From NCBI RefSeq assembly GCF_030814215.1, contig NZ_JAUSUT010000001.1, positions 1,488,001 to 1,552,000 of the forward strand: 64,000 nt of DNA, read 5' to 3'. Under the pieces are notes generated by a model, which searched no databases, had not been told where the DNA came from, and saw only the letters and a list, made by a program, of their open reading frames with translations. This document shows, piece by piece, positions 1 through 64,000 of this stretch. Positions within the stretch are counted from its first letter, which is position 1. Every line of letters starts with the position of its first letter. The translations under genes and the position numbers were made by a program. This stretch comes from Amycolatopsis thermophila (GTDB taxonomy: Bacteria > Actinomycetota > Actinomycetes > Mycobacteriales > Pseudonocardiaceae).

Positions 1-1
1 G

Positions 2-100
2 GTCCCCCACGTCGCCGAGCTGGGCACCTTGAACCCCATCTGCCTGGTCGACGACCCACCCGGCTGGCCATCCTTTTTCCCGATTCACCCGATGGGCTAG
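2..100 (+). CDS. C-terminal end of an unidentified protein (partial)
   Basis: An open frame enters from the left edge and stops at TAG 98-100. It gives 32 residues ending in IHPMG, with G or C in most third positions, as expected for coding DNA in this genome. The gene is cut by the window edge, so no family can be named. It lies about 50 bases before the aldehyde dehydrogenase on the same strand and could belong to the same transcript. It could also be a chance frame. Confidence 0.4.
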   Translation, partial: VPHVAELGTLNPICLVDDPPGWPSFFPIHPMG

Positions 101-150
101 ACGCGCCGACCACGAAACCACCCTCCGTCAGGCGGCCTAAGTTGTCAGGC

Positions 151-1596
151 ATGGACACCATCACGCCGGAACCGCGCCCGGCCTGGATCGCCGGCCGGGC
201 GGAGCAGGGTACCGCCACGCTGAACGTGCACCACCCGTTCGACGGAAGCGAGGTGGCGACCGTCGCGGTGCCGGGGCCGGACCAGGTCGAGCGCGCGGTG
301 GCCGCCGCGGTCGCCGTCGCTCCCCGGCTGCGCCGCGCCCCCGCGCACCAGCGGGCCGCCGCCCTGGAGCACACCTCGAAACAACTCGCCGCGCGCGCCG
401 AGGAACTCGCCGAGCTGATCACCGCCGAGAACGGCAAGCCCCTGAAGTGGGCCGAGGCCGAGGTCCGCCGCGCGGTCTCGGTCTTCCGCATCGCCGCCGA
501 GGAAGCCCGCCGCTTCTCCGGCGACCTCCAGCGCCTGGACACCGACACCGCCGGCGAGGGGCGCCTCGCCGTGGTGCGCCGCGTTCCCCGCGGCCCCGTG
601 CTGGGCATCGCACCGTTCAACTTCCCGCTCAACCTGGTCGCCCACAAGGTCGCGCCCGCGCTCGCGGTCGGCGCGCCGATCATCGTCAAGCCGGCGCCGC
701 GCACCCCGCTGTCCGCGCTCGTCCTGGGCGAGATCCTGGCCGAGACGGACCTGCCCGCGGGTGCGTTCTCCGTGCTGCCGCTGGGCAACGAGGACACCGC
801 GAAGCTCGTCACCGACCCGCGCCTGCCGGTCGTGTCGTTCACCGGCTCGGGCCCGGTCGGCTGGTCGCTGGCCGACGCCGCCCCGCGCAAGCACGTCGTC
901 CTCGAGCTGGGCGGCAACGCGGCCGCGGTCGTGCTCGGCGACTGGACGGACCTGGCCGGCGCCGCGCAGCGCATCGCGACGTTCGGCAATTACCAGGCCG
1001 GCCAGTCGTGCATCGCGGTGCAGCGGGTGATCGTCGAGCGGTCCGTCGCCGACGAGTTCATCCCGGCGCTCGCCGAGGCCATCGCGGCACAGCGCACCGG
1101 CGACCCCTATGACTCCACAGTGGACGTCGGCCCGGTCGTCGACGAGGCCGCCGCCGAGCGGATCGTGGCGTGGGTCGACGAGGCCGTCGCCGCCGGCGCC
1201 AAGCTCCTGGCCGGCGGCTCACGCCAGGGCGCGACCGTCGAACCGACCCTGCTCACCAGCGTCCCCGCGGACGTGAAGGCCTGGTCGGAGGAGATCTTCG
1301 GCCCCGTCCTGGCCGTCTCGGTGGTCGACGACGCCGACGAGGCCTTCGCCGCGGTGAACGCCTCCGCCTACGGGCTGCAAGCGGGGGTGTTCACGCGCGA
1401 CGTGCGGCTCGCCTTCCGCGCCTCCGCCGAACTCGAGGTCGGCGGCGTGATCATCGGCGACGTCCCGTCCTACCGCGCCGACCAGATGCCCTACGGCGGG
1501 GTGAAGGGCTCCGGGGTGGGTCGCGAGGGCGTCCTCGCCGCCATGCACGACCTCACCGAGGAGCGGGTCACCGTGTTCGCCGGGATCGATCTGTAG
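151..1596 (+). CDS. NAD(P)-dependent aldehyde dehydrogenase
   Basis: A 481-residue protein of the aldehyde dehydrogenase superfamily, which oxidises an aldehyde to the acid with NAD(P)+. The general-base glutamate lies in the LELGGN motif (about residue 252) and the catalytic cysteine in GQSC (about residue 287), at the usual spacing. The FNFPLN cofactor segment and C-terminal GVKGSGVGREG are also present. The length is typical. ATG 151 is preferred over an in-frame TTG three codons upstream. Its substrate cannot be told from sequence; lactaldehyde, glyceraldehyde-3-phosphate and related aldehydes are possible. The last 29 bases overlap the 3' end of the convergent oxidoreductase gene. Confidence 0.93.
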   Translation: MDTITPEPRPAWIAGRAEQGTATLNVHHPFDGSEVATVAVPGPDQVERAVAAAVAVAPRLRRAPAHQRAAALEHTSKQLAARAEELAELITAENGKPLKWAEAEVRRAVSVFRIAAEEARRFSGDLQRLDTDTAGEGRLAVVRRVPRGPVLGIAPFNFPLNLVAHKVAPALAVGAPIIVKPAPRTPLSALVLGEILAETDLPAGAFSVLPLGNEDTAKLVTDPRLPVVSFTGSGPVGWSLADAAPRKHVVLELGGNAAAVVLGDWTDLAGAAQRIATFGNYQAGQSCIAVQRVIVERSVADEFIPALAEAIAAQRTGDPYDSTVDVGPVVDEAAAERIVAWVDEAVAAGAKLLAGGSRQGATVEPTLLTSVPADVKAWSEEIFGPVLAVSVVDDADEAFAAVNASAYGLQAGVFTRDVRLAFRASAELEVGGVIIGDVPSYRADQMPYGGVKGSGVGREGVLAAMHDLTEERVTVFAGIDL

Positions 1597-3301
1597 ACAC
1601 CAGGGGCAGGCGCAGGGCGGCCGGTGCGTCGGCCGGGACCGCCGGGTTCGACGGCGCGACCGGCTCGATCCGCCGGTAGCCCTGCGACTGGTCCGGCCGC
1701 GGATCGGCCTCGCCCTTGTTGGGCCAGAACGAGAACGCGCGCTCGGCCTGCGCGGTGATCGTCAGCGACGGGTTCACGCCCAGGTTCGCGGTGATCGCCG
1801 TACCGTCCACGATGGACAGGCCGGGGTAGTTGAACACCCGGTGGTAGGGGTCGATCACGCCGTCCTCGGGGCTGGTGCCGATGGGGGCGCCGCCGATGAA
1901 GTGCGCGGTGAGCGGGATGTCGAACACCTCGCCCCACGTGCCACCGGCGATGCCGTCGATGTGCTTCGCGGTCAGCTCGTTGGCCTGGTGGCCGGCCGGG
2001 ATGAACGACGGGTTCGGCTCGCCGTGGCCCTGTTTGGACGTGTACCTGCGCCGCCCGAACAGGCCGCGCTTGGTGTAGGTGGTGATCGAGTTGTCCAGGC
2101 TCTGCATCACCAGCAGGATGACGGTCCGTTCGCTCCACCGGTAGCCGTTGAGCAGCTTCGCGCTCTGCACCGGGTGCTTGACGAGGAACCGCACCGCCTG
2201 CAGCCAGCGCGGCGCCTGCGCCGAGCCGTCGGTGGCGATGGTCTGGAGCAGGCTCATCGCGTTGCTGCCCTTGCCGTAACGCACCGGCTCGATGTGGGTG
2301 GTCTCGTCCGGGTGGAACGACGAGGTGATCGCGACACCTTTGCTGTAGTCGTGGTCCGGGTCCACCCTCGGGCGCCCCGCGCCGATGATGGCTTCGGAGT
2401 TGGTGCGGGTCAGCTCACCGAACTTCGGCGACAGCCGGGGCAGCACGCCCTGGTCGCGCATCTCGTGCAGCAGCCGCTGGGTGCCCCAGGTGCCGGCGGC
2501 GAGCACGACCTGCCCGGCGGTGAGCGTGGTCCGGAACTTCTTCGAACGCGTGCCGGTCTTGCGGACGTCGACCTCGAACGACCCGTCACCGCGGGGGCGC
2601 ACGGCGGTGACCGTGGTGAGCGGGATGACCTTCGCACCACCCCGCTCGGCGAGGTACAGGTAGTTCTTGACCAGCGTGTTCTTCGCGCCGACGCGGCAGC
2701 CGGTCATGCACGAGCCGCATTCCGTGCAGCCGGTCCGCTCCGGTCCGGCGCCGCCGAAGAACGGGTCCGCCACCCGCTCGCCCGGCTTGTCGAAGAACAC
2801 CCCGACCGGCGTCGGGTGGTAGCTCTCCGCCACGCCCATGTCGGCGGCGACCTTCTGCATCACCTCGTCCGACGGCGTCACCGTCGGGTTGGTGACCACG
2901 CCGAGCATCCGGCTCGCCTGGTCGTAGTACGGCGCGAGTTCGGACTCCCAGTCGGTGATGTGCGCCCACTGCCGGTCGCGGTAGAACGGTTTGAGCGGGC
3001 GGTACAACGTGTTGGCGTAGACCAGCGACCCGCCGCCGACACCGGCTCCGGCGAGGATCATCACGTCGCGGAGCAGGTGGATGCGCTGGATGCCGAAGCA
3101 GCCCAGCGCGGGCGCCCACAGGTAGCGCTTGAGGTCCCAGGACGTCTTGGCGAACTCGTCGTCGGCGAACCGGCGGCCCGCCTCGACGACGGCCACCCGG
3201 TAGCCCTTCTCGGTCAGCCGGAGCGCGGCGACACTGCCGCCGAATCCCGATCCGACCACGATGACGTCATAGTCAGCCGCATTGCTGTTACGCGTGGTCA
3301 C
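1568..3301 (-). CDS. GMC-family FAD oxidoreductase, ChoD (cholesterol oxidase)-like
   Basis: A 577-residue flavoprotein. The N-terminus carries the FAD-binding Rossmann motif VVGSGFGGSVAALRL (about residues 16-30), followed by the GAGVGGGSLVYANTL segment typical of GMC oxidoreductases. A CxxCxxCxxxC cluster with RVGAKNTL lies near residue 192, as in the mycobacterial ChoD subgroup. The C-terminal GMC domain includes AHFIGGAPIG and SIVDGTAITANLGVNPS. M. tuberculosis ChoD (Rv3409c) sits next to guaB3 (Rv3410c). Here the same neighbourhood is interrupted by three genes. The family is sure, but true sterol oxidase activity is not shown by sequence. The GTG start at 3301 faces the HAD gene across a 143-base divergent promoter region. 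Confidence 0.88.
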   Translation of the reverse strand: MTTRNSNAADYDVIVVGSGFGGSVAALRLTEKGYRVAVVEAGRRFADDEFAKTSWDLKRYLWAPALGCFGIQRIHLLRDVMILAGAGVGGGSLVYANTLYRPLKPFYRDRQWAHITDWESELAPYYDQASRMLGVVTNPTVTPSDEVMQKVAADMGVAESYHPTPVGVFFDKPGERVADPFFGGAGPERTGCTECGSCMTGCRVGAKNTLVKNYLYLAERGGAKVIPLTTVTAVRPRGDGSFEVDVRKTGTRSKKFRTTLTAGQVVLAAGTWGTQRLLHEMRDQGVLPRLSPKFGELTRTNSEAIIGAGRPRVDPDHDYSKGVAITSSFHPDETTHIEPVRYGKGSNAMSLLQTIATDGSAQAPRWLQAVRFLVKHPVQSAKLLNGYRWSERTVILLVMQSLDNSITTYTKRGLFGRRRYTSKQGHGEPNPSFIPAGHQANELTAKHIDGIAGGTWGEVFDIPLTAHFIGGAPIGTSPEDGVIDPYHRVFNYPGLSIVDGTAITANLGVNPSLTITAQAERAFSFWPNKGEADPRPDQSQGYRRIEPVAPSNPAVPADAPAALRLPLVSTDRSRRTR

Positions 3302-3444
3302 AGGTAAAGGGTAACCGCGACCTCCGGATCCTGACCAGTAGTAAGTTACTCATCAGTCGGGGCAACCACGATGAAATCCGTAACGTATCTCGTCCATCTG
3401 AGTGATTCTCTGTGTAGCAGCAGTCACACGATGGGGAGACCACG

Positions 3445-6057
3445 TTGTCCGTACCGCCCTCGCTCGCCCGCGTCCGTCGCCTGATCACCGACGGTTCGTG
3501 CGCGGCGCTGTCCCTGGACGTCTTCGACACGATCCTGTGGCGGCGCACGCCGCGGCCGACCGATCTGTTCGCCGTGCTGGGCGCGCGGCTGGTCCGCGAC
3601 GGCCGGTGCCCGGACTGGGTCACGCCCGCGGCGTTCCGGCGGATGCGCATCGTCGCCGAGCAGGCGGCCAGACGCGCGGACGAAGCTCTGGGCACCGAGG
3701 TCTCGTTGTTCGACATCTGGCAGCACATGCCGTTGCGGATCTTCAACGCCGATCTGTCCGAACTGGTCCACGCCGAGGTGCTGTGCGAGCGGGACTTCAC
3801 GGTGCCCGACCTCGACATCGCCGAACTCGTCGAACTCGCCGGCAAGCACCACGTCCCCACCGTGCTGGTGTCCGACACCTACTTCACCGAGGAGCACCTC
3901 ACCGAACTGCTCGACCGACCCGGGCTCGGCGCCCTGCGCGAGGCCCGGATCTTCCGCTCGCACCAGCATGGTCTGGACAAGACCGACGGGCTGTGGGAGA
4001 TCGTGCTCGACGCGCTGGACGTGCATCCCGAGCAGATCGTGCACATCGGCGACAACGCGATCGCCGACATCGAGGTCCCGCAGGAGCTGGGCATCCGCAC
4101 CGTCCACTACGAACGGCTGGACGAGCGGTTCCTCGCCGTCCTGGAACGCGAACGCGAGCCGCTCGGCCTGGAGGACCCGCTCGGCGATCACCTCGACACC
4201 GACGAGGGCGACTTCGGCCTCACCAGCCTGCGCGCGAAGACCCTCCAGCGCGTCGATCCCGGCGCCCAGACGCCGGTGCGCACCGCGTGGCGCTACGGCG
4301 CGTCCGTGCTCGGCCCGGTGTTGACCGGGTTCGCCGAATGGGTCGCCGCGCGCGCCCACGAGTCCGGCATTGCGGTGCTGTGGTGCCCGATGCGCGAGGG
4401 GACCCTGCTGTCCGCACTGATCAACAACGCGGCGCAGGCCCGCGGCTGGACCGTCGAGGCCCGTCCGGTGTGGCTGTCCCGGCACGTCACCTCGCTCGCC
4501 GCGCTCGACCCCGCGGACGCGGGCTCGCTGCGCGAGTTCGTCCGGCAGCGCCACGGGCTCACCGTCCGCCAGCTGCTCCAGGCCCTGCACCTGCGGCCGG
4601 GCGAGGTCCCGCCGCTGGCCGAGATGCTGGACACCGTCCTGGACAACGACCGCGAGATCGACCTGATCAGCGACGTGCTCACCGAAACCGCGCACCTGCG
4701 CAACCGGCTGACGGTGACGGTGACCCGCATTCGTGAGCGGGTGGTGCGCGAGCTGCGGCGGACGGGCATGCTCGAGGAAGCCGAGCCGGCGCTGGTCGAC
4801 CTCGGCTGGGGCGGCACCATCCAGTTCTTCCTCGGCCAGGTGCTCGAGCAGGCCGGCACCGGGGCTCGCCCGGCGGGCTTCTACCTCGCCACCGACGACC
4901 GGTCCACCCGCGTGTTCCGCGCCGGGTTGCGCATCGAGGGCTACCTGAGTCAGGGCGGCCACCCGCCCGAGATCGCGCGGACCATCAGCCGCAGCCCCGA
5001 GGTGCTGGAGCAGTCGGTCAACGACTTCTGCGGCTCGCTGCTGGACTTCGCCGACGACGGTTCGCCCGTCCTCGGCCCGGCCTCCGACAGCGAGGCCCAG
5101 CTGGCGCAGCGGCGCGCGGTGCAGGACGGCATCCGCGAGTTCCAGAACCAGTGGTACCGCTACGCCGAGGACGGCTGGCCGGACCTCACCGGCACCGCGC
5201 GGCACCGGCTCGCGAACATCCTGGTGTCCGCCCTCAAGGCGCCGACAGCCGAAGAAGCCGCGGTGTTCGGCAACTGGGCGCACGAGGACAACTTCGGGTC
5301 CGCGCTGGTCACGCGGGTCGTCCCGGAGGACCTGGTGCCCGCCGTCCCCTACCTCTCCCCCGGCGACCTGGCCGATCTGACCATGCGGGACGCGTTCTGG
5401 CCCGCCCTGCTGGCCGCCTCGGACACCCGGCTCGCGGCGGGGGCCCGCGCCCTCGCGGACAAGCAGGTCGACCCCGGACTCTTCGAGCCGTCCGACGAGC
5501 CGGCCATGACCAGGCTGAGCGTGCGCACCGGCGACGGCGAGTGGCAGGACGGGCCGGGGCGCCGCGTCCGGATCAACCACAACGGACTGTCCTTCGCCCG
5601 GCTGGACTTCCGCGCCGCCGACATCACCGACCTGGCACTGGCGATCCCGGGCCGTCCCGCGCTGGTGCGGATCGACTGGGTCGAGGTCAGGGCGCTGGTG
5701 CCCGGCCAGGCCGTGCCCCGGGTCGAGCGCTGGGACAAGCCGGACGACTTCGCCGGCCTGATCCACGCCGCGTGCCGCTGGCTGGGTGGGACCCTGTTCG
5801 AGTTCGACGGCGACGAGTCGGCGATCTGGTTCCCGGTCGGCGCCCGGATGGGCGCCCCGGTGACGTCCGGGCAGGTGACCGTGGCGTTCGCGATGCTGCC
5901 GAAGTCGCGCACCGGGCTCGGCGGACGTCCGCCGTCCGCGCCGCGGCTGACCAGGGTGACCAGCCGGGTGCGCGAGGAGTACCGCACCCGCGGACCGGTC
6001 GGGCTGGCCACCTCGGCGGCCCGGATCGCCGTGCGGCAGCTGCGGAGTGGCAAGTGA
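3445..6057 (+). CDS. Large HAD-superfamily protein (COG5610-like)
   Basis: An 870-residue protein with an N-terminal HAD-like domain (roughly residues 20-235). The nucleophile motif is LDVFDTILWRR, followed by VLVSDTYF (motif II) and a later HIGDNAIADIE segment (motif III/IV). This arrangement matches the predicted HAD hydrolases of COG5610, often found in surface-glycan clusters. The middle and C-terminal parts have no motif I recognise. TTG 3445 is chosen because GGGGAG lies six bases upstream. The stop codon overlaps the GTG of the next gene (GTGA), which suggests translational coupling. The role is probably in modifying or assembling a surface sugar, inferred from gene context only. Confidence 0.75.
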   Translation: MSVPPSLARVRRLITDGSCAALSLDVFDTILWRRTPRPTDLFAVLGARLVRDGRCPDWVTPAAFRRMRIVAEQAARRADEALGTEVSLFDIWQHMPLRIFNADLSELVHAEVLCERDFTVPDLDIAELVELAGKHHVPTVLVSDTYFTEEHLTELLDRPGLGALREARIFRSHQHGLDKTDGLWEIVLDALDVHPEQIVHIGDNAIADIEVPQELGIRTVHYERLDERFLAVLEREREPLGLEDPLGDHLDTDEGDFGLTSLRAKTLQRVDPGAQTPVRTAWRYGASVLGPVLTGFAEWVAARAHESGIAVLWCPMREGTLLSALINNAAQARGWTVEARPVWLSRHVTSLAALDPADAGSLREFVRQRHGLTVRQLLQALHLRPGEVPPLAEMLDTVLDNDREIDLISDVLTETAHLRNRLTVTVTRIRERVVRELRRTGMLEEAEPALVDLGWGGTIQFFLGQVLEQAGTGARPAGFYLATDDRSTRVFRAGLRIEGYLSQGGHPPEIARTISRSPEVLEQSVNDFCGSLLDFADDGSPVLGPASDSEAQLAQRRAVQDGIREFQNQWYRYAEDGWPDLTGTARHRLANILVSALKAPTAEEAAVFGNWAHEDNFGSALVTRVVPEDLVPAVPYLSPGDLADLTMRDAFWPALLAASDTRLAAGARALADKQVDPGLFEPSDEPAMTRLSVRTGDGEWQDGPGRRVRINHNGLSFARLDFRAADITDLALAIPGRPALVRIDWVEVRALVPGQAVPRVERWDKPDDFAGLIHAACRWLGGTLFEFDGDESAIWFPVGARMGAPVTSGQVTVAFAMLPKSRTGLGGRPPSAPRLTRVTSRVREEYRTRGPVGLATSAARIAVRQLRSGK

Positions 6058-7055
6058 ACGACTACGGCACGCGCGAAGACCCGCACGCCCAGGCGCGGGC
6101 GGCCCGGCAGCTGCCCCTGCTGCTGCACTCGCTGTCCTGCTTCCGGGAGATCTTCGAGATCGTCTACGCCCACCACCCGATCTCCACGGTGGTCGAGGTC
6201 GGGGTGGAATCCGGGCAGGTCAGCGGCATCTACGCCGAGCTCGGCGCGTCCGCGGTGTACTGCGTGGACCCGGCGCCGACGGAGAGCCTGCGCGCCGCGA
6301 TCGCCGCGAACGAGGCACTGCACCTGGTCGAGAACTGGTCGCCGGACGTGCTGGCCGACCTGCCGGTCGCCGATCTGTACGTGCTGGACGGCGACCACAA
6401 CTACGCGACGGTGCGCGCCGAACTGGAGTGGGTGCTCACGCACGCCCCGGACGCCGTCGTCGTGCTGCACGACCTGCTCTGGCCGTGTTCGCGGCGGGAC
6501 CAGTACTACGAGCCGTCCGGCCTCGCGGCCGAGGACCGTCACCCGTCCAGTTCGGACGGTCCGACGATCTGGCACGACGAGCTGACCCCGGCCGGTTTCG
6601 TGGGCCTCGGCGCGTTCACGTGCGCGCAGGAGGCCGGTGGCGAGCGCAACGGTGTGCTCACCGCGGTCGAGGACGCCCTGGCCGCGCACGACGGCTGGCG
6701 GCTGGCGATGATCCCGGCGATCTTCGGCGTCGGCGTCCTCACGCGGGACGAGGCGCTGCTCACCGCGCTGGCGCCGTACCGCGACTCGACGTTGCTGTCC
6801 ACCATGGAGAACAACCGGCTCGCGCTGTACACCCGGTTGCTGCAGCTGCAGTTCGAAGCGGTCGCGCACTCCGGTCACGCCGACCAGCTGGCCGAGACGA
6901 TCGCCCGGCAAGGGCGCGACATCGAGCGGCTCACCGGTGAGGCCGCGGGCCTGCGCGCCGAGGCCGACGACCTGCGACGGCAGAACGAGCGGTTGCGCGC
7001 GATGCTCGACGAACGTCCCGCGACGCGGGCCGGCCGCGTCCTCCGACGGCGGTGA
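6054..7055 (+). CDS. SAM-dependent methyltransferase with C-terminal coiled coil
   Basis: A 333-residue class I methyltransferase. The SAM-binding loop is VVEVGVESGQVSG (residues about 43-55), followed by VYCVDPAP. A DGDHNY motif and VVLHDLLWP lie in the core, as in Methyltransf_24-type enzymes tied to polysaccharide clusters. The last 60 or so residues (IARQGRDIERL onward) form a predicted coiled coil with heptad leucines and a basic tail. The GTG start shares four bases with the preceding stop, and the next gene starts inside this stop codon (GTGA again). The three genes are therefore very likely one operon. The methyl acceptor is unknown. Confidence 0.8.
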   Translation: MNDYGTREDPHAQARAARQLPLLLHSLSCFREIFEIVYAHHPISTVVEVGVESGQVSGIYAELGASAVYCVDPAPTESLRAAIAANEALHLVENWSPDVLADLPVADLYVLDGDHNYATVRAELEWVLTHAPDAVVVLHDLLWPCSRRDQYYEPSGLAAEDRHPSSSDGPTIWHDELTPAGFVGLGAFTCAQEAGGERNGVLTAVEDALAAHDGWRLAMIPAIFGVGVLTRDEALLTALAPYRDSTLLSTMENNRLALYTRLLQLQFEAVAHSGHADQLAETIARQGRDIERLTGEAAGLRAEADDLRRQNERLRAMLDERPATRAGRVLRRR

Positions 7056-8404
7056 ACCGGCCCCGCATCGCGACGGTCGCGGCGAGCCTCGGGTGGGTGC
7101 TCGCCGCGACCTGGGTGCAGCTCATGCGCAGACCCGGCCTGCGGGTGTACGACGTGGTGTGGGCGGAGGACGGCGGGGTCTTCCTCAACCAGGCGATGCG
7201 GCATTCGTTGTGGCACAACGTGGTCACGCCGCACGCCGGGTACCTGCAGGTGGTCGCGAAGCTGGTCGTCCAGCCGGTCGCGGCGCTGCCGCTGTCGTGG
7301 GCGGCGGCCGGTCTCGCGACCGGGGCCGCGCTGGTGGTGGCGCTGATCTCGCTGCTCGTGTGGTTCCGCAGCGGCGCCGTGCTGCGGTCGACGTGGGCGC
7401 GGGTGCTGGTGACGGCGATCGTGCCGCTGCTGCCGCAGGCCGGGTTCGAGGTGAACGCGGCGGTCAACGATCTGCACTGGTACCTGGCGTACGCGGCGTT
7501 CTGGGTGCTGCTGGCGCCGCCGCGGTCGGTGCGCGGGCAGGCCGGCGCGGCGGCGGTGGTGGCGCTGGCAGCGCTTTCCGATCCGCTGACCGCACTGGTG
7601 CTGCCCGCGGCGATCGTCGGGATCGTGCGCGCTCAACGGCGTCGGATCGCGTGCATCGCGCCGGCGGTGATGGTGGTGGCGCTGGCCGTGCAGGGCTGGG
7701 TGCACCTGACGCGCGCCGCCGGGTACCGGGCGAGCGAAACCGTGTGGGGCGAACTGCCGTCGATCTACGGGTTGCGGGTGCTGCTGAGCGCGGTGACCGG
7801 CGACCGGTTGCTGGGGCCGGTGTACCGCTCGTTCGGCCTGGCGCCGGTGGCGGTCGCCGGCGTGGTGGTGGCGCTGGCGGTGGCCGCGCTGCTCTGGCGG
7901 GCGGAGCGGGTGGCGCGGCAGGTCGTGGCGGTGAGCCTGGTCTGTTCGGTGGCGTACCTCGTGGTGTCCGTGGGGTTGCGCGGCACGGGCGGTTTCCTGG
8001 ACCGGGCGGAGTTCTCGCTGAACGGGTCGCGGTACGCGATCGTGCCGCTGCTGCTGGTGTGGGTGGCGGTGGCGGCCCTGCTCGACCGCCTGCGCCCACG
8101 GGCGGTCGTCGGCGGGGTGGTGGCGGTGTTCCTGGGCGTGCAGGTCCTCAGCGACTGGGGCGCGGCCGGGGTGCGGGCCGGGGGGCCGTCGTGGCGCGCA
8201 TCGGTGGCCGCGGCGCGTTCTGCCTGTGCCGCACCGGCCCGCGCACCCCAACCGGCGCCGCTGGTGGCCGAAGAGGACGGCCCGTACGCCGCGCCGATCA
8301 CGCCCGGCCCCGACGACGTGACGATCATCGTGGCACCCGAGCCGCCCGCCGGGGAGCCGCTGCTGTTCGCGGTGGTGGCCCCGTGCGCGGAGTTGCGGGG
8401 TTAA
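7052..8404 (+). CDS. Polytopic membrane protein, possibly GT-C-like
   Basis: A 450-residue protein with about ten hydrophobic helices. A conserved-looking WAEDGGVF motif lies after the first helix, in the first extracytoplasmic loop, where GT-C glycosyltransferases carry an acidic catalytic loop. I do not recognise the family with certainty. As third gene of the HAD/methyltransferase operon (GTGA overlap), it could transfer or flip the sugar that the other two modify. Its stop codon overlaps the stop of the convergent guaB3 gene by four bases, so no terminator space remains between them. Confidence 0.7.
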   Translation: MNRPRIATVAASLGWVLAATWVQLMRRPGLRVYDVVWAEDGGVFLNQAMRHSLWHNVVTPHAGYLQVVAKLVVQPVAALPLSWAAAGLATGAALVVALISLLVWFRSGAVLRSTWARVLVTAIVPLLPQAGFEVNAAVNDLHWYLAYAAFWVLLAPPRSVRGQAGAAAVVALAALSDPLTALVLPAAIVGIVRAQRRRIACIAPAVMVVALAVQGWVHLTRAAGYRASETVWGELPSIYGLRVLLSAVTGDRLLGPVYRSFGLAPVAVAGVVVALAVAALLWRAERVARQVVAVSLVCSVAYLVVSVGLRGTGGFLDRAEFSLNGSRYAIVPLLLVWVAVAALLDRLRPRAVVGGVVAVFLGVQVLSDWGAAGVRAGGPSWRASVAAARSACAAPARAPQPAPLVAEEDGPYAAPITPGPDDVTIIVAPEPPAGEPLLFAVVAPCAELRG

Positions 8405-9534
8405 CGGCGGACGGAGAGCCCCACGCGCTGGAACTCCTTGAGGTCCGAGTACCCCGTCTTGGCCATCGCGCGGCGCAGGCCGCCGAAGAGGTTCACCGAG
8501 CCCTCCGCGTCGGACGAGGGGCCGAACAGCAGGGTCTTCAGGTCGACCTCGATGTCCGGTCCGGCCGCGACCCGCGAGCGCGGCAGGTTCGGGTGCGCGG
8601 CGGCCGCCGTCCAGTACAGGCCGTGCCCGGGCGCCTCGGAGGCGGCGGCCAGCGGCGCCCCGACCACCACGGCGTCCGCGCCGCACGCGATCGCCTTCGC
8701 GATGTCGCCCGAGCTGGTCATCCCGCCGTCGGCGAGCACGTGCACGTACCGGCCGCCCGTCTCGTCCAGGTAGTCGCGCCGGGCGGCGGCCGCGTCGATG
8801 ATCGCGGTCGCCATCGGCACGCCGATGCCCAGCACGCGGTCGGTGCTCGTCACGCCCGGCGTGTACCCGTGGCCGACGATCACGCCCGCCGCGCCGGTGC
8901 GCATCAGGTGCATCGCGGTCCGGTAGTCGGACACGCCACCGGCGATCACCGGCACGTCCAGACCACCGATGAAGTCCTTGAGGTCCAGCGGATCCGCGTC
9001 GTCGTGCGCGACGTGCTCCGCGGAGATGATCGTGCCCTGCACGACCAGGATCTCCACGCCGGCGGCGATCAGGTGCGGCGTCAGCTCGGCGGCGCGCTGC
9101 GGGCTCACCCGCGCGGCGACCGTCACACCCGACTCGCGCACCTGCCGCATCGCCTCGGCCAGCAGCTCGGGCTGGACGGGCGCGGAGTGCAGTTCCTGCA
9201 GGGTCCGCACCAGCGCGGTGCGGTCCTCGTCCTTGGCGGCGTCGACCAGGCGGAGCAGCGCCCGCTCGGCGTCGGCGTGGCGGGCCCACAGGCCCTCGGC
9301 GTTGAGCACGCCCAGACCGCCCAGCTTGCCGACCTCGACCGCGGTCGCCGGGGACACCACCGCGTCCGTCGGGTGGGTGACCAGCGGGATGTCGAAGCGG
9401 TAGGCGTCGATCTGCCACGCGGTGGACACGACCGCCGACGACCGGGTCCGCCGCGACGGGACGATCTCCACGTCATCGAGGTCGTACGCCCGCCGTGCGG
9501 TGCGTCCCATGCCGATCTCGACCAGATCGCGCAC
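8401..9534 (-). CDS. guaB3: GuaB3-family IMP dehydrogenase-related protein
   Basis: A 377-residue TIM-barrel protein of the IMP dehydrogenase/GMP reductase superfamily without CBS domains. It begins VEIGMGRTARRAYDLDDVEIVPSRRTRSS, as actinobacterial GuaB3 proteins do (M. tuberculosis Rv3410c), and contains VIAGGVSDYRTAMHLMRTGAAGVIVG. GuaB3 proteins do not replace GuaB2 in mycobacteria, and a cyanobacterial member has been reported to be a GMP reductase. GMP-to-IMP salvage is thus a fair guess. It lies 75 bases downstream of guaB2 and is probably co-transcribed with it. Confidence 0.93.
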   Translation of the reverse strand: MRDLVEIGMGRTARRAYDLDDVEIVPSRRTRSSAVVSTAWQIDAYRFDIPLVTHPTDAVVSPATAVEVGKLGGLGVLNAEGLWARHADAERALLRLVDAAKDEDRTALVRTLQELHSAPVQPELLAEAMRQVRESGVTVAARVSPQRAAELTPHLIAAGVEILVVQGTIISAEHVAHDDADPLDLKDFIGGLDVPVIAGGVSDYRTAMHLMRTGAAGVIVGHGYTPGVTSTDRVLGIGVPMATAIIDAAAARRDYLDETGGRYVHVLADGGMTSSGDIAKAIACGADAVVVGAPLAAASEAPGHGLYWTAAAAHPNLPRSRVAAGPDIEVDLKTLLFGPSSDAEGSVNLFGGLRRAMAKTGYSDLKEFQRVGLSVRR

Positions 9535-9609
9535 GTCAGGTCCCTTCTCGCCGCCAGTGGTTGACGCCCCATTGTCGCTAGGCCACCGGTGTGACCTGCG
9601 CGCAGGGGG

Positions 9610-11674
<2,065 letters not shown>

Positions 11675-11689
11675 TCGAAAGACGGACGA

Positions 11690-11714
11690 GGGCCCGGCCA
11701 CAGCGGCCGGGCCC
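11690..11714 (+). terminator. Rho-independent-type terminator after the DUF5319 gene
   Basis: A perfect 10-bp stem (GGGCCCGGCC pairs with 11705-11714) with a 5-base loop, followed by GTTTCA, 15 bases after the DUF5319 stop codon. Confidence 0.75.
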
Positions 11715-11770
11715 GTTTCACGCCCGGGGCCGCCCAGTGGTGGGCGATGCGCCACCAGGCCCCACGGAAA

Positions 11771-11797
11771 GAGGCCCGGCCGCACCGGCCGGGCCTC
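11771..11797 (-). terminator. Terminator downstream of rsdA
   Basis: A perfect 11-bp stem (GAGGCCCGGCC, 11771-11781, with 11787-11797) and 5-base loop, 16 bases beyond the rsdA stop. With the preceding hairpin it separates two convergent transcripts. Confidence 0.7.
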
Positions 11798-11812
11798 CTC
11801 GTGTCTCGCGGG

Positions 11813-12754
11813 TCAGTGTGAGCTGCTCGTGGTGCCGCTGTCGACGCCGGCGGGCTGGCCGGAGCCGGAGCCGGTACCCGCGGCCGGGGTGTCGTAGCGG
11901 ATGGTGCTGCCCGACGTGCCGTCGCCGGGCGGGGTGGTGCTGCTCTCCGTCGACGGGGTCGGCGAGGTCGTGCTGCTCGGCGACGGGGTGGTCGTCGTGG
12001 TCGGCTGGGACGACGAGGTCGTCGACGAGGACGGCAGCCTCGTGGAGCTCACCGGCGGCATCGCGGCCGACGTGGGCGACGACGTCGACGAGTCGGGCGT
12101 GCTGGTCGAGGAATCCGGCAGCATCGAGGCGAGCTGCTGGTGCTCGGCCATCAGCTGGCTGAGGTTCTCCTCCTCGGTGACCTGGCTCAGCTTCGCGGCG
12201 GCCTCGGCCAGCGCCCGCTGCGCCTCGGCGATGCGCCCCTGGGACAGGGCGATGCTCGCCTGCTGCATGTCGATCCGGGCCGCGGACGCGGCCTCGACCG
12301 ACCGCGCGTGGTCGGCGTAGAGCACCTTGGTCAGGCCCCACAGCGTGTCGCCGGGCTGGGCGTCCCGCGCGGCGATGCTGGTGCCGGTGAACCCGATGGC
12401 GAGGACCGCGGCGGCCGCGGCGACCGGCACGAGCAGACGGCGACGGCGTGCCCGCTGCCCGTGGCGGCGGGCCAGCGCGGCCGTCTTGATCGTGGTGACC
12501 GCCGTGTCGGTGTCGATCAGCTCGGCGAGCGGCTCGCTGTCGATGTCCCGTCGCCAGGACAGCAACAGCGCGTTGAGTTCCTGGTCACCGAGGTCGTCGG
12601 CGATGCCCGGGTCGGACCCGCCGAGCGAGTCCAGCAGACCGTCGTCGGCGCGGATCGCGGTGAGGTCCGCCTCGAACTCCGCCTGTGACGAACTCATGGT
12701 GGGGTCGAACTCGAGCTCGTCGAGCTCACGTCTGACGTCGTCGCGATCGGTCAC
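11813..12754 (-). CDS. rsdA: Anti-sigma-D factor RsdA
   Basis: A 313-residue single-pass membrane protein that would hold SigD inactive. The N-terminal cytoplasmic part (residues 1-105) includes LNALLLSWRRDIDSEPL, the sigma-binding region of the RsdA family. One membrane helix follows a basic stretch (RRRRLLVPVAAAAAVLAIGF). The outside part begins with a LysM-like or coiled segment (ARDAQPGDTLWGLTKVLYADHAR) and ends in a Ser/Thr/Pro-rich tail. The GTG start directly follows the sigD stop codon (TGAGTG), so the two are coupled. Rv3413c is the matching gene in M. tuberculosis, where proteolysis of RsdA releases SigD. Confidence 0.92.
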   Translation of the reverse strand: MTDRDDVRRELDELEFDPTMSSSQAEFEADLTAIRADDGLLDSLGGSDPGIADDLGDQELNALLLSWRRDIDSEPLAELIDTDTAVTTIKTAALARRHGQRARRRRLLVPVAAAAAVLAIGFTGTSIAARDAQPGDTLWGLTKVLYADHARSVEAASAARIDMQQASIALSQGRIAEAQRALAEAAAKLSQVTEEENLSQLMAEHQQLASMLPDSSTSTPDSSTSSPTSAAMPPVSSTRLPSSSTTSSSQPTTTTTPSPSSTTSPTPSTESSTTPPGDGTSGSTIRYDTPAAGTGSGSGQPAGVDSGTTSSSH

Positions 12755-13336
12755 TCAGGCCACCTCCTCGGACGCCAGCGCCTTGCGGAGCCGGGCCAGC
12801 GCGCGGTGCTGGGCGACCCGGACGGCACCCGGCGTCGAACCGACCGCATCGGCGGTCTCCTCGGCGGACAGGCCCACGACCACTCGCAACACCACGATCT
12901 CGCGCTGCTTGTCGGGCAGAACCCGGAGCAGCTGTGCCATGCGCTCGTTCAACTCCCCCTGCAGTGCGCGTTGTTCCGGCCCGATGTCGCCCTCGATCTC
13001 GTCGGGGATCTCGGCGACCGGCTCGGCCCGGTTGCGCGCGGCGGCCCGATGCGCGTCGGCCACCTTGTGCTGGGCGATGCCGTACACAAAGGCCAGGAAC
13101 GGGCGCCCTTGGTCACGGTACGAAGGCAACGCCGTGAGCACTGCGAGACACACCTCCTGAGCCACATCGTCTGCCGAGGCGAACGACCGCTCCTGTCGTC
13201 CGACCCTGGCGCGGCAGTACCGCACCACCAGGGGACGGATAGCGGCCAGTAGCCGCTCGACCGCCTGGGGATCCCCCTCGACAGCGGCGGCGACTGGCTC
13301 ATCCAGCCCGTCCCCCACATTGGCCATCGCAGACAA
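12755..13336 (-). CDS. sigD: ECF-type RNA polymerase sigma factor SigD
   Basis: A 193-residue sigma-70 family factor with region 2 (FASADDVAQEVCLAVLTAL, FLAFVYGIAQHKVADAHR) and region 4 (LLRVLPDKQREIVVLRVVVGLSAEETADAVGSTPGAVRVAQHRALARLRKAL). It directs RNA polymerase to its own promoters and is controlled by the RsdA protein encoded just downstream. An ATG at 13327 gives a start three codons shorter. The 243 bases upstream, up to the BldM-like gene, contain no gene and should hold its promoter. Confidence 0.93.
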   Translation of the reverse strand: MSAMANVGDGLDEPVAAAVEGDPQAVERLLAAIRPLVVRYCRARVGRQERSFASADDVAQEVCLAVLTALPSYRDQGRPFLAFVYGIAQHKVADAHRAAARNRAEPVAEIPDEIEGDIGPEQRALQGELNERMAQLLRVLPDKQREIVVLRVVVGLSAEETADAVGSTPGAVRVAQHRALARLRKALASEEVA

Positions 13337-13579
13337 CAGTCCCAGCGTTACGTGTAGGCGTGCAAAATTAACGGCGCGGCAATCCCCACATCGCTCACAC
13401 CGGTGATGCCTACGGTACCTGGCGACGCCGGTGTCGCGTGTGCGTGGTCGGCTCTCGAGCCGCGCCGGCCTCGCCGAACCGAGGCCGCCCAGTATCGCAC
13501 GGATGTGGCTTGAGGGGGGTGTTCGAGTGAAGCGGCGCGCGGACCCGCGAAAATTATTCGCCGAATCCGCGCGTCCGCG

Positions 13580-14176
13580 TCAGGAGACGAGCCCGCGGCG
13601 GAACCCGTGGGCGACCGCCTGCGCACGGTCCCGCACGCCGAGCTTGCGGAACAGCCGCCGGGCGTGGGTCTTGACCGTGTCCTCGGACAGGTAGAGCTCG
13701 CGGCCGATCTGGCCGTTGCTCTTGCCCTGGCTCATCCCGCGCAGTACCTGCAGCTCCCGCTCGGTGAGCTGGACGCCCGGGTCGGCCGGCTGGCGCGGCG
13801 CGGGCACGGAGGTGCTGGCGAGGGTGTGCGCGAGCGCGGCGACCAGCTCCGGCCGGGACGCGTCCCAGCGCAGGTAGCCGCGAGCGCCGCCGGCGATGGC
13901 GGCGGCGATGCTGCCGGCGTCGTCCGGCGCGCCGAAGACGATCACGTTGGCCTGAGGGTTGGCGGACACCAGCCGCCGAGTCGCCTCCACCCCGGCCGGC
14001 ATCGCGCGCTGGGTGCCGACGAGCACGACGTCGACCGGCTGCCGCGAGTACCGGGCCAGCAACTCGTCACCGTGCGCTACACAGTCGATGCGACTGACAC
14101 CGGGGACAGCAGACATCACGCGGGTGAGCCCTTCGCGGACACTGCGTCGGTCGTCGCAGATCAAGACCGTCGTCAC
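13580..14176 (-). CDS. bldM: BldM-like orphan response regulator with degenerate receiver
   Basis: A 198-residue LuxR/NarL-type regulator. The C-terminal HTH reads LTERELQVLRGMSQGKSN, then SEDTVKTHARRLFRKLGVRDRAQAVAHGF, which closely resembles Streptomyces BldM. The position next to sigD and whiD also fits (whiD-bldM-sigma-guaB in S. coelicolor). The receiver keeps the acidic pair D8-D9 but has glycine 54 where the phospho-acceptor aspartate should be, glycine 82 at the conserved Thr/Ser and tryptophan 104 at the conserved lysine. It cannot work by normal aspartate phosphorylation. The GTG start is preceded by AGGAAGGA. Confidence 0.88.
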   Translation of the reverse strand: MTTVLICDDRRSVREGLTRVMSAVPGVSRIDCVAHGDELLARYSRQPVDVVLVGTQRAMPAGVEATRRLVSANPQANVIVFGAPDDAGSIAAAIAGGARGYLRWDASRPELVAALAHTLASTSVPAPRQPADPGVQLTERELQVLRGMSQGKSNGQIGRELYLSEDTVKTHARRLFRKLGVRDRAQAVAHGFRRGLVS

Positions 14177-14317
14177 GGGTGTTCCTTCCTGCAGCCGGGT
14201 GACATTCCATATCCCCTATCGGACGCTTGAGGCCGTACCTTGACACGATCCGGTGGCTTTTTTTGGAAAGTCTTCGCCCGGATGTCGGTATGGCCGTCCA
14301 GAGCCCCGCACCCGGGG

Positions 14318-15154
14318 TCAGACCGGTACCCACGGTGATTCACGTGCCAGCCGCCTCCCCTCGGGGTCTGAGCTTAGTAACACTGCGTGTAACACCGCAG
14401 CGGTTCGAGCGCGGTGGCGGGCCGCCTGCGCGGGCCACAGATCCGCCGCGATGAGCCCGGCGGGCCAGGACAACGAGGACAATTCGTACTTGTCCGCCGC
14501 CGCGAGCGCGCCGGAGACGAGGTCCCCGGCTCTTCGCTTGTGCCCGATGGCGCCGAGCGCGGCGGCCAGCACCAGCCGGGACTTGACGGTGTGCCGGACC
14601 GATCCGGCGGCCGTGGCCTCCTCGAGGGCCGCCTCGGCGGGCGCGGTGGCCGCGCGGGCGTCACCCGAGGCGAGGGCGAGCTCGGCGGTGACCCAGCCGA
14701 GCCGGACCCGCGTGCGCCAGTTCCGCACCGCCTCGCCCGCCCGGTCGAGCACCCGGCGGGACGCGCTGAGCCGTCCGGTGCCGAGGTGGTCGGCGGCGAG
14801 ACCGAGGAGTGCGTCGGCGAGCGCACCCGGGGCGTCCAGCCCGTCCGGGTCGGCGTCCGACGCCGCCCCGGAGGCGCGGCGCAGCGCGGCACCGTCCAGT
14901 CCGCGGGCGGTGGTGTGGCCGCCGAGCTGGCGGCGGTGCGAGGCGAGGGCGCTCAGCGCCAGTGCGGCGATCACCGGATCCCGATCGCGGGCGAGCGGCT
15001 CCAGGAGAGCCGACGCCGCCGCGTAGCGGCCCTGGGCGCCGAGCACGATGGCACCGAGCAGGCGCCGCCTCGGTGGTCCGCCGGACGCGAGGACGTCCGG
15101 CGTCGGCGCGGGCCGGTCACCGAAGGCCGCCCGTCGGAACTCGATCTCGGACAC
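14318..15154 (-). CDS. Conserved actinobacterial helical-repeat protein (Rv3415c position)
   Basis: A 278-residue alanine-rich protein made of paired helices that resemble degenerate TPR repeats (GRYAAASALLEPLARDRDPVIAALALSAL and similar stretches). No catalytic motif is visible. It occupies the place of M. tuberculosis Rv3415c between sigD and whiB3. The GTG start follows the MerR-like gene's stop almost directly (stop at 15156-15158), so the two form one transcript. The function is unknown. Confidence 0.78.
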   Translation of the reverse strand: MSEIEFRRAAFGDRPAPTPDVLASGGPPRRRLLGAIVLGAQGRYAAASALLEPLARDRDPVIAALALSALASHRRQLGGHTTARGLDGAALRRASGAASDADPDGLDAPGALADALLGLAADHLGTGRLSASRRVLDRAGEAVRNWRTRVRLGWVTAELALASGDARAATAPAEAALEEATAAGSVRHTVKSRLVLAAALGAIGHKRRAGDLVSGALAAADKYELSSLSWPAGLIAADLWPAQAARHRARTAAVLHAVLLSSDPEGRRLARESPWVPV

Positions 15155-15155
15155 C

Positions 15156-16100
15156 TCACTTCCCTACCAGGACGTACTCGATGCGGTCCGTCGCCATCCG
15201 CAGACCGGGCAGCAGCTCGACGCGCTCGGGCAGCGCCGGCCCGCGCCAGCCGTCACCGACCGCGAACAGGCGGCTGCGCAGCCCGCCGCGGGACACCTCG
15301 GGGAACAGCGCGGGGTCCGCCTTGCCCCCGTGGTCGGCCCACAGCACGACGGCGGCGGGCGAACTGCGCCGGACGGCGGCGGACAGCGCGGGGCCGGGCA
15401 GCGGCAGCCCGAACAGCTGACATCCGATGCGCCGGCCGGCCAGTCCGGCGGCCAGCACGTGCAGCGGCAGCGGGTCCGGCTCCTCCGGCGCGCGGCTGAG
15501 CAGGACCGGACGCTGGTTGCGCGGGTGCTCGAGCACGGGCGTGGCGCGCACGACCGCGGTGAGCACCGACTCGGCCAGCAGGGCGTGCACCTCGACCCCG
15601 GCCGGGGTGCCCGGCCAGCCCGCCCCGCAGGCGTCCAGGACCGGGGAGATCACGCCCTCCCACGCGTCGATGACCCCGGCCGCGCCGATGGCGTCGTCGA
15701 GGGTCTGTTGCACGGCCCGCCCGTCGAGCGCGACCGCTGCCGAGCGAAGCCGCCGGGCGGCGGCGCCGTTCTGGGCGGCCGTCAGCTGCTCCGCGGGCGG
15801 CGGGAGGGGCTGGGGCGGGGCCTGCGGCGCGGATCCGGACGACTTGGGGATCTGCTGGAGCGCGTAGCGCGCGGCCTCCGCGGTCGAGGCCCCGCGCAGC
15901 AGGGCGCGCTGCATCAGTTCGAGGCGGCCGATGTCGGCGGCGCAGTAGCGGCGGTGCTTGCCGCCGGTGTGGCGGCTCGGCCCGAGACCGTACCGGCGGT
16001 CCCAGGTGCGCAGGGTCGACGGCGCGACACCCAGCCGCCGGGCGACGGCGGCCACGGGCATCGTCGGCTCGACCTGACCGGCACCCCTGGGACGGCTCAC
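15156..16100 (-). CDS. MerR-like regulator with B12-binding-type C-terminal domain
   Basis: About 314 residues. The N-terminal winged helix of the MerR type is clear (MPVAAVARRLGVAPSTLRTWDRRYGLG, KHRRYCAADIGRLELMQ). The rest resembles the helical and Rossmann parts of B12-binding light or stress regulators such as CarH. However, the W-x9-EH signature is altered (W then VEVH), and the histidine of the cobalamin-binding loop seems replaced (EEPDPLPLHVLA), so B12 binding is doubtful. GTG 16100 is preferred to a TTG at 16136; ATG 16061 is another candidate. It is transcribed away from whiD. Confidence 0.78.
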   Translation of the reverse strand: MSRPRGAGQVEPTMPVAAVARRLGVAPSTLRTWDRRYGLGPSRHTGGKHRRYCAADIGRLELMQRALLRGASTAEAARYALQQIPKSSGSAPQAPPQPLPPPAEQLTAAQNGAAARRLRSAAVALDGRAVQQTLDDAIGAAGVIDAWEGVISPVLDACGAGWPGTPAGVEVHALLAESVLTAVVRATPVLEHPRNQRPVLLSRAPEEPDPLPLHVLAAGLAGRRIGCQLFGLPLPGPALSAAVRRSSPAAVVLWADHGGKADPALFPEVSRGGLRSRLFAVGDGWRGPALPERVELLPGLRMATDRIEYVLVGK

Positions 16101-16327
16101 CCGAACCAATATCCCGGTACCACCCGAACGGGGCAACCTGAATCAGTTTCGGCATTTTCCCTGTTTAAAGCCGTGATCTCACGCGCAAGGGGGACTCCTA
16201 ACGGCTGAATCGCCTGGTTTCCCTTGAACAACTATTGGCGCGCTTCTAACGTTACGGCCGTTGCGCCATTTGGAGTAATCGCCGGGCAACAAAGCAGGGG
16301 TGTCAGACCGAATCGGAGGCGGTCACG

Positions 16328-16630
16328 ATGGCAGACACGCGCAGGCTTCCGGGCCCGAACGCCGATATCTGGGAATGGCAGCTCCGGGGGTCGTGCAGGG
16401 GGATGGACAGCGGCGCCTTCTTCCACCCGGACGGGGAGCGGGGGCCGGCGAGAGCGCGACGGGAAGCTCGCGCCAAGGCGATCTGCCAGTCCTGTCCGGT
16501 GCTGCGCCTGTGCCGGGAGCACGCGCTCGCGGTCCACGAGCCGTACGGGATCTGGGGCGGGCTGTCGGAGGCGGAGCGGGAGACGATCATCCGGACCGGG
16601 AAACCGCAACTGACCCTCGCCGGCCAGTAA
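16328..16630 (+). CDS. whiD: WhiB-family iron-sulfur regulator (WhiD/WhiB3)
   Basis: A 100-residue WhiB-like protein. Four cysteines (C23, C53, C56, C62) in the C-x29-CxxC-x5-C pattern bind a [4Fe-4S] cluster. The G[I/V]WGG turn (GIWGGLSE) and a basic C-terminal end follow. Gene order identifies it as the WhiD (Streptomyces) / WhiB3 (mycobacteria) orthologue, which partners with the principal sigma factor and acts in spore maturation or redox response. GGAGGCGG precedes the ATG. About 190 bases of upstream DNA to the divergent MerR-like gene hold the promoter. Confidence 0.93.
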   Translation: MADTRRLPGPNADIWEWQLRGSCRGMDSGAFFHPDGERGPARARREARAKAICQSCPVLRLCREHALAVHEPYGIWGGLSEAERETIIRTGKPQLTLAGQ

Positions 16631-16646
16631 CCGGAACGGAAAATCC

Positions 16647-16685
16647 GACGGCACCCGGCTGAACGCCCGTCAGCCGGGTGCCGTC
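16647..16685. terminator. Bidirectional terminator between whiD and the TetR gene
   Basis: A perfect 15-bp inverted repeat (16647-16661 with 16671-16685, loop of 9). It starts 17 bases after the whiD stop, and its right arm encodes the last residues of the convergent TetR protein. Confidence 0.75.
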
Positions 16686-17263
16686 GCCTTTCGCAGAAAT
16701 CGCGGCCACGCGGTCATCGCCGCGTCGATGACCGCTTCCAGGTCGGCCAGTTCCGCGCCGTCGCGCGCCTGAATCGACATCCCGTGCAGAATCGTGCCGT
16801 AGAACCGGACGATCGCGTCGATGTCGACATCTTCTTCCGCCGCGGCCCGCAACCGCGCGGCGAGGGCCGCCAGATTGTTCCGCCGCTTGGCGGCGAGGAA
16901 ATCCCGGATGCCCTGATTCTGTTCCGTGCAGTTGATGGCGGCCAGCACGACCATGCACCCGCGCGGGCGCCCCTCCGCGACGTACTCGCGGGCGGTGTCC
17001 CGCAGCCACCGTTCGACGATCTCCCTGGCCGTCCCGGTCTCCGGCGGCTGGTGCCCGAACCGCTCGCGGTAGCGGTCGACCGCCTCGCGGAAGAGCGACT
17101 CCTTGCCGCCGAAGGCGGCGTACAGGCTGGGCGAGTTGATGCCCATCGCCGCGGTCAGGTCGGACAGTGACGTGCCCTCGTAGCCGCGCTCCCAGAACAC
17201 GTACATCGCCTCGTCGAGGGCCGCGTCCCGGTCGAAGGCCCTCGGGCGTCCCCGTGGTGACAT
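16670..17263 (-). CDS. TetR/AcrR-family transcriptional repressor
   Basis: A 197-residue regulator. The N-terminal HTH is typical (ALDEAMYVFWERGYEGTSLSDLTAAMGINSPSLYAAFGGKESLFREAVDRY), and the C-terminal ligand-binding domain contains RGCMVVLAAINC. It probably represses itself and the divergent SDR gene through the palindrome at 17281-17317. ATG 17263 is preferred over ATG 17272: a TAGAAT-like -10 seven bases upstream would place the transcription start on this codon, giving a leaderless mRNA. The ligand is unknown. Confidence 0.9.
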   Translation of the reverse strand: MSPRGRPRAFDRDAALDEAMYVFWERGYEGTSLSDLTAAMGINSPSLYAAFGGKESLFREAVDRYRERFGHQPPETGTAREIVERWLRDTAREYVAEGRPRGCMVVLAAINCTEQNQGIRDFLAAKRRNNLAALAARLRAAAEEDVDIDAIVRFYGTILHGMSIQARDGAELADLEAVIDAAMTAWPRFLRKATAPG

Positions 17264-17280
17264 GGTTCGCATTCTATAGC

Positions 17281-17317
17281 GATCGGCACAGAAGTCGCTC
17301 TAACTTCTGTGCCGATC
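17281..17317. promoter_or_regulatory. Perfect inverted-repeat operator between TetR and SDR genes
   Basis: GATCGGCACAGAAGT (17281-17295) is repeated as its exact reverse complement at 17303-17317, with a 7-base spacer. It lies in the 74-base gap between two divergent starts, over both predicted promoters. It is most likely the binding site of the adjacent TetR protein. Weaker symmetry continues a few bases outward on both sides. Confidence 0.85.
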
Positions 17318-17337
17318 ACTACAGAAATGGAGGCCTC

Positions 17338-18078
17338 ATGGGGACGCTGGACGGCAAGGTCGCGCTCGTGACCGGGGGCAGCAGGGGAATCGGCGCGGCG
17401 ATCGCGCGGAAGCTGGCCGCGGAGGGTGCGGACGTCGCGGTGACCTACGAACGGTCCGCCTCGCGCGCGGCCGAGGTGGTGGCGTCGATCGAGGGGCTGG
17501 GGCGCAAGGCGCTCGCCGTGCGGGCGGACAGTGCCGACGCGGCCGCCCTGACCGCGGCGGTGGTCCACGTCGCGGAGGCGCTCGGCGGGCTGGACGTGCT
17601 GGTCAACAACGCCGGGGTGTTCCCGCGCGGGACCGTCGAGGAGATGAGCCTGGCGGACCTGGACCGGATCCTGGCGGTCAACGTGCGGGCGGTGTTCGTC
17701 GCGACCCAGGCCGCCGCGCGGCACCTGCGTGCCGGGGGCCGGGTGGTGAACATCGGCAGCACGGTCGGGGAACGGGTGACCGGGCCGGGGATGAGCGCGT
17801 ACGCGGCCACGAAGGCCGCCGTCGTGGGGATGAGCCGGGGGTTCGCGCGGGACCTCGGGCCGCGGGGGATCACGTCGGTGGTGGTTCAGCCCGGCCCGAC
17901 GGACACCGACATGAACCCGGCCGAGGGGCCTCGCGCCACGAAGACCCTGGCCCTGTCCGTCGTCGGGCGGCACGCGTCACCGGACGACGTGGCGGCGACG
18001 GTCGCCCACGTGGCCGGGCCCGGCGGGGCGTTCATCACCGGCTCGGTGATCACCGTCGACGGCGGGGTCAACGCCTAG
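17338..18078 (+). CDS. SDR-family oxidoreductase
   Basis: A 246-residue short-chain dehydrogenase/reductase of the FabG/3-oxoacyl-reductase type. It has the cofactor motif TGGSRGIG (residues about 12-19), NNAG, and the catalytic serine in NIGST with Y-x3-K in SAYAATK. The C-terminus ends FITGSVITVDGGVNA, as is usual. GGAGG lies 7 bases before the ATG. It is divergent from a TetR gene and presumably induced by that repressor's ligand. The substrate is unknown. The stop codon overlaps the end of an IS481 remnant on the other strand. Confidence 0.92.
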   Translation: MGTLDGKVALVTGGSRGIGAAIARKLAAEGADVAVTYERSASRAAEVVASIEGLGRKALAVRADSADAAALTAAVVHVAEALGGLDVLVNNAGVFPRGTVEEMSLADLDRILAVNVRAVFVATQAAARHLRAGGRVVNIGSTVGERVTGPGMSAYAATKAAVVGMSRGFARDLGPRGITSVVVQPGPTDTDMNPAEGPRATKTLALSVVGRHASPDDVAATVAHVAGPGGAFITGSVITVDGGVNA

Positions 18079-18545
18079 GTGTTCTGTTCGGAGAGGTTGG
18101 GAACGCGGCTGGGGCGGGTGGTTGGCCTGCGAGTGCGGTGATTGCAGGTGCGCTTGGCGGCGTTCGGTCTCGGATTGGTGGGTCCGGTCAGAGGCCCATT
18201 CGTCGAGCAGGGTGCGGTCGAACCGCTCGACCTCGTCGCGAGGCACCGTCGATCCGAGCAGGTAGCCGAGGTGGGCGGTCACCAGCGGCGGATCACCCGA
18301 GAGGTTGATGGTCCGCCGCTCGGCGCGCGTCGGCGTCTGATCCGGGCTGGCGTGCGGGCGGCTGGACCGGTCGGCCATGCCCGCTGTGCCGTGGTCCGGG
18401 TAGCGGCCGGCCCGCCGGCACGCGTCGAGGCCCACACCTGGAACCGCTCCGCGACCCGCCGCAGCAACCACCCGTCCGCAACGAAGCCGCGGGCCAGGCG
18501 CAGTCTCCCGACCGGGGTCAGGGGCGCGTCAGCGCGGGCCACGAG
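18075..18545 (-). pseudogene. IS481-family transposase remnant
   Basis: Pieces of an IS481-type transposase are readable in changing frames. The N-terminal HTH start reads DAPLTPVGRLRLARGFVADGWLLRRVAERFQV (from about GTG 18542). A frame change leads to GMADRSSRPHASPDQTPTRAERR, and the C-terminus ends in the hallmark SRVPNLSEQNT-stop at 18075. The whole catalytic DDE core is missing: about 470 bases remain of roughly 1 kb. It is a dead, internally deleted and frameshifted copy lying between the SDR gene and groEL. No clear terminal repeats or target duplication were found. Confidence 0.75.
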
Positions 18546-18647
18546 GGCCGTCCGTTGGTGGGATCTCGCAATCCACACCGAACCCCGGAGGCTGTCCCCA
18601 CGATCGCAACCGCCCAGGGCAGTACACCTGAGTCAGGTACGCAGAAG

Positions 18648-18678
18648 AGAGGGCCCCCGCCGTCGGCGAGGGCCCTCT
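18648..18678 (-). terminator. Terminator downstream of groEL
   Basis: AGAGGGCCC (18648-18656) pairs with 18670-18678, with further pairing in the loop. It lies 13 bases beyond the groEL stop codon. Confidence 0.65.
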
Positions 18679-18690
18679 TCGCTGCCGTGA

Positions 18691-20369
<1,679 letters not shown>

Positions 20370-20384
20370 ACCGCAGCGCCTTTG

Positions 20385-20678
20385 TCAGTTGACGACAGCC
20401 AGCACGTCGCGGGCCGACAGGATCAGGTAGTCCTCGCCGTTGTACTTGACCTCGGTGCCGCCGTACTTCGAGTAGATGACGACGTCACCGACGTTGACGT
20501 CGACGGGGATGCGGTTCCCCTTGTCGTCGACGCGGCCCGGGCCCACGGCCAGAACCTTGCCCTCCTGGGGCTTTTCCTTCGCGGTGTCGGGGATGACGAG
20601 GCCGGACGCGGTCGTCTCCTCGGCCTCGCTCGTCTGGACAACGATCTTGTCCTCGAGCGGTTTGATGTTCACGCTCAC
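20385..20678 (-). CDS. groES: 10-kDa co-chaperonin GroES
   Basis: A 97-residue co-chaperonin that caps GroEL. It begins [15 protein letters not shown] and carries the mobile loop with [25 protein letters not shown] 20678 gives the family's usual length; an in-frame extension to 20693 is unlikely. It is the first gene of the groESL operon, about 107 bases downstream of a CIRCE element. Confidence 0.96.
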
Positions 20679-20784
20679 CGGGTTGACCTCCACGGGTCGT
20701 CGAAAGCGTTGGCAGGTACTTACTGGGTTTCGGCGCCTACCACCCCCGCCGTCGCGGGTGCCGGGGCGTGTGCGGTGCCTTCGA

Positions 20785-20811
20785 TTAGCACTCTAGCCAC
20801 GGGAGTGCTAG
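20785..20811. promoter_or_regulatory. CIRCE operator (HrcA site) of groESL
   Basis: TTAGCACTC, nine bases, then GAGTGCTAG. This matches the CIRCE consensus TTAGCACTC-N9-GAGTGCTAA except for the last base. It is the expected binding site for the HrcA heat-shock repressor upstream of groES. Confidence 0.93.
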
Positions 20812-21161
20812 CCGCGCAAGGAGGGTCCCCCGGTGCCGCGCGAACCGCACCACAACCCGCCTGACCGGGGACTTTGCCCCGCGACCAGCAGCGGTGCCCG
20901 CCACGCCAGGATTCGCGGCATTTCTGCACCGCGACGGCCACGACGACCGGCACGACGACCGCCCCGCGGAGGCAGGTGAGGCGGTTGGAGACGTTGCGGG
21001 CCGGGGCACCGGCCGAACACATCAGCGATGGCCGATCAGTTCACCGGAGCGCGGAGGTCGCACCTGGTCACGCAGCGATACCGCCATCTCACCCTTTGAG
21101 CGGTGTTGACCACCGGTCGCGCTCCCTACCTTGGGAAACGGCCCGGACACGACTGGAAGGA
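20812..21161. other. Intergenic region without a supported gene
   Basis: About 350 bases between the CIRCE element and the cysteine-rich ORF. Open frames on both strands lack ribosome sites and family features. A possible promoter for the small ORF is TTGACC (21106-21111) with TACCTT (21127-21132), at a short 15-base spacing. Confidence 0.4.
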
Positions 21162-21242
21162 ATGGTGTTTTCCATGGGTGGTTGCAGCTGTTGCAGCTCG
21201 TGCAGTGGCCCCGGTTGCGGTTGCTGCGGAGGCTGCAACTAG
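21162..21242 (+). CDS. 26-codon cysteine-rich peptide
   Basis: ATG 21162 to TAG 21240-21242 encodes 26 residues. From the internal ATG at 21174 the peptide is 22 residues with eight cysteines, separated almost only by Gly and Ser (begins MGGCSCCSSC, ends CGCCGGCN). A purine-rich GGAAGG lies at 21155-21160. This is too close for ATG 21162 but reasonable for GTG 21165, so the exact start is unsure. A strong terminator follows 15 bases after the stop, and a promoter-like pair lies upstream, so it looks like a self-contained small gene. It could be a metal-binding peptide or the precursor of a thiazole-type or lanthipeptide-like product. No modifying enzyme is adjacent. Confidence 0.55.
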   Translation: MVFSMGGCSCCSSCSGPGCGCCGGCN

Positions 21243-21257
21243 ATCCGGCCTCGACCT

Positions 21258-21299
21258 GAGCGGCCCCGGGACCCCAACGGCGCGGTCCCGGGGCCGCTC
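21258..21299. terminator. Strong bidirectional terminator
   Basis: A perfect 16-bp stem (21258-21273 with 21284-21299) and 10-base loop between the cysteine-rich ORF and the convergent oxidoreductase gene (stop at 21306). Confidence 0.8.
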
Positions 21300-21305
21300 G
21301 TTCGT

Positions 21306-22160
21306 CTACACGGTCAGCACGATCTTCCCGCGCACCCGGCCGCTCTCGCTCAGCTCGTGCGCCTTGGCCGCCTCCTCGAGCGGCAGGACCTGCGAGACGT
21401 GCACCCGCACGCCCGCCACGGCACGAACGAGTTCCGCCGCCGACGGCTGCACGAAGAACCGCCGGTACCGCGGATCTCCGGCGGCATCGTTGCCCTGGGC
21501 GTCGATCAGCACGCCGTCCGGCTTGAGCACCTCCAGCGACCGCGCTCCGTAGGCACCGCCGACCAGGTCGCACACGAGGTCCACATCGGACACGACGGCC
21601 GTGAAGTCCACCGCCGTGTGGTCGATGAGCTCGTCCGCGCCCAGGGACCGGAGGAACTCGTGGTTCGCCGCCCGGGCCGTGCCGATCACGTACGCGCCGC
21701 GTGCCCGCGCGATCTGCACGGCGACGTGCCCGACGCCGCCCGCCGCGGCGTGGATCAGCACCCGCTGCCCGGCGCGCAGGTCGGCCAGCGCCTGTGATGC
21801 GGTCAGCACCGCGGTGGGGAGGGCGGCGGCGTCCACGTGGTCCAGCGACGCCGGTTTCGGGGCGAGGGTGTCGCGCGGCACCGCCACGTACTCGGCGTAC
21901 GCGCCCCACCGCGACAGCACCAGCCCGAACACCTCCTCGCCGGTCTCCTCGACCACGCCGGAGAAATCCAGCCCGAGCCGGAACGGCGGCTCGAACCCGA
22001 GCCCGTCGACCAGCCCGCGGCGCAGCTTCCAGTCCGCCGGGTTCACCCCCACCGCGTGCACCCGCACCAGCACCTCACCCGGGCCGGGCACCGGCCGCGG
22101 GGCGGCGACGACTTCCAGGACCTCGGGCCCGCCCAGGGCCCGGACATCGACGGCTTTCAC
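21306..22160 (-). CDS. NADPH:quinone reductase-like zinc-independent MDR oxidoreductase
   Basis: A 284-residue medium-chain reductase of the quinone oxidoreductase group. It lacks the zinc-binding cysteines and has VLIHAAAGGVGHVAVQIARARGA as the NADPH-binding loop. It likely reduces quinones or enones with NADPH. GTG 22160 (VKAVDVRALGGPEVLEV) matches the usual start; the frame is open to 22205, but that would leave only 22 bases to the divergent HxlR gene. It is presumably controlled by that HxlR regulator. Confidence 0.9.
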   Translation of the reverse strand: MKAVDVRALGGPEVLEVVAAPRPVPGPGEVLVRVHAVGVNPADWKLRRGLVDGLGFEPPFRLGLDFSGVVEETGEEVFGLVLSRWGAYAEYVAVPRDTLAPKPASLDHVDAAALPTAVLTASQALADLRAGQRVLIHAAAGGVGHVAVQIARARGAYVIGTARAANHEFLRSLGADELIDHTAVDFTAVVSDVDLVCDLVGGAYGARSLEVLKPDGVLIDAQGNDAAGDPRYRRFFVQPSAAELVRAVAGVRVHVSQVLPLEEAAKAHELSESGRVRGKIVLTV

Positions 22161-22213
22161 ACCGGAGATCGTCACCTCGGGCGGTATCCGTTGTGAAGAA
22201 GGCACCTTCCTGA

Positions 22214-22234
22214 TATCCAGGTACCTCGTGGATA
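22214..22234. promoter_or_regulatory. Candidate HxlR operator
   Basis: TATCCA, nine bases, TGGATA: a small inverted repeat in the divergent region between the oxidoreductase and HxlR genes. A further GGTATCC at about 22172 may extend the site. Assigned by position and symmetry only. Confidence 0.45.
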
Positions 22235-22611
22235 CCGTCCAGTCCTACCTCCGCGCCTGCCCGGCCCGCACGGTTCTCGACGTGCTCGCCAACAAGTGGA
22301 CGCTGCTGGTGCTCAGCTCCCTGCGCGGCAGCGACGGGCCGGTGCGGTTCAACGAGCTGCGCCGCCGCCTGGAGGGCATCACGCAGAAGTCGCTCACCCA
22401 GACCCTGCGCGCCCTCGAGCGCGACGGCCTCGTCGCCCGCGCCGTCTACCCCACGGTGCCGCCCCGCGTCGAGTACTCCCTCACGAGCCTGGGCACACAG
22501 GTCGGCGACATGTTCACGGTGCTCGGCGAGTGGGCGGAGGAACACGTCGGCGAAATCCTCGCGGCCCGGGAGGCCTTCGACCGGCGGCCGGAACCCGAAC
22601 CGGTCCGCTGA
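22228..22611 (+). CDS. HxlR-family transcriptional regulator
   Basis: A 127-residue winged-helix protein beginning VDTVQSYLRACPARTVLDVLANKWTLLVL, with the HxlR signature NKWTLLVLSSLRGSDGPVRFNELRRRLEGITQKSLTQTLRALERDGLV. Members commonly sense electrophiles, aldehydes or quinones and control a divergent reductase, which fits the neighbouring quinone reductase. GTG 22228 is the first start that fits the family's length. Confidence 0.9.
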   Translation: MDTVQSYLRACPARTVLDVLANKWTLLVLSSLRGSDGPVRFNELRRRLEGITQKSLTQTLRALERDGLVARAVYPTVPPRVEYSLTSLGTQVGDMFTVLGEWAEEHVGEILAAREAFDRRPEPEPVR

Positions 22612-22707
22612 GGCAGCTCCACTCCCCTGCCACCCGATCGGGTGGGTCCCGTTTACCCGGACCGCAGGCGTCAGCAGGCCGGCTACGAAAGGTAGTTCCG
22701 AGTCTCG

Positions 22708-22736
22708 TTGACAGTGTGTAGTTTTCTCGCTGCATT
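22708..22736 (+). promoter_or_regulatory. Sigma-70-type promoter of the amidase gene
   Basis: TTGACA (22708-22713), 17 bases, TGCATT (22731-22736). The start of transcription would fall just before the GGGAGG ribosome site at 22743-22748. Confidence 0.6.
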
Positions 22737-22752
22737 CTCTGAGGGAGGCAGC

Positions 22753-24654
22753 ATGACGTCGTTCACCCGCCGCGGTGCCCTGCGCGCGCTGGCCGCCGGC
22801 ACGGCCGGGGCGGCTGTGGTCGCCGCTCCCGGCGCGTCGGCCGCCGCGGGTTCCGCGCGGCAACGGGCGTTCGCGGACGCGGCGGCGGAGTTCGGCGTTC
22901 CGGAGTCCGTGCTGCTCGGCGTGTCGTATCTGAAGTCCCGCTGGGACTCCCACGGTGGCGCGCCGAGCACCAGCGCCGGGTTCGGTCCGATGCACCTGAC
23001 GGACCTGCGGGCGGTCGCGGCCGGGGGCAGCCACCACGACAAGGGCGCCGAGGACCCGCGCGGCGACCTCGCCCGGGGGGTGCTCGCGCCACGGAGGTCG
23101 GCGGCGCTGCAGACGGTGGACCTCGCCGCGTCGCTGACCGGGGTGGACGCCGCCACGCTCCGCACCGACCCGGTGCAGAACATCCGCGGTGGCGCGGCGG
23201 TTCTGGCTCAGTACCAGCGCGAACTCGGCGTGCGCGCGGACGGGCCGGCCGGCTGGTACGGCGCGGTCGCCCGCTACAGCGGGGCGTCCGACACGGGCGC
23301 GGCGACGTTCTTCGCGGACGAGGTGTTCGCGACGATCGCCGCGGGCGCTCACCGCACGACCGACGACGGGCAGGCGGTGACCCTCCCGGCGATTCCGGTG
23401 TCGCCGCAACGCGAGCAGGTGCGGGCGCTCGGGCTGGCCGCGGTCGCCGAGGGTGCGGCGGAGGCCCCGCCCGGGCTGGCCGTCGAGTGGATCCCGGCGC
23501 CGTACCAGGACCTCGGCGACGGCAACTACGGCAACTACGACAAGGCCGAGCGGCCGCACTCGCAGAAGATCACCCACATCGTCATCCACGACACCGAGTG
23601 CACCTACGACGCGGCGATCGGCCTGGTGCAGGACCCGACGTACCTGGCGTGGCACTACACGCTGCGCTCCACGGACGGGCACGTCGCCCAGCACGTGCTG
23701 ACCAAGGACGTCGGCTGGCACGCCGGCAACTGGTACGTCAACGCGAAGTCGATCGGCGTGGAGCACGAGGGCTTCGCGGCCCAGGGCAGCTGGTACACGG
23801 AGGCGATGTACCGCGCGTCGGCGCAGCTGGTGAGGTTCCTGGCCGCGAAGTACCGGATCCCGCTCGACCGCGAGCACATCATCGGCCACGACAACGTGCC
23901 CGGCACGACGCCGGAGACGGTGGCGGGGATGCACTGGGACCCGGCGCCGTACTGGGACTGGGCGCACTACTTCGACCTGCTGGGCGCGCCGCTGAACGCG
24001 CGACCGGTGCGGCAGCCGACCGGGCTGGTGATGATCAAGCCGGATTTCGCGTCCAACCCGGCGGGGTACACGGGGTGCGATGCGTCGGCGCCCGGTGCCG
24101 CGTGCCCGGCGCGCGGTTCGTCGGCGGTGTTCTTGCGCACCGAGCCCCGGGACGACGCTCCCCTGCTGGCGGATGCCGGTCTGCACCCGGACGGCGGACC
24201 GTCGACGGCGGCGATTTCCGACGTCGGCAGCCGGGCGTCGACCGGGCAGCGGTACGCGGTGGCGGAGACGCGCGGCGAGTGGACCGCGGTGTGGTTCCTC
24301 GGGCAGAAGGGCTGGTTGCGCTCGTCGGGGGTGGTGCCGGTGCTCGGGCAGGTGGTGACGCCGCGGCCGGGGTTGTCGTCGATCCCGGTGTACGGGCGGG
24401 CGTATCCGGAGGCGGCGGCCTACCCGGAGGGGATCACGCCGCAGGAGATCGTGCCGTTGCCGTACACGCTGGCCGCGGGCCAGAAGTACGCGGCCGGCCC
24501 GACGCTGGAGAGCGAATACTTCTGGGCGACGACCTTCGACCCGGCGTCCCACGTGGTCGTCCGCGGCGCCACGAAGTACGTGCAGATCCAGTTCGGCCAT
24601 CGAGTGGCCTTCGTCCAGCTCGACGACGTGGTGGTGGCCCGCACGAGTCCCTGA
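22753..24654 (+). CDS. Secreted N-acetylmuramoyl-L-alanine amidase (Amidase_2/PGRP fold)
   Basis: A 633-residue exported wall hydrolase that would cut the lactoyl-Ala bond of peptidoglycan. It has a twin-arginine signal peptide (TRRGALRALAAGTAGAAVVAAPGASA). Residues 35-220 resemble a lytic-transglycosylase-like helical domain (GVPESVLLGVSYLKSRWDSHGG). The amidase domain (about 245-415) holds the zinc ligands in HIVIHDTE, GWHAGN and IIGHDNVPG. An SH3-like C-terminal part follows. GAGGGAGG lies just before the ATG. It acts outside the membrane in envelope turnover; Tat export implies it folds inside the cell. Confidence 0.92.
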   Translation: MTSFTRRGALRALAAGTAGAAVVAAPGASAAAGSARQRAFADAAAEFGVPESVLLGVSYLKSRWDSHGGAPSTSAGFGPMHLTDLRAVAAGGSHHDKGAEDPRGDLARGVLAPRRSAALQTVDLAASLTGVDAATLRTDPVQNIRGGAAVLAQYQRELGVRADGPAGWYGAVARYSGASDTGAATFFADEVFATIAAGAHRTTDDGQAVTLPAIPVSPQREQVRALGLAAVAEGAAEAPPGLAVEWIPAPYQDLGDGNYGNYDKAERPHSQKITHIVIHDTECTYDAAIGLVQDPTYLAWHYTLRSTDGHVAQHVLTKDVGWHAGNWYVNAKSIGVEHEGFAAQGSWYTEAMYRASAQLVRFLAAKYRIPLDREHIIGHDNVPGTTPETVAGMHWDPAPYWDWAHYFDLLGAPLNARPVRQPTGLVMIKPDFASNPAGYTGCDASAPGAACPARGSSAVFLRTEPRDDAPLLADAGLHPDGGPSTAAISDVGSRASTGQRYAVAETRGEWTAVWFLGQKGWLRSSGVVPVLGQVVTPRPGLSSIPVYGRAYPEAAAYPEGITPQEIVPLPYTLAAGQKYAAGPTLESEYFWATTFDPASHVVVRGATKYVQIQFGHRVAFVQLDDVVVARTSP

Positions 24655-24923
24655 GGCCCGGTTGCCTCTCCTTGCTCGCACCGCTTCCCGCCGCCTCCCG
24701 CGGTGGGCAGGTGGGTGGGCAACTGGCTGAGCCACTTCACCACTGGTGGTCGCCTCGACATTGGAGGTGCGCGCCAGTGGCTCAGCCACTCGACCAGTCG
24801 TCTGGGCGCGGTTCCTCCTCGGTTCAGTGGCTCAGCCACCGGACCGGTCGACCAGACAATCGATAGGAGCCGCAACCGGACCCCAATCCAAGGGACTCAA
24901 GGCGGCAAAGCCGCTCCGCCGAA
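24655..24923. repeat. Intergenic DNA with three TGGCTNAGCCA palindromes
   Basis: Between the convergent amidase and tsaD genes. The odd palindrome TGGCTNAGCCA occurs at 24724-24734, 24778-24788 and 24828-24838, about 50 bases apart; the last two extend to GTGGCTCAGCCAC. Related sites occur upstream of the matC-like gene at 28.8 kb. No gene is supported here. Confidence 0.7.
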
Positions 24924-25271
24924 TCAGGCCTCAAGCGAAACGATTTCCCTCCGCGCCGCCAACCGCACCGGCCACACCGCCGCCGCCCGCACGTGGGACC
25001 TGGGCGGCCTGCTGACACTCACCGCCGGCGGCGCGCTCGGCAGGCACCTGCCCTACACGCAAGGGGCGGACGTGCAGCTCTGGTCATCCCGCCAGCTCAG
25101 GCCTCAAGCGAAACGATGTCCCCTCCGCGCCGCCGACCGCTTCGGCCGCACCGCCGCCGCCCGCATGTGGGGGCCTGGGCGGCCTGCCGGCACTCGCCAC
25201 CGGCGGCACGCTCGGCAGGCACCTGCCCTACGCGCAGGGCACGGGCGTGCAGCTCTGGTCATCCCGCCGAA
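24924..25271. repeat. Two tandem copies of a ~174-bp unit downstream of tsaD
   Basis: Two closely similar units begin at 24924 and 25097. The 20-base junction segment (TCAGGCCTC, A or G, AGCGAAACGAT in plus-strand sense) recurs a third time at 25272 as the last codons of tsaD. Spacings are 173 and 175 bases. On the minus strand each copy therefore ends like TsaD (IVSLEA-stop). The rest of the unit is not part of tsaD. No gene is supported in this stretch. Confidence 0.8.
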
Positions 25272-26324
25272 TCAGGCCTCGAGCGAAACGATCTCCACCG
25301 GCAGCGCCGGGTTCGCCGAGAGGTCCAGCGCCGAGGGCTTCCGGCCCGCCGCCACGACGTGCGCCCCCAGCGCGGCGATCATCGCGCCGTTGTCGGTGCA
25401 CAGCCGGGGCCGCGGGACGCGCACCTCGATGCCCGCCGCCGCACAGCGATCTCGTGCGAGGCCGGCCAGGCGCGAGTTCGCGGCCACCCCGCCGGAGATC
25501 ACCAGCGTCCCGATGCCCATCTCCGTCGCCGCCCGCACGGCCTTCGCGGTCAGGACGTCGGCCACCGCCTCCTGGAAGGACGCCGCCACGTCGTTGACCG
25601 GGATGTCCTCGCCGCGTCGCTCCGCGTTCTCCACCCACCGCGCCACCGCGGTCTTCAAGCCGGAGAACGAGAAGTCGAACTTCGCGTCGCGGGGGCCGGT
25701 CATGCCGCGCGGGAAGTCGATCGCCGCGGGGTTGCCCTCCTTCGCGGCCTTGTCGATCGGCGGGCCACCCGGGTACGGCAGCCCGAGCACGCGCGCCACC
25801 TTGTCGTAGGCCTCCCCGGCCGCGTCATCCACAGTGGACCCGATTTCGGTGATCCCGCCCGCGATGTCGTCCACTCGCAACAACTGCGTGTGCCCACCGG
25901 ACACCAGCAGCGCCAGGCACGGTTCGGGCAACGGCCCGTGCTGCAGGGTGTCCACCGCGATGTGACCCGCCAGGTGGTTGACCCCGTAGAGCGGGACGTC
26001 CAGCGCCGCCGCGTAGGCCTTCGCCGCCGAGACGCCGACCAGCAGCGCACCGGCCAACCCGGGTCCGGCGGTCACCGCAATGGCGTCCACATCGGACAGC
26101 CCGAGCCCGGCGGTCGCGAACGCGCGCTCGGCGGTCGGCACCATCGCCTCGAGGTGGGCGCGGCTGGCGACCTCGGGCACGACACCGCCGAAGCGGGCGT
26201 GCTGCTCAACGCTCGAGGCGACCTCGTCGGCGAGCAGCTCGACGGTGCCGTCGTCGTGCAGGCGCACGAGACCGACGCCGGTCTCGTCGCAGGAGCTTTC
26301 GATGCCGAGGATGATGCGGGGCAT
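25272..26324 (-). CDS. tsaD: tRNA N6-adenosine threonylcarbamoyltransferase TsaD
   Basis: A 350-residue ASKHA-fold enzyme that transfers the threonylcarbamoyl group to A37 of ANN-decoding tRNAs, with TsaB and TsaE. It begins [20 protein letters not shown]. The metal-binding HLAGH motif ([10 protein letters not shown]) and [10 protein letters not shown] are present, with [10 protein letters not shown] and [10 protein letters not shown] further on. AGGAGGTGG precedes the ATG, which overlaps the rimI stop (TGATG). It is the last gene of tsaB-rimI-tsaD. Confidence 0.97.
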
Positions 26325-26794
26325 CAGCCCACCTCCTGCTTGCTCACGGCCGGGCGCATCATCGTGTACGCGTCCGCGCCGGACGGGTGGTAGTAGCGCT
26401 TGCGCAGACCGATCTGCTCGAAACCGTGCCGCCGGTACAGGTCCTGCGCGCGGTCGTTGTCGGTGCGAACCTCGAGGAACACCGGCGCCTGCACCTCGTC
26501 CGCGCGGGCGAGCAGCGCGCGCAGCAGCGCGGTGCCGATGCCCTGCCCCTGGTAGGCGGGGTCGACCCCGATGGTGTGAACGCTCGCCTCGTAATCGCCG
26601 CGGCTCCCGACGACCGCGAGCCCCGCGTAGCCGACGAGGACGTCCTCCGGCGTGTACGCGCCGAGGTAGTACCCGCCGGAGTCCAGCTCGCTGTGGAAGG
26701 CGCGGGAACTCCACGGGTCGTCGCCCGCGAACAGCACCTTCTCGATCTCCACGCAGCGCGGGATGTCCTTGCGGCGCAGCTTGCCGAGCTTCAC
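26324..26794 (-). CDS. rimI: Ribosomal-protein-alanine N-acetyltransferase RimI
   Basis: A 156-residue GNAT acetyltransferase. The acetyl-CoA loop is [19 protein letters not shown], with [31 protein letters not shown] typical of RimI. It acetylates N-termini, classically of ribosomal protein S18. It overlaps tsaB by four bases and tsaD by one, the standard actinobacterial order. Confidence 0.94.
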
Positions 26795-27444
26795 GACGTG
26801 GTCACCCGCTTCCGCGCGCCTGGCTCGACGGCGTCCGGGCGTCGCAGGTAGAGCGGCGTGAGCGGGGCGGGCTGGGCGTTGCTGGTCAGCGCGGCCCGGG
26901 CGGCGTGGACGAGACCGGCGGTGTTCGGGTAGTACGGCTCGATGACCTCCGCGCCGAGCTTCTCGGCGTGGAGGCGGGCCCCGTCACCGGCGGCTCGCGT
27001 GACGGTCAGCTCCGCGGGCGGCTGCACGTGCGGTCCATCGGTGCGGGCGCCGGTGGCGTCGTAGGCGGCCCAGTAGACCTCGCGGCGGCGGGCGTCGGTG
27101 ATGACGTGGAACGGCTCGCCGGCGGGGACCTGCCGGGCGATCGCGTCGAGGCTGCAGACCGGGTGGACCGGGATGCCGAGGGCGTGCCCGAGGGCGGCGG
27201 CGGTGGCCAGACCCGCCCGCAGACCGGTGAACGGCCCCGGCCCGGCGCCGACGACGATCGCCGCGAGGTCCTGGAGGGTGACACCCGCTTCCCGGGTCGT
27301 GTCCAGGGCGTGCGGGGTGATGAGTTCGCCGTGTGCGCGCGCGTCGAGCGTCACCCGCTCGGCGAGCACGGTGACGTCCGCAGCGAGGTCGGCGACCCCG
27401 GCGGTCACCGCGGGCGTCGACGTGTCCAGAGCCAGTACCAGCAC
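26791..27444 (-). CDS. tsaB: tRNA threonylcarbamoyladenosine biosynthesis protein TsaB
   Basis: A 217-residue ASKHA-fold partner of TsaD ([48 protein letters not shown]). It is the first gene of the tsaB-rimI-tsaD operon. In M. tuberculosis tsaE (Rv3422c) lies directly upstream. Here tsaE is 6.5 kb away, behind an inserted block. Confidence 0.95.
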
Positions 27445-28088
27445 AGCTCTCCAGAGTACGGGCTGCCCGGCGACCTGCGGTTACCGGGCTGAGCTGGCGC
27501 CCGTCGGGCGTCGATCGGTCACCGGGGCCTCTCCTGCCCGCTTCGCGACCACGGGCGACTGAGGGGCGGGGGAGGTCTGGTGAGGTGCCACATCACCGGG
27601 CGCCGCCGGGTACCGGCTCCGGGTGACAGCGGTCGACGCGTGCTCGATCGGGCGGGTGGGGGTGGCCGGCACGGGCCGGGATCAGGCAACAGCGGATGGG
27701 GGGACCGCCGGAGCGCGGGCGGTTGCTCACGAGCCGCGGCGTGGCGAGACGGAACCCCTGGGAGCCCGTGATCGCGACCGGGCGGGGGAGGCGAGTCCCT
27801 GGGGCGCCGGCCGGGCGGGAGGGGCACGCCCCTGCGGCACCGGCCGGGCGGCAAGCCCCTGGGGCGCCGGCCGACGGGGACTGCAAGCAGCTGCCGCCCC
27901 GGCGGACGGGGGCGGCAAGCCCCTGCCGCGCCCACCGCACGGAAACCACGAGCCCCAGCCGCACCCGCCACGCGGAAACCACGAGCCCCAGCCGCACCCG
28001 CCACGCGGAAACCACGAGCCCCAGCCGCGCCGACCGGGCGGGAACGGCGAGCCCCGGCGGCGCCGACCGACGGGGAGGGCCCGCGACC
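27445..28088. repeat. GC-rich repeat region between tsaB and the GntR gene
   Basis: About 640 bases without a supported gene. A 33-bp unit (containing GGAAACCACGAGCCCCAGCC) is repeated with exact period at about 27939, 27972 and 28005. Upstream (27770-27930) are degenerate relatives built on GGCAAGCCCCTGGGGCGCCGG. Because the period is a multiple of three, all frames stay open and give low-complexity peptides; none has a family match or ribosome site that I can see. Confidence 0.75.
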
Positions 28089-28793
28089 TCAGTCCGTGTC
28101 CGGGTCCCAGGAGAGCAGCCGCACCTCGGCGACCGTGCGGAGGTGCTCGCGCATCGCGGTGGAGGCGGCTGCCGGGTTGCGGTCCCGGATCGCCTCGGCG
28201 ATCCGGATGTGCTGCTCCAGCGACCGGGGCGGCCGCCCGGGCTGGCGGAGCGACTCGGTGCGGCTCTCGGTGATCTGGTCGGCTATCGCGCCCATGAACT
28301 CGGCCAGCAGGGCGCTGTGCGCGGCCCCGGTCACGGCCGCGTGGAACCGGCGGTCACCCTCGACGCCGGCTCCGCCGTCGGCCAGTTCCGACGCCATGAA
28401 CTCCAGCGCGGACTCCACCGCGGCCAGGTCCTCGTCCGTGCGGCGCATCGCGGCCAGCTCGGCCAGCTTCGTCTCCAGCGCCTCGCGCGCGTCCAGCACG
28501 TCGGGCAACCGACGGCGGCGCTCGACCATCCGCTCCACCGGCTCGGCGGCCAGCGTGTCCCGCACCAGGTACGTCCCGCCGCCGTGCCGCGTCTCGACCA
28601 GGCCCTGCACCGCCAGCACGACGATCGCCTGCTTCACCGACGCCCGGCTCACCCCCAGCCGCTGCGCCAGTTCACGCTCGGCCGGCAACCGGTCACCGGC
28701 GCGCAACCCGGCATCGGCGGCATAAGCCCGCAGCCGCTCGAGAACCTGCTCGTACAGGCGCGGCCGGGCCATCGGACTCAGTGCGTCGGACAC
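28089..28793 (-). CDS. GntR-family regulator with FCD domain
   Basis: A 234-residue regulator. The N-terminal GntR winged helix reads LYEQVLERLRAYAADAGLRAGDRLPAERELAQRLGVSRASVKQAIVVLAVQGLVETRHGGGTYLV. The C-terminal all-helical FCD ligand domain includes DRRFHAAVTGAAHSALL and EHIRIAEAIRDRNPAAASTAMREHL. It is divergent from the malonate-type cassette and probably controls it through the palindromes at 28.82-28.86 kb, responding to an acid or acyl-CoA. GTG 28793 is the likely start; ATG 28772 is possible. Confidence 0.9.
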   Translation of the reverse strand: MSDALSPMARPRLYEQVLERLRAYAADAGLRAGDRLPAERELAQRLGVSRASVKQAIVVLAVQGLVETRHGGGTYLVRDTLAAEPVERMVERRRRLPDVLDAREALETKLAELAAMRRTDEDLAAVESALEFMASELADGGAGVEGDRRFHAAVTGAAHSALLAEFMGAIADQITESRTESLRQPGRPPRSLEQHIRIAEAIRDRNPAAASTAMREHLRTVAEVRLLSWDPDTD

Positions 28794-28821
28794 GTCCCGA
28801 AGCGTACCGACGGACTTGACA

Positions 28822-28862
28822 GGCTGAGTGGCTGAGCCGCAAAGTGGTTCAGCCACTCAGCC
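28822..28862. promoter_or_regulatory. Palindromic operator region of the malonate-type cassette
   Basis: A 17-base arm (28822-28838) is repeated inverted at 28846-28862 with one mismatch and a 7-base loop. Inside are two FCD-GntR-like sites of the TGG-N5-CCA form (TGGCTGAGCCG, TGGTTCAGCCA). It lies between the divergent GntR and carrier genes. It is probably the operator, though a hairpin role in mRNA is also possible. Confidence 0.7.
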
Positions 28863-28893
28863 ACTTTTGATTCCCAACGCCGGGAGTTCCCGA

Positions 28894-30189
28894 ATGTCCG
28901 CTGAGCTGATCTCGATCCTCGTCCTGGCGGTCGTCTTCGTGATCGCGACGACCCGTTCGATCAACATGGGGGTGCTGTCCTTCGCGGCCGCGTTCGGCGT
29001 CGGCACGCTGGCCGCGAGCATGGACGCCGACGAGATCTTCGCCGGCTTCCCCGGCGACCTCTTCGTCGTTCTCGTCGGCGTCACCTTCCTGTTCGCCATC
29101 GCCCGCGCCAACGGCACCACGGACTGGCTGGTCGACGCCGCCGTCCGGCTCGTGCGCGGCCGCGTCGCGCTGATCCCCTGGGTCACCTTCGCGATCACCG
29201 CGGTCCTCACCGCGATCGGCGCGGTCAGCCCGGCCGCGGTCGCCATCGTCGCGCCCGTCGCGCTCGGCTTCGCCGCCCAGTACGGCATCCACCCGCTGCT
29301 CATGGGCGCGATGGTCGTCCACGGCGCGCAGGCCGGCGGGTTCTCACCGATCAGCGTCTACGGCACGATCGTCAACGGCATCGTCGCCCGCGAGCACCTC
29401 CCCGGCAGCGAGCTCACGCTCTTCCTGGCCAGCTTCGTGGTCAACCTGGTGATCGCGGCCGTCGTGTTCGTGCTCCTCCGCCGCAAGCAGCTGGTCCACG
29501 CGGTCACCCCGGAGCGTGAACTCGTCGCCGCAGGCACGCCGAGCTCGCCCCCGGCCGGCTCGGCGAGAGTCGAAGCCCCGCAGCGCCTCCGCCTGGACGC
29601 GCCCCGCGCGGCGACCCTCGCGAGCCTCGTCGTGCTGGTCGTCGCGACCCTGGTGTTCGACCTCGACGTCGGCCTGACCGCGATGACGCTCGCCGTCGTG
29701 CTCAGCGTGGTCTGGCCCGCGACCAGCAAGAAGGCCGTCGGCGAAGTCACCTGGCCGACCGTGCTGCTGATCTGCGGCGTGCTGACCTACGTCGGGGTCC
29801 TGCAGGAGATGGGCACGATCGACTGGGCCGGCCAGCGCGTCGGCGGCATCGGCGCGCCCCTGCTCGCCGCGCTGTTGCTCTGCTACATCGGCGCGATCGT
29901 GTCGGCGTTCGCGTCCTCGGTCGGGATCATGGGCGCGCTCATCCCGCTCGCGGTGCCGTTCCTCGCGCTCGGCACCGTCGGCCCGGTCGGCATGATCTGC
30001 GCGCTCGCGGTGTCGGCGACGGTGGTCGACGTCAGCCCGTTCTCCACCAACGGCGCGCTCGTGCTGGCCAACGCCCGCGAGGTGGACCGCGATGCCTTCT
30101 TCCGGCAGCTGCTCGTCTACGGCGGCATCATGGTCGCCGTGGTACCCGCCGTGGTCTGGCTCGTCTTCATCGTGCCCGGCTTCGGCTGA
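28894..30189 (+). CDS. matC: MatC-like dicarboxylate (malonate) carrier
   Basis: A 431-residue transporter with about 11-12 membrane helices. The N-terminus (MSAELISILVLAVVFVIATTRSINMGVLSFAAAFGVG) matches the MatC_N dicarboxylate carrier domain. GAVSPAAVAIVAPVALGFA and GGFSPISVYGTIVN are further typical segments of the ion-transporter superfamily fold. It is expected to import malonate or a similar dicarboxylate. CGGGAG lies seven bases before ATG 28894. It is the first gene of a cassette with a MatB-like ligase and a carboxyltransferase. Confidence 0.85.
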   Translation: MSAELISILVLAVVFVIATTRSINMGVLSFAAAFGVGTLAASMDADEIFAGFPGDLFVVLVGVTFLFAIARANGTTDWLVDAAVRLVRGRVALIPWVTFAITAVLTAIGAVSPAAVAIVAPVALGFAAQYGIHPLLMGAMVVHGAQAGGFSPISVYGTIVNGIVAREHLPGSELTLFLASFVVNLVIAAVVFVLLRRKQLVHAVTPERELVAAGTPSSPPAGSARVEAPQRLRLDAPRAATLASLVVLVVATLVFDLDVGLTAMTLAVVLSVVWPATSKKAVGEVTWPTVLLICGVLTYVGVLQEMGTIDWAGQRVGGIGAPLLAALLLCYIGAIVSAFASSVGIMGALIPLAVPFLALGTVGPVGMICALAVSATVVDVSPFSTNGALVLANAREVDRDAFFRQLLVYGGIMVAVVPAVVWLVFIVPGFG

Positions 30190-30205
30190 CAAGTAAGGAG
30201 TTCCC

Positions 30206-31645
30206 GTGCCCGAACGGTTCATCCCGGCCCTCGCGGAGCCACCGGAGAAGGAGGCGCTGCGCTTCGGCGAGACCTCCCTCGACTACGCCGAGCTGGCCGC
30301 GATCGCCGGTTCACTCGCCCGTGAACTGCGCGCCCAATCACCCACCAGGGTGGCCGTGTGGGCGACGCCGACCATCCACACGAGTGTCGCCGTCGTCGCG
30401 GCGCTGCTCGCGGGGATCCCGGCGGTGCCGGTCAACCCGAAGATCGGTGAGCGCGAACTCGACCACATCGTCAACGACAGCGCCCCGTCCCTGGTCCTGA
30501 GCGCACCGGGCGCGAAGCTGCCGGAGCGGCTGGCCTCCCTCCCGCGCCAGCAGGTCGCGCTGGTCGGCAGCCCGGGCGACCTGCCCGACGAGCCGGACGA
30601 CGAGGCGCCCGCCCTGATCGTGTACACGTCGGGGACCACCGGTCCACCCAAGGGTGTCGTGCTCCCCCGGCGTGCCCTCTCCAGCACCCTCGACGCGCTG
30701 GAGGACGCCTGGCAGTGGACCGCGGACGACGTGCTCGTCCACGCCCTGCCGCTGTTCCACGTGCACGGCCTGATCCTCGGGATCCTCGGTCCGCTGCGCC
30801 GCGGCGGCACCGTGCACCACGCCGGCCGCTTCTCCACCGAGGTCATCGCCCGCGAGCTGGCGACCGAGGCGACGATGATGTTCGGCGTGCCCACGATGTA
30901 CCACCGGATCGCGGAGGAGGTGGGCACCAACCCCGAGCTGGCGCAGGCCCTGAGCAAGGCCCGGCTGCTGGTGTCCGGGTCGGCCGCGCTGCCGGTGCAC
31001 GACCACGAACGCATCCGCGCCGCGACCGGGCAGCAGGTGGTGGAGCGCTACGGCATGAGCGAGACGCTGATGAACACCAGCGTCCGCGCCGACGGCGAGC
31101 GCAAACCGGGCACCGTCGGCGTGCCGCTGCGCGGGGTCGAGGCACGGCTGGTGGACGAGTCGGGTGCCGTGATCGAGGCCAGCGACGGCGAGACCGTCGG
31201 CGAGATCCACGTGCGCGGGCCGAACCTGTTCACCGAGTACCTGAACCGGCCGGACGCGACGGCCGAGGTGTTCGCCGACGGCTGGTTCCGCACCGGCGAC
31301 ATGGCGACGCGGGACGCCGACGGCTACTACCGGATCGTCGGCCGCAAGGCCACGGACCTGATCAAGAGCGGCGGCTACAAGATCGGCGCCGGGGAGATCG
31401 AGAACGCGCTGCTGGAACACCCGGGCGTGGCCGAGGCCGCGGTCACCGGCGAACCGGACCCCGACCTCGGCGAGCGGATCGTGGCGTGGATCGTGCCCTC
31501 CGGTGAGCCGCCCGCGGAGCAGGAGCTGGCCGACCACGTCGCGCGGCTGCTGTCGCCGCACAAGCGGCCGCGGGTCGTGCGGTTCCTGGATGCCCTGCCG
31601 CGCAACGACATGGGCAAGGTCATGAAGCGGGCGCTGAATGCGTGA
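30206..31645 (+). CDS. matB: Malonyl-CoA synthetase-like acyl-CoA ligase (MatB)
   Basis: A 479-residue ANL-superfamily enzyme that forms an acyl-adenylate and then the CoA thioester. P-loop YTSGTTGPPKGVV, VERYGMSETLMN, WFRTGDMATRDADGYYRIVGRKATDLIKSGGYKIGAGEIE and the catalytic lysine in LPRNDMGKVMKR are all present. The gene lies directly after the MatC-like carrier, with AAGGAG before the GTG, so malonate is the most likely substrate; methylmalonate is possible. The compact length is typical of MatB. Confidence 0.87.
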   Translation: MPERFIPALAEPPEKEALRFGETSLDYAELAAIAGSLARELRAQSPTRVAVWATPTIHTSVAVVAALLAGIPAVPVNPKIGERELDHIVNDSAPSLVLSAPGAKLPERLASLPRQQVALVGSPGDLPDEPDDEAPALIVYTSGTTGPPKGVVLPRRALSSTLDALEDAWQWTADDVLVHALPLFHVHGLILGILGPLRRGGTVHHAGRFSTEVIARELATEATMMFGVPTMYHRIAEEVGTNPELAQALSKARLLVSGSAALPVHDHERIRAATGQQVVERYGMSETLMNTSVRADGERKPGTVGVPLRGVEARLVDESGAVIEASDGETVGEIHVRGPNLFTEYLNRPDATAEVFADGWFRTGDMATRDADGYYRIVGRKATDLIKSGGYKIGAGEIENALLEHPGVAEAAVTGEPDPDLGERIVAWIVPSGEPPAEQELADHVARLLSPHKRPRVVRFLDALPRNDMGKVMKRALNA

Positions 31646-32963
31646 GTCCGCCCGCACCGTGATCGACTCGGTGTGCTCCGGGTTCACCGAGCTGCCCGTG
31701 TCCACTCCGGACGAGTCCGGCGTGGACGGTCCGATCGGCTGGCCGGGCTATGACGACGCGCGTGCCCGGGCCGTCGAGCGAACCGGCGAAGCAGAGTCGG
31801 TGGTCTGCGGCGTCGGCAAGTTCGGCGACACCGAGGCGACCGTGATCGCGTGGGAGTTCGGGTTCCTCGGGGGATCGCTCGGGCGGCGGACCGGCGACCG
31901 GATCGAGGCCGCGTTCACCCGGGCGCGGGAGCTGCGGACGCCGGTGGTGTCGATGATCGCGACCGGGGGCAGCCGGATGCAGGAGGGCATGGCCGCGCTG
32001 TCCCAGTTGCAGCGGATCGCCCGCCAGGCAGCGCTGACCAGGGCGGACGGGCTGCCGCAGGTCGCGGTGGTCCGGGACCCGACGACCGGCGGCGGCTGGG
32101 CGACGCTCGGGGCCGGGGCGGACGTGACCCTGGCCCTGCCCGGCGCGCAGGTCGGGTTCGCCGGGTCGCGGGTGCGCCCGGAGGGTGACGCCTCGGCCTA
32201 CACCGCGGAGTCGCAACTGGCGTCGGGGCACGTCGACCAGATCGTGCCGGCCGGGGACCTCGCCGAGCGGCTGGGCCGGTGGTTGTCGCTGCTGACGGGC
32301 GCGGACGGGCAGCCGGCCCCACCGCCCGCCGCGCTCGGGGCCATCGATCTGCCCACGGACGGGTGGGCGGCCGTGCGGGCGGCGCGGGCGGCTGCGCGAC
32401 CGCGCGCGGAGTCCTATTTGGACGCCTACTTCGACTGGCGCGAGGACATCAGCGGTGATCGGTGCGGCGGGGTGGATCCCGGTGTCCGGTGCGGGTTCGG
32501 GATGCGCGAGGGCATCGCGGTCGCCTACGCCGCGCAGTGCGGAACGCCGACGCTGCCCTCGGGGTTCCGGACGGCCGCGCGGCTGGTCCGGCTCGCGGAC
32601 CGCCTCGGAATCCCGGTGCTCACGCTGGTCGACACCCCCGGCGCGGCGAACGACCCGGCGGCCGAACGGTCCGGTGCCGGCGCGGCGATCGCGGAGCTGT
32701 TCGCCGCCGTCGCCGGCGCACGGGTGCCGGTGACGACGCTGGTGATCGGGGAGGGCGGTTCCGGCGGCGCGCTGGCGTTCGCCCACCCCGAACGGACGTG
32801 GGTGACGCCGGACAGCTACTTCTCGGTGACCTCTCCGGAAGCGGCGGCGTCCATCCTGAAGCGCCCGCCCGAGGAAGTCCCGGCGACCGCGAACCAGCTC
32901 CGGCTGCGCCCGCAGGACCTGGTGGATCTCGGCATCGCGCGGGGAATCGTGGACCGGCGCTAG
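31638..32963 (+). CDS. Fused AccD-AccA-like carboxyltransferase
   Basis: A 441-residue protein joining two crotonase-fold halves. The N-half is AccD-like (LGGSLGRRTGDRIEAAFTRARELRTPVVSMIATGGSRMQEG, VVRDPTTGGGWATLGAGADV). The C-half is AccA-like (LADRLGIPVLTLVDTPGAANDPAAERSGAGAAIAELFAA, GEGGSGGALAFAHPERTWVTPDSYFSVTSPEAAASI). No zinc-finger cysteines, biotin carboxylase or biotin carrier is encoded nearby. It overlaps matB by eight bases and occupies the place where malonyl-CoA decarboxylase (matA) sits in known malonate operons. A decarboxylase role on malonyl-CoA is therefore suspected but unproved. Confidence 0.82.
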   Translation: MRESARTVIDSVCSGFTELPVSTPDESGVDGPIGWPGYDDARARAVERTGEAESVVCGVGKFGDTEATVIAWEFGFLGGSLGRRTGDRIEAAFTRARELRTPVVSMIATGGSRMQEGMAALSQLQRIARQAALTRADGLPQVAVVRDPTTGGGWATLGAGADVTLALPGAQVGFAGSRVRPEGDASAYTAESQLASGHVDQIVPAGDLAERLGRWLSLLTGADGQPAPPPAALGAIDLPTDGWAAVRAARAAARPRAESYLDAYFDWREDISGDRCGGVDPGVRCGFGMREGIAVAYAAQCGTPTLPSGFRTAARLVRLADRLGIPVLTLVDTPGAANDPAAERSGAGAAIAELFAAVAGARVPVTTLVIGEGGSGGALAFAHPERTWVTPDSYFSVTSPEAAASILKRPPEEVPATANQLRLRPQDLVDLGIARGIVDRR

Positions 32964-33961
32964 GGGTGCAGCAGCACCTTCCCGGCCTCCGCGTCCGGGA
33001 AGCTCAGCAGCTGCAGCGCGCGCTCGGCGTCCTCCAGCGGGAACTCGTGCGTGATCAGCAGCGCGGGGTCGAGCAGGCCGGCCGCGAAGGTGCGCACCGC
33101 GTGCGTCCAGGCCCGCGACGGCGCGCCGAACACGGTGTAGACCGTCACGGCGGCCGTGACCAGGTCCGCCGGGGCGAGCGGTTCCGTCTCGTGACCGGCC
33201 AGACCGGTCAGGACGACCCGGCCGCCGCGGCGGGTCATCCGCACCGCCTGCCGGCCCGTGCCGGGGGCGCCCGCGGCCTCCACGACCACGTCGAACCCGC
33301 CGGGCGCCGCACCCGGCGAACAGAAACCCGTCGCCCCGCAGGACGACGCCAGCGGGGCCCGCGACGCCCGCGGGTCGACCACCAGCAGTTCGGCGGGACC
33401 GCTCGCAGCGAGCAGCTGGGTGGCCAGCAGGCCGAGCGTGCCGCCGCCGATCACCGCGACCCGCTCGCCCGGCACCACCGCGGCCTGCAGCGCCGCCGCC
33501 GCCATGCAGGCCGCCGGTTCCAGCAGCGCAGCCGCGCGCAGGTCGGCGTCGTCGGGCAGGACGTGCAGCAGCCGCGCGGGGATCCGCAGCTCGTCGGCCC
33601 ACGCGCCGGGCTGGGTGAAACCGGTTTCGTCGTACTCGGCGGCGCACAGGGTCGTGTCGCCGCGACGGCACGCGGCGCACCGGCCGCAGTTGCGGAACCC
33701 CTCGCCCACCACCGGTTTGCCCAGCAGGTCCGGATCGGTGCCCGGCCCCAGCTCGACGACCGTGCCGGACCACTCGTGCCCCGGCACCACGGGGTACCGC
33801 ACGAACCCCTCCGGCCGCGTCCCGGCCAGCACCTCGCGGTCCGACCCGCAGATGCCCGACCACGCGACGCGGACGACGACCTCGCCGTGCCCCGGCTCCT
33901 CCGGCTCCGCCCGGACGACGCTCAGCTTGCCCGGCCCTTCGATGACGACCGCGCGGCCCAT
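32960..33961 (-). CDS. Zinc-dependent alcohol/polyol dehydrogenase (MDR family)
   Basis: A 333-residue medium-chain dehydrogenase. The catalytic zinc ligands lie in WSGICGSDREV and PGHEWSG; the structural zinc site is partly kept (NCGRCAACRRGDTTLC). VAVIGGGTLGLLATQLL binds NAD(P). The substrate is unknown. The ATG follows the tsaE stop without a gap (TGAATG), so it is read from the alr-hydrolase-tsaE transcript. The 3' end overlaps the convergent carboxyltransferase by four bases. Confidence 0.88.
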   Translation of the reverse strand: MGRAVVIEGPGKLSVVRAEPEEPGHGEVVVRVAWSGICGSDREVLAGTRPEGFVRYPVVPGHEWSGTVVELGPGTDPDLLGKPVVGEGFRNCGRCAACRRGDTTLCAAEYDETGFTQPGAWADELRIPARLLHVLPDDADLRAAALLEPAACMAAAALQAAVVPGERVAVIGGGTLGLLATQLLAASGPAELLVVDPRASRAPLASSCGATGFCSPGAAPGGFDVVVEAAGAPGTGRQAVRMTRRGGRVVLTGLAGHETEPLAPADLVTAAVTVYTVFGAPSRAWTHAVRTFAAGLLDPALLITHEFPLEDAERALQLLSFPDAEAGKVLLHP

Positions 33962-34420
33962 TCAGCCCACCAGCTCGGGGACGCGCTCGGCCCACGACCC
34001 GTGCGGCTCCAGGGTCAGCTCGCGCACGTCGTCGGGCCGCCGCACCAGCCGCACCACCAGGTAGTCCGTCGACAACCGCTCCGCCGAGCCCTCGCCCCAC
34101 TCCACGACCACCGCCGACGCCTCCAGGTCGGTGTCCAGGTCGAGGTCGTCGAGCTGCGCGAGGTCGCCACCCAGCCGGTAGGCGTCGACGTGCACCAGTG
34201 GCACGCCCCGCTCCCCCGCCGGGTGCACGCGCGCCAGCACGAACGTCGGCGAACTGACCCGCCCGGACACGCCCAGCCCGGCCGCGATGCCGCGCGTCAG
34301 CACGGTCTTGCCCGCGCCGAGCGGTCCGGCGAGCAGCACGAGGTCGCCCGCCCGCAGGGTCCGGCCGAGGGATTCGCCGAACGCCACGGTGTCCTCGGCT
34401 GTCGGTAACTGGATGCTCAT
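33962..34420 (-). CDS. tsaE: tRNA threonylcarbamoyladenosine ATPase TsaE
   Basis: A 152-residue P-loop ATPase that regenerates the TsaBD complex in t6A synthesis. It begins MSIQLPTAEDTVAFGESLGRTLRAGDLVLLAGPLGAGKTVLTRGIAAGLG, with SSPTFVLARVH and VHVDAYRLGG following. It overlaps the hydrolase gene by four bases (ATGA). It is separated from tsaB by 6.5 kb of inserted DNA, unlike in mycobacteria. Confidence 0.96.
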   Translation of the reverse strand: MSIQLPTAEDTVAFGESLGRTLRAGDLVLLAGPLGAGKTVLTRGIAAGLGVSGRVSSPTFVLARVHPAGERGVPLVHVDAYRLGGDLAQLDDLDLDTDLEASAVVVEWGEGSAERLSTDYLVVRLVRRPDDVRELTLEPHGSWAERVPELVG

Positions 34421-35511
34421 TGGTTCAACCACCGCCACATCCGGCCCGGGCGGCCTTCGTCGGCCACACCCGCGCATCGCTGTACCAGGTCGATGAGGTG
34501 ACTGTTGACCACCTCGGGTTGTTCGAGCTGCACCATGTGCCCGGCTCCGCGCACCCGCACCAGCTCCGCGTCCGGCAGCTCGGCCGCGATCCGCTCCGCG
34601 TGCGAGTACGGCGTGAACCGGTCGGTGTCCCCGCCGATCACCAGCACGTGGACGTGCTTCAGACCGGCGAGCGCGGCGTACCGGTTGTGGCTGCCGAGCG
34701 TGTCGACGAAACCGACCAGCTCCTTCACCGAGGTCACGGCCAGCATCTCGAGCATGAAGTCGACCAGCCGCGGGTCGACGTCGCGGGAACCGAACGCCAG
34801 CAGCCGCACGGCCTGCCGGGTCAGCTGCCCGCCCGCGGCGCGCACGAACTCCACCAGCCCCGGCTGCCACCCGGCGAGCTCACCGACGCCGCGGGTGAGC
34901 GGGTTGTACTTGGACAGCAGCCCGCGCGGCAGGCCCTTGCGGCCCACCTCGCCCGCGGCGGTCGCGATGAACGCGACCCCGCAGATGCGGTCGGCGAACA
35001 GGTCCGGGTTCTGCTGCGCCAGCTCCATGATCACCATGCCGCCCATGGAGTGGCCCAAAAGCACGATCGGCCCCTCGGGCGTGACCGCGCGCAGCACCGC
35101 GTCCAGGTCCCTGGCCAGCTGCTCGATGGTGCTGGCTTTCTCGCTGGCCGGGCCGGAGGTGCCGTGGCCGCGGTGGTCGTAGTAGACCTGCCGGACGCGC
35201 GGCAACGTGAGCGACGCCAGGTCGCGGCGCTGGAAGTGCCAGCTCAGCTGCGACAACGCGAACCCGTGCACGCCCACCACGGTCAGCTCGGGTTCGCCAC
35301 CGTCGGCCGGGTCGATCTCCGACACCGACAGCGGCGTGCCGTCGTCGGCGGCCACGGTCGAGGTGCGGTCCGCTTCCAGCGCGCCGAGCGGTTCGGTGGC
35401 CAGGTGGTCGCGCTGGCGCTGCTGGGCGGTCACCGCGATCGTGGCCGCCGCCGTCCCGGTCACCAGCGCCGCGGCACCGCCGAGCACGGTGAGCATGCGG
35501 CGGGACACCAT
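34417..35511 (-). CDS. Membrane-anchored or secreted alpha/beta hydrolase
   Basis: A 364-residue protein. A hydrophobic N-terminal segment (MLTVLGGAAALVTGTAAATIAV) acts as signal or anchor. The hydrolase fold has the nucleophile elbow GHSMGG, an oxyanion-region VHGFALSQ, a late aspartate (IGGDTDRFTPYSHAERIA) and histidine (RGAGHMVQLEQPE). The substrate is unknown. ATG 35511 overlaps the alr stop (TGATG), with GGAGG upstream inside alr. Its place between alr and tsaE is common in actinobacteria. Confidence 0.88.
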   Translation of the reverse strand: MVSRRMLTVLGGAAALVTGTAAATIAVTAQQRQRDHLATEPLGALEADRTSTVAADDGTPLSVSEIDPADGGEPELTVVGVHGFALSQLSWHFQRRDLASLTLPRVRQVYYDHRGHGTSGPASEKASTIEQLARDLDAVLRAVTPEGPIVLLGHSMGGMVIMELAQQNPDLFADRICGVAFIATAAGEVGRKGLPRGLLSKYNPLTRGVGELAGWQPGLVEFVRAAGGQLTRQAVRLLAFGSRDVDPRLVDFMLEMLAVTSVKELVGFVDTLGSHNRYAALAGLKHVHVLVIGGDTDRFTPYSHAERIAAELPDAELVRVRGAGHMVQLEQPEVVNSHLIDLVQRCAGVADEGRPGRMWRWLNQ

Positions 35512-36632
35512 CAGCCGTCCTCCCCCACGTAGCGGCGCCGGATCCGGGGCCGGTACATCCCGGTGACGATCTCGTAGTCGATGGTGCCGATCTTGTCGGC
35601 CCACTCCCGCGCGGTCGGCTCGCCGCGGTCGCCGTTGCCGAACAGGATCACCTCGGCGCCCGGCTCCGGCTCGTCGTCACCGCAGTCGACGACGAACTGG
35701 TCCATGCACACGCGCCCGGCCACCGGGCGGCGTTTCCCGTGCAGCCACACGTCCATCCGGCCGGAGAGCGTGCGCGGGACACCGTCCGCGTACCCGGCGG
35801 GCACGAGGGCCAGGGTGGTGTCGCGCGCGGCGGTCCACGTGTGTCCATAGGAGACGGACTCGCCGGCCTTGATCCGCTTGGTGAGCACGACCGAGGAGCG
35901 GAACGTCATGACCGGGCGCAGGTCCTCGGGTTCCGGGTTGGGGTTGAGGCCGTAGATCGCGATGCCCGGGCGGACGAGGTCGAAGTGCAGGTCCGGGCGG
36001 TTGAGGGTGGCGGCGGAGTTCGCGATGTGCCGCGCCGGGTTCAGGCCCGCCTCAAGCGCGATGCGGTAGGCGGCGTCGAAGCGCTCGGCCTGCTGGTCGA
36101 TCGACGGGTGGCCGGGCTCGTCGGCGCACGCGAGGTGCGACCAGATGGCGACGACCTCGATGCGCGGGTCGACGGCTTGCTCGACCAGAGCGGGCCAGTC
36201 CGCCAGGGGGCAGCCGTTGCGGGACAGGCCGGTGTCGATCTTGAGGTGGACGCGGGCGCGTTTTCCGGTGCGCGCCGCGGCTTCGGCGATGCGGGCGAGT
36301 TCGGCCGGCGAACTGGCGGCGAGGTCGACGTCGGCGGCGATGCCCGGCGCGAAGTCGACGTCCGGCAGGTCGAGCCAGGACAGGATGGGGGCGGTGAGGC
36401 CGGCCTCGCGGAGGGCGAGCGCCTCGCCCAGCGAGCAGGCCCCCAGCCAGGTCGCCCCGCTCTCGAGCGCGGCGCGCGCCACGGGCACGGCGCCGTGACC
36501 GTAGCCGTCGGCCTTGACGACGGCCATCGTGGCGGCACCGGAAGCCGCCGCCCGGCTCGCGAGCAGGGCGACGTTGTGGCGCACGGCAGCCAGGTCGACA
36601 ACAACCTCGGCACGGGGGAGATCGGGGCTCAT
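35511..36632 (-). CDS. alr: Alanine racemase
   Basis: A 373-residue fold-type III PLP enzyme that converts L- to D-alanine for peptidoglycan. The PLP lysine lies in VVKADGYGHGA, the second catalytic base tyrosine in ESVSYGHTW, and RPGIAIYGLNP and VCMDQFVVDCGD are conserved. ATG 36632 (MSPDLPRAEVVVDLAAVRHN) is chosen. It is the first gene of alr-hydrolase-tsaE-dehydrogenase. Confidence 0.97.
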   Translation of the reverse strand: MSPDLPRAEVVVDLAAVRHNVALLASRAAASGAATMAVVKADGYGHGAVPVARAALESGATWLGACSLGEALALREAGLTAPILSWLDLPDVDFAPGIAADVDLAASSPAELARIAEAAARTGKRARVHLKIDTGLSRNGCPLADWPALVEQAVDPRIEVVAIWSHLACADEPGHPSIDQQAERFDAAYRIALEAGLNPARHIANSAATLNRPDLHFDLVRPGIAIYGLNPNPEPEDLRPVMTFRSSVVLTKRIKAGESVSYGHTWTAARDTTLALVPAGYADGVPRTLSGRMDVWLHGKRRPVAGRVCMDQFVVDCGDDEPEPGAEVILFGNGDRGEPTAREWADKIGTIDYEIVTGMYRPRIRRRYVGEDG

Positions 36633-36733
36633 CGGCGCCCATTTTCCCACGTCCGGGATAGTGGGCGCCCTTCGGGCGGGCGACACCGCGCGGTACCGGC
36701 GGGGTCGCGCCCGGCGTCGCCGGGCGGCGTCGA

Positions 36734-38152
36734 TCAGGCGCCTGCCACCGGCACGTGGTGCACCAGCTGCCGGGCCGCCAGGTGACGGCCCCGGATCTCC
36801 TCCCCGGCCTCGGGCGACGCCGGCCCGTCGAGCGTCACCTGCGCCTTCGACTCCCACGCCGGCGGCTCCGCGCCCCCGGCCAGCGCCCACGCGGCTTGCC
36901 GGGCGGCGCCCAGGGCCACGTGCTCGGCCGGCTCCGGGATCACCACCGGCACCCCGAACACGATCGGCGCCACGGCGCGCACCGCTGCGGACTGGGCCGC
37001 CCCGCCGATCAGCAGCACCCGCCGGACGGCCAGGCCGTGCGCCGCCACCGCGTCCAGCCCGGCCGACAACCCGCACAACATCCCCTCGACCGCCGCGCGG
37101 GCCAGGTTCTCCGGGGTCATGTTCGCCCGCCGCAGGCCGTGCAGCGAACCCGCCGCGGAGGGCAGGTTGGGCGTGCGCTCGCCGTCCAGGTACGGCAGCA
37201 GGGTCAGGCCGTCGGCGCCCGGCGAGGCGGCCAGCGCCAGCCGGTCCAGTCCGGCGAGGTCCGTGCCCAGCATGTGGGCCGTCGCGGTGAGCACCCGCGC
37301 CGCGTTCAGGGTGCAGGCCAGCGGCAGGAACCTGCCCGTCGCGTCGGCGAAACCGGCGACCAGGCCCGTCGCATCCGCGGGCGCCGTCTCGCTGACCCCG
37401 AACACCGTCCCGCTCGTGCCCAGCGACACGACCACGTCGCCCTCGCCCAAGCCGAGCGCGAGCGCCGCGGCCATGTTGTCGCCCGTCCCGGCCGAGACCA
37501 GCACACCATCCGGGGTCTCGCCCGCCACTTCGGACGGTCCGATCACCCGCGGCAGCTCGGGGTCGCGACCGCCGAACGCGTGCTTGAGGATGTCCCGCCG
37601 GTAGGTCCCCTCGGCGGGCGAGAAGTACCCGGTGCCGGACGCGTCGCCCCGGTCGGTCACCGGTTCGCCACCGGTCAGGCGCCACGTCAGCCAGTCGTGC
37701 GGCAGCACCACTCGGGCCACGCGGTCGGCCGCCCCGGGCTCGTTCTCGGCCAGCCACCGCAGCTTGGTCACGGTGAAGCTCGCCACGGGCACCGACCCCA
37801 CGGCCTCCGCCCACACCGCAGGCCCGCCGAGCTCCCGCGTCAGGTCCTCGGCCGCCTGGCCGGACCGGGTGTCGTTCCACAGCAACGCCGGCCGCACCAC
37901 GGAACCGTCCTCGTCGAGCGTGACCATGCCGTGCTGCTGACCGCCGACACCGATCGCGGCGACGCCGTCCAGCAGGCCGTCGCTCGCCTCGCCGAAAGCC
38001 CGCCACCACTCCCGCGGGTCCACCTCGGTCGCGTCCGGGTGCGCGGCCCGTCCGGTGCGCACCACCGCGCCGGTCGCCGCGTCGCACACGACGATCTTCG
38101 TGGACTGCGTGGAGGAGTCGACCCCGGCCACGAGCGTCGGCTTGTCCGTCAT
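36734..38152 (-). CDS. xylB: Xylulokinase (FGGY family)
   Basis: A 472-residue sugar kinase that phosphorylates D-xylulose. The N-terminal phosphate-binding site is [32 protein letters not shown] and [10 protein letters not shown] are typical of XylB. The C-terminal FGGY-type segment and ATP site include [13 protein letters not shown] and [24 protein letters not shown]. It overlaps the DeoR gene by four bases and would feed the product of the polyol dehydrogenase into the pentose phosphate pathway. Confidence 0.93.
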
Positions 38153-38934
38153 GATTCCTCCCGGAGTTCGGCAACCAGCACCTCGACGCCGAGGCCGCGC
38201 ATCGCGGCGATCTCCTCGGCGGGCGTTCCTTCGTCGGTGACGACCAGGTCGTAGGCGCCGACGTCGCCGTAGGCGTGCGTCGCGGTCCGCCCGAACTTCG
38301 AGTGGTCCACGACCAGCACGTTCCGCGCGCACGCGGCCAGCGCCGCCGTCTTCAGCTCCGCGTACTCCCGCACCGGGTGGTACAGCCGCCCGCCGGCGAT
38401 CGCGGTCGCGGAGACGAACCCGACGTCCGCCCGCATCCGGCGCAGCGCGGCGACCGTGTCCGGCCCGGCGCACGAGTCGAACTCGGTGTAGCGGCCGCCG
38501 AGCAACCGGACCTCGATGCTCTCGTCGGCGCCGAGGATCCGCGCCTCCTCCAGCGAGTTCGTGATCACCGACAGCGGGCCGGCGAACCGGCGGACCAGCG
38601 GGAACAGGGTCGTCGAGTCGTCGACGAACACCGTCTGCCCGCCGCGCACCTCCGCGAACGCCAGCGCGGACAGCGCTTCCTTCACCGGCAGGTTGAGGTT
38701 CTCGCGAAAGCGCTTGGCCGTCTCCATGGTCAGCGCGGGGTAGGCCGCGACCTTGCCGCGCAGCTTGCGCAGCAACCGCCGCTCGGCGAGGTCGTCGAGG
38801 TCGCGGTGCATCGTCATCAGGCTGACCCCGAACTGCTCGGTCAGCCGGTCGATGCGGACCTCACCGCAGTCGATGACGTGCCTGAGGACGTCCTGGCGGC
38901 GCTGCTCGACCTCGGCGTCCGGCGGTCTAGGCAC
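38149..38934 (-). CDS. DeoR/GlpR-family transcriptional regulator
   Basis: A 261-residue repressor. The N-terminal HTH reads [54 protein letters not shown]. The C-terminal sugar-phosphate-sensing domain includes [33 protein letters not shown] and [12 protein letters not shown]. It sits between the polyol dehydrogenase and xylulokinase genes with overlaps at both ends and presumably controls this operon, with a sugar phosphate as inducer. Confidence 0.92.
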
Positions 38935-39931
38935 GCACGACCGCCTTGATCACCGAGTCGTCCTTCGCGGCGACGGTCAGCGCCTGCTCGACCTCGTCCA
39001 GGCCGAAGCGGTGGGTGACGAGCGCGTCCAGGTCGACCTCGCCCGCGGCGAGCGCGATCGCCGTCGGCCAGGTGTTGGCGTACCGGAACGTGCCGGTGAC
39101 CTCGATCTCGGAGTTCTGCACGTGCGACAGCGGCAGCGGCAGTTCGTCGCCGCCCATGCCGACGAGCACGACCCGCCCCGCGCGCCCGACCGTGCGGATC
39201 GCCTGCGCGGCCGCGGCCGGCACGCCGGAGCATTCCAGCAGCACGTCCGGGGTGAAACCGGCGTCGGCGAGGCTGTCGCGCGAGACGTCGATGGTGCCCG
39301 TCGCGCCCAGCTCCTCGGCGACCCGCAGGCGGCGCGGGTTCACGTCGGTGACCACGACTTCGCTCGCCCCGAAGGCGCGGGCGGTCTGCGTGGCGACCAG
39401 GCCGATCGGGCCCGCGCCGGTGATCAGGACGCGGCTGCCGGGCGCGATGCGCGACTTCCGGCTCGCCCACACGCCCACGGACAGCGGTTCGAGCAGAGCG
39501 GCCGCGTCGTCGCTCAGGGTGTCGGGGACCGGGTGCGCGAAGTCCTCACGCAGCACCACGTACTCGCAGAACGCGCCGTCGACCGGCGGCGTGCCGAAGA
39601 ACCGCATGCGCGGGCAGAGGTTGTAGCGGCCGGCCTTGCACTCGGCGCACACCGAGCACGGCACGCCCGGTTCGAGCGCGACGCGCGCGCCGATCTCGTG
39701 CCGGTGCGCGTCCCGGCCGCGGGCGACGACGACCCCGCTGGGCTCGTGCCCGAGGACCAGGGGTTGCTCCACGACGAAGTCGCCGATCCGGCCGTGCTCG
39801 TAGTAGTGCACGTCCGACCCGCAGGTGCCGACGGAGGAGACGCGGATCAGGACCTCGTCCGGCGCGGGCCGCGGAACGGGCCGCTCTTCGATCCGGATGT
39901 CGTGGATCCCGTGCAGCACCGCGACCTTCAT
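38927..39931 (-). CDS. Zinc-dependent sorbitol/xylitol-type dehydrogenase
   Basis: A 334-residue MDR polyol dehydrogenase that would oxidise a pentitol or hexitol to the ketose. Zinc ligands lie in GTCGSDVHYYEHGRIGDF and LGHEPSG, the structural cysteines in EPGVPCSVCAECKAGRYNLCPRMRFFGTPPVDGAF. VLITGAGPIGLVATQTARAFGA binds NAD. This pattern fits the sorbitol/xylitol/arabinitol dehydrogenase group. ATG 39931 is preferred to a GTG at 39943. The upstream gap is short and unusually AT-rich, a likely promoter and DeoR operator. Confidence 0.92.
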   Translation of the reverse strand: MKVAVLHGIHDIRIEERPVPRPAPDEVLIRVSSVGTCGSDVHYYEHGRIGDFVVEQPLVLGHEPSGVVVARGRDAHRHEIGARVALEPGVPCSVCAECKAGRYNLCPRMRFFGTPPVDGAFCEYVVLREDFAHPVPDTLSDDAAALLEPLSVGVWASRKSRIAPGSRVLITGAGPIGLVATQTARAFGASEVVVTDVNPRRLRVAEELGATGTIDVSRDSLADAGFTPDVLLECSGVPAAAAQAIRTVGRAGRVVLVGMGGDELPLPLSHVQNSEIEVTGTFRYANTWPTAIALAAGEVDLDALVTHRFGLDEVEQALTVAAKDDSVIKAVVRA

Positions 39932-39943
39932 CGAGTCGTCCAC

Positions 39944-39975
39944 CGCACGAACTTAACACAAAACTCGATAACTAA
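39944..39975 (-). promoter_or_regulatory. AT-rich promoter/operator region of the pentitol operon
   Basis: The short gap between nnrE/D and the dehydrogenase (minus-strand sense TTATCGAGTTTTGTGTTAAG) is strikingly AT-rich for this genome. It could hold the promoter and DeoR site. No exact consensus is claimed. Confidence 0.4.
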
Positions 39976-41405
39976 AGCGCCCGTACCTGCCGGATCGCGT
40001 CCGGGATCGCCGCCAGAACCCCACTCGCCGACACCGGCACCCCGCGCGCGGCCAGATCCCCGGCCAGCGAATGCACGTACGCGGCGCACCCGGCCGCGAG
40101 CCACGGGTCGAGCCCGCTCGCGAGCAGCGCCCCGACCAGGCCGGACAGCACGTCCCCGGAGCCCGCCGTGGCCAGCCAGGACCCGCGCGCGACGTTCACC
40201 AGCACGCGCCCATCCGGGTCGGCGATGATCGTCACGTTGCCCTTGAGCAGCACGACCGCGTCGTACTTCGCCGCGGCCTCGCGCACCGACGCCACCCGGT
40301 CCTCGCCCGGCGGCCGCCCCATGAGCCGTTCGAACTCGCCCGCGTGCGGGGTCAGGACCAGCGGGGTGTCCGGGTCGCGGGCGTCGAGGACGCCGGGCTG
40401 CTGGGCCATCAGCGTGGTCGCGTCGGCGTCCGCGCACACCGGCACCCCGGCGGCGAGGACGTGGGTGAGCACCTCGCGGCCCTCGCGCCCGGTGCCGATC
40501 CCCGGCCCGACCACCCACGCCTGCGCGCGTCCGGCGTCGGTCACCGAACCGGTGGCCACGACCTCCGGCCAGCGCGAGCGCACGACGTCGGCCGCCGGGC
40601 CGGCGTAGCGCACCATGCCGGAGGTGCCCAGCACCGCGGACCCGGTCGCGAGCACCGCCGCACCCGGGTAGGTCGCCGAGCCGGCCGCGATGCCGGTGAC
40701 GCCCTGGCTGTACTTGTCGTCGTCCGGACCGGGCAGCGGCCAGGCCAGGCCGACGTCGACCGGATCCAGTTGCCGCAGGTCCGGCTCGCCGAGGTCCAGG
40801 CCGAGCTCGACGAACTCGACCCGGCCGCAGCGGTCCGGGTTGAGGACGTGCACCGGTTTGCGGGCGCCGAAGGTGACCGTGCGGGTGGCCGTCACCGCGT
40901 CGCCCGGCACCGCGCCGGTGTCCGGTTCGACGCCGCTGGGCAGGTCGACCGCCAGGACCGGCGCGCTGACGTGCTCGAGCAGCGCCGCCGCCTCCGGGCG
41001 CAGACCGCCGTGCGCGGACAGGCCCACGATGCCGTCGATCACCAGGTCCGCGGCTTGCAGCGCGCGCGGACCGTCGTCGGCCCCCACGATGCGGCCTCCT
41101 CCGCGGCGCAGGGCCGCGAGACCCGCGGCGTGCGCCTTCTCCGGCTTGAGCAGGACCGCGGTCACGCCGACGTTGCGGCGCCGCAGGAACGCCCCGGCCC
41201 ACAACGCGTCACCGCCGTTGTTGCCCGCGCCGACGAGGAGCACGACGCGACACCCGGACACCTTCCCGGTGTGCTCGGCCAGCATGTCGGCGGCGTGCAC
41301 GGAGACCGCGAACGCGGCCTTGTGCATCAGCGCGCCTTCGGGCGTGACGGCCAGCAGGCGCTCCTCGGCCGCGCGGATTCGCTCGGTGGTCCAGAAACCT
41401 CGCAC
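39972..41405 (-). CDS. nnr: Bifunctional NAD(P)H-hydrate epimerase / ADP-dependent dehydratase
   Basis: A 477-residue repair enzyme for damaged NAD(P)H. The N-terminal epimerase (residues 1-210) has LLVGAGNNGGDALWAGAFLRRR and VDLPSGVEPDTG. The C-terminal dehydratase (about 225-477) has VVGPGIGTGREG, LVLTPHAGEFERLMG and the ATP/ADP-site GSWLATAGSGDVLSGLVGALLA. Both activities look intact. M. tuberculosis Rv3433c is the matching fused protein near glmS. Confidence 0.95.
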   Translation of the reverse strand: MRGFWTTERIRAAEERLLAVTPEGALMHKAAFAVSVHAADMLAEHTGKVSGCRVVLLVGAGNNGGDALWAGAFLRRRNVGVTAVLLKPEKAHAAGLAALRRGGGRIVGADDGPRALQAADLVIDGIVGLSAHGGLRPEAAALLEHVSAPVLAVDLPSGVEPDTGAVPGDAVTATRTVTFGARKPVHVLNPDRCGRVEFVELGLDLGEPDLRQLDPVDVGLAWPLPGPDDDKYSQGVTGIAAGSATYPGAAVLATGSAVLGTSGMVRYAGPAADVVRSRWPEVVATGSVTDAGRAQAWVVGPGIGTGREGREVLTHVLAAGVPVCADADATTLMAQQPGVLDARDPDTPLVLTPHAGEFERLMGRPPGEDRVASVREAAAKYDAVVLLKGNVTIIADPDGRVLVNVARGSWLATAGSGDVLSGLVGALLASGLDPWLAAGCAAYVHSLAGDLAARGVPVSASGVLAAIPDAIRQVRAL

Positions 41406-41427
41406 GGGTCGAGGCTAGCGGCCGGCC

Positions 41428-43290
41428 CTACTCGACGGTGACGGACTTCGCCAGGTTGCGCGGCTTGTCGACGTCGTAACCACGCGAGCGCGCGATTTCG
41501 GCCGACAGCACCTGCAGCGGAACCGTCGAGACCAGCGGCTGCAACAGGGTCGGCACCGCCGGGACCTCGATCAGCTCGTCGGCGAACGGGCGCACGGTGT
41601 CGTCGCCCTCCTCGGCGATGACGATCGTGCGGGCACCGCGCGCCTGGATCTCGCTGATGTTGGACACCAGCTTGGCGTGCAGCACCGCGCGGCCCTTCGG
41701 CGACGGCATCACCACGACGACCGGCAGGCCCTCCTCGATCAGCGCGATCGGGCCGTGCTTGAGCTCGCCCGCGGCGAACGCCTCGGCGTGCATGTACGCC
41801 AGCTCCTTGAGCTTGAGCGCACCCTCCAGCGCCACCGGGTAACCGACGTGCCTGCCCAGGAACAGCACCGCCTTCGAGTCGGCGATGCCGCGGGACAGCT
41901 CACGCACCTGGTCCACAGTGGACAGCGCCTTGTGCACGGCCGCCGGCATGGCCTCCAGCTCGGCGAACTCGCGCGCCACCTCGTCCGGGTACTTGGTGCC
42001 GCGGGCCTGCGCGAGCGCGAGACCGACGAGGTAGTTCGCGGCGAGCTGCGACAGGAACGTCTTCGTCGCCGCGACGCCGACCTCCGGACCGGCGTGCGTG
42101 TAGAGCACCGCGTCGGACTCGCGCGGGATCTGCGCGCCGTTGGTGTTGCAGACGGCCAGCACGCGCGCCTTCTGGTCGCGGGCGTGCCGGATCGCTTCGA
42201 GCGTGTCGGCGGTCTCGCCGGACTGGGACACGGCGACGACCAGGGTGTCCCGGTCGAGCACCGGGTCGCGGTAGCGGAACTCACTGGCCAGCTCGACCTC
42301 GACCGGCAGGCGGCACCAGTGCTCGATCGCGTACTTCGCGACCAGACCGGAGTGGTAGGCCGACCCGCAGGCGACGACGAACACCTTGTCGACCTCGCGC
42401 AGGTCCTGGTCGGACAGGCGCTGCTCGTCGAGGATGACCCGGCCCTTGTCGAAGTGCCCGCGCAGCGTGTTCGCCAGCGCCTCGGGCTGCTCCTCGATCT
42501 CCTTGAGCATGAAGTACTCGTGGCCGCCCTTCTCGGCGGCGGAGAGGTCCCAGTTGACCGTGAACGGCTTGCCCTGCGCGGGCTCGCCGGCGAAGTCGCT
42601 GATGTCGTAGCCCTCGCGGCTGATGACGACGACCTGGTCCTGCCCCAGCTCCACGGCCTCGCGCGTGTGCTCGATGAAGGCCGACACGTCGGAGGCGACG
42701 AAGTGCTCACCCGCACCGACGCCGACGACCAGCGGCGAGGACCGGCGGGCGGCGACGATCATGTCCGGCTGGTCCGCGTGGGTCACGACCAGGGTGAACG
42801 CGCCCTCGAGGCGGCGGCACACGGCGCGGACGCTGCCGGGCAGGTCCCCGGCGGTGGGTCCGTCGGCGTAGGCGCGGGCCACCAGGTGGGCGGCGGTCTC
42901 GGTGTCGGTGTCGCTGGACATCTCGACGCCGTCGGCCTCCAGCTCGGCGCGCAGGGCGGCGAAGTTCTCGATGATGCCGTTGTGCACGACGGCGACGCGC
43001 TCGGTGGCGTCGCGGTGCGGGTGCGAGTTGCGGTCGATCGGGGCGCCGTGGGTGGCCCAGCGGGTGTGCCCCATGCCCGCGGTGCCGGCGAACCGGTCGA
43101 GACCGGTTTCGGCGAGGGCGCCCTCCAGGTTGGCCAGGCGGCCGGCCTTGCGCTCGACGGTCAGCGCGCCCGCGCCGTCCAGCACGGCCACCCCGGCCGA
43201 GTCATAGCCTCGGTACTCCATCCGGCGCAGCCCGCCGAGCACGACGTCCAGCGCCTGCCGGTGACCGACATATCCCACGATTCCGCACAC
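41428..43290 (-). CDS. glmS: Glutamine-fructose-6-phosphate aminotransferase
   Basis: A 620-residue enzyme making glucosamine-6-phosphate, the first step to UDP-GlcNAc. The N-terminal class II glutaminase starts MCGIVGYVG with the nucleophile Cys2, plus GMGHTRWATHG. Two SIS isomerase domains follow (VACGSAYHSGLVAKY, VSQSGETADTLEA). The C-terminus ends KPRNLAKSVTVE as usual. No glmS ribozyme is expected in actinobacteria and none was seen. glmM, the next enzyme, is 5 kb away. Confidence 0.97.
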   Translation of the reverse strand: MCGIVGYVGHRQALDVVLGGLRRMEYRGYDSAGVAVLDGAGALTVERKAGRLANLEGALAETGLDRFAGTAGMGHTRWATHGAPIDRNSHPHRDATERVAVVHNGIIENFAALRAELEADGVEMSSDTDTETAAHLVARAYADGPTAGDLPGSVRAVCRRLEGAFTLVVTHADQPDMIVAARRSSPLVVGVGAGEHFVASDVSAFIEHTREAVELGQDQVVVISREGYDISDFAGEPAQGKPFTVNWDLSAAEKGGHEYFMLKEIEEQPEALANTLRGHFDKGRVILDEQRLSDQDLREVDKVFVVACGSAYHSGLVAKYAIEHWCRLPVEVELASEFRYRDPVLDRDTLVVAVSQSGETADTLEAIRHARDQKARVLAVCNTNGAQIPRESDAVLYTHAGPEVGVAATKTFLSQLAANYLVGLALAQARGTKYPDEVAREFAELEAMPAAVHKALSTVDQVRELSRGIADSKAVLFLGRHVGYPVALEGALKLKELAYMHAEAFAAGELKHGPIALIEEGLPVVVVMPSPKGRAVLHAKLVSNISEIQARGARTIVIAEEGDDTVRPFADELIEVPAVPTLLQPLVSTVPLQVLSAEIARSRGYDVDKPRNLAKSVTVE

Positions 43291-43412
43291 GCCACCAGCC
43301 TAACGAGGGATACGGGGTGCGCTCCCCCGGCTCATCTCCACCGCGGGGGAAACCGCGCTTCCGGAGGATGTTGCGCAGCCGCGGCGGGGCGCGCTGCCCT
43401 AAGCTCTCGACC

Positions 43413-44303
43413 ATGGTCAGCAAGCCCAAGGAGCTGCTCGAAGAGCTGTCGCACGCGGGACCGCACGAGGTGCTGCGGGGCAACCTCGCGCTCGCCGGAT
43501 TGCCCGGTGTGGTCTTCACCCCACGGAGCGGCCTGGGCCTGCCGGCCGTCGCGTTCGGCCACGGGTGGCTGCAGCCGCCGGGGCGCTACCGCGGGCTGCT
43601 GAGCCACCTGGCGAGCTGGGGCGTCGTCGCCGCGGCGCCGGCCACGCAGCTGGGGCCGCTGCCGTCGCACCGCCTGCTGGCCGCCGACCTGCGCACGACG
43701 CTCGACATCGTGACCGGTGTGCGGCTGGGGCCGGACAGCATCAGCGTCGACCCGGCGCGGCTCGGTGTGGCGGGGCATTCGACCGGTGGCGGTTCGGCGG
43801 TGCTCGCGGCGGCGGGTGCGGCCGGGGCGGTCGCCCGCGCCGCTGGTGAGGCCGGAGCGGTGGCGGCCCGCGCCGCGGGTGAGGCCCGGGCGGTGGGTGG
43901 GGTCCGCGCGGTGGCCACGTTCGCGGCGGCGCAGACCCTGCCCTCGGCGACGGCGGCGGCGGCTTCCGTCACGGTTCCGGGCCTGCACTTGGCCGCAGAC
44001 GGCGACCTGGTGGCCCCCGCGATCGGCAACGCGGAGGCGATCGCCAAGGCGTGGGGCGGGCCGGTCCAGTACCGGAAACTCAACAAGTCGACGCACCTCG
44101 CGGTGACCGAGGGGAGCCACTGGAGCCAGCGGCTGCTGCACGGCAAGCCGCAGCACCGGACGCAGGCGCTGGTGCGCGCGTTGTTCACCGCGTTCTTCCT
44201 GACGCACCTCACCGGGACCGACAAGTACCGTCCTCTGCTGGACTCGGATGTGAAACGCGCCACCATCGAGTTCGAGCGAGGCCCCGAACCGGTGGCGGCC
44301 TGA
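43413..44303 (+). CDS. Alpha/beta hydrolase (dienelactone hydrolase/PET-hydrolase-like)
   Basis: A 296-residue cytoplasmic-looking hydrolase beginning MVSKPKELLEELSHAGPHEVLRGNL. The oxyanion-side motif GHGWLQPPGRY and nucleophile elbow GHSTGGGSAV are clear, with a late acid in LAADGDLVAPA and the histidine in NKSTHLAVTEGSHW. A low-complexity Ala/Gly/Glu insert (AGEAGAVAARAAGEARAVGG) lies after the elbow. The substrate is unknown. It is divergent from glmS. Confidence 0.85.
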   Translation: MVSKPKELLEELSHAGPHEVLRGNLALAGLPGVVFTPRSGLGLPAVAFGHGWLQPPGRYRGLLSHLASWGVVAAAPATQLGPLPSHRLLAADLRTTLDIVTGVRLGPDSISVDPARLGVAGHSTGGGSAVLAAAGAAGAVARAAGEAGAVAARAAGEARAVGGVRAVATFAAAQTLPSATAAAASVTVPGLHLAADGDLVAPAIGNAEAIAKAWGGPVQYRKLNKSTHLAVTEGSHWSQRLLHGKPQHRTQALVRALFTAFFLTHLTGTDKYRPLLDSDVKRATIEFERGPEPVAA

Positions 44304-44960
44304 GGTCGGGTTGGCGGTGGGCCTCGCCTCGGCGAAGTACCTGCAGCCGTCGCCCGAGCACCTGATGCCGCCCCGTCCTCCAACACCGTCACGGTGCCCG
44401 TAGGGCCGGGCCGCTCGGCGGGCGGATCGTTCATGGCGCCGTGCCCGCTGACATAGCGCGAGCCTGGGCAAAGCCTCCCGTCCGGTGGGCGCAGGGCGTC
44501 GCGCTGCTGCTGACGCCAAGTTCTGCTCCCCGCCGCGACGGCTTGGCCGGCCGTGCGGCGGGGCGCCTCATGCCCGGGACAGGCCGGCCAATCCCCAACC
44601 CCACGTGTGGCAGCCACTCGACTGGGAAACGGTTCATGCCGCGGGGCCGCCCCCAGGACGGCGCGGCATGCCGAAGCCGCACACTGCGACCGGGCAAGCC
44701 AACCAACCACCCCACCCCGGAGCCGCCCGACTCAGGAGCGAGTCCTTGCCGCAGGACCCGCCTCCCAGGGCGCCCCGGCATGCCGAGACCCACGCGGCGA
44801 CTGGGCGGGGCCGCCCCAGGGCGGCGCGGCATGCCGATACCCCACACGGCGACCGGGCAAGCCAACCAACCACAGCAGCCCCGGCAGCCGCCCGACTCGG
44901 GAGCTGGTCAGGTCGTGGGGCCGGCCCGCAGCGGTTGACCTGTGGGCGGGTTTCGCGGCG
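44304..44960. repeat. Repeat-rich intergenic region
   Basis: About 660 bases between convergent genes. A unit with GCGCGGCATGCCGA and GCGACCGGGCAAGCCAACCAACCAC occurs at about 44660-44711 and again 163 bases on at about 44823-44874. A partial, diverged copy starts around 44776, and an older relative lies at 44545-44600. A GTGGCAGCCAC palindrome lies at about 44607. No gene is supported here. Confidence 0.7.
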
Positions 44961-45326
44961 TCAGGCGAGCCAGTCCTTGGCCGAGTAGTCGTCGTCCTCG
45001 GGGTCGTCGCTTCGGGCGTGGCGGCCGCGGCGGGCGGGGGTGGGCGCGGGGTGCCGGTTGGTCGGTTCGGTCGCCAGCTCCGGGTCCTCGAACGCCAGGC
45101 CGAGCGACTCGTTGGGGTCCGGTTTGTCCGGGCGTTCCCAGCCCGCGGCCGTCGTGCGGCTCGCCCGCTCGTGGAGGTCCTGCAGCTCGGCGCCGGCCGT
45201 CTGGCGCAGCGCGTCGGCCCGGGCGCGGCTCTCCGCGAGACTCGTCTCGACGCGCCGGCTGACCAGGTCGTTGCGAGCGGCTCGCTCGGCGGCGATCGCG
45301 TCCAGCTTCACCTGGAACTCGTTCAC
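44961..45326 (-). CDS. Small coiled-coil protein of the EspC-like operon
   Basis: A 121-residue protein beginning MNEFQVKLDAIAAERAARNDLVSRRVETSLAESRARADAL, largely helical and charged. The disordered acidic tail ends DDDYSAKDWLA. I do not recognise a named family. It overlaps the 907-residue gene by four bases as third gene of the operon, so it may act as partner or chaperone for that protein. Confidence 0.75.
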   Translation of the reverse strand: MNEFQVKLDAIAAERAARNDLVSRRVETSLAESRARADALRQTAGAELQDLHERASRTTAAGWERPDKPDPNESLGLAFEDPELATEPTNRHPAPTPARRGRHARSDDPEDDDYSAKDWLA

Positions 45327-48046
45327 CGGCCGGACTCCTCGTCGTCCAGGGAACCGCTGATCCGGCCTACCGAGCCCGCCGTCTCGAAGATGTCGCCGTC
45401 CACGCGGTAGGCACGCGACGTCCGTTCCGGATCGTCACCGCCCTGCGCAGCGCCGCCACCCATCGGGGGCATCATGCTCATCCCGCCGTCGTCACCGGCC
45501 ACCCCGCTCCCGGCCGGATCGAGCCCGGGCGCGGTGCCCAACGTCGCCCCCGCTGCCGCGGGCACCGGCTGGTCGAGTGCGCGGGGGTCGCCGAGCGAGC
45601 CGCTGACGGCCGCCGCTGGAGCGAGCCCGTCCGCGACACCGCCGACGGCATGAGCCGGGACGGTGGTGCCCGATTCGGCCGGGAGGCCAGGCTGGGCTAC
45701 TCCGGCATCGCCGGCCAACCCGACGGACTGGCCACTCCCCACCGGACCACCGGTAACGCCCTGCGCCGTCCCCCCATCAATGCCGCCGGCCTGAGCCACT
45801 CCGGCATCGCCGGCCAACCCGACGGACTGGCCACTCCCCACTGGACCACCGGTAACGCCGTGCGGCGTCCCCACGTCAATGCCGCCGGCCTGAGCCACTC
45901 CGGCATCGCCGGCCAACCCCGCGGACTGCGCACCCGCCACCGGACCACCGGCAACGCCCTGCGCCGTCCCCACGTCAATGCCGCCGGCCTGAGCCACTCC
46001 GGCATCGCCGGCCAACCCCGCGGACTGCGCACCCGCCACCGGACCACCGGCAACGCCCTGCGCCGTCCCCACATCAGTGCCGCCGGGCTGCACCAGTCCG
46101 GCATCGCCGGCCAACCCGACGGACTGCGCACTCCCCACTGGACCACCGGTCACGCCCTGCGCCGTCCCCGCCTCGGTGAGGCCGGCGGGACCGCCCGACG
46201 TGCCGTCCGTGGTGAGTCCGGCGGAGTGGGCCGAGCCAGTCACGCCGGTGCTGCCGCCCTGCCCCGGGGACAGCGCTCCGCCGTTCGAGGCCAGGGGGTT
46301 CACCGCTCCGGGACCCGCTGGCGGCATCGGTGTGCTGGCCAGGGGCTCCTCGCCGAGGGTGTAGGTCGTCGGGGTGCCGGTGCCGTCGTCGATGGTGACC
46401 ACTGTCGCGCCAGCCGGGCCCTCGGGGCGTTCCGCGGTGATGCGGAGGCCACCGTCGTCGATGTGGATCTTCCCGTCGGCGCCGGGGGTGTACGCGGAGG
46501 GCTGCGACGGATCGGCCGCACCCCAGTTGAGCTGGTAGTCCTTCGCCTCTCCCGGACCGGTGTCGATCGTGATGCCCATGCGCCCGTTCCGGTCCGGCTC
46601 GGACATCTCGATCCTGCTGTCGCCCCGCTGGACCGTCAGCGTGTCGCGCTCGCCGGGCTCCGGTGGGACAACGGGAGGAGCGGCCGCCGGGCCGGCGGGG
46701 GCCGGCGGCACAACAGCCGGAGCGGCCGGGGGCACGGCGCCCGCACCTCCGCCGGAGCCGGCCGGACCACCACCGGCGCCGCCGCCCGAACCGCCCGAGC
46801 CCCCAGAGCTCCCAGAGCCGCCGGAACCACCGCGCGCGGCCGTCCTGGCCGGCGGCGCAGCGGCAGCCTCACCTACCGCCGCGAACGGGTTGTCCGGCAC
46901 CTTCTGCAGCTCCGTGTTCAGCGCCGACCACTGGCTCGCCACGGCGACACGGGTGTTCTCGCACATCGTCTGGAAGTCCCCGACGAACCGGGAAAACCAG
47001 GTGCAGAAATCAGTCAGCTGCTGCTTCGCCCACGCCTGCACGGCGTCGAGCAGCTCGTCCGACATGCCGAAGCTCTCGCCGGCCATCAGCTGCCCGGCCA
47101 GCGGCGACCGCGTCGCCAGCAGGTAACCGAGGAGGTGCTTGAAGTCGTCCGCGCTGGCATTGCGGCCCAGTTCGGCGATCCGCGCGAGGCGATCCATCTC
47201 CTGCGCCGTCAGCCCACCGTTCTGCGGCCACACCTGGAACGAGAACCGCAGCACCCACGACGCCTTTTCGCGGCACGAGGCGGCGATCGCGGCGATGGTC
47301 CGGTTGATCACGTCCGCCGCGTGCTCGAGCGTCTGCTCGACCGTCTTCACCCCGTCGCCGAACTTCGCCCAGGACGCCGAAGCCGCGTTCTTCCCGTCGC
47401 CCTCCCACTGGCCGAACAGGTTCTGCATCGCCTGGTTCTGCGTCGGCGACGCGTCCGCGACCGACTCCCGGACCTGCACGATCTCGTTCACCCCGGCGGC
47501 GAACTTGTCGAACGGGATGTCGCGCTGCTCGTCGTACCGGTCGAGGATGTCCTGCTGCAACCCGAAATCCGGCAGGCCCGGCGCCACGATCGCGCGCGCC
47601 TTGCGGTAGACCGGCAGCCAGTTGCGGAACGTGTCCAGGCCGGCGACCGCGGTGTCGAGGATCTCGTTCGAGTTCCCGGCACCCGCGGCGATGTCCGAGG
47701 CCTTGCCGGTCAACCCGTCGAGACGCGCCTTCCCGTCGCCGACCGCGCGCTTTTCGGCCTCGCGCGCAGCATCCAGGTTCGCGTCGTGCTGCCCCTGCGC
47801 CTTCGAATACGCGTCGTAGGCGTACGGGCCGTCGCGCAGATCCGTGGCGTCGAAACCGAAACGGTCCTGGTACTGCTCCAGGAGCTGCTTCTTCTGGTTG
47901 TCGTTGGTGAAGCCGTAGACCACCGGGTCGACGTTGTCGATCGCGTCGAAGTAGCGGGTCAGCAGCGTGCGCTTGGTGTCGTCGTCGATCTTCGGGTCGT
48001 CGACGAGCTGCTGGACCTCCTGGATCGTGGGAAGCCGCTGCGCCAT
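45323..48046 (-). CDS. Large repeat-containing putative type VII secretion substrate
   Basis: A 907-residue protein. Residues 1-430 are helical, with coiled segments and a WXG100-like stretch (FGQWEGDGKNAASASWAKFGDGVKTVEQTLEHAADVINRTI). A Gly/Ser-rich linker follows, then a small beta-rich domain (RDTLTVQRGDSRIEMSEPDRNGRMGITIDTG). The C-terminal third holds nearly five tandem 33-residue repeats (GLAGDAGVAQAGG core) in a Gly/Ala/Pro-rich chain. No signal peptide is visible. It follows an EspC-like gene (TGATG overlap), which supports export by a type VII system. The function is unknown. Confidence 0.78.
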   Translation of the reverse strand: MAQRLPTIQEVQQLVDDPKIDDDTKRTLLTRYFDAIDNVDPVVYGFTNDNQKKQLLEQYQDRFGFDATDLRDGPYAYDAYSKAQGQHDANLDAAREAEKRAVGDGKARLDGLTGKASDIAAGAGNSNEILDTAVAGLDTFRNWLPVYRKARAIVAPGLPDFGLQQDILDRYDEQRDIPFDKFAAGVNEIVQVRESVADASPTQNQAMQNLFGQWEGDGKNAASASWAKFGDGVKTVEQTLEHAADVINRTIAAIAASCREKASWVLRFSFQVWPQNGGLTAQEMDRLARIAELGRNASADDFKHLLGYLLATRSPLAGQLMAGESFGMSDELLDAVQAWAKQQLTDFCTWFSRFVGDFQTMCENTRVAVASQWSALNTELQKVPDNPFAAVGEAAAAPPARTAARGGSGGSGSSGGSGGSGGGAGGGPAGSGGGAGAVPPAAPAVVPPAPAGPAAAPPVVPPEPGERDTLTVQRGDSRIEMSEPDRNGRMGITIDTGPGEAKDYQLNWGAADPSQPSAYTPGADGKIHIDDGGLRITAERPEGPAGATVVTIDDGTGTPTTYTLGEEPLASTPMPPAGPGAVNPLASNGGALSPGQGGSTGVTGSAHSAGLTTDGTSGGPAGLTEAGTAQGVTGGPVGSAQSVGLAGDAGLVQPGGTDVGTAQGVAGGPVAGAQSAGLAGDAGVAQAGGIDVGTAQGVAGGPVAGAQSAGLAGDAGVAQAGGIDVGTPHGVTGGPVGSGQSVGLAGDAGVAQAGGIDGGTAQGVTGGPVGSGQSVGLAGDAGVAQPGLPAESGTTVPAHAVGGVADGLAPAAAVSGSLGDPRALDQPVPAAAGATLGTAPGLDPAGSGVAGDDGGMSMMPPMGGGAAQGGDDPERTSRAYRVDGDIFETAGSVGRISGSLDDEESGR
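45690..46180 (-). repeat. Five tandem 99-bp repeats inside the 907-residue gene
   Basis: The segment GGCATCGCCGGCCAACC recurs at 45704, 45803, 45902, 46001 and 46100, exactly 99 bases apart each time. The units keep frame and encode 33-residue repeats with only a few changes, a sign of recent unequal recombination. Confidence 0.95.
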
Positions 48047-48354
48047 CAGCTCGCCGCCGTCCGCACGTCGCGCTGGGTCTGGTCGTCGGCCGTGGCGTAG
48101 GACTTGCCCGCACCCGTCAGGTTGTCGGCGTAGACACCGGAGGCCCGCACGTAACTGTCCACACAGGCCACCAGCCGCTGCATCCCGGCGCGGTAGCCCT
48201 CGAACGACTCGTGGTGCTTGCGGCCGAAGTCCTCGGCCTTGATCTGCACGTCCCTGAGGTTCGGCAGCGTGTATTTCAGCTGTGAGCCGGGCTCGTCGCG
48301 GACCGTGCCCGCGGCGGCGTTCAGCTGCTGTGGATCGACCTGGTACCCGGCCAC
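48046..48354 (-). CDS. EspC-like/WXG100-superfamily protein
   Basis: A 102-residue all-helical protein beginning VAGYQVDPQQLNAAAGTVRDEPGSQLKYTL and ending in a long helix (DSYVRASGVYADNLTGAGKSYATADDQTQRDVRTAAS). The pattern fits the EspC-type branch of small type VII substrates. GGGGGAG precedes the GTG. It is the first gene of a three-gene operon and would form a helical hairpin for export. Confidence 0.8.
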   Translation of the reverse strand: MAGYQVDPQQLNAAAGTVRDEPGSQLKYTLPNLRDVQIKAEDFGRKHHESFEGYRAGMQRLVACVDSYVRASGVYADNLTGAGKSYATADDQTQRDVRTAAS

Positions 48355-48426
48355 GACGGCTCCCCCTCACTCCGTGTCGTCGTCAGCACAGAATGTACCC
48401 ACCGGGTACGACAATCCGCAGTCGGT

Positions 48427-49761
48427 TCAGCAGACCGACGACACGACACCCGCGAGGCGGTCCGCGGCGGCCTGGGCGGTGTCCTGCGCCGGCGCCTCCA
48501 CCATCACCCGCACCAGCTGCTCGGTGCCCGACGGGCGCAGCAGGACGCGGCCCTCGTCGCCCAGCTCGGCCTCCACGGCCTCGACCGCTTCGCGCACGAC
48601 CTCGGATCCGGCGACCGTCGCCTTGTCCGTGACCCGCACGTTCACCAGCACCTGCGGCAGCTTGCGCATGACCCCGGCCAGCTCGGCCAGCGGCTTGCCG
48701 GTGGACGCGACGCGGCTCATCACCCGCAGCGCGGTGAGCAGGCCGTCGCCGGTGGTGGCCAGCGCCGGGAACACCACGTGACCCGACTGCTCGCCGCCCA
48801 GCGCGTAGCCGCCGGCGCGCAGCTCCTCCAGGACGTACCGGTCGCCGACGGCCGTGGTGCGCAGCTTGACCTGGTGGTCCCGCATCGCCAGGTGCAGGCC
48901 CAGGTTGCTCATCACGGTCGCGACCAGGGTGTCGTGCGTCAGCTCACCGGCCTCGGCCATCGCCAGCGCCAGGATCGCCATGATCTGGTCGCCGTCCACC
49001 AGCTCACCCGAGGCGTCCACGGCCAGGCAGCGGTCCGCGTCGCCGTCGTGCGCGATGCCCAGGTCGGCGCCGTGCTCGACCACCATCGCCTGCAGCTTCT
49101 CGGGGTGCGTGGAACCGCAGCCGTCGTTGATGTTGATGCCGTCCGGCTCGGAGTGCATCGCGATGACCTCGGCGCCGGCCTTGCGGTAGACCTCCGGCGC
49201 GGCGAACGAGGCCGCCCCGTTGGCGCAGTCGACGACGATCCGCAGGCCGGTCAACGGGTGCGGGGTCGCCGCGAGCAGGTGGTTCGTGTAGCGGTCGAGC
49301 GCGTCGTCGACGTCGCTGACGCGGCCGATCGCCGCCCCGGTCGGGCGGGGGCCGTCGCCGGTCAGGCCGGCCTCGATCTCGTCCTCGATGCCGTCCGGCA
49401 GCTTGTGCCCACCGGAGGCGAAGAGCTTGATGCCGTTGTCCGGCATGGGGTTGTGCGACGCCGAGATCATCACGCCCAGGTCCGCCTCGAGCGCGCCGAC
49501 CAGGTGCGCGACGGCGGGAGTGGGCTGCACCCCGACGCGCAGGACGTCCGCGCCGGCGGACGCGAGACCGGCCACCACCGCCGCCTCCAGCATCTCGCCG
49601 CTCGCGCGGGGGTCACGCCCGACGACCGCCACCGGGCGGTGCGAGCGGTCGTGCGCGGCGAGCACGCGGGCCGCGCTGGCCGCGACGGACAACGCCAGCT
49701 CCGGCGTCAGCTCCGCATTGGCCAGACCCCGTACCCCGTCGGTGCCGAAAAGGCGAGCCAT
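48427..49761 (-). CDS. glmM: Phosphoglucosamine mutase
   Basis: A 444-residue enzyme converting GlcN-6-P to GlcN-1-P. It begins [15 protein letters not shown]. The phosphorylated serine lies in [13 protein letters not shown], the Mg-binding loop is [16 protein letters not shown] recognises the sugar and [15 protein letters not shown] binds phosphate. GAGGAGAGG precedes the ATG. M. tuberculosis mrsA (Rv3441c) lies at the same place beside rpsI-rplM. Confidence 0.97.
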
Positions 49762-49917
49762 CTCATCCTCTCCTCGAGCCGTGCAACCCGGACAACCTAG
49801 CGTCCTCCCGTTCGACGGTAACGCTCCCCATGGACATCGCCGGAGGGGTGCTTTCCGCTGCACGAACGCGCATTCCGCACGTGACAGATCCGGCCGGGAT
49901 GTCACTTGAACCGGCAA

Positions 49918-49955
49918 CGAAAAGGCGCCCACCCGGTACCGGATGGGCGCCTTCG
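49918..49955 (-). terminator. Rho-independent terminator after rpsI
   Basis: AAGGCGCCC (49922-49930) pairs with 49945-49953. In minus-strand sense the stem is followed by TTTTC, giving a short T-run. It lies 20 bases beyond the rpsI stop. Confidence 0.75.
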
Positions 49956-49972
49956 CGTCGAACTGGCGCAGG

Positions 49973-50463
<491 letters not shown>

Positions 50464-50467
<4 letters not shown>

Positions 50468-50916
50468 TGGGCGACCTGCGCGATCTTGGTGATCTGGAAC
50501 GGCTGCGGCTGCTGCGCGGCGTGCGGGTGCTGCGGGCCGGCGTAGACCTTCAGCTTCTTGGCCTGGGCGCGGCCGAGCTTGTTCTTCGGCAGCATGCCCT
50601 TGACGACCTTCTCCAGCAGCCGGTCGGGCCGGGTGTCGAGCAGTTCGCCGAACGAGCGCTTGCGCAGACCGCCGGGGTAACCGCTGTGCCGGTACGCGAA
50701 CTTCTGGTCGCGCTTGTTGCCGGTCAGACGGACCTTCTCGGCGTTGACGATGATGACGAAGTCACCGGTGTCCACGTGAGGTGCATACGTGGGCTTGTGC
50801 TTGCCGCGCAGCAGCGTGGCGACCTCGGTCGCGAGCCGGCCGAGCACGACATCCTCGGCATCGATCACATGCCAGGCACGGGTGACATCGCCAGGCTTAG
50901 GGCTGTACGTGGGCAA
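50464..50916 (-). CDS. rplM: 50S ribosomal protein uL13 (L13)
   Basis: A 150-residue protein with the L13 core ([74 protein letters not shown]). The start is TTG 50916 with GAGGTAG upstream; there is no ATG or GTG nearby that keeps the conserved N-terminus. The 190 bases upstream, up to the lipoprotein gene, hold its promoter and leader. Confidence 0.96.
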
Positions 50917-51106
50917 GGGTCTACCTCGTGGTCAACGGTGCGTTTGGGGTCGAGTGCGTACCCAGCGCGGACGCTTGCTGCACGCACAACGACATATGAA
51001 GATACCCGCCGGGTTCGGCGACCTTGAAGGCGGGGTGTCCCCGGCTTACATACTAGGGTTACGCGCAGTCGACAACACGGCAATCCGCCTGGAGGGGGCC
51101 ACCGGC

Positions 51107-52009
51107 GTGTCCGCGCGTACGAGATCCAGCTTACCGAGGTTGACCGCGGTGCTCGCCACTGCCGGATTGCTCGCCGCGACCCTCACCGCGTGCGGCAGCG
51201 CCCGCGCCGGGACGCCCGTCCCGAACGGCGAGGACGCCGCCGCGTACGTGAGCGCGAAGTTCGACAACACGCTGGACGCGCTGTCCGACACCCTCTACGC
51301 GAACGACACGCGCAAGACCAGGCTCGACACGATCGTGCGGTTCGACGAGAAGCGCATCAACCAGACGATCAGCTCGGTGCAGCTCGGGCACCCGCCCGCG
51401 CGGCTGAGCCGCAACCACTCCAACCTGGACCCGAACGAGTACCTCGACGTCTACCACCCGGCCGACAGCCCGTACGAGTACCTGCGGCTGGGTCCCGTGT
51501 ACGCGAGCCTCGCGCCGACGCCGTGGGTCCAGACGCCCTGGACCTCCGGGCAGTACAACGAGTGCTACTGGGAGGGTGCGCAGGGCATGTGCAAGCTCCT
51601 CGACGCCACGCAGGACGCCGTCGCCGCCGGGCACGCCATGAGCGCGAACCGCAAGGCCGACGGGAGCCTGGAACTGATCGCGAACGTGAGCCTGGCGAAC
51701 TTCATCGACGCCGCCGTGGTGACCTTCCCGGACTCGATCCAGCAGCAGTTCACCGCGGACATGAAGGCCCAGACCTTCCGCACGCGCGTCGCGCTGGACC
51801 CGCAGGGCAAGCTCAGCGAGATCCAGATGCAGGGCAAGATCACCGGCAACGGGCACGAACTGGAGGTCGACATCCACTACCGGCTGGACGGCACCCCCAG
51901 CGAGAACGACCTGCCCAAGCTGCCGGACCCGTCGCAGGTGACGGTGCTCGCGGACAGCGCCGCGGTGAACGACTTCTACGCCCGCATGGGCGAGATCCAG
52001 GGCAGGTGA
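51107..52009 (+). CDS. Putative lipoprotein
   Basis: A 300-residue exported protein. The signal peptide ends in the lipobox LTAC (Cys29), so it should be anchored to the outer face of the membrane. The mature part contains two cysteines close together (YNECYWEGAQGMCKLL) and mixed alpha/beta sequence. I recognise no named family. GGAGGGGG lies about 11 bases before GTG 51107. The next gene starts 7 bases after its stop, so the two are probably co-transcribed. Confidence 0.75.
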   Translation: MSARTRSSLPRLTAVLATAGLLAATLTACGSARAGTPVPNGEDAAAYVSAKFDNTLDALSDTLYANDTRKTRLDTIVRFDEKRINQTISSVQLGHPPARLSRNHSNLDPNEYLDVYHPADSPYEYLRLGPVYASLAPTPWVQTPWTSGQYNECYWEGAQGMCKLLDATQDAVAAGHAMSANRKADGSLELIANVSLANFIDAAVVTFPDSIQQQFTADMKAQTFRTRVALDPQGKLSEIQMQGKITGNGHELEVDIHYRLDGTPSENDLPKLPDPSQVTVLADSAAVNDFYARMGEIQGR

Positions 52010-52015
52010 GCCGCG

Positions 52016-53752
52016 GTGAACCAGCCCGGGTGGGGTGAACCGAACGAGCCGGGTGGCGGGCAGTGGGCGCCGCGCGGTGATGCCGGGCCCGGGCAGCCGG
52101 GTGCGGGGCCGGGTGGCCCGGGACAGCCGGGGGCCGGGCAGGGCGGTCCGGGGCAGCCGGGGGTCGGCCCGGGGCAGCCGGCCAGCGGGCCCGTGCCGGG
52201 GCAGCCGGGTGTAGGCCCGGGACAGCCGGGGCGAGGTGAACCGGGTGCTGGGCAGCCGGATGTGGGGCCGGGCGGCCCCGGACAGCCGGCGGCAGGGCAG
52301 GGCGGGCCAGGACAGCCGGATGCGGGGCCTGGTGGCCCGGGACAGCCGGCGGCAGGGCAGGGCGGGCTGGGGCAGCCGGAGGCCGGGCACGGTGGTCCGG
52401 GGCAGCCCGATCAGCCGGGGCACCTAGGGCTGGGTGAGCCGGGCGCTGGGCAGCCGGACGTGGAGCCGGGCGGCCGCGGACAGCCGGCGGCCGGGCAGGG
52501 CGGGCCGGGGCAGCCGGCCAGCGGGCCCGTGCCGGGGCAGCCGGGCGCGGGGCAGCAGGCGCCGGGGCAAGCCACTGGTGGGCAGCTCCCAGGTGGGCCG
52601 ACGGGTGGAGCGGCGCCCCAGGGTTGGGGACAGCCCGCCCAGCAGGCTCAGTGGGCCGGGCCGCAGGGGCAGTGGAGCCCTCCGCAGGGCGGCGCACAGC
52701 CCGCCTCTGGTGAACAGCCCGCGTGGGGCGCCCACCCGGGACAGGCCGCGCAGGGCGCCCAGACTGCCTCCGGTGCACAGCCAGGACAGGGCGGGCCCGC
52801 ACAGGGCCTCCAGCGGGGACACGGCGGGCCCGCGCAGCCGGGACAGGGCTGGCAGCCGGCGCAGGGTGCGCCGCCGGCAGTGGCTCAGGGGCCGTGGAGC
52901 GGTCCGGTCCAACAACAGGGCCCCGCAGGCGGACCGGTAGCCCAACCCGGCTACCCGGGTGGTCCAGTCCAGCAGCACGGCCCCACGAGCGGGCCCTTCC
53001 CCCAAGGAACACCGGCCGGACCGTTCACCCAACCCGGCACCGCCAGCGGGCCGGCGTCCCAAGCCACGCCCAACGGAACCACCCACCCTGGCCCCGCGAG
53101 CGGACCGGTGGCCCAACCCGGCTACCCGGGTGGTCAGCAGCACGGCACCCCCAGCGGACCCATCCCCCAAGGAACACCGCACGGACCGTTCACCCAACCC
53201 GGCACCGCCAGCGGGCCGGCGTCCCAAGCAACGCCCAACGGAACCACCCACCCTGGCCCCGCAAGCGGACCGGTCCCACTACCCGGCTACCCGGGTGGTC
53301 CAGTCCAGCAGCACGGTCCCCCGAGCGGGCCGCTTCCAGAGCAGGGGGCGTCCCCGGCGCAGGGCACTCCGTTCGGCGGCGGGCAACGGTGGCAGCCCAG
53401 CTATGGCGGGTTCGGCGCGTTCGCCGAGCAGAAACCCAAGCGCTCCAAGAAACCGTTCCTCATCGCCGGGGCTGCGGTCGTCGTGCTCGTGGGGGCCGGC
53501 CTCGGCGCCTGGCTGCTCGGCGCGTTCCAGGGTGACACGCTCGACCAGGCCGCCGTCCAGGACGGGGTCATGCAGGTTCTGCGCGAGGACTTCGGCGAGG
53601 GCGACGTCAAGAACGCGCAATGCCCCGAGGACCAGCCGGTCAAGACGGGGACCACCTTCGAATGCACGGTGACCGTTGCGGGACAGCCGAAGAAGGTCAC
53701 GGTTCGCGTCCTCAACGACCAGGCCCAGTACGAAGTCGGCATGCCGCGCTGA
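52016..53752 (+). CDS. Collagen-like repeat membrane protein with DUF4333-like domain
   Basis: A 578-residue protein. Residues 1-470 are Gly/Pro/Gln-rich repeats (many GQPGAGPGGPGQP-like units, then two long 55-residue units at 53021 and 53186, 165 bases apart). One membrane helix follows (FLIAGAAVVVLVGAGLGAWLLGAF). The outer C-terminal domain (DTLDQAAVQDGVMQVLREDFGEGDVKNAQCPEDQPVKTGTTFECTVTVAGQPKKVTVRV) looks like DUF4333, with its two cysteines. The repeats would lie inside the cell. The GTG start is 7 bases after the lipoprotein stop. Confidence 0.8.
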   Translation: MNQPGWGEPNEPGGGQWAPRGDAGPGQPGAGPGGPGQPGAGQGGPGQPGVGPGQPASGPVPGQPGVGPGQPGRGEPGAGQPDVGPGGPGQPAAGQGGPGQPDAGPGGPGQPAAGQGGLGQPEAGHGGPGQPDQPGHLGLGEPGAGQPDVEPGGRGQPAAGQGGPGQPASGPVPGQPGAGQQAPGQATGGQLPGGPTGGAAPQGWGQPAQQAQWAGPQGQWSPPQGGAQPASGEQPAWGAHPGQAAQGAQTASGAQPGQGGPAQGLQRGHGGPAQPGQGWQPAQGAPPAVAQGPWSGPVQQQGPAGGPVAQPGYPGGPVQQHGPTSGPFPQGTPAGPFTQPGTASGPASQATPNGTTHPGPASGPVAQPGYPGGQQHGTPSGPIPQGTPHGPFTQPGTASGPASQATPNGTTHPGPASGPVPLPGYPGGPVQQHGPPSGPLPEQGASPAQGTPFGGGQRWQPSYGGFGAFAEQKPKRSKKPFLIAGAAVVVLVGAGLGAWLLGAFQGDTLDQAAVQDGVMQVLREDFGEGDVKNAQCPEDQPVKTGTTFECTVTVAGQPKKVTVRVLNDQAQYEVGMPR

Positions 53753-53767
53753 CGCACGAACGTGAAA

Positions 53768-53796
53768 AAGGGCCCCGGCGCGAAACCGGGGCCCTT
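53768..53796. terminator. Bidirectional terminator before the ESX locus
   Basis: A perfect 11-bp stem (AAGGGCCCCGG, 53768-53778, with 53786-53796) and 7-base loop between convergent genes, with an A-run on the left that reads as T-run for the minus strand. Confidence 0.8.
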
Positions 53797-53812
53797 CTCC
53801 ACGACGCGGTGA

Positions 53813-54106
53813 TCAGCCGCCGAACATCCGGGTGACGCCGGTGTCCGTCGCCTGGTAGCCGTCGGCGATCTGCGGCAGCGCGGTGGCGATGCGGGCGAGA
53901 AGGCCCTTCATGTCCTCCAGCGCCTGGTTCCACTCGACCTGACGGTCGTGCCACGCGTCCTTCGCGTCACCGCTCCAGCTGTCGGTCAGCGGCGCGATGT
54001 CCGACTTCAGCTTCTCGAACAGGTTCTCCAGCTCACCACCGGTCTTCTGGCAGTCCTGTGCCGCCTGGTGGATCGTGGCGTAATCGACCTTCATCGGGCC
54101 CGACAT
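53813..54106 (-). CDS. WXG100-family protein (EsxT position)
   Basis: A 97-residue helical-hairpin protein with the WXG turn in LTDSWSGDAKDAWHDRQVEWNQALEDM. Such proteins are exported by type VII systems as heterodimers. With the gene upstream it forms the Esx pair of an ESX-4 locus, in the place of M. tuberculosis esxT (Rv3444c). A YxxxD/E-like C-terminal signal is not obvious in this member. Confidence 0.9.
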   Translation of the reverse strand: MSGPMKVDYATIHQAAQDCQKTGGELENLFEKLKSDIAPLTDSWSGDAKDAWHDRQVEWNQALEDMKGLLARIATALPQIADGYQATDTGVTRMFGG

Positions 54107-54158
54107 GATTGTCCTCTCTGGTCTGGAAGTCAGTGGGGTGACGGCGCGCAGGCCGCGA

Positions 54159-54476
54159 TCACAGGCCTTCGAGCGCGGCCTGGAGCGAGCTCAGCTGCTG
54201 GTTGACGTCCTGGTCCTGCGTCTCGTACTGGACACCGGAGGACTTCAGCATTTCGGCGATGTGCTCGAGCGCGTCGTTCAGCTTCTTCGACTTCTGCCCG
54301 AAGGCGTCCATGACCTCCTGGAAGACCTTCGCCGCCGGACCGGTCCAGCCCGCCTGCGTGGCCTCGATGTTGTTGGCCAGCTGCATCAGGTTCTGGTCCA
54401 TCGCCAGCTTGGTCTCGGTGACCTTCGAGTGCGCGTCCGCAAACTGTGCCGGATCCCCGGTGAAACCGCCTGCCAT
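54159..54476 (-). CDS. WXG100-family protein (EsxU position)
   Basis: A 105-residue partner WXG100 protein with the turn NNIEATQAGWTGPAAKVFQEVMDAFGQ. The C-terminal YETQDQD may be the type VII YxxxD/E-type export signal. ATG 54476 is chosen, with AAGGGGG about 11 bases upstream. It is the first gene of the Esx pair and matches M. tuberculosis esxU (Rv3445c) by position. Confidence 0.9.
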   Translation of the reverse strand: MAGGFTGDPAQFADAHSKVTETKLAMDQNLMQLANNIEATQAGWTGPAAKVFQEVMDAFGQKSKKLNDALEHIAEMLKSSGVQYETQDQDVNQQLSSLQAALEGL

Positions 54477-54641
54477 GAGGAGATACCCCCTTCGTTCGTG
54501 GTGTCGTCCGCAACGATCCCAACCGCCTTGCGGACCTACGACGACGACCTTGCCATGCCCGGTTCCGCCTTGTCCCGCTTTGCGCGGAAGTAGTTGCGAG
54601 AGTGAATGCACAGCTCACCCGGACGAGTGCGCCGCCGTTTT

Positions 54642-56549
54642 TCAGGCGCCGATGTTCAACGTCCGGATCACCTGGGTGCAGGCCGCGTTCACCCGTTCCC
54701 GCGCGGATTCGTTCGCGTACACGCATCCGACGTTCACCTGGACGTTGCCCTGCGCCAGCGCGTACCAGTCGATCCCGGCGTCCGGCAGGGCCTGGTGGTA
54801 CACGATCACGTCGCGGCCGCCGTAGTTCGCGTCCGGGTTGAACCCCGAGTACTGCGTGGTGTCCTTCCCGATCGCCTCGCGCAACTCCCGCACCAGCCGG
54901 TCCCGGTCCGCCGACGCGTCGTAGTTCAGCGGGTGCTCCTGCACCGACACCGCGTCGAACTGTTCCTGCGCGTTCGCCGGCCGGATCACCGTCTCGCGCA
55001 GGCCGGCGTCGCCGCCCGTCTGCGTCCAGTCCGGCGGCGCGGTGAACTGGTAGTGGTACTGCGCGATGACCTTCCCGGGCGGCGGATCGTCACCGCCCGC
55101 GTTCAACGCGACCAGCACCCCGGCGACCGCGGCGGCGACGAGCACGACCGCGCCGCCGATGATCCACGGCAGCTTCGGTTTCCGGCGGCGCGGCACCGGC
55201 GTCGCGGGAATCCCGCGCGGCGGCGACACCGGCGCCGAACCGTGGGGCGGACGCGGCGGGCCCGGCGGCGGGCGCCGCACCCCCTGCGGAGCCTGGCGCG
55301 GCACGGCCGGCCCGCTGAACCCGCCGGGCGGAGTGGGCGGCCGCGGCGAGAAGCCCGGGCGTGGCGCGTTCGGGTTGCGGACGACCTCGGTGCGCTGCTC
55401 GGCCAGCTGACGCGGCGGCGGCGCGGACGGTCGTTCGGGCACCTTCTGGACGGCGACCAGCGCACCCCGCGCGACGACCGTCTCCGGCTGGTCCAAAGTG
55501 GTCGGTACGACGCCGGTGCGTTCGTGCACCAGTCGCGAGATCATCGGGATCCGGCTCGACCCGCCCACCAGGAAGATCGCGCTGAGCTGCTTCGGCCGCA
55601 GCCCGGCCTCTTCGATCGCGGCGCAGGTGAGCTCGACCGCGCGGCCGAGTGGGGCCGCGACCAGGCGCTCCAGGTCCTCGCGCGTCACGTGCGCGTCGGC
55701 GAACGGCGGCGGCATCGGCACGTCCGTGTAGGCGTGCCGGGACAGCGTTTCCTTGGCGCCGCGGACGTCCTGGCGCAGCACGCGGCGACGGCGCCGGTCG
55801 GCCAGTTCCCGGCCCTCCACCAGCTGCCGCCAGGCCTCCGGGTCCGCCGACGAGACCAGGCCGCCGACGTGCTCGAGCAGCAACTGGTCGACGTCCGCAC
55901 CGCCGAAACTCGGGTCGCCCCGCGTGGCCAGCACCTGGAAACCACCGCGGTTGCCGGGAACCCGGCTCACCACGCTCACGTCGACCGTGCCACCGCCGAG
56001 GTCCAGCACCGCCAGTGTCGCACCGGGACGGTTGCTGATCTCGACCGTGCGGTCGGAGTTGATCTCCTCCGGGGCGAACGTGGCGGCGTGGAACACGGCG
56101 GCCGCGACCGGCTCCGGGACGAGCGTGACCTCCCGCGCGAGCCCGCCCGCGGCCTGCCGCAGCAGCCGGGTGCGCACGGCGCCCCAGTCGGCCGGGTGGG
56201 TCAGCACCAGCAGCCCGACCTCCGCTCCGCTCGCCAGCCGCCGCGCCTCGCTCACAGCGCGTTGGAGCACCGCGTGGACGACGTCGGTGACCCGGAGGAC
56301 GCGGTCGCCGAGGAGCAGCTCGCCCTCGTCGATGCGGCGCTTCGGGTTCGGCTCGTACCGGGACGGGTCCATCGCCGCCTGCCGGTCGGCCTCCTGACCG
56401 ACGAACAGGGTGCCGTCGGGCGCCGCGTAGACGGCCGAGGACATCAGCGGCTGCCCGTCGACCACCACCACCTGCGACGGCCTGCCGTTGAGCGCGGCCA
56501 CCACACAGGTGCTCGACGTGCCGAAGTCCACGGCGACGCGCAGGGTCAC
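54642..56549 (-). CDS. Hsp70-like type VII secretion-associated membrane protein (Rv3446c family)
   Basis: A 635-residue protein. Residues 1-375 form an Hsp70-type nucleotide-binding domain (VAVDFGTSSTCVV, LAVLDLGGGTVDVSVV, AIFLVGGSSRIPMISRLV). No substrate-binding domain follows; instead there is a Pro-rich linker (about 380-470), one membrane helix (LPWIIGGAVVLVAAAVAGVLVAL) and an outer domain (AQYHYQFTAPPDWTQTGGDAGLRETVIRPA to the end) typical of Rv3446c-type proteins of ESX-4 loci. It might use ATP to handle substrates at the membrane. It lies between the Esx pair and eccC. Confidence 0.88.
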   Translation of the reverse strand: MTLRVAVDFGTSSTCVVAALNGRPSQVVVVDGQPLMSSAVYAAPDGTLFVGQEADRQAAMDPSRYEPNPKRRIDEGELLLGDRVLRVTDVVHAVLQRAVSEARRLASGAEVGLLVLTHPADWGAVRTRLLRQAAGGLAREVTLVPEPVAAAVFHAATFAPEEINSDRTVEISNRPGATLAVLDLGGGTVDVSVVSRVPGNRGGFQVLATRGDPSFGGADVDQLLLEHVGGLVSSADPEAWRQLVEGRELADRRRRRVLRQDVRGAKETLSRHAYTDVPMPPPFADAHVTREDLERLVAAPLGRAVELTCAAIEEAGLRPKQLSAIFLVGGSSRIPMISRLVHERTGVVPTTLDQPETVVARGALVAVQKVPERPSAPPPRQLAEQRTEVVRNPNAPRPGFSPRPPTPPGGFSGPAVPRQAPQGVRRPPPGPPRPPHGSAPVSPPRGIPATPVPRRRKPKLPWIIGGAVVLVAAAVAGVLVALNAGGDDPPPGKVIAQYHYQFTAPPDWTQTGGDAGLRETVIRPANAQEQFDAVSVQEHPLNYDASADRDRLVRELREAIGKDTTQYSGFNPDANYGGRDVIVYHQALPDAGIDWYALAQGNVQVNVGCVYANESARERVNAACTQVIRTLNIGA

Positions 56550-56658
56550 GAGGCGCCCCCGGTGGACACCTCACCCGCCGCGGCGCGGGCAGCCCGGCCA
56601 CTGTGGACGGGCCACCGGGCGCCCACCGGCCGCAACCGTCCACAGTGGACCGTGTCGA

Positions 56659-59600
56659 TCACTCGGGTTGGATCCACGAGACCTGCATGAGTTGTTTGCC
56701 GATTTTGCGGCTGACGAGGGTGCCGCGGCCGGGGGGTAGGGGGCCGGGTTTGACGTTGCCGAGGAGTTGGCCTTCGTCCTTGCTGCCGTTCATGACGATG
56801 CCGGGTGCGGCGATTTCTTTGAGTTTGCCGATGATGGGGTCGTAGGCGGCGCGGGCGGCGCCGCCGGTGCGGCGGGCGACGATCATGTGCAGGCCGACGT
56901 CTTTGGCCTGGGCCAGGAATTCCGAGAGGGGTTTGAGGGGGTTGGTGGTTTGGGTGGCGACCAGGTCGTAGTCGTCGACCACGATGAACAGTTCGGGGCC
57001 TTTCCACCAGGATCGGTTGCGTAGTTGTTCCTGGGTGACGTCGGGGCCGGGCAGGCGCCTGGTCATCGAGCCGACGATGTCTTTCACCATGCCTTCGAGC
57101 TGGTTGGCGGACACGGCGTAGCCGAGTAGGTGGTTGCCCTCGACGAAGCCGAGCATGGTGCGGCGGTAGTCGACCAGGACGATGACGGCTTCCTTGGCGG
57201 TGTAGCGGTCGGTGATCCCGCGGGTGATCTGGCGCAGCAGGTTGGTTTTGCCGGACTCGCCGTCGGCGAAGGCGATGAAGTGCGGGTCGGCGTCGAAGTC
57301 CAGGTAGACCGGGGCCAGCTCGTCCTCGTTGAGACCGATGGGCACGAGTTTGGTGTGTCGCTGTTTGTCGAGGGACAGCACCTCGTCGTAGGAGACCAGG
57401 TCGGGCAGCAGCCGCACCTGCGGGGCGGGGCGGCCCGGCCAGGCGGCTTTGATCTTGGCGACGGCGTCGGCCACGCCGGCGCCGATGGTGCCGGCGTCGC
57501 TGGAGCCGTCGATGCGGGGCAGGCCGATGAGCATGTGCAGCCGGTCGCGGGTCAGCCCGCGGCCCGGGCGTCCCTCGGGCACGTTGACCGCGACCCGGCG
57601 GTCGATGTCGGACTCGCTGGGGTCGCCCAGGCGCAGCTCGAACCGGGTGCCCAGCATGTCCTTGATCGCCGGGCGGATGTCGGCCCACCGGTTCGCCGAG
57701 ATGATCACGTGCACGCCGTAGGCCAGGCCGCGCTGGGCCAGCGCGGTGATCTGCGGCTCCAGCTCCTCGAAGTCGTCGCGCAGGGCCCGCCAGCCGTCCA
57801 CGATCAGGAACGCGTCCCCGAACGGGTCCTGCTCCGGGGTGATCTCGCCGCGGCGCTTGCGGTTGCGGAACTCGGCCATCGAGTCGATGCCCAGCTGCCC
57901 GAACAGGCCCTCCCGCTCGTTGGCCAGCGCGTTGAGCTCGGCCACGATCCGGCGGGCCTTGTCCGGCTCACGCCGGGCCACCGCCACCCCACCCACGTGG
58001 GGCAGGTCGGACAGGCCCGCCAGGGTGCCGCCACCGAGGTCGATGCAGTAGAACTGCGCCTCGGCCGGGGTGTTGGCCAGCGCCAGCGACATGATCAGCG
58101 TGCGCAGCAGGGTCGACTTGCCCGACTGCGGACCACCCACGATCACCCCGTGCCCGGCCGCGCCGGAGAAATCCGCCCACAACGGGTCCCGCCGCTGCTC
58201 GAAGGGCCGGTCGACGATCCCGAGGGGCACCTGCAGCTTGCCGTTGCCGAAAAACCCCACCGGCGACAGACCCCGGTCCTCGGTCGGGTTGAGGTTGGGC
58301 AGCAGCGTGTCCAGCGAGTTCGACTCGTCCAACGGCGGCAGCCACACCTCGTGCGCCGGCGGGCCCTGACCGATCAACCGGTCGACGATCACCTCCAGCT
58401 CGGTGGGCTCGCTGCCCTCCTCCGGCCGCGGCGCCGGCGCCGCCTCCACCCGCACCGGCTCCCCCTCCGGCTCGGGCTCCGGCGGCAGCTCCACGAAATC
58501 GGGCACGAACAACTGCGGCCGCTTGTCCGCGCGCACCACATTGGCCACCGGCCCGGCCGACTGCATCCCCGCCGGCCGATAGGGGCCGGACACATACGAG
58601 GCCTTGAACCGGACCATCGTGTTCGTGTCGTACTTCAGATACCCCGACCCCGGGATCGAGGGCAGCTCGAACGCGTCCGGCACCCCGATCGCCGCGCGGG
58701 ATTCCGCCGCGGAAAACGTCTTCAACCCGATCCGGTAGGACAGGAACGTGTCCAGGCCACGCAGCTTGCCCTCCTCCAACCGCTGCGACGCCAACAGCAT
58801 GTGCATCTGCAACGACCGGCCCACCCGGCCGATCTGCAGGAAGATGTCGATGAAGTCCGGCTTGGCCGTCAACATCTCGGAAAACTCGTCGATACAGATG
58901 AACAACGCCGGCAGCGGATCCAGATCGGCCCCGTTCTCCCGGGCCTTCTCGTAGTCCCACACGTTCTTGTAGTTGCCCTTGGCCAGCACCTCCTGGCGGC
59001 GCGCGACCTCCCCGGCGATGGCGTCCTTCATCCGGTCGACCAGCGTCAGATCCCCGGCCAGGTTGGTGATCGTGGCGGCCACGTGCGGGGCCTTGTCCAA
59101 CCCCAGGAACGTCGCACCACCCTTGAAGTCCACCAGGATCATGTTCAGCGTCGTGCTCGAATGCGTGGCCAGCAGACCCAGCACCAGGGTGCGCAGGAAC
59201 TCCGACTTCCCCGAACCGGTCGCCCCGATGCACAACCCGTGCGGGCCCATGCCCTCCATCGCGGCTTCCTTGATGTCGAGCTCCACCGCCTGCCCGAACT
59301 CGCCCACCCCGAACGGCACCCGATACCGATCCCGCACCGGCCGCGGCCGCCACGCCTGCTGCACGTCGAACGTCATCGGATCACCCGGAATCCCGAGCAA
59401 CTCCAGCAACGTCGGATTCGACAGCAGCGGCTCGTCCTCGCTGGCCTCCTGCGCGGCGCTGCCGACGCGGTATGGCGCGAGCTTGCGGGCCAGCGCCTCG
59501 CACTCCACCACGCTCAGGGTGTCCGGCTTGCCGAACCACTCGATCCCGCCACCACTGCGCGCCCCCACGCGCTCCTTCTCCACCACCAGCCGCAGACCAC

Positions 59601-60675
59601 GCCGCGCGGCCAGATTGCCCAGCGAATCCGACAGGTCGATCAGGGTGACACCGACCAGACCCTCCTCCAGGATGATCTGCTCCTCCCGGGTCACCTCCGC
59701 GTCGTCGAGCACGATCACGACGTGCGGCTGATCCGGCGACGGCGTCGCGTTACGCGAAAACCGGGGCCGGTCACGCAGCTCCGCGTCCAGCCACTGCTCG
59801 ATCTGCGCCAACGAACCCGCCATCATCCGCAACTGGCCGATACCATCCGCCAGCTCCGGGTGCTGCACATGCGGCAGCCACTTCGCCCACTCCCACTCCG
59901 CCTTCGCCCGACCCGTCGTGGCGAACGCGAGCAACACATCATCACAACTGTGGAACGTGACCAGCTGCGCCAACATCGCCCTGGTCAAACCCCGCGTCAG
60001 CGTCTTGTCACCACTCAGGCTCACCGCCGCGAACCCGCGCAACGTGATCTGCGTGGGCAGGTCGGGCACGATCGAATGCGCCCGCACGAACCGGCGCAAC
60101 GCCAACGTCGCGATCGGCTCAAGCTCATCCACCGGCCCGGTCTGCGGCGGCACCAACCGCGTCGCCAGCCGGTGCGAACTACGCCCCACCCGCAGATGCA
60201 GAAAATCCTGATCGTTCTGGCGGCGCTCCCACATCCGACGGCTCGCCGCCAACGACCACAACGCCTGCGGATCCGGATGCACCCACTCCAACGAAGCGCG
60301 CTGCTCGGCCATCGCCTCCCGAGCCCGCTCCCGCATCTGCCCCAAATACCGCAGGTAATCCTTGCGGTCCTCGTTCATCTCGGCCTTCTTGGCCCCACCG
60401 CTCTTACCCCCGCCGGCGAACATGCCCCCCATGGACATGAGCATCATCAACGGGAACATCAGGGTCAGCGGGCTGCGCGCGGCCGCGCCGCCGGTGGTGA
60501 ACATGACCACGACCATGCCCATGGTGGCCACGATCATGACCACCGGCATCATCTTCTGGACGACGTTGCCCGGGATCGTGCGGGGCACCTCGGGCGGCGG
60601 TTCGAGGTGGACCTCACCGCCCGGTGGGCGCGGCGCAGCAAGCCTTGGTGACCTCTTGAACTGCAGCGTGCTCAC
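56659..60675 (-). CDS. eccC: Type VII secretion ATPase EccC (EccCa-EccCb fusion)
   Basis: A 1338-residue FtsK/SpoIIIE-type motor of the ESX-4 translocon. Two membrane helices near residues 40-85 are followed by three ATPase domains with Walker A motifs GATGSGKSEF (about 480), GGPQSGKSTLL (about 847) and ADGESGKTNLL (about 1132). The first has a classical Walker B (LFICIDEFSEML). Both halves that are separate in ESX-1 are fused here, as in other ESX-4 systems. GTG 60675 starts VSTLQFKRSPRLAAPRPPGGEVHLEPPPE. The gene is divergent from eccD. Confidence 0.96.
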   Translation of the reverse strand: MSTLQFKRSPRLAAPRPPGGEVHLEPPPEVPRTIPGNVVQKMMPVVMIVATMGMVVVMFTTGGAAARSPLTLMFPLMMLMSMGGMFAGGGKSGGAKKAEMNEDRKDYLRYLGQMRERAREAMAEQRASLEWVHPDPQALWSLAASRRMWERRQNDQDFLHLRVGRSSHRLATRLVPPQTGPVDELEPIATLALRRFVRAHSIVPDLPTQITLRGFAAVSLSGDKTLTRGLTRAMLAQLVTFHSCDDVLLAFATTGRAKAEWEWAKWLPHVQHPELADGIGQLRMMAGSLAQIEQWLDAELRDRPRFSRNATPSPDQPHVVIVLDDAEVTREEQIILEEGLVGVTLIDLSDSLGNLAARRGLRLVVEKERVGARSGGGIEWFGKPDTLSVVECEALARKLAPYRVGSAAQEASEDEPLLSNPTLLELLGIPGDPMTFDVQQAWRPRPVRDRYRVPFGVGEFGQAVELDIKEAAMEGMGPHGLCIGATGSGKSEFLRTLVLGLLATHSSTTLNMILVDFKGGATFLGLDKAPHVAATITNLAGDLTLVDRMKDAIAGEVARRQEVLAKGNYKNVWDYEKARENGADLDPLPALFICIDEFSEMLTAKPDFIDIFLQIGRVGRSLQMHMLLASQRLEEGKLRGLDTFLSYRIGLKTFSAAESRAAIGVPDAFELPSIPGSGYLKYDTNTMVRFKASYVSGPYRPAGMQSAGPVANVVRADKRPQLFVPDFVELPPEPEPEGEPVRVEAAPAPRPEEGSEPTELEVIVDRLIGQGPPAHEVWLPPLDESNSLDTLLPNLNPTEDRGLSPVGFFGNGKLQVPLGIVDRPFEQRRDPLWADFSGAAGHGVIVGGPQSGKSTLLRTLIMSLALANTPAEAQFYCIDLGGGTLAGLSDLPHVGGVAVARREPDKARRIVAELNALANEREGLFGQLGIDSMAEFRNRKRRGEITPEQDPFGDAFLIVDGWRALRDDFEELEPQITALAQRGLAYGVHVIISANRWADIRPAIKDMLGTRFELRLGDPSESDIDRRVAVNVPEGRPGRGLTRDRLHMLIGLPRIDGSSDAGTIGAGVADAVAKIKAAWPGRPAPQVRLLPDLVSYDEVLSLDKQRHTKLVPIGLNEDELAPVYLDFDADPHFIAFADGESGKTNLLRQITRGITDRYTAKEAVIVLVDYRRTMLGFVEGNHLLGYAVSANQLEGMVKDIVGSMTRRLPGPDVTQEQLRNRSWWKGPELFIVVDDYDLVATQTTNPLKPLSEFLAQAKDVGLHMIVARRTGGAARAAYDPIIGKLKEIAAPGIVMNGSKDEGQLLGNVKPGPLPPGRGTLVSRKIGKQLMQVSWIQPE

Positions 60676-60953
60676 CGAAGGGTCCCCTCTTCAACTCGAT
60701 GTTGCCTGCTCCTCCAGCGCCCACACGGTAGCGAACGACGACCCCCCAGGAGGCCGAGACCGCGCAACCGGCACCGAATGCCTGAAACCACCCCCGTGGC
60801 GGAGCCAGGTGCAGTAATACTAGGACCGCCCACCGACAGTCCGGAACGATCCGCGAGCGCACGTTGGGCAGGAATTCACGGGCAGCGGCTGCCTCGGACA
60901 CGGTCGTTCGGTATAAGTAGCCCGCAGCATTCTCTCGGGTAGGGGGCAGGCAA
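60676..60953. promoter_or_regulatory. Divergent promoter region of the ESX-4 locus
   Basis: 278 bases between eccC and eccD without a gene. TATAAG at 60912-60917 could be a -10 for eccD, and a TAGTAT-like -10 in minus sense near 60816-60823 could serve eccC. No operator was recognised. Confidence 0.4.
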
Positions 60954-62348
60954 GTGGCAACGGGCACGACGGTATTCAGCAGGGTGACGGTGGTGGCACC
61001 CCGCACGAGGATCGACGTGGCGCTGCCCGCCGACGTCGCGGTGGCGGACCTGATGCCGATGCTGCTCGACATGGCGCGGGAGACCTCGCCCGACGGCGGC
61101 GCCCGCCACGGCGGCTGGGCGCTGGCCAAGCTCGGCGACGCCCCGCTCGACCCGAGCCGCACGCTCGCCTCGCTCGGCATCGTCGACGGCGACCTGCTCC
61201 AGCTGCGCAAGCGCAACGAGAACCCGCCACCGCCGCTCTACGACGACGTCGTCGACGCGATCGCCGACGCCCAGCCGGACACGTTCCGGCCGTGGACCAA
61301 GGAGACCGCGCGCCGCATCGGGCACATCGCCGGCGGGCTGGCTCTGTGCACCGCGGCGCTGGCCCTGTTCTTCGGCGGCCCGCTGTTCGGCGGCAACGGG
61401 CTGGCCGCCGCCCTGACCGCGGGTGTGGCCGCCATCGCGTGCCTCGCCGTCGGCGCGACGCTGGCCAAGGCCTACCAGGTCGAGGCGACCGGCGTGGTGA
61501 TCGCGGCCGCGGGTGGGCTGCCGTTCGCCTTCGTCGCCGGCTTCTACGCCGTGCCCGGGCTCACCGTGCGCGCCAACCTGCTGCTGGCCAGCGGTCTCGT
61601 GGTGATCCTCGCCGCGGTCGCCATCATGATCATGGGCGCGGGCATCACGACGTTCATCGCGGCCGCCACCGCGGGGGTGATCGGGGTCCTCGCGTTCACC
61701 TTCGCGACCCTGATCGCGCACCCGGCGGCCGGCATCGCCGCGGGCACCGCCGCCATCTCGCTGGCGCTGATCTCCCTGCTCCCGCGCGCGACGATCTGGC
61801 TGGCCAAGCTGCCGCTGCCGCACGTCCCCGGCACCGCCGAGGAGCTCAAAGAGGACACCACGTTCCCGGACTACACCGAGATCGAGCGCCGCACGGCCGT
61901 CGCCCACAACTACATGACCGGCCTGCTGATCGGCTGCGGCAGCGCGACCGCGATCGCCGCGATCATCACCGCCACCGCGCCCGGCGTGTGGGGCATCCTC
62001 ACCGCGGCCGTCGCGACGATGGTGCTGCTGCTGCGCGCCCGCTCCTACGCCAACGGCAGCCAGGCCGTCGCACTGCTGACCACCGGGATCGTCTCCGGCG
62101 CCGGCATCCTGATCGGCTGGTTGTTCACCCAGTCGCCGATGGGCCGCCTGCTGTGGGTGTTCGCCGTGCTGGTGGTCATCGGCGCCGGCGCGCTGGTCGT
62201 CGGCGTGGTGTTCCCGAACCAGCGGTTCTCGCCGCCGCTGCGCCGCACCGTCGAGATCTTCGAGGCCATCTGCATCGCCACCGTGCTGCCGCTGGCCCTG
62301 GCCGTCATGGACCTCTACGCCACGTTGCGGCACATCTCGTTCGGCTGA
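60954..62348 (+). CDS. eccD: Type VII secretion integral membrane protein EccD
   Basis: A 464-residue protein. Residues 1-90 form a ubiquitin-like YukD domain (FSRVTVVAPRTRIDVALPADVAVADLMPMLL, LGIVDGDLLQLRKR). About 11 membrane helices follow, forming the channel vestibule of the ESX membrane complex with EccB and EccC. The GTG start 60954 follows a purine-rich GTAGGGGG. It lies 22 bases before mycP and is divergent from eccC, the ESX-4 arrangement of M. tuberculosis (Rv3447c/Rv3448/Rv3449). Confidence 0.95.
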   Translation: MATGTTVFSRVTVVAPRTRIDVALPADVAVADLMPMLLDMARETSPDGGARHGGWALAKLGDAPLDPSRTLASLGIVDGDLLQLRKRNENPPPPLYDDVVDAIADAQPDTFRPWTKETARRIGHIAGGLALCTAALALFFGGPLFGGNGLAAALTAGVAAIACLAVGATLAKAYQVEATGVVIAAAGGLPFAFVAGFYAVPGLTVRANLLLASGLVVILAAVAIMIMGAGITTFIAAATAGVIGVLAFTFATLIAHPAAGIAAGTAAISLALISLLPRATIWLAKLPLPHVPGTAEELKEDTTFPDYTEIERRTAVAHNYMTGLLIGCGSATAIAAIITATAPGVWGILTAAVATMVLLLRARSYANGSQAVALLTTGIVSGAGILIGWLFTQSPMGRLLWVFAVLVVIGAGALVVGVVFPNQRFSPPLRRTVEIFEAICIATVLPLALAVMDLYATLRHISFG

Positions 62349-62370
62349 GCGGAACTCGAGGGGATCTCGG

Positions 62371-63825
62371 ATGCGGACACTCGGTGTGCCCGGCCGGACG
62401 GCGACCGTCCTGCTGGCGGCGTCGATCGGCGTGCTGGCGACGGGAACGGCGCAGGCCCAGACGGGCGGCACCGGGTCGGACGGGTACTGGGCGGTGCCGC
62501 CGCCGTACGTCTCGTCCTACCTGCCGGGCGACAACGGCGGCCGGAACAGCTTCGACTACCAGCCCAAGAACGCCTGCGTGACGCGCGACCTCGGGCAGCA
62601 GCAGGTGGTGCTGCGGGAGAAGCCGTGGGGCCAGCAGTACCTGCAGGTCGACGAGGCCCAGCAGCTGGTCCGCGCAAAGACCGGGGCGGCGGGGCGCGGG
62701 ATCCGGGTCGCGGTGATCGACACCGGCGTCACCCGGCACCCGTACCTGCCCAACCTCGAGGGCGGCGGCGACTACGTGGTGGCCGGTGACAACGGCCTCA
62801 ACGACTGCGACGGCCACGGCACCGAGGTGGCGGGGATCATCGCCGCCAGGACACCGGCCGACCAGATCGGGTTCACCGGGGTGGCGCCGGACGCCACGAT
62901 CGTCTCGATCCGGCAGTCCAGTCAGAACTACCAGAAGCCGGACGCCGGGGGCGCCACGAGCGGTCAGCAGACCGGGGGCCGCCAGCAGAACGACGCCAAC
63001 GGCGCGGGCACCACGCAAACGCTTGCGCAGGCGATCGTGCGCGCGGTGAACCTGCACGTCGACGTGATCAACATGTCGGTGGACAACTGCCGGCCCGCCG
63101 ACGGTTCGATCACCGACGGCGAGCGCGCCGTCCAGGCCGCGGTGCGCTGGGCCGTGGACAACAACATCGTCGTGGTCGCGGCCGCGGGCAACACGTCGGA
63201 GTCCTGCCCGCAGAACGACCAGGCGGACCCGAACCGGCCCCGGTCGATCGTGACGCCACCGTGGTTCTCCGACGACGTGCTCTCGGTCGCGGCGATCGAC
63301 GAGAACGGCGGTGTGGCGCCGTTCTCCGTGAACGGGCCGTGGGTGAGCGTGGCCGCGCCGGGCACCAACATCATCTCGCTGGACCCGTCGAAGGGTTCGA
63401 ACCAGCTGGCGAACCAGACGATCGAGAACGACAAGGCCACCCCGATCCAGGGCACGAGCTTCGCGGCGCCGTACGTGGCGGGCGTGGCCGCGCTGGTGGC
63501 GGCGCAGTACCCGCAGCTGACCGCGCGGCAGATCATGAACCGCATCCGCGTGACCGCCCAGCACCCGGGCGCGCAGGGCGGGCGGGACAACTTCATCGGC
63601 TACGGCGTGGTGAACCCGGTCGCCGCCGTGACGGCGATCGTGCCGTCCGAAGAGGGCGTCGCGGCGGACTCGGCGCAGCAGCTGCCCTCCGGCCTGCCGG
63701 ACGACGGGGCGAAGGACTGGACGCCGATGATCGTCGCGCTGGCCGGCACCGGTGGTGGGCTGGTCGTGCTCCTGGTGGTGATGTTCGTGATGCGGACAAT
63801 CCGCCGGACCCGCGAAGCCCGCTGA
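62371..63825 (+). CDS. mycP: Type VII secretion mycosin protease MycP
   Basis: A 484-residue subtilisin-like protease anchored outside the membrane. It has an N-terminal signal peptide (residues 1-30) and the catalytic triad D117 (VAVIDTGV), H149 (DCDGHGTEVAGI) and S363 (GTSFAAPYVAGVAAL). A Gln/Gly-rich loop lies near residue 200. The C-terminal membrane helix (MIVALAGTGGGLVVLLVVMFVM) has a basic tail. Mycosins cap and stabilise the ESX complex and process some substrates. Confidence 0.95.
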   Translation: MRTLGVPGRTATVLLAASIGVLATGTAQAQTGGTGSDGYWAVPPPYVSSYLPGDNGGRNSFDYQPKNACVTRDLGQQQVVLREKPWGQQYLQVDEAQQLVRAKTGAAGRGIRVAVIDTGVTRHPYLPNLEGGGDYVVAGDNGLNDCDGHGTEVAGIIAARTPADQIGFTGVAPDATIVSIRQSSQNYQKPDAGGATSGQQTGGRQQNDANGAGTTQTLAQAIVRAVNLHVDVINMSVDNCRPADGSITDGERAVQAAVRWAVDNNIVVVAAAGNTSESCPQNDQADPNRPRSIVTPPWFSDDVLSVAAIDENGGVAPFSVNGPWVSVAAPGTNIISLDPSKGSNQLANQTIENDKATPIQGTSFAAPYVAGVAALVAAQYPQLTARQIMNRIRVTAQHPGAQGGRDNFIGYGVVNPVAAVTAIVPSEEGVAADSAQQLPSGLPDDGAKDWTPMIVALAGTGGGLVVLLVVMFVMRTIRRTREAR

Positions 63826-63903
63826 CGCGCAGCGGCGCAGGCGCGGGCCACCCCCTGGAGAAGGCGAGCCGACAAGGCTCGCCCGTCATCCCGAGCGCGC
63901 TCA

Positions 63904-63942
63904 CGACAACGGCCCCGCACGGCGCGTGCGGGGCCGTTGTCG
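63904..63942. terminator. Strong terminator after mycP
   Basis: A perfect 18-bp stem (63904-63921 with 63925-63942) with a 3-base loop, between mycP and a convergent gene that ends at 63952. Confidence 0.8.
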
Positions 63943-63951
63943 CGTGTGGAC

Positions 63952-64000
63952 TCAGTTGCGTGAGGAGGAGCCGGAGCTGCCGGTGGCTCCCGCTTGCTGT
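63952..64000 (-). CDS. C-terminus of a convergent gene, perhaps eccB (partial)
   Basis: A minus-strand frame enters from the right edge and stops at TGA (63952-63954), giving QQAGATGSSGSSSRN. The sequence alone is not diagnostic. In M. tuberculosis the gene after mycP4, on this strand, is eccB4 (Rv3450c), so EccB is the first guess. The terminator just beyond the stop supports a real gene end. Confidence 0.45.
   Translation of the reverse strand, partial: QQAGATGSSGSSSRN

Follow-up and report, generated by a model that had tools for sequence, protein, structure and literature searches.

An autonomous mini-gene for an eight-cysteine peptide in Amycolatopsis thermophila and other Pseudonocardiaceae, with a candidate metallothionein-like role

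The window analysed in this study, a stretch of 64,000 nucleotides from the genome of A. thermophila, contains a real, self-contained coding gene for a peptide of 22 amino acid residues, of which eight are cysteines. This mini-gene is under coding selection, its cysteine geometry and a promoter-like box upstream of it are conserved, and it is autonomous from its neighbors. We infer a metal- or thiol-related role as the leading reading, and the best reading is that of a minimal metallothionein-like peptide buffering a soft metal, to which we assign a probability of about 0.5.

The mini-gene and its start codon

The gene and its ribosome-binding site are as follows.

21174..21242, plus strand: mini-gene encoding the 22-residue peptide MGGCSCCSSCSGPGCGCCGGCN plus the stop codon, with the pattern CxCCxxC-x4-CxCCxxC
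21155..21161, plus strand: purine-rich ribosome-binding site GGAAGGA, seen in the sequence and similar in the same-genus copies

The original prediction placed a tiny eight-cysteine gene with a purine-rich ribosome site at 21162..21242. The ribosome site is present, and the frame and the eight cysteines in 22 residues stand. The predicted start does not, as the conserved start lies at 21174. The translation of the outer frame (21162-21242, plus strand) is MVFSMGGCSCCSSCSGPGCGCCGGCN. In the peptide that begins at the inner ATG (21174), a seven-residue unit is repeated in tandem so that two CxCCxxC motifs lie four residues apart, and there is no histidine. The inner ATG was retained in all 15 same-genus copies besides that of the window. 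The outer start was rejected, given that, of the same-genus copies, just two, the window's (L001) and L011, have an in-frame ATG adjoining the ribosome site. Thus, the start should be 21174.

The mini-gene was the only open reading frame (ORF) in the window with 15 to 40 codons and at least eight cysteines, and 40 first-order Markov resamples of the window yielded no such ORF. Judged from putative starts, the N-terminal stretch ahead of the cysteine core ranged from none to roughly 13 residues, and in the loci printed the peptide ended 0 to 1 residue past the last cysteine.

Distribution and coding selection

The same-genus copies were identified by blastn with a query of 371 bases (20950-21320) against 61 genomes, the window's own and 60 relatives, with no demand on cysteines. 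Of 18 same-genus relatives, 15 had a copy, in each case with eight cysteines of identical spacing. A 24-row profile was used at E<=0.01 for the scans of the family and the phylum. Recurrence in Pseudonocardiaceae, a family that includes many antibiotic producers, had been proposed as a check, and the profile matched 158 of 297 genomes from 37 of 46 genera of this family. The presence is patchy, with 139 of the 297 genomes lacking a match at this cut-off. Of 396 genomes sampled across the phylum, the window's own was the only one matched (E<=0.01). A 15-row profile at the stricter E<=1e-5 was run over the order (397 genomes) and gave 10 matches; all belong to the family, nine of them to other genera than the window's. 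This cut-off was too strict because the window's own copy was missed. Moreover, when a named species collection was scanned from a seed of one short peptide pattern, 16 of the 303 seed matches were confirmed as loci, and all 16 were in records with the names Amycolatopsis, Lentzea, Longimycelium, Saccharopolyspora or Saccharomonospora. Some genomes have the mini-gene twice, at loci apart from each other, such as L091 and L126 in G027 and L119 and L120 in G425.

Among 296 genomes of the class searched with the widened profile A4, three besides the window's own gave matches, which were rejected as chance partial frames without the motif. Searches of plasmid and phage collections by tblastn gave no match for the short peptides or for the longer phage frame L169 described below, and the short cysteine-rich queries were probably masked as low complexity.

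Three of the 18 same-genus genomes (G006, G014, and G015) had no profile match and neither such an ORF nor the box beside groES. In G006, a quinone-reductase-like stretch lies about 0.9 kb from groES (L167:9-442, 1367-2195) and neither the mini-gene nor the box was found between them. In G014, a different gene, which we take to be tsaD, is beside groES in place of the mini-gene, and the stretch beside groES in G015 showed nothing. Absence from a close relative with conserved flanks, which the original prediction had named as evidence against itself, thus occurs in one of the 18 genomes (G006), whereas 15 of the 18 carry the gene. Read against these 15, the absence in G006 is apparently a loss. 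Given its absence from 3 of the 18 genomes, the mini-gene is dispensable.

Selection was assessed with 62 loci, which comprised 60 distinct cores and were chosen by cysteine spacing, so that the invariance of the cysteines in this set is partly imposed; the 15 same-genus blastn copies are free of this choice. At codon positions 1, 2, and 3, pairs of the 62 loci differed on average by 0.21, 0.19, and 0.46 per site, respectively. Among the 60 distinct cores, mean pS was 0.68, mean pN was 0.19, and pN/pS was 0.27, with pN lower than pS in 1769 of 1770 pairs. The silent third-base changes and the conserved cysteine spacing that had been called for are therefore both seen. In addition, three glycines (before the first cysteine, in CxG, and in CGCC) were invariant as residues, and all four GGN codons were used for them.

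The pattern of conservation also bears on whether the peptide is the precursor of a modified peptide (a thiazole, lanthionine or cofactor-like RiPP). Of these, the original prediction had mentioned the thiazole core, alongside a minimal metallothionein and a stand-alone metal or thiol role. The very high content of Cys, Ser, Thr, and Gly and the variable N-terminal stretch in many genera are consistent with such a precursor. As a rule, RiPPs possess a recognized leader and a more variable core. Judged from the sequences compared here, the cysteine core of the mini-gene product is fixed, whereas its N-terminus is variable or absent. No RiPP modifying enzyme was recognized among the gene clusters identified within 6 kb, most of the clusters being without a name, and the recurrent neighbors that were identified encode MsrB, a chlorite-dismutase-type protein, an alpha/beta hydrolase, an FMN reductase, and GroESL, none of which is a RiPP enzyme. 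Given the fixed core, the variable or absent N-terminus, and the lack of a recognized modifying enzyme nearby, a thiazole precursor is unlikely, and we consider the RiPP explanation as a whole very improbable. The metal or thiol role in the original prediction is the one retained as the leading reading.

Promoter-like box, hairpin and genomic neighborhood

The flanking signals and neighboring genes in the window are listed below.

21089..21107, plus strand: promoter-like box TCACCC-N5-GCGGT-GTT, conserved, with the family consensus TCACTC-N5-GCGGTGTC
21127..21132, plus strand: -10-like hexamer TACCTT, from alignment A3, columns TAnnnT
21258..21299, no strand assigned: 16-bp perfect inverted repeat (arms 21258-21273 and 21284-21299) with a 10-nt loop, terminator-like by sequence and fold
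18691-20307, minus strand: GroEL, recognized from the ORF list
20385-20693, minus strand: GroES (PF00166)
21306-22205, minus strand: zinc-type oxidoreductase (quinone reductase), from a Pfam scan
22228-22611, plus strand: HxlR (PF01638)

A possible promoter had been suggested, and the conserved box and the -10-like hexamer support it, although a simple sigma-70 scan found no consensus match upstream of the mini-gene. The gap between box and hexamer was 19 bases in the window and 19-20 bases in the aligned relatives. The hexamer is generally TAnnnT and mostly CACCAT in the Saccharopolyspora-like loci. The box was fitted by leaving out one genus at a time, with 34 genus labels, drawn from the search tables except for those of five named loci, which were assigned by hand. 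Whatever the neighbors, 59 of 62 held-out loci had a box scoring above shuffles at p<0.05, and 56 (full seed) or 53 (5-mer seed) of the 62 did so at p<0.01. The mean held-out score was 16.7 bits, compared with -1.9 bits for the shuffles and about -2 bits for downstream controls. The test failed in L085, L103, and L120, the last of which is one of the two copies in G425.

With R1, a sequence-only model of the promoter, the mini-gene promoter ranked best in the window's own genome, at 28.8 bits with the next hit at 17.8 bits, the window itself having a row in the model. Overall, it came first in six of eight searched carrier genomes (25.7-33.4 bits); four of these six gave a row to R1 and the other two are close relatives. 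In G139 and G396, which are carriers outside the model, the mini-gene promoter was not top-ranked. In G111 and G106, for which no mini-gene match is listed, the best scores were 19.2 and 19.7 bits, respectively, which is the level of the second-best hits elsewhere. When the ORFs of 30 R1 hit loci were compared by blastp, only a response-regulator/kinase-like pair (L148 and L158) and an oxidoreductase similarity of 27-31% (L153) were found besides the mini-gene loci. No regulon for the box was seen with R1, by which a divergent regulon could be missed. At the sensitivity reached, the box thus seems to serve the mini-gene alone. We know of no metal-regulator operator that the box matches.

The inverted repeat sits between the mini-gene and the convergent quinone reductase gene. 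It had been predicted as a perfect 16-bp terminator, and the perfect 16-bp pairing is present, but the repeat has no U-tract and a terminator scan made no call. In 46 of the 62 loci, the 80 nt past the stop codon folded with z<-2 against mononucleotide shuffles, and 51 of 62 had an uninterrupted stem of at least 7 pairs (G-U allowed, no control).

The mini-gene lies between groESL and a quinone reductase/HxlR pair, as the original prediction stated. Neighbor clusters were named by a Pfam scan of one member each or from the window, and most are without a name. The most frequent neighbor, a convergent alpha/beta-hydrolase cluster, was found in 27 of the 62 loci and is absent from the window's own context. 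The msrB cluster was found in 19 loci, a chlorite-dismutase-type (HemQ-like) cluster in 10, groEL in nine, and groES in eight, the last two in the window's genus and one other. Other loci adjoin a LuxR-like regulator (identified by eye) and an FMN reductase, or lie elsewhere. An operon or partnership with groESL, the quinone reductase or HxlR is therefore rejected as a general explanation. The context shifts between genera while the gene and its box stay, and no meaning of the redox-type neighbors, which the original prediction had pointed out, is supported. The mini-gene is an autonomous gene, to which groESL and the quinone reductase/HxlR pair are incidental. Among the neighbor clusters identified at the 62 loci, most of which are without a name, no metal gene or metal regulator was recognized.

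Two further elements were observed in this region of the window. Upstream of groES, an inverted repeat, TTAGCACTC-N9-GAGTGCTAG, is found at 20785-20811, which we take to be a CIRCE-type element. A long plus-strand ORF at 22708-24654, presumably encoding an N-acetylmuramoyl-L-alanine amidase, belongs to a cluster that is found close to the mini-gene in 8 of 62 loci, each time next to groEL.

The arrangement of the downstream genes is relevant to another explanation, in which the ORF is a cysteine-sensing leader peptide or part of a regulatory RNA. A study of mycobacteria describes cysteine-rich small ORFs upstream of cysA2 and other genes, for which attenuation was proposed (PMC4633059). Similar to these ORFs, the mini-gene is tiny, cysteine-rich, and actinobacterial, and a hairpin lies 3' of it. 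The mycobacterial ORFs precede a same-strand operon, whereas the mini-gene is stand-alone in most loci and usually has nothing to attenuate. The closest downstream gene predicted by a simple gene caller was convergent in 43 of 62 loci, and a same-strand gene started within 250 bases of the first cysteine codon in only 7 of 62. In the window, no same-strand cysteine-related operon follows directly; the next plus-strand gene is that of HxlR, about 1 kb away and past a convergent gene. Moreover, the fold predicted for the window transcript contains the hairpin of the ORF together with that of the terminator, and residues besides cysteine are also under selection. The chance that the mini-gene is such a leader is accordingly slight.

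Known families, phage microdomains and possible function

At E<=1, the peptide matched no Pfam family, a search in which very short queries can be lost by filters, and it matched no family in NCBIfam. In the PDB, profile A2 found no chain at E<=10 and profile A4 found only netrin-G2 at E of about 1, which is not convincing. The literature search found no title or abstract opening that describes the peptide. The profile of the SmtA-type metallothioneins, PF02069, reached its cut-off in none of 100 genomes of the family, although the control was detected in Synechococcus elongatus, and the window's own genome had no match at E<=0.001. A different, longer cysteine-rich protein with sub-cut-off similarity to PF02069 was observed in two genomes, both from a single genus of the family (L198:1377-1635 and L199:1254-1635).

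The peptide is small and very rich in cysteine, with eight cysteines in 22 residues and CxCCxxC twice, as expected for a metallothionein. A high density of CxC, CC, and CxxC is given as typical of metallothioneins in a publication that also describes MymT, the Cu(I) metallothionein of Mycobacterium tuberculosis, as a 4.9-kDa protein with a predicted capacity of up to six Cu(I), encoded by a small, originally unannotated cysteine-rich ORF (PMC7558416). Compared by description, MymT and the peptide are alike as products of small cysteine-rich actinobacterial ORFs, and MymT is about twice as large. SmtA/BmtA-type proteins are also bacterial, cysteine-rich, and metal-binding, but longer, and those of the SmtA type contain histidine, which the window's peptide lacks; for a Pseudomonas relative, Zn3Cys9His and Cd4Cys9His clusters are described (PMC7387436). 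The copper metallothionein of Neurospora crassa is given as 26 residues long and formerly counted as one of the shortest metallothioneins (PMC4755600). Similar to this fungal protein, the mini-gene product is gene-encoded, cysteine-dense, and about the same size; different from it, the bacterial peptide is shorter (22 residues) and its eight cysteines form a two-fold CxCCxxC repeat. The cysteine spacing of the N. crassa protein differs from this repeat. In the genus Amycolatopsis, copper resistance and metallothionein claims are known for A. tucumanensis.

A like microdomain occurs in uncultured phages. A profile scan of viral contigs identified five contigs, three of which were found again with a second profile, and single-stretch scans added L177 for L169, L179 for L172, and 16 relatives for L170. 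The eight-cysteine microdomains lie inside long frames at the following positions.

L168:1786-1854
L169:3878-3937
L170:5001-5057
L171:5001-5051
L172:1575-1625
L177:3085

The motif is GCGCCPDCTGPGCGCCWDC in the L169 frame, of which L177 is a variant 80% identical over the 66-residue query, and GCGCCAECSGPSCGCCPDC in the L170 frame. L168, L171, and L172 have versions with altered spacing in the first half. Because the second half of the motif served as the seed for the scans, the informative agreement is that of the first half. Four of the five first frames matched head-and-packaging PHROGs with head-maturation-protease or portal profiles, L168 and L170 clearly and L169 (E 0.0038) and L171 (E 0.0015) weakly; the L172 frame had no PHROG match. 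Among the 17 loci from the L170 stretch, many of which align solely outside the motif, the motif pattern was found in L170's own contig only. This pattern misses L171 and L172, and it was the only means by which L179 was inspected. The motif of L170 thus resembles a module that was inserted or is poorly kept, and the likeness between phage and mini-gene motifs may also have arisen by convergence.

These phage frames lend some weight to a rather unlikely alternative, in which the peptide is a metal-folded micro-adaptor: structural Zn(II), one ion or two, or else an Fe-S cluster would hold a small fold that docks on a partner protein or serves as a regulator, with no buffering. Buffering makes little sense in proteins of the head-maturation-protease or portal type, and the constraint on non-cysteine positions, including the invariant glycines, exceeds what a pure chelator needs. 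Against an adaptor, no neighbor cluster recurs in more than 27 of the 62 loci, and the commonest, that of the convergent alpha/beta hydrolase, is absent beside the window's gene. Moreover, CC pairs favor polynuclear clusters over single ZnCys4 sites.

For a metallothionein-like peptide, the mini-gene would be transcribed as a stand-alone gene from its own promoter and transcription would end at the hairpin. The product would be a peptide of about 21-35 residues, almost wholly tandem CxCCxxC. With its eight thiols in CxC, CC, and CxxC, its Gly/Ser spacers, and neither a hydrophobic core nor a leader, it would be disordered until it wraps a soft metal. No signal peptide is evident by eye, and the peptide is probably cytosolic. 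Its eight thiolates would enclose soft metal ions, with Cu(I) as the most likely candidate and Zn(II)/Cd(II) as the alternative, in a single small metal-thiolate cluster, by which the metal would be buffered or detoxified, as by a metallothionein. The strict conservation of the few non-cysteine positions and the reuse of a like motif by phages favor a defined microfold over a loose chelator. A bolder and more tentative proposal, which we regard as possible but somewhat doubtful, is that CxCCxxC-[ST]-G-P-x-CGCCxxC represents a metal-cluster microdomain of about 20 residues that folds by itself and has so far escaped description. It would be free-standing with a private promoter in Pseudonocardiaceae, perhaps as the smallest gene-encoded metallothionein-like protein of bacteria, and would have been inserted into head-assembly proteins by several phage lineages.

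The peptide matches no Pfam or NCBIfam family and is found in roughly every second genome sampled from Pseudonocardiaceae (158 of 297). The promoter box, apparently private to the mini-gene, would provide a handle on its regulator. If metal is bound, the 21-22-residue product, with its perfect two-fold cysteine repeat, would represent a natural metal cluster of near-minimal size that is easy to synthesize and study.
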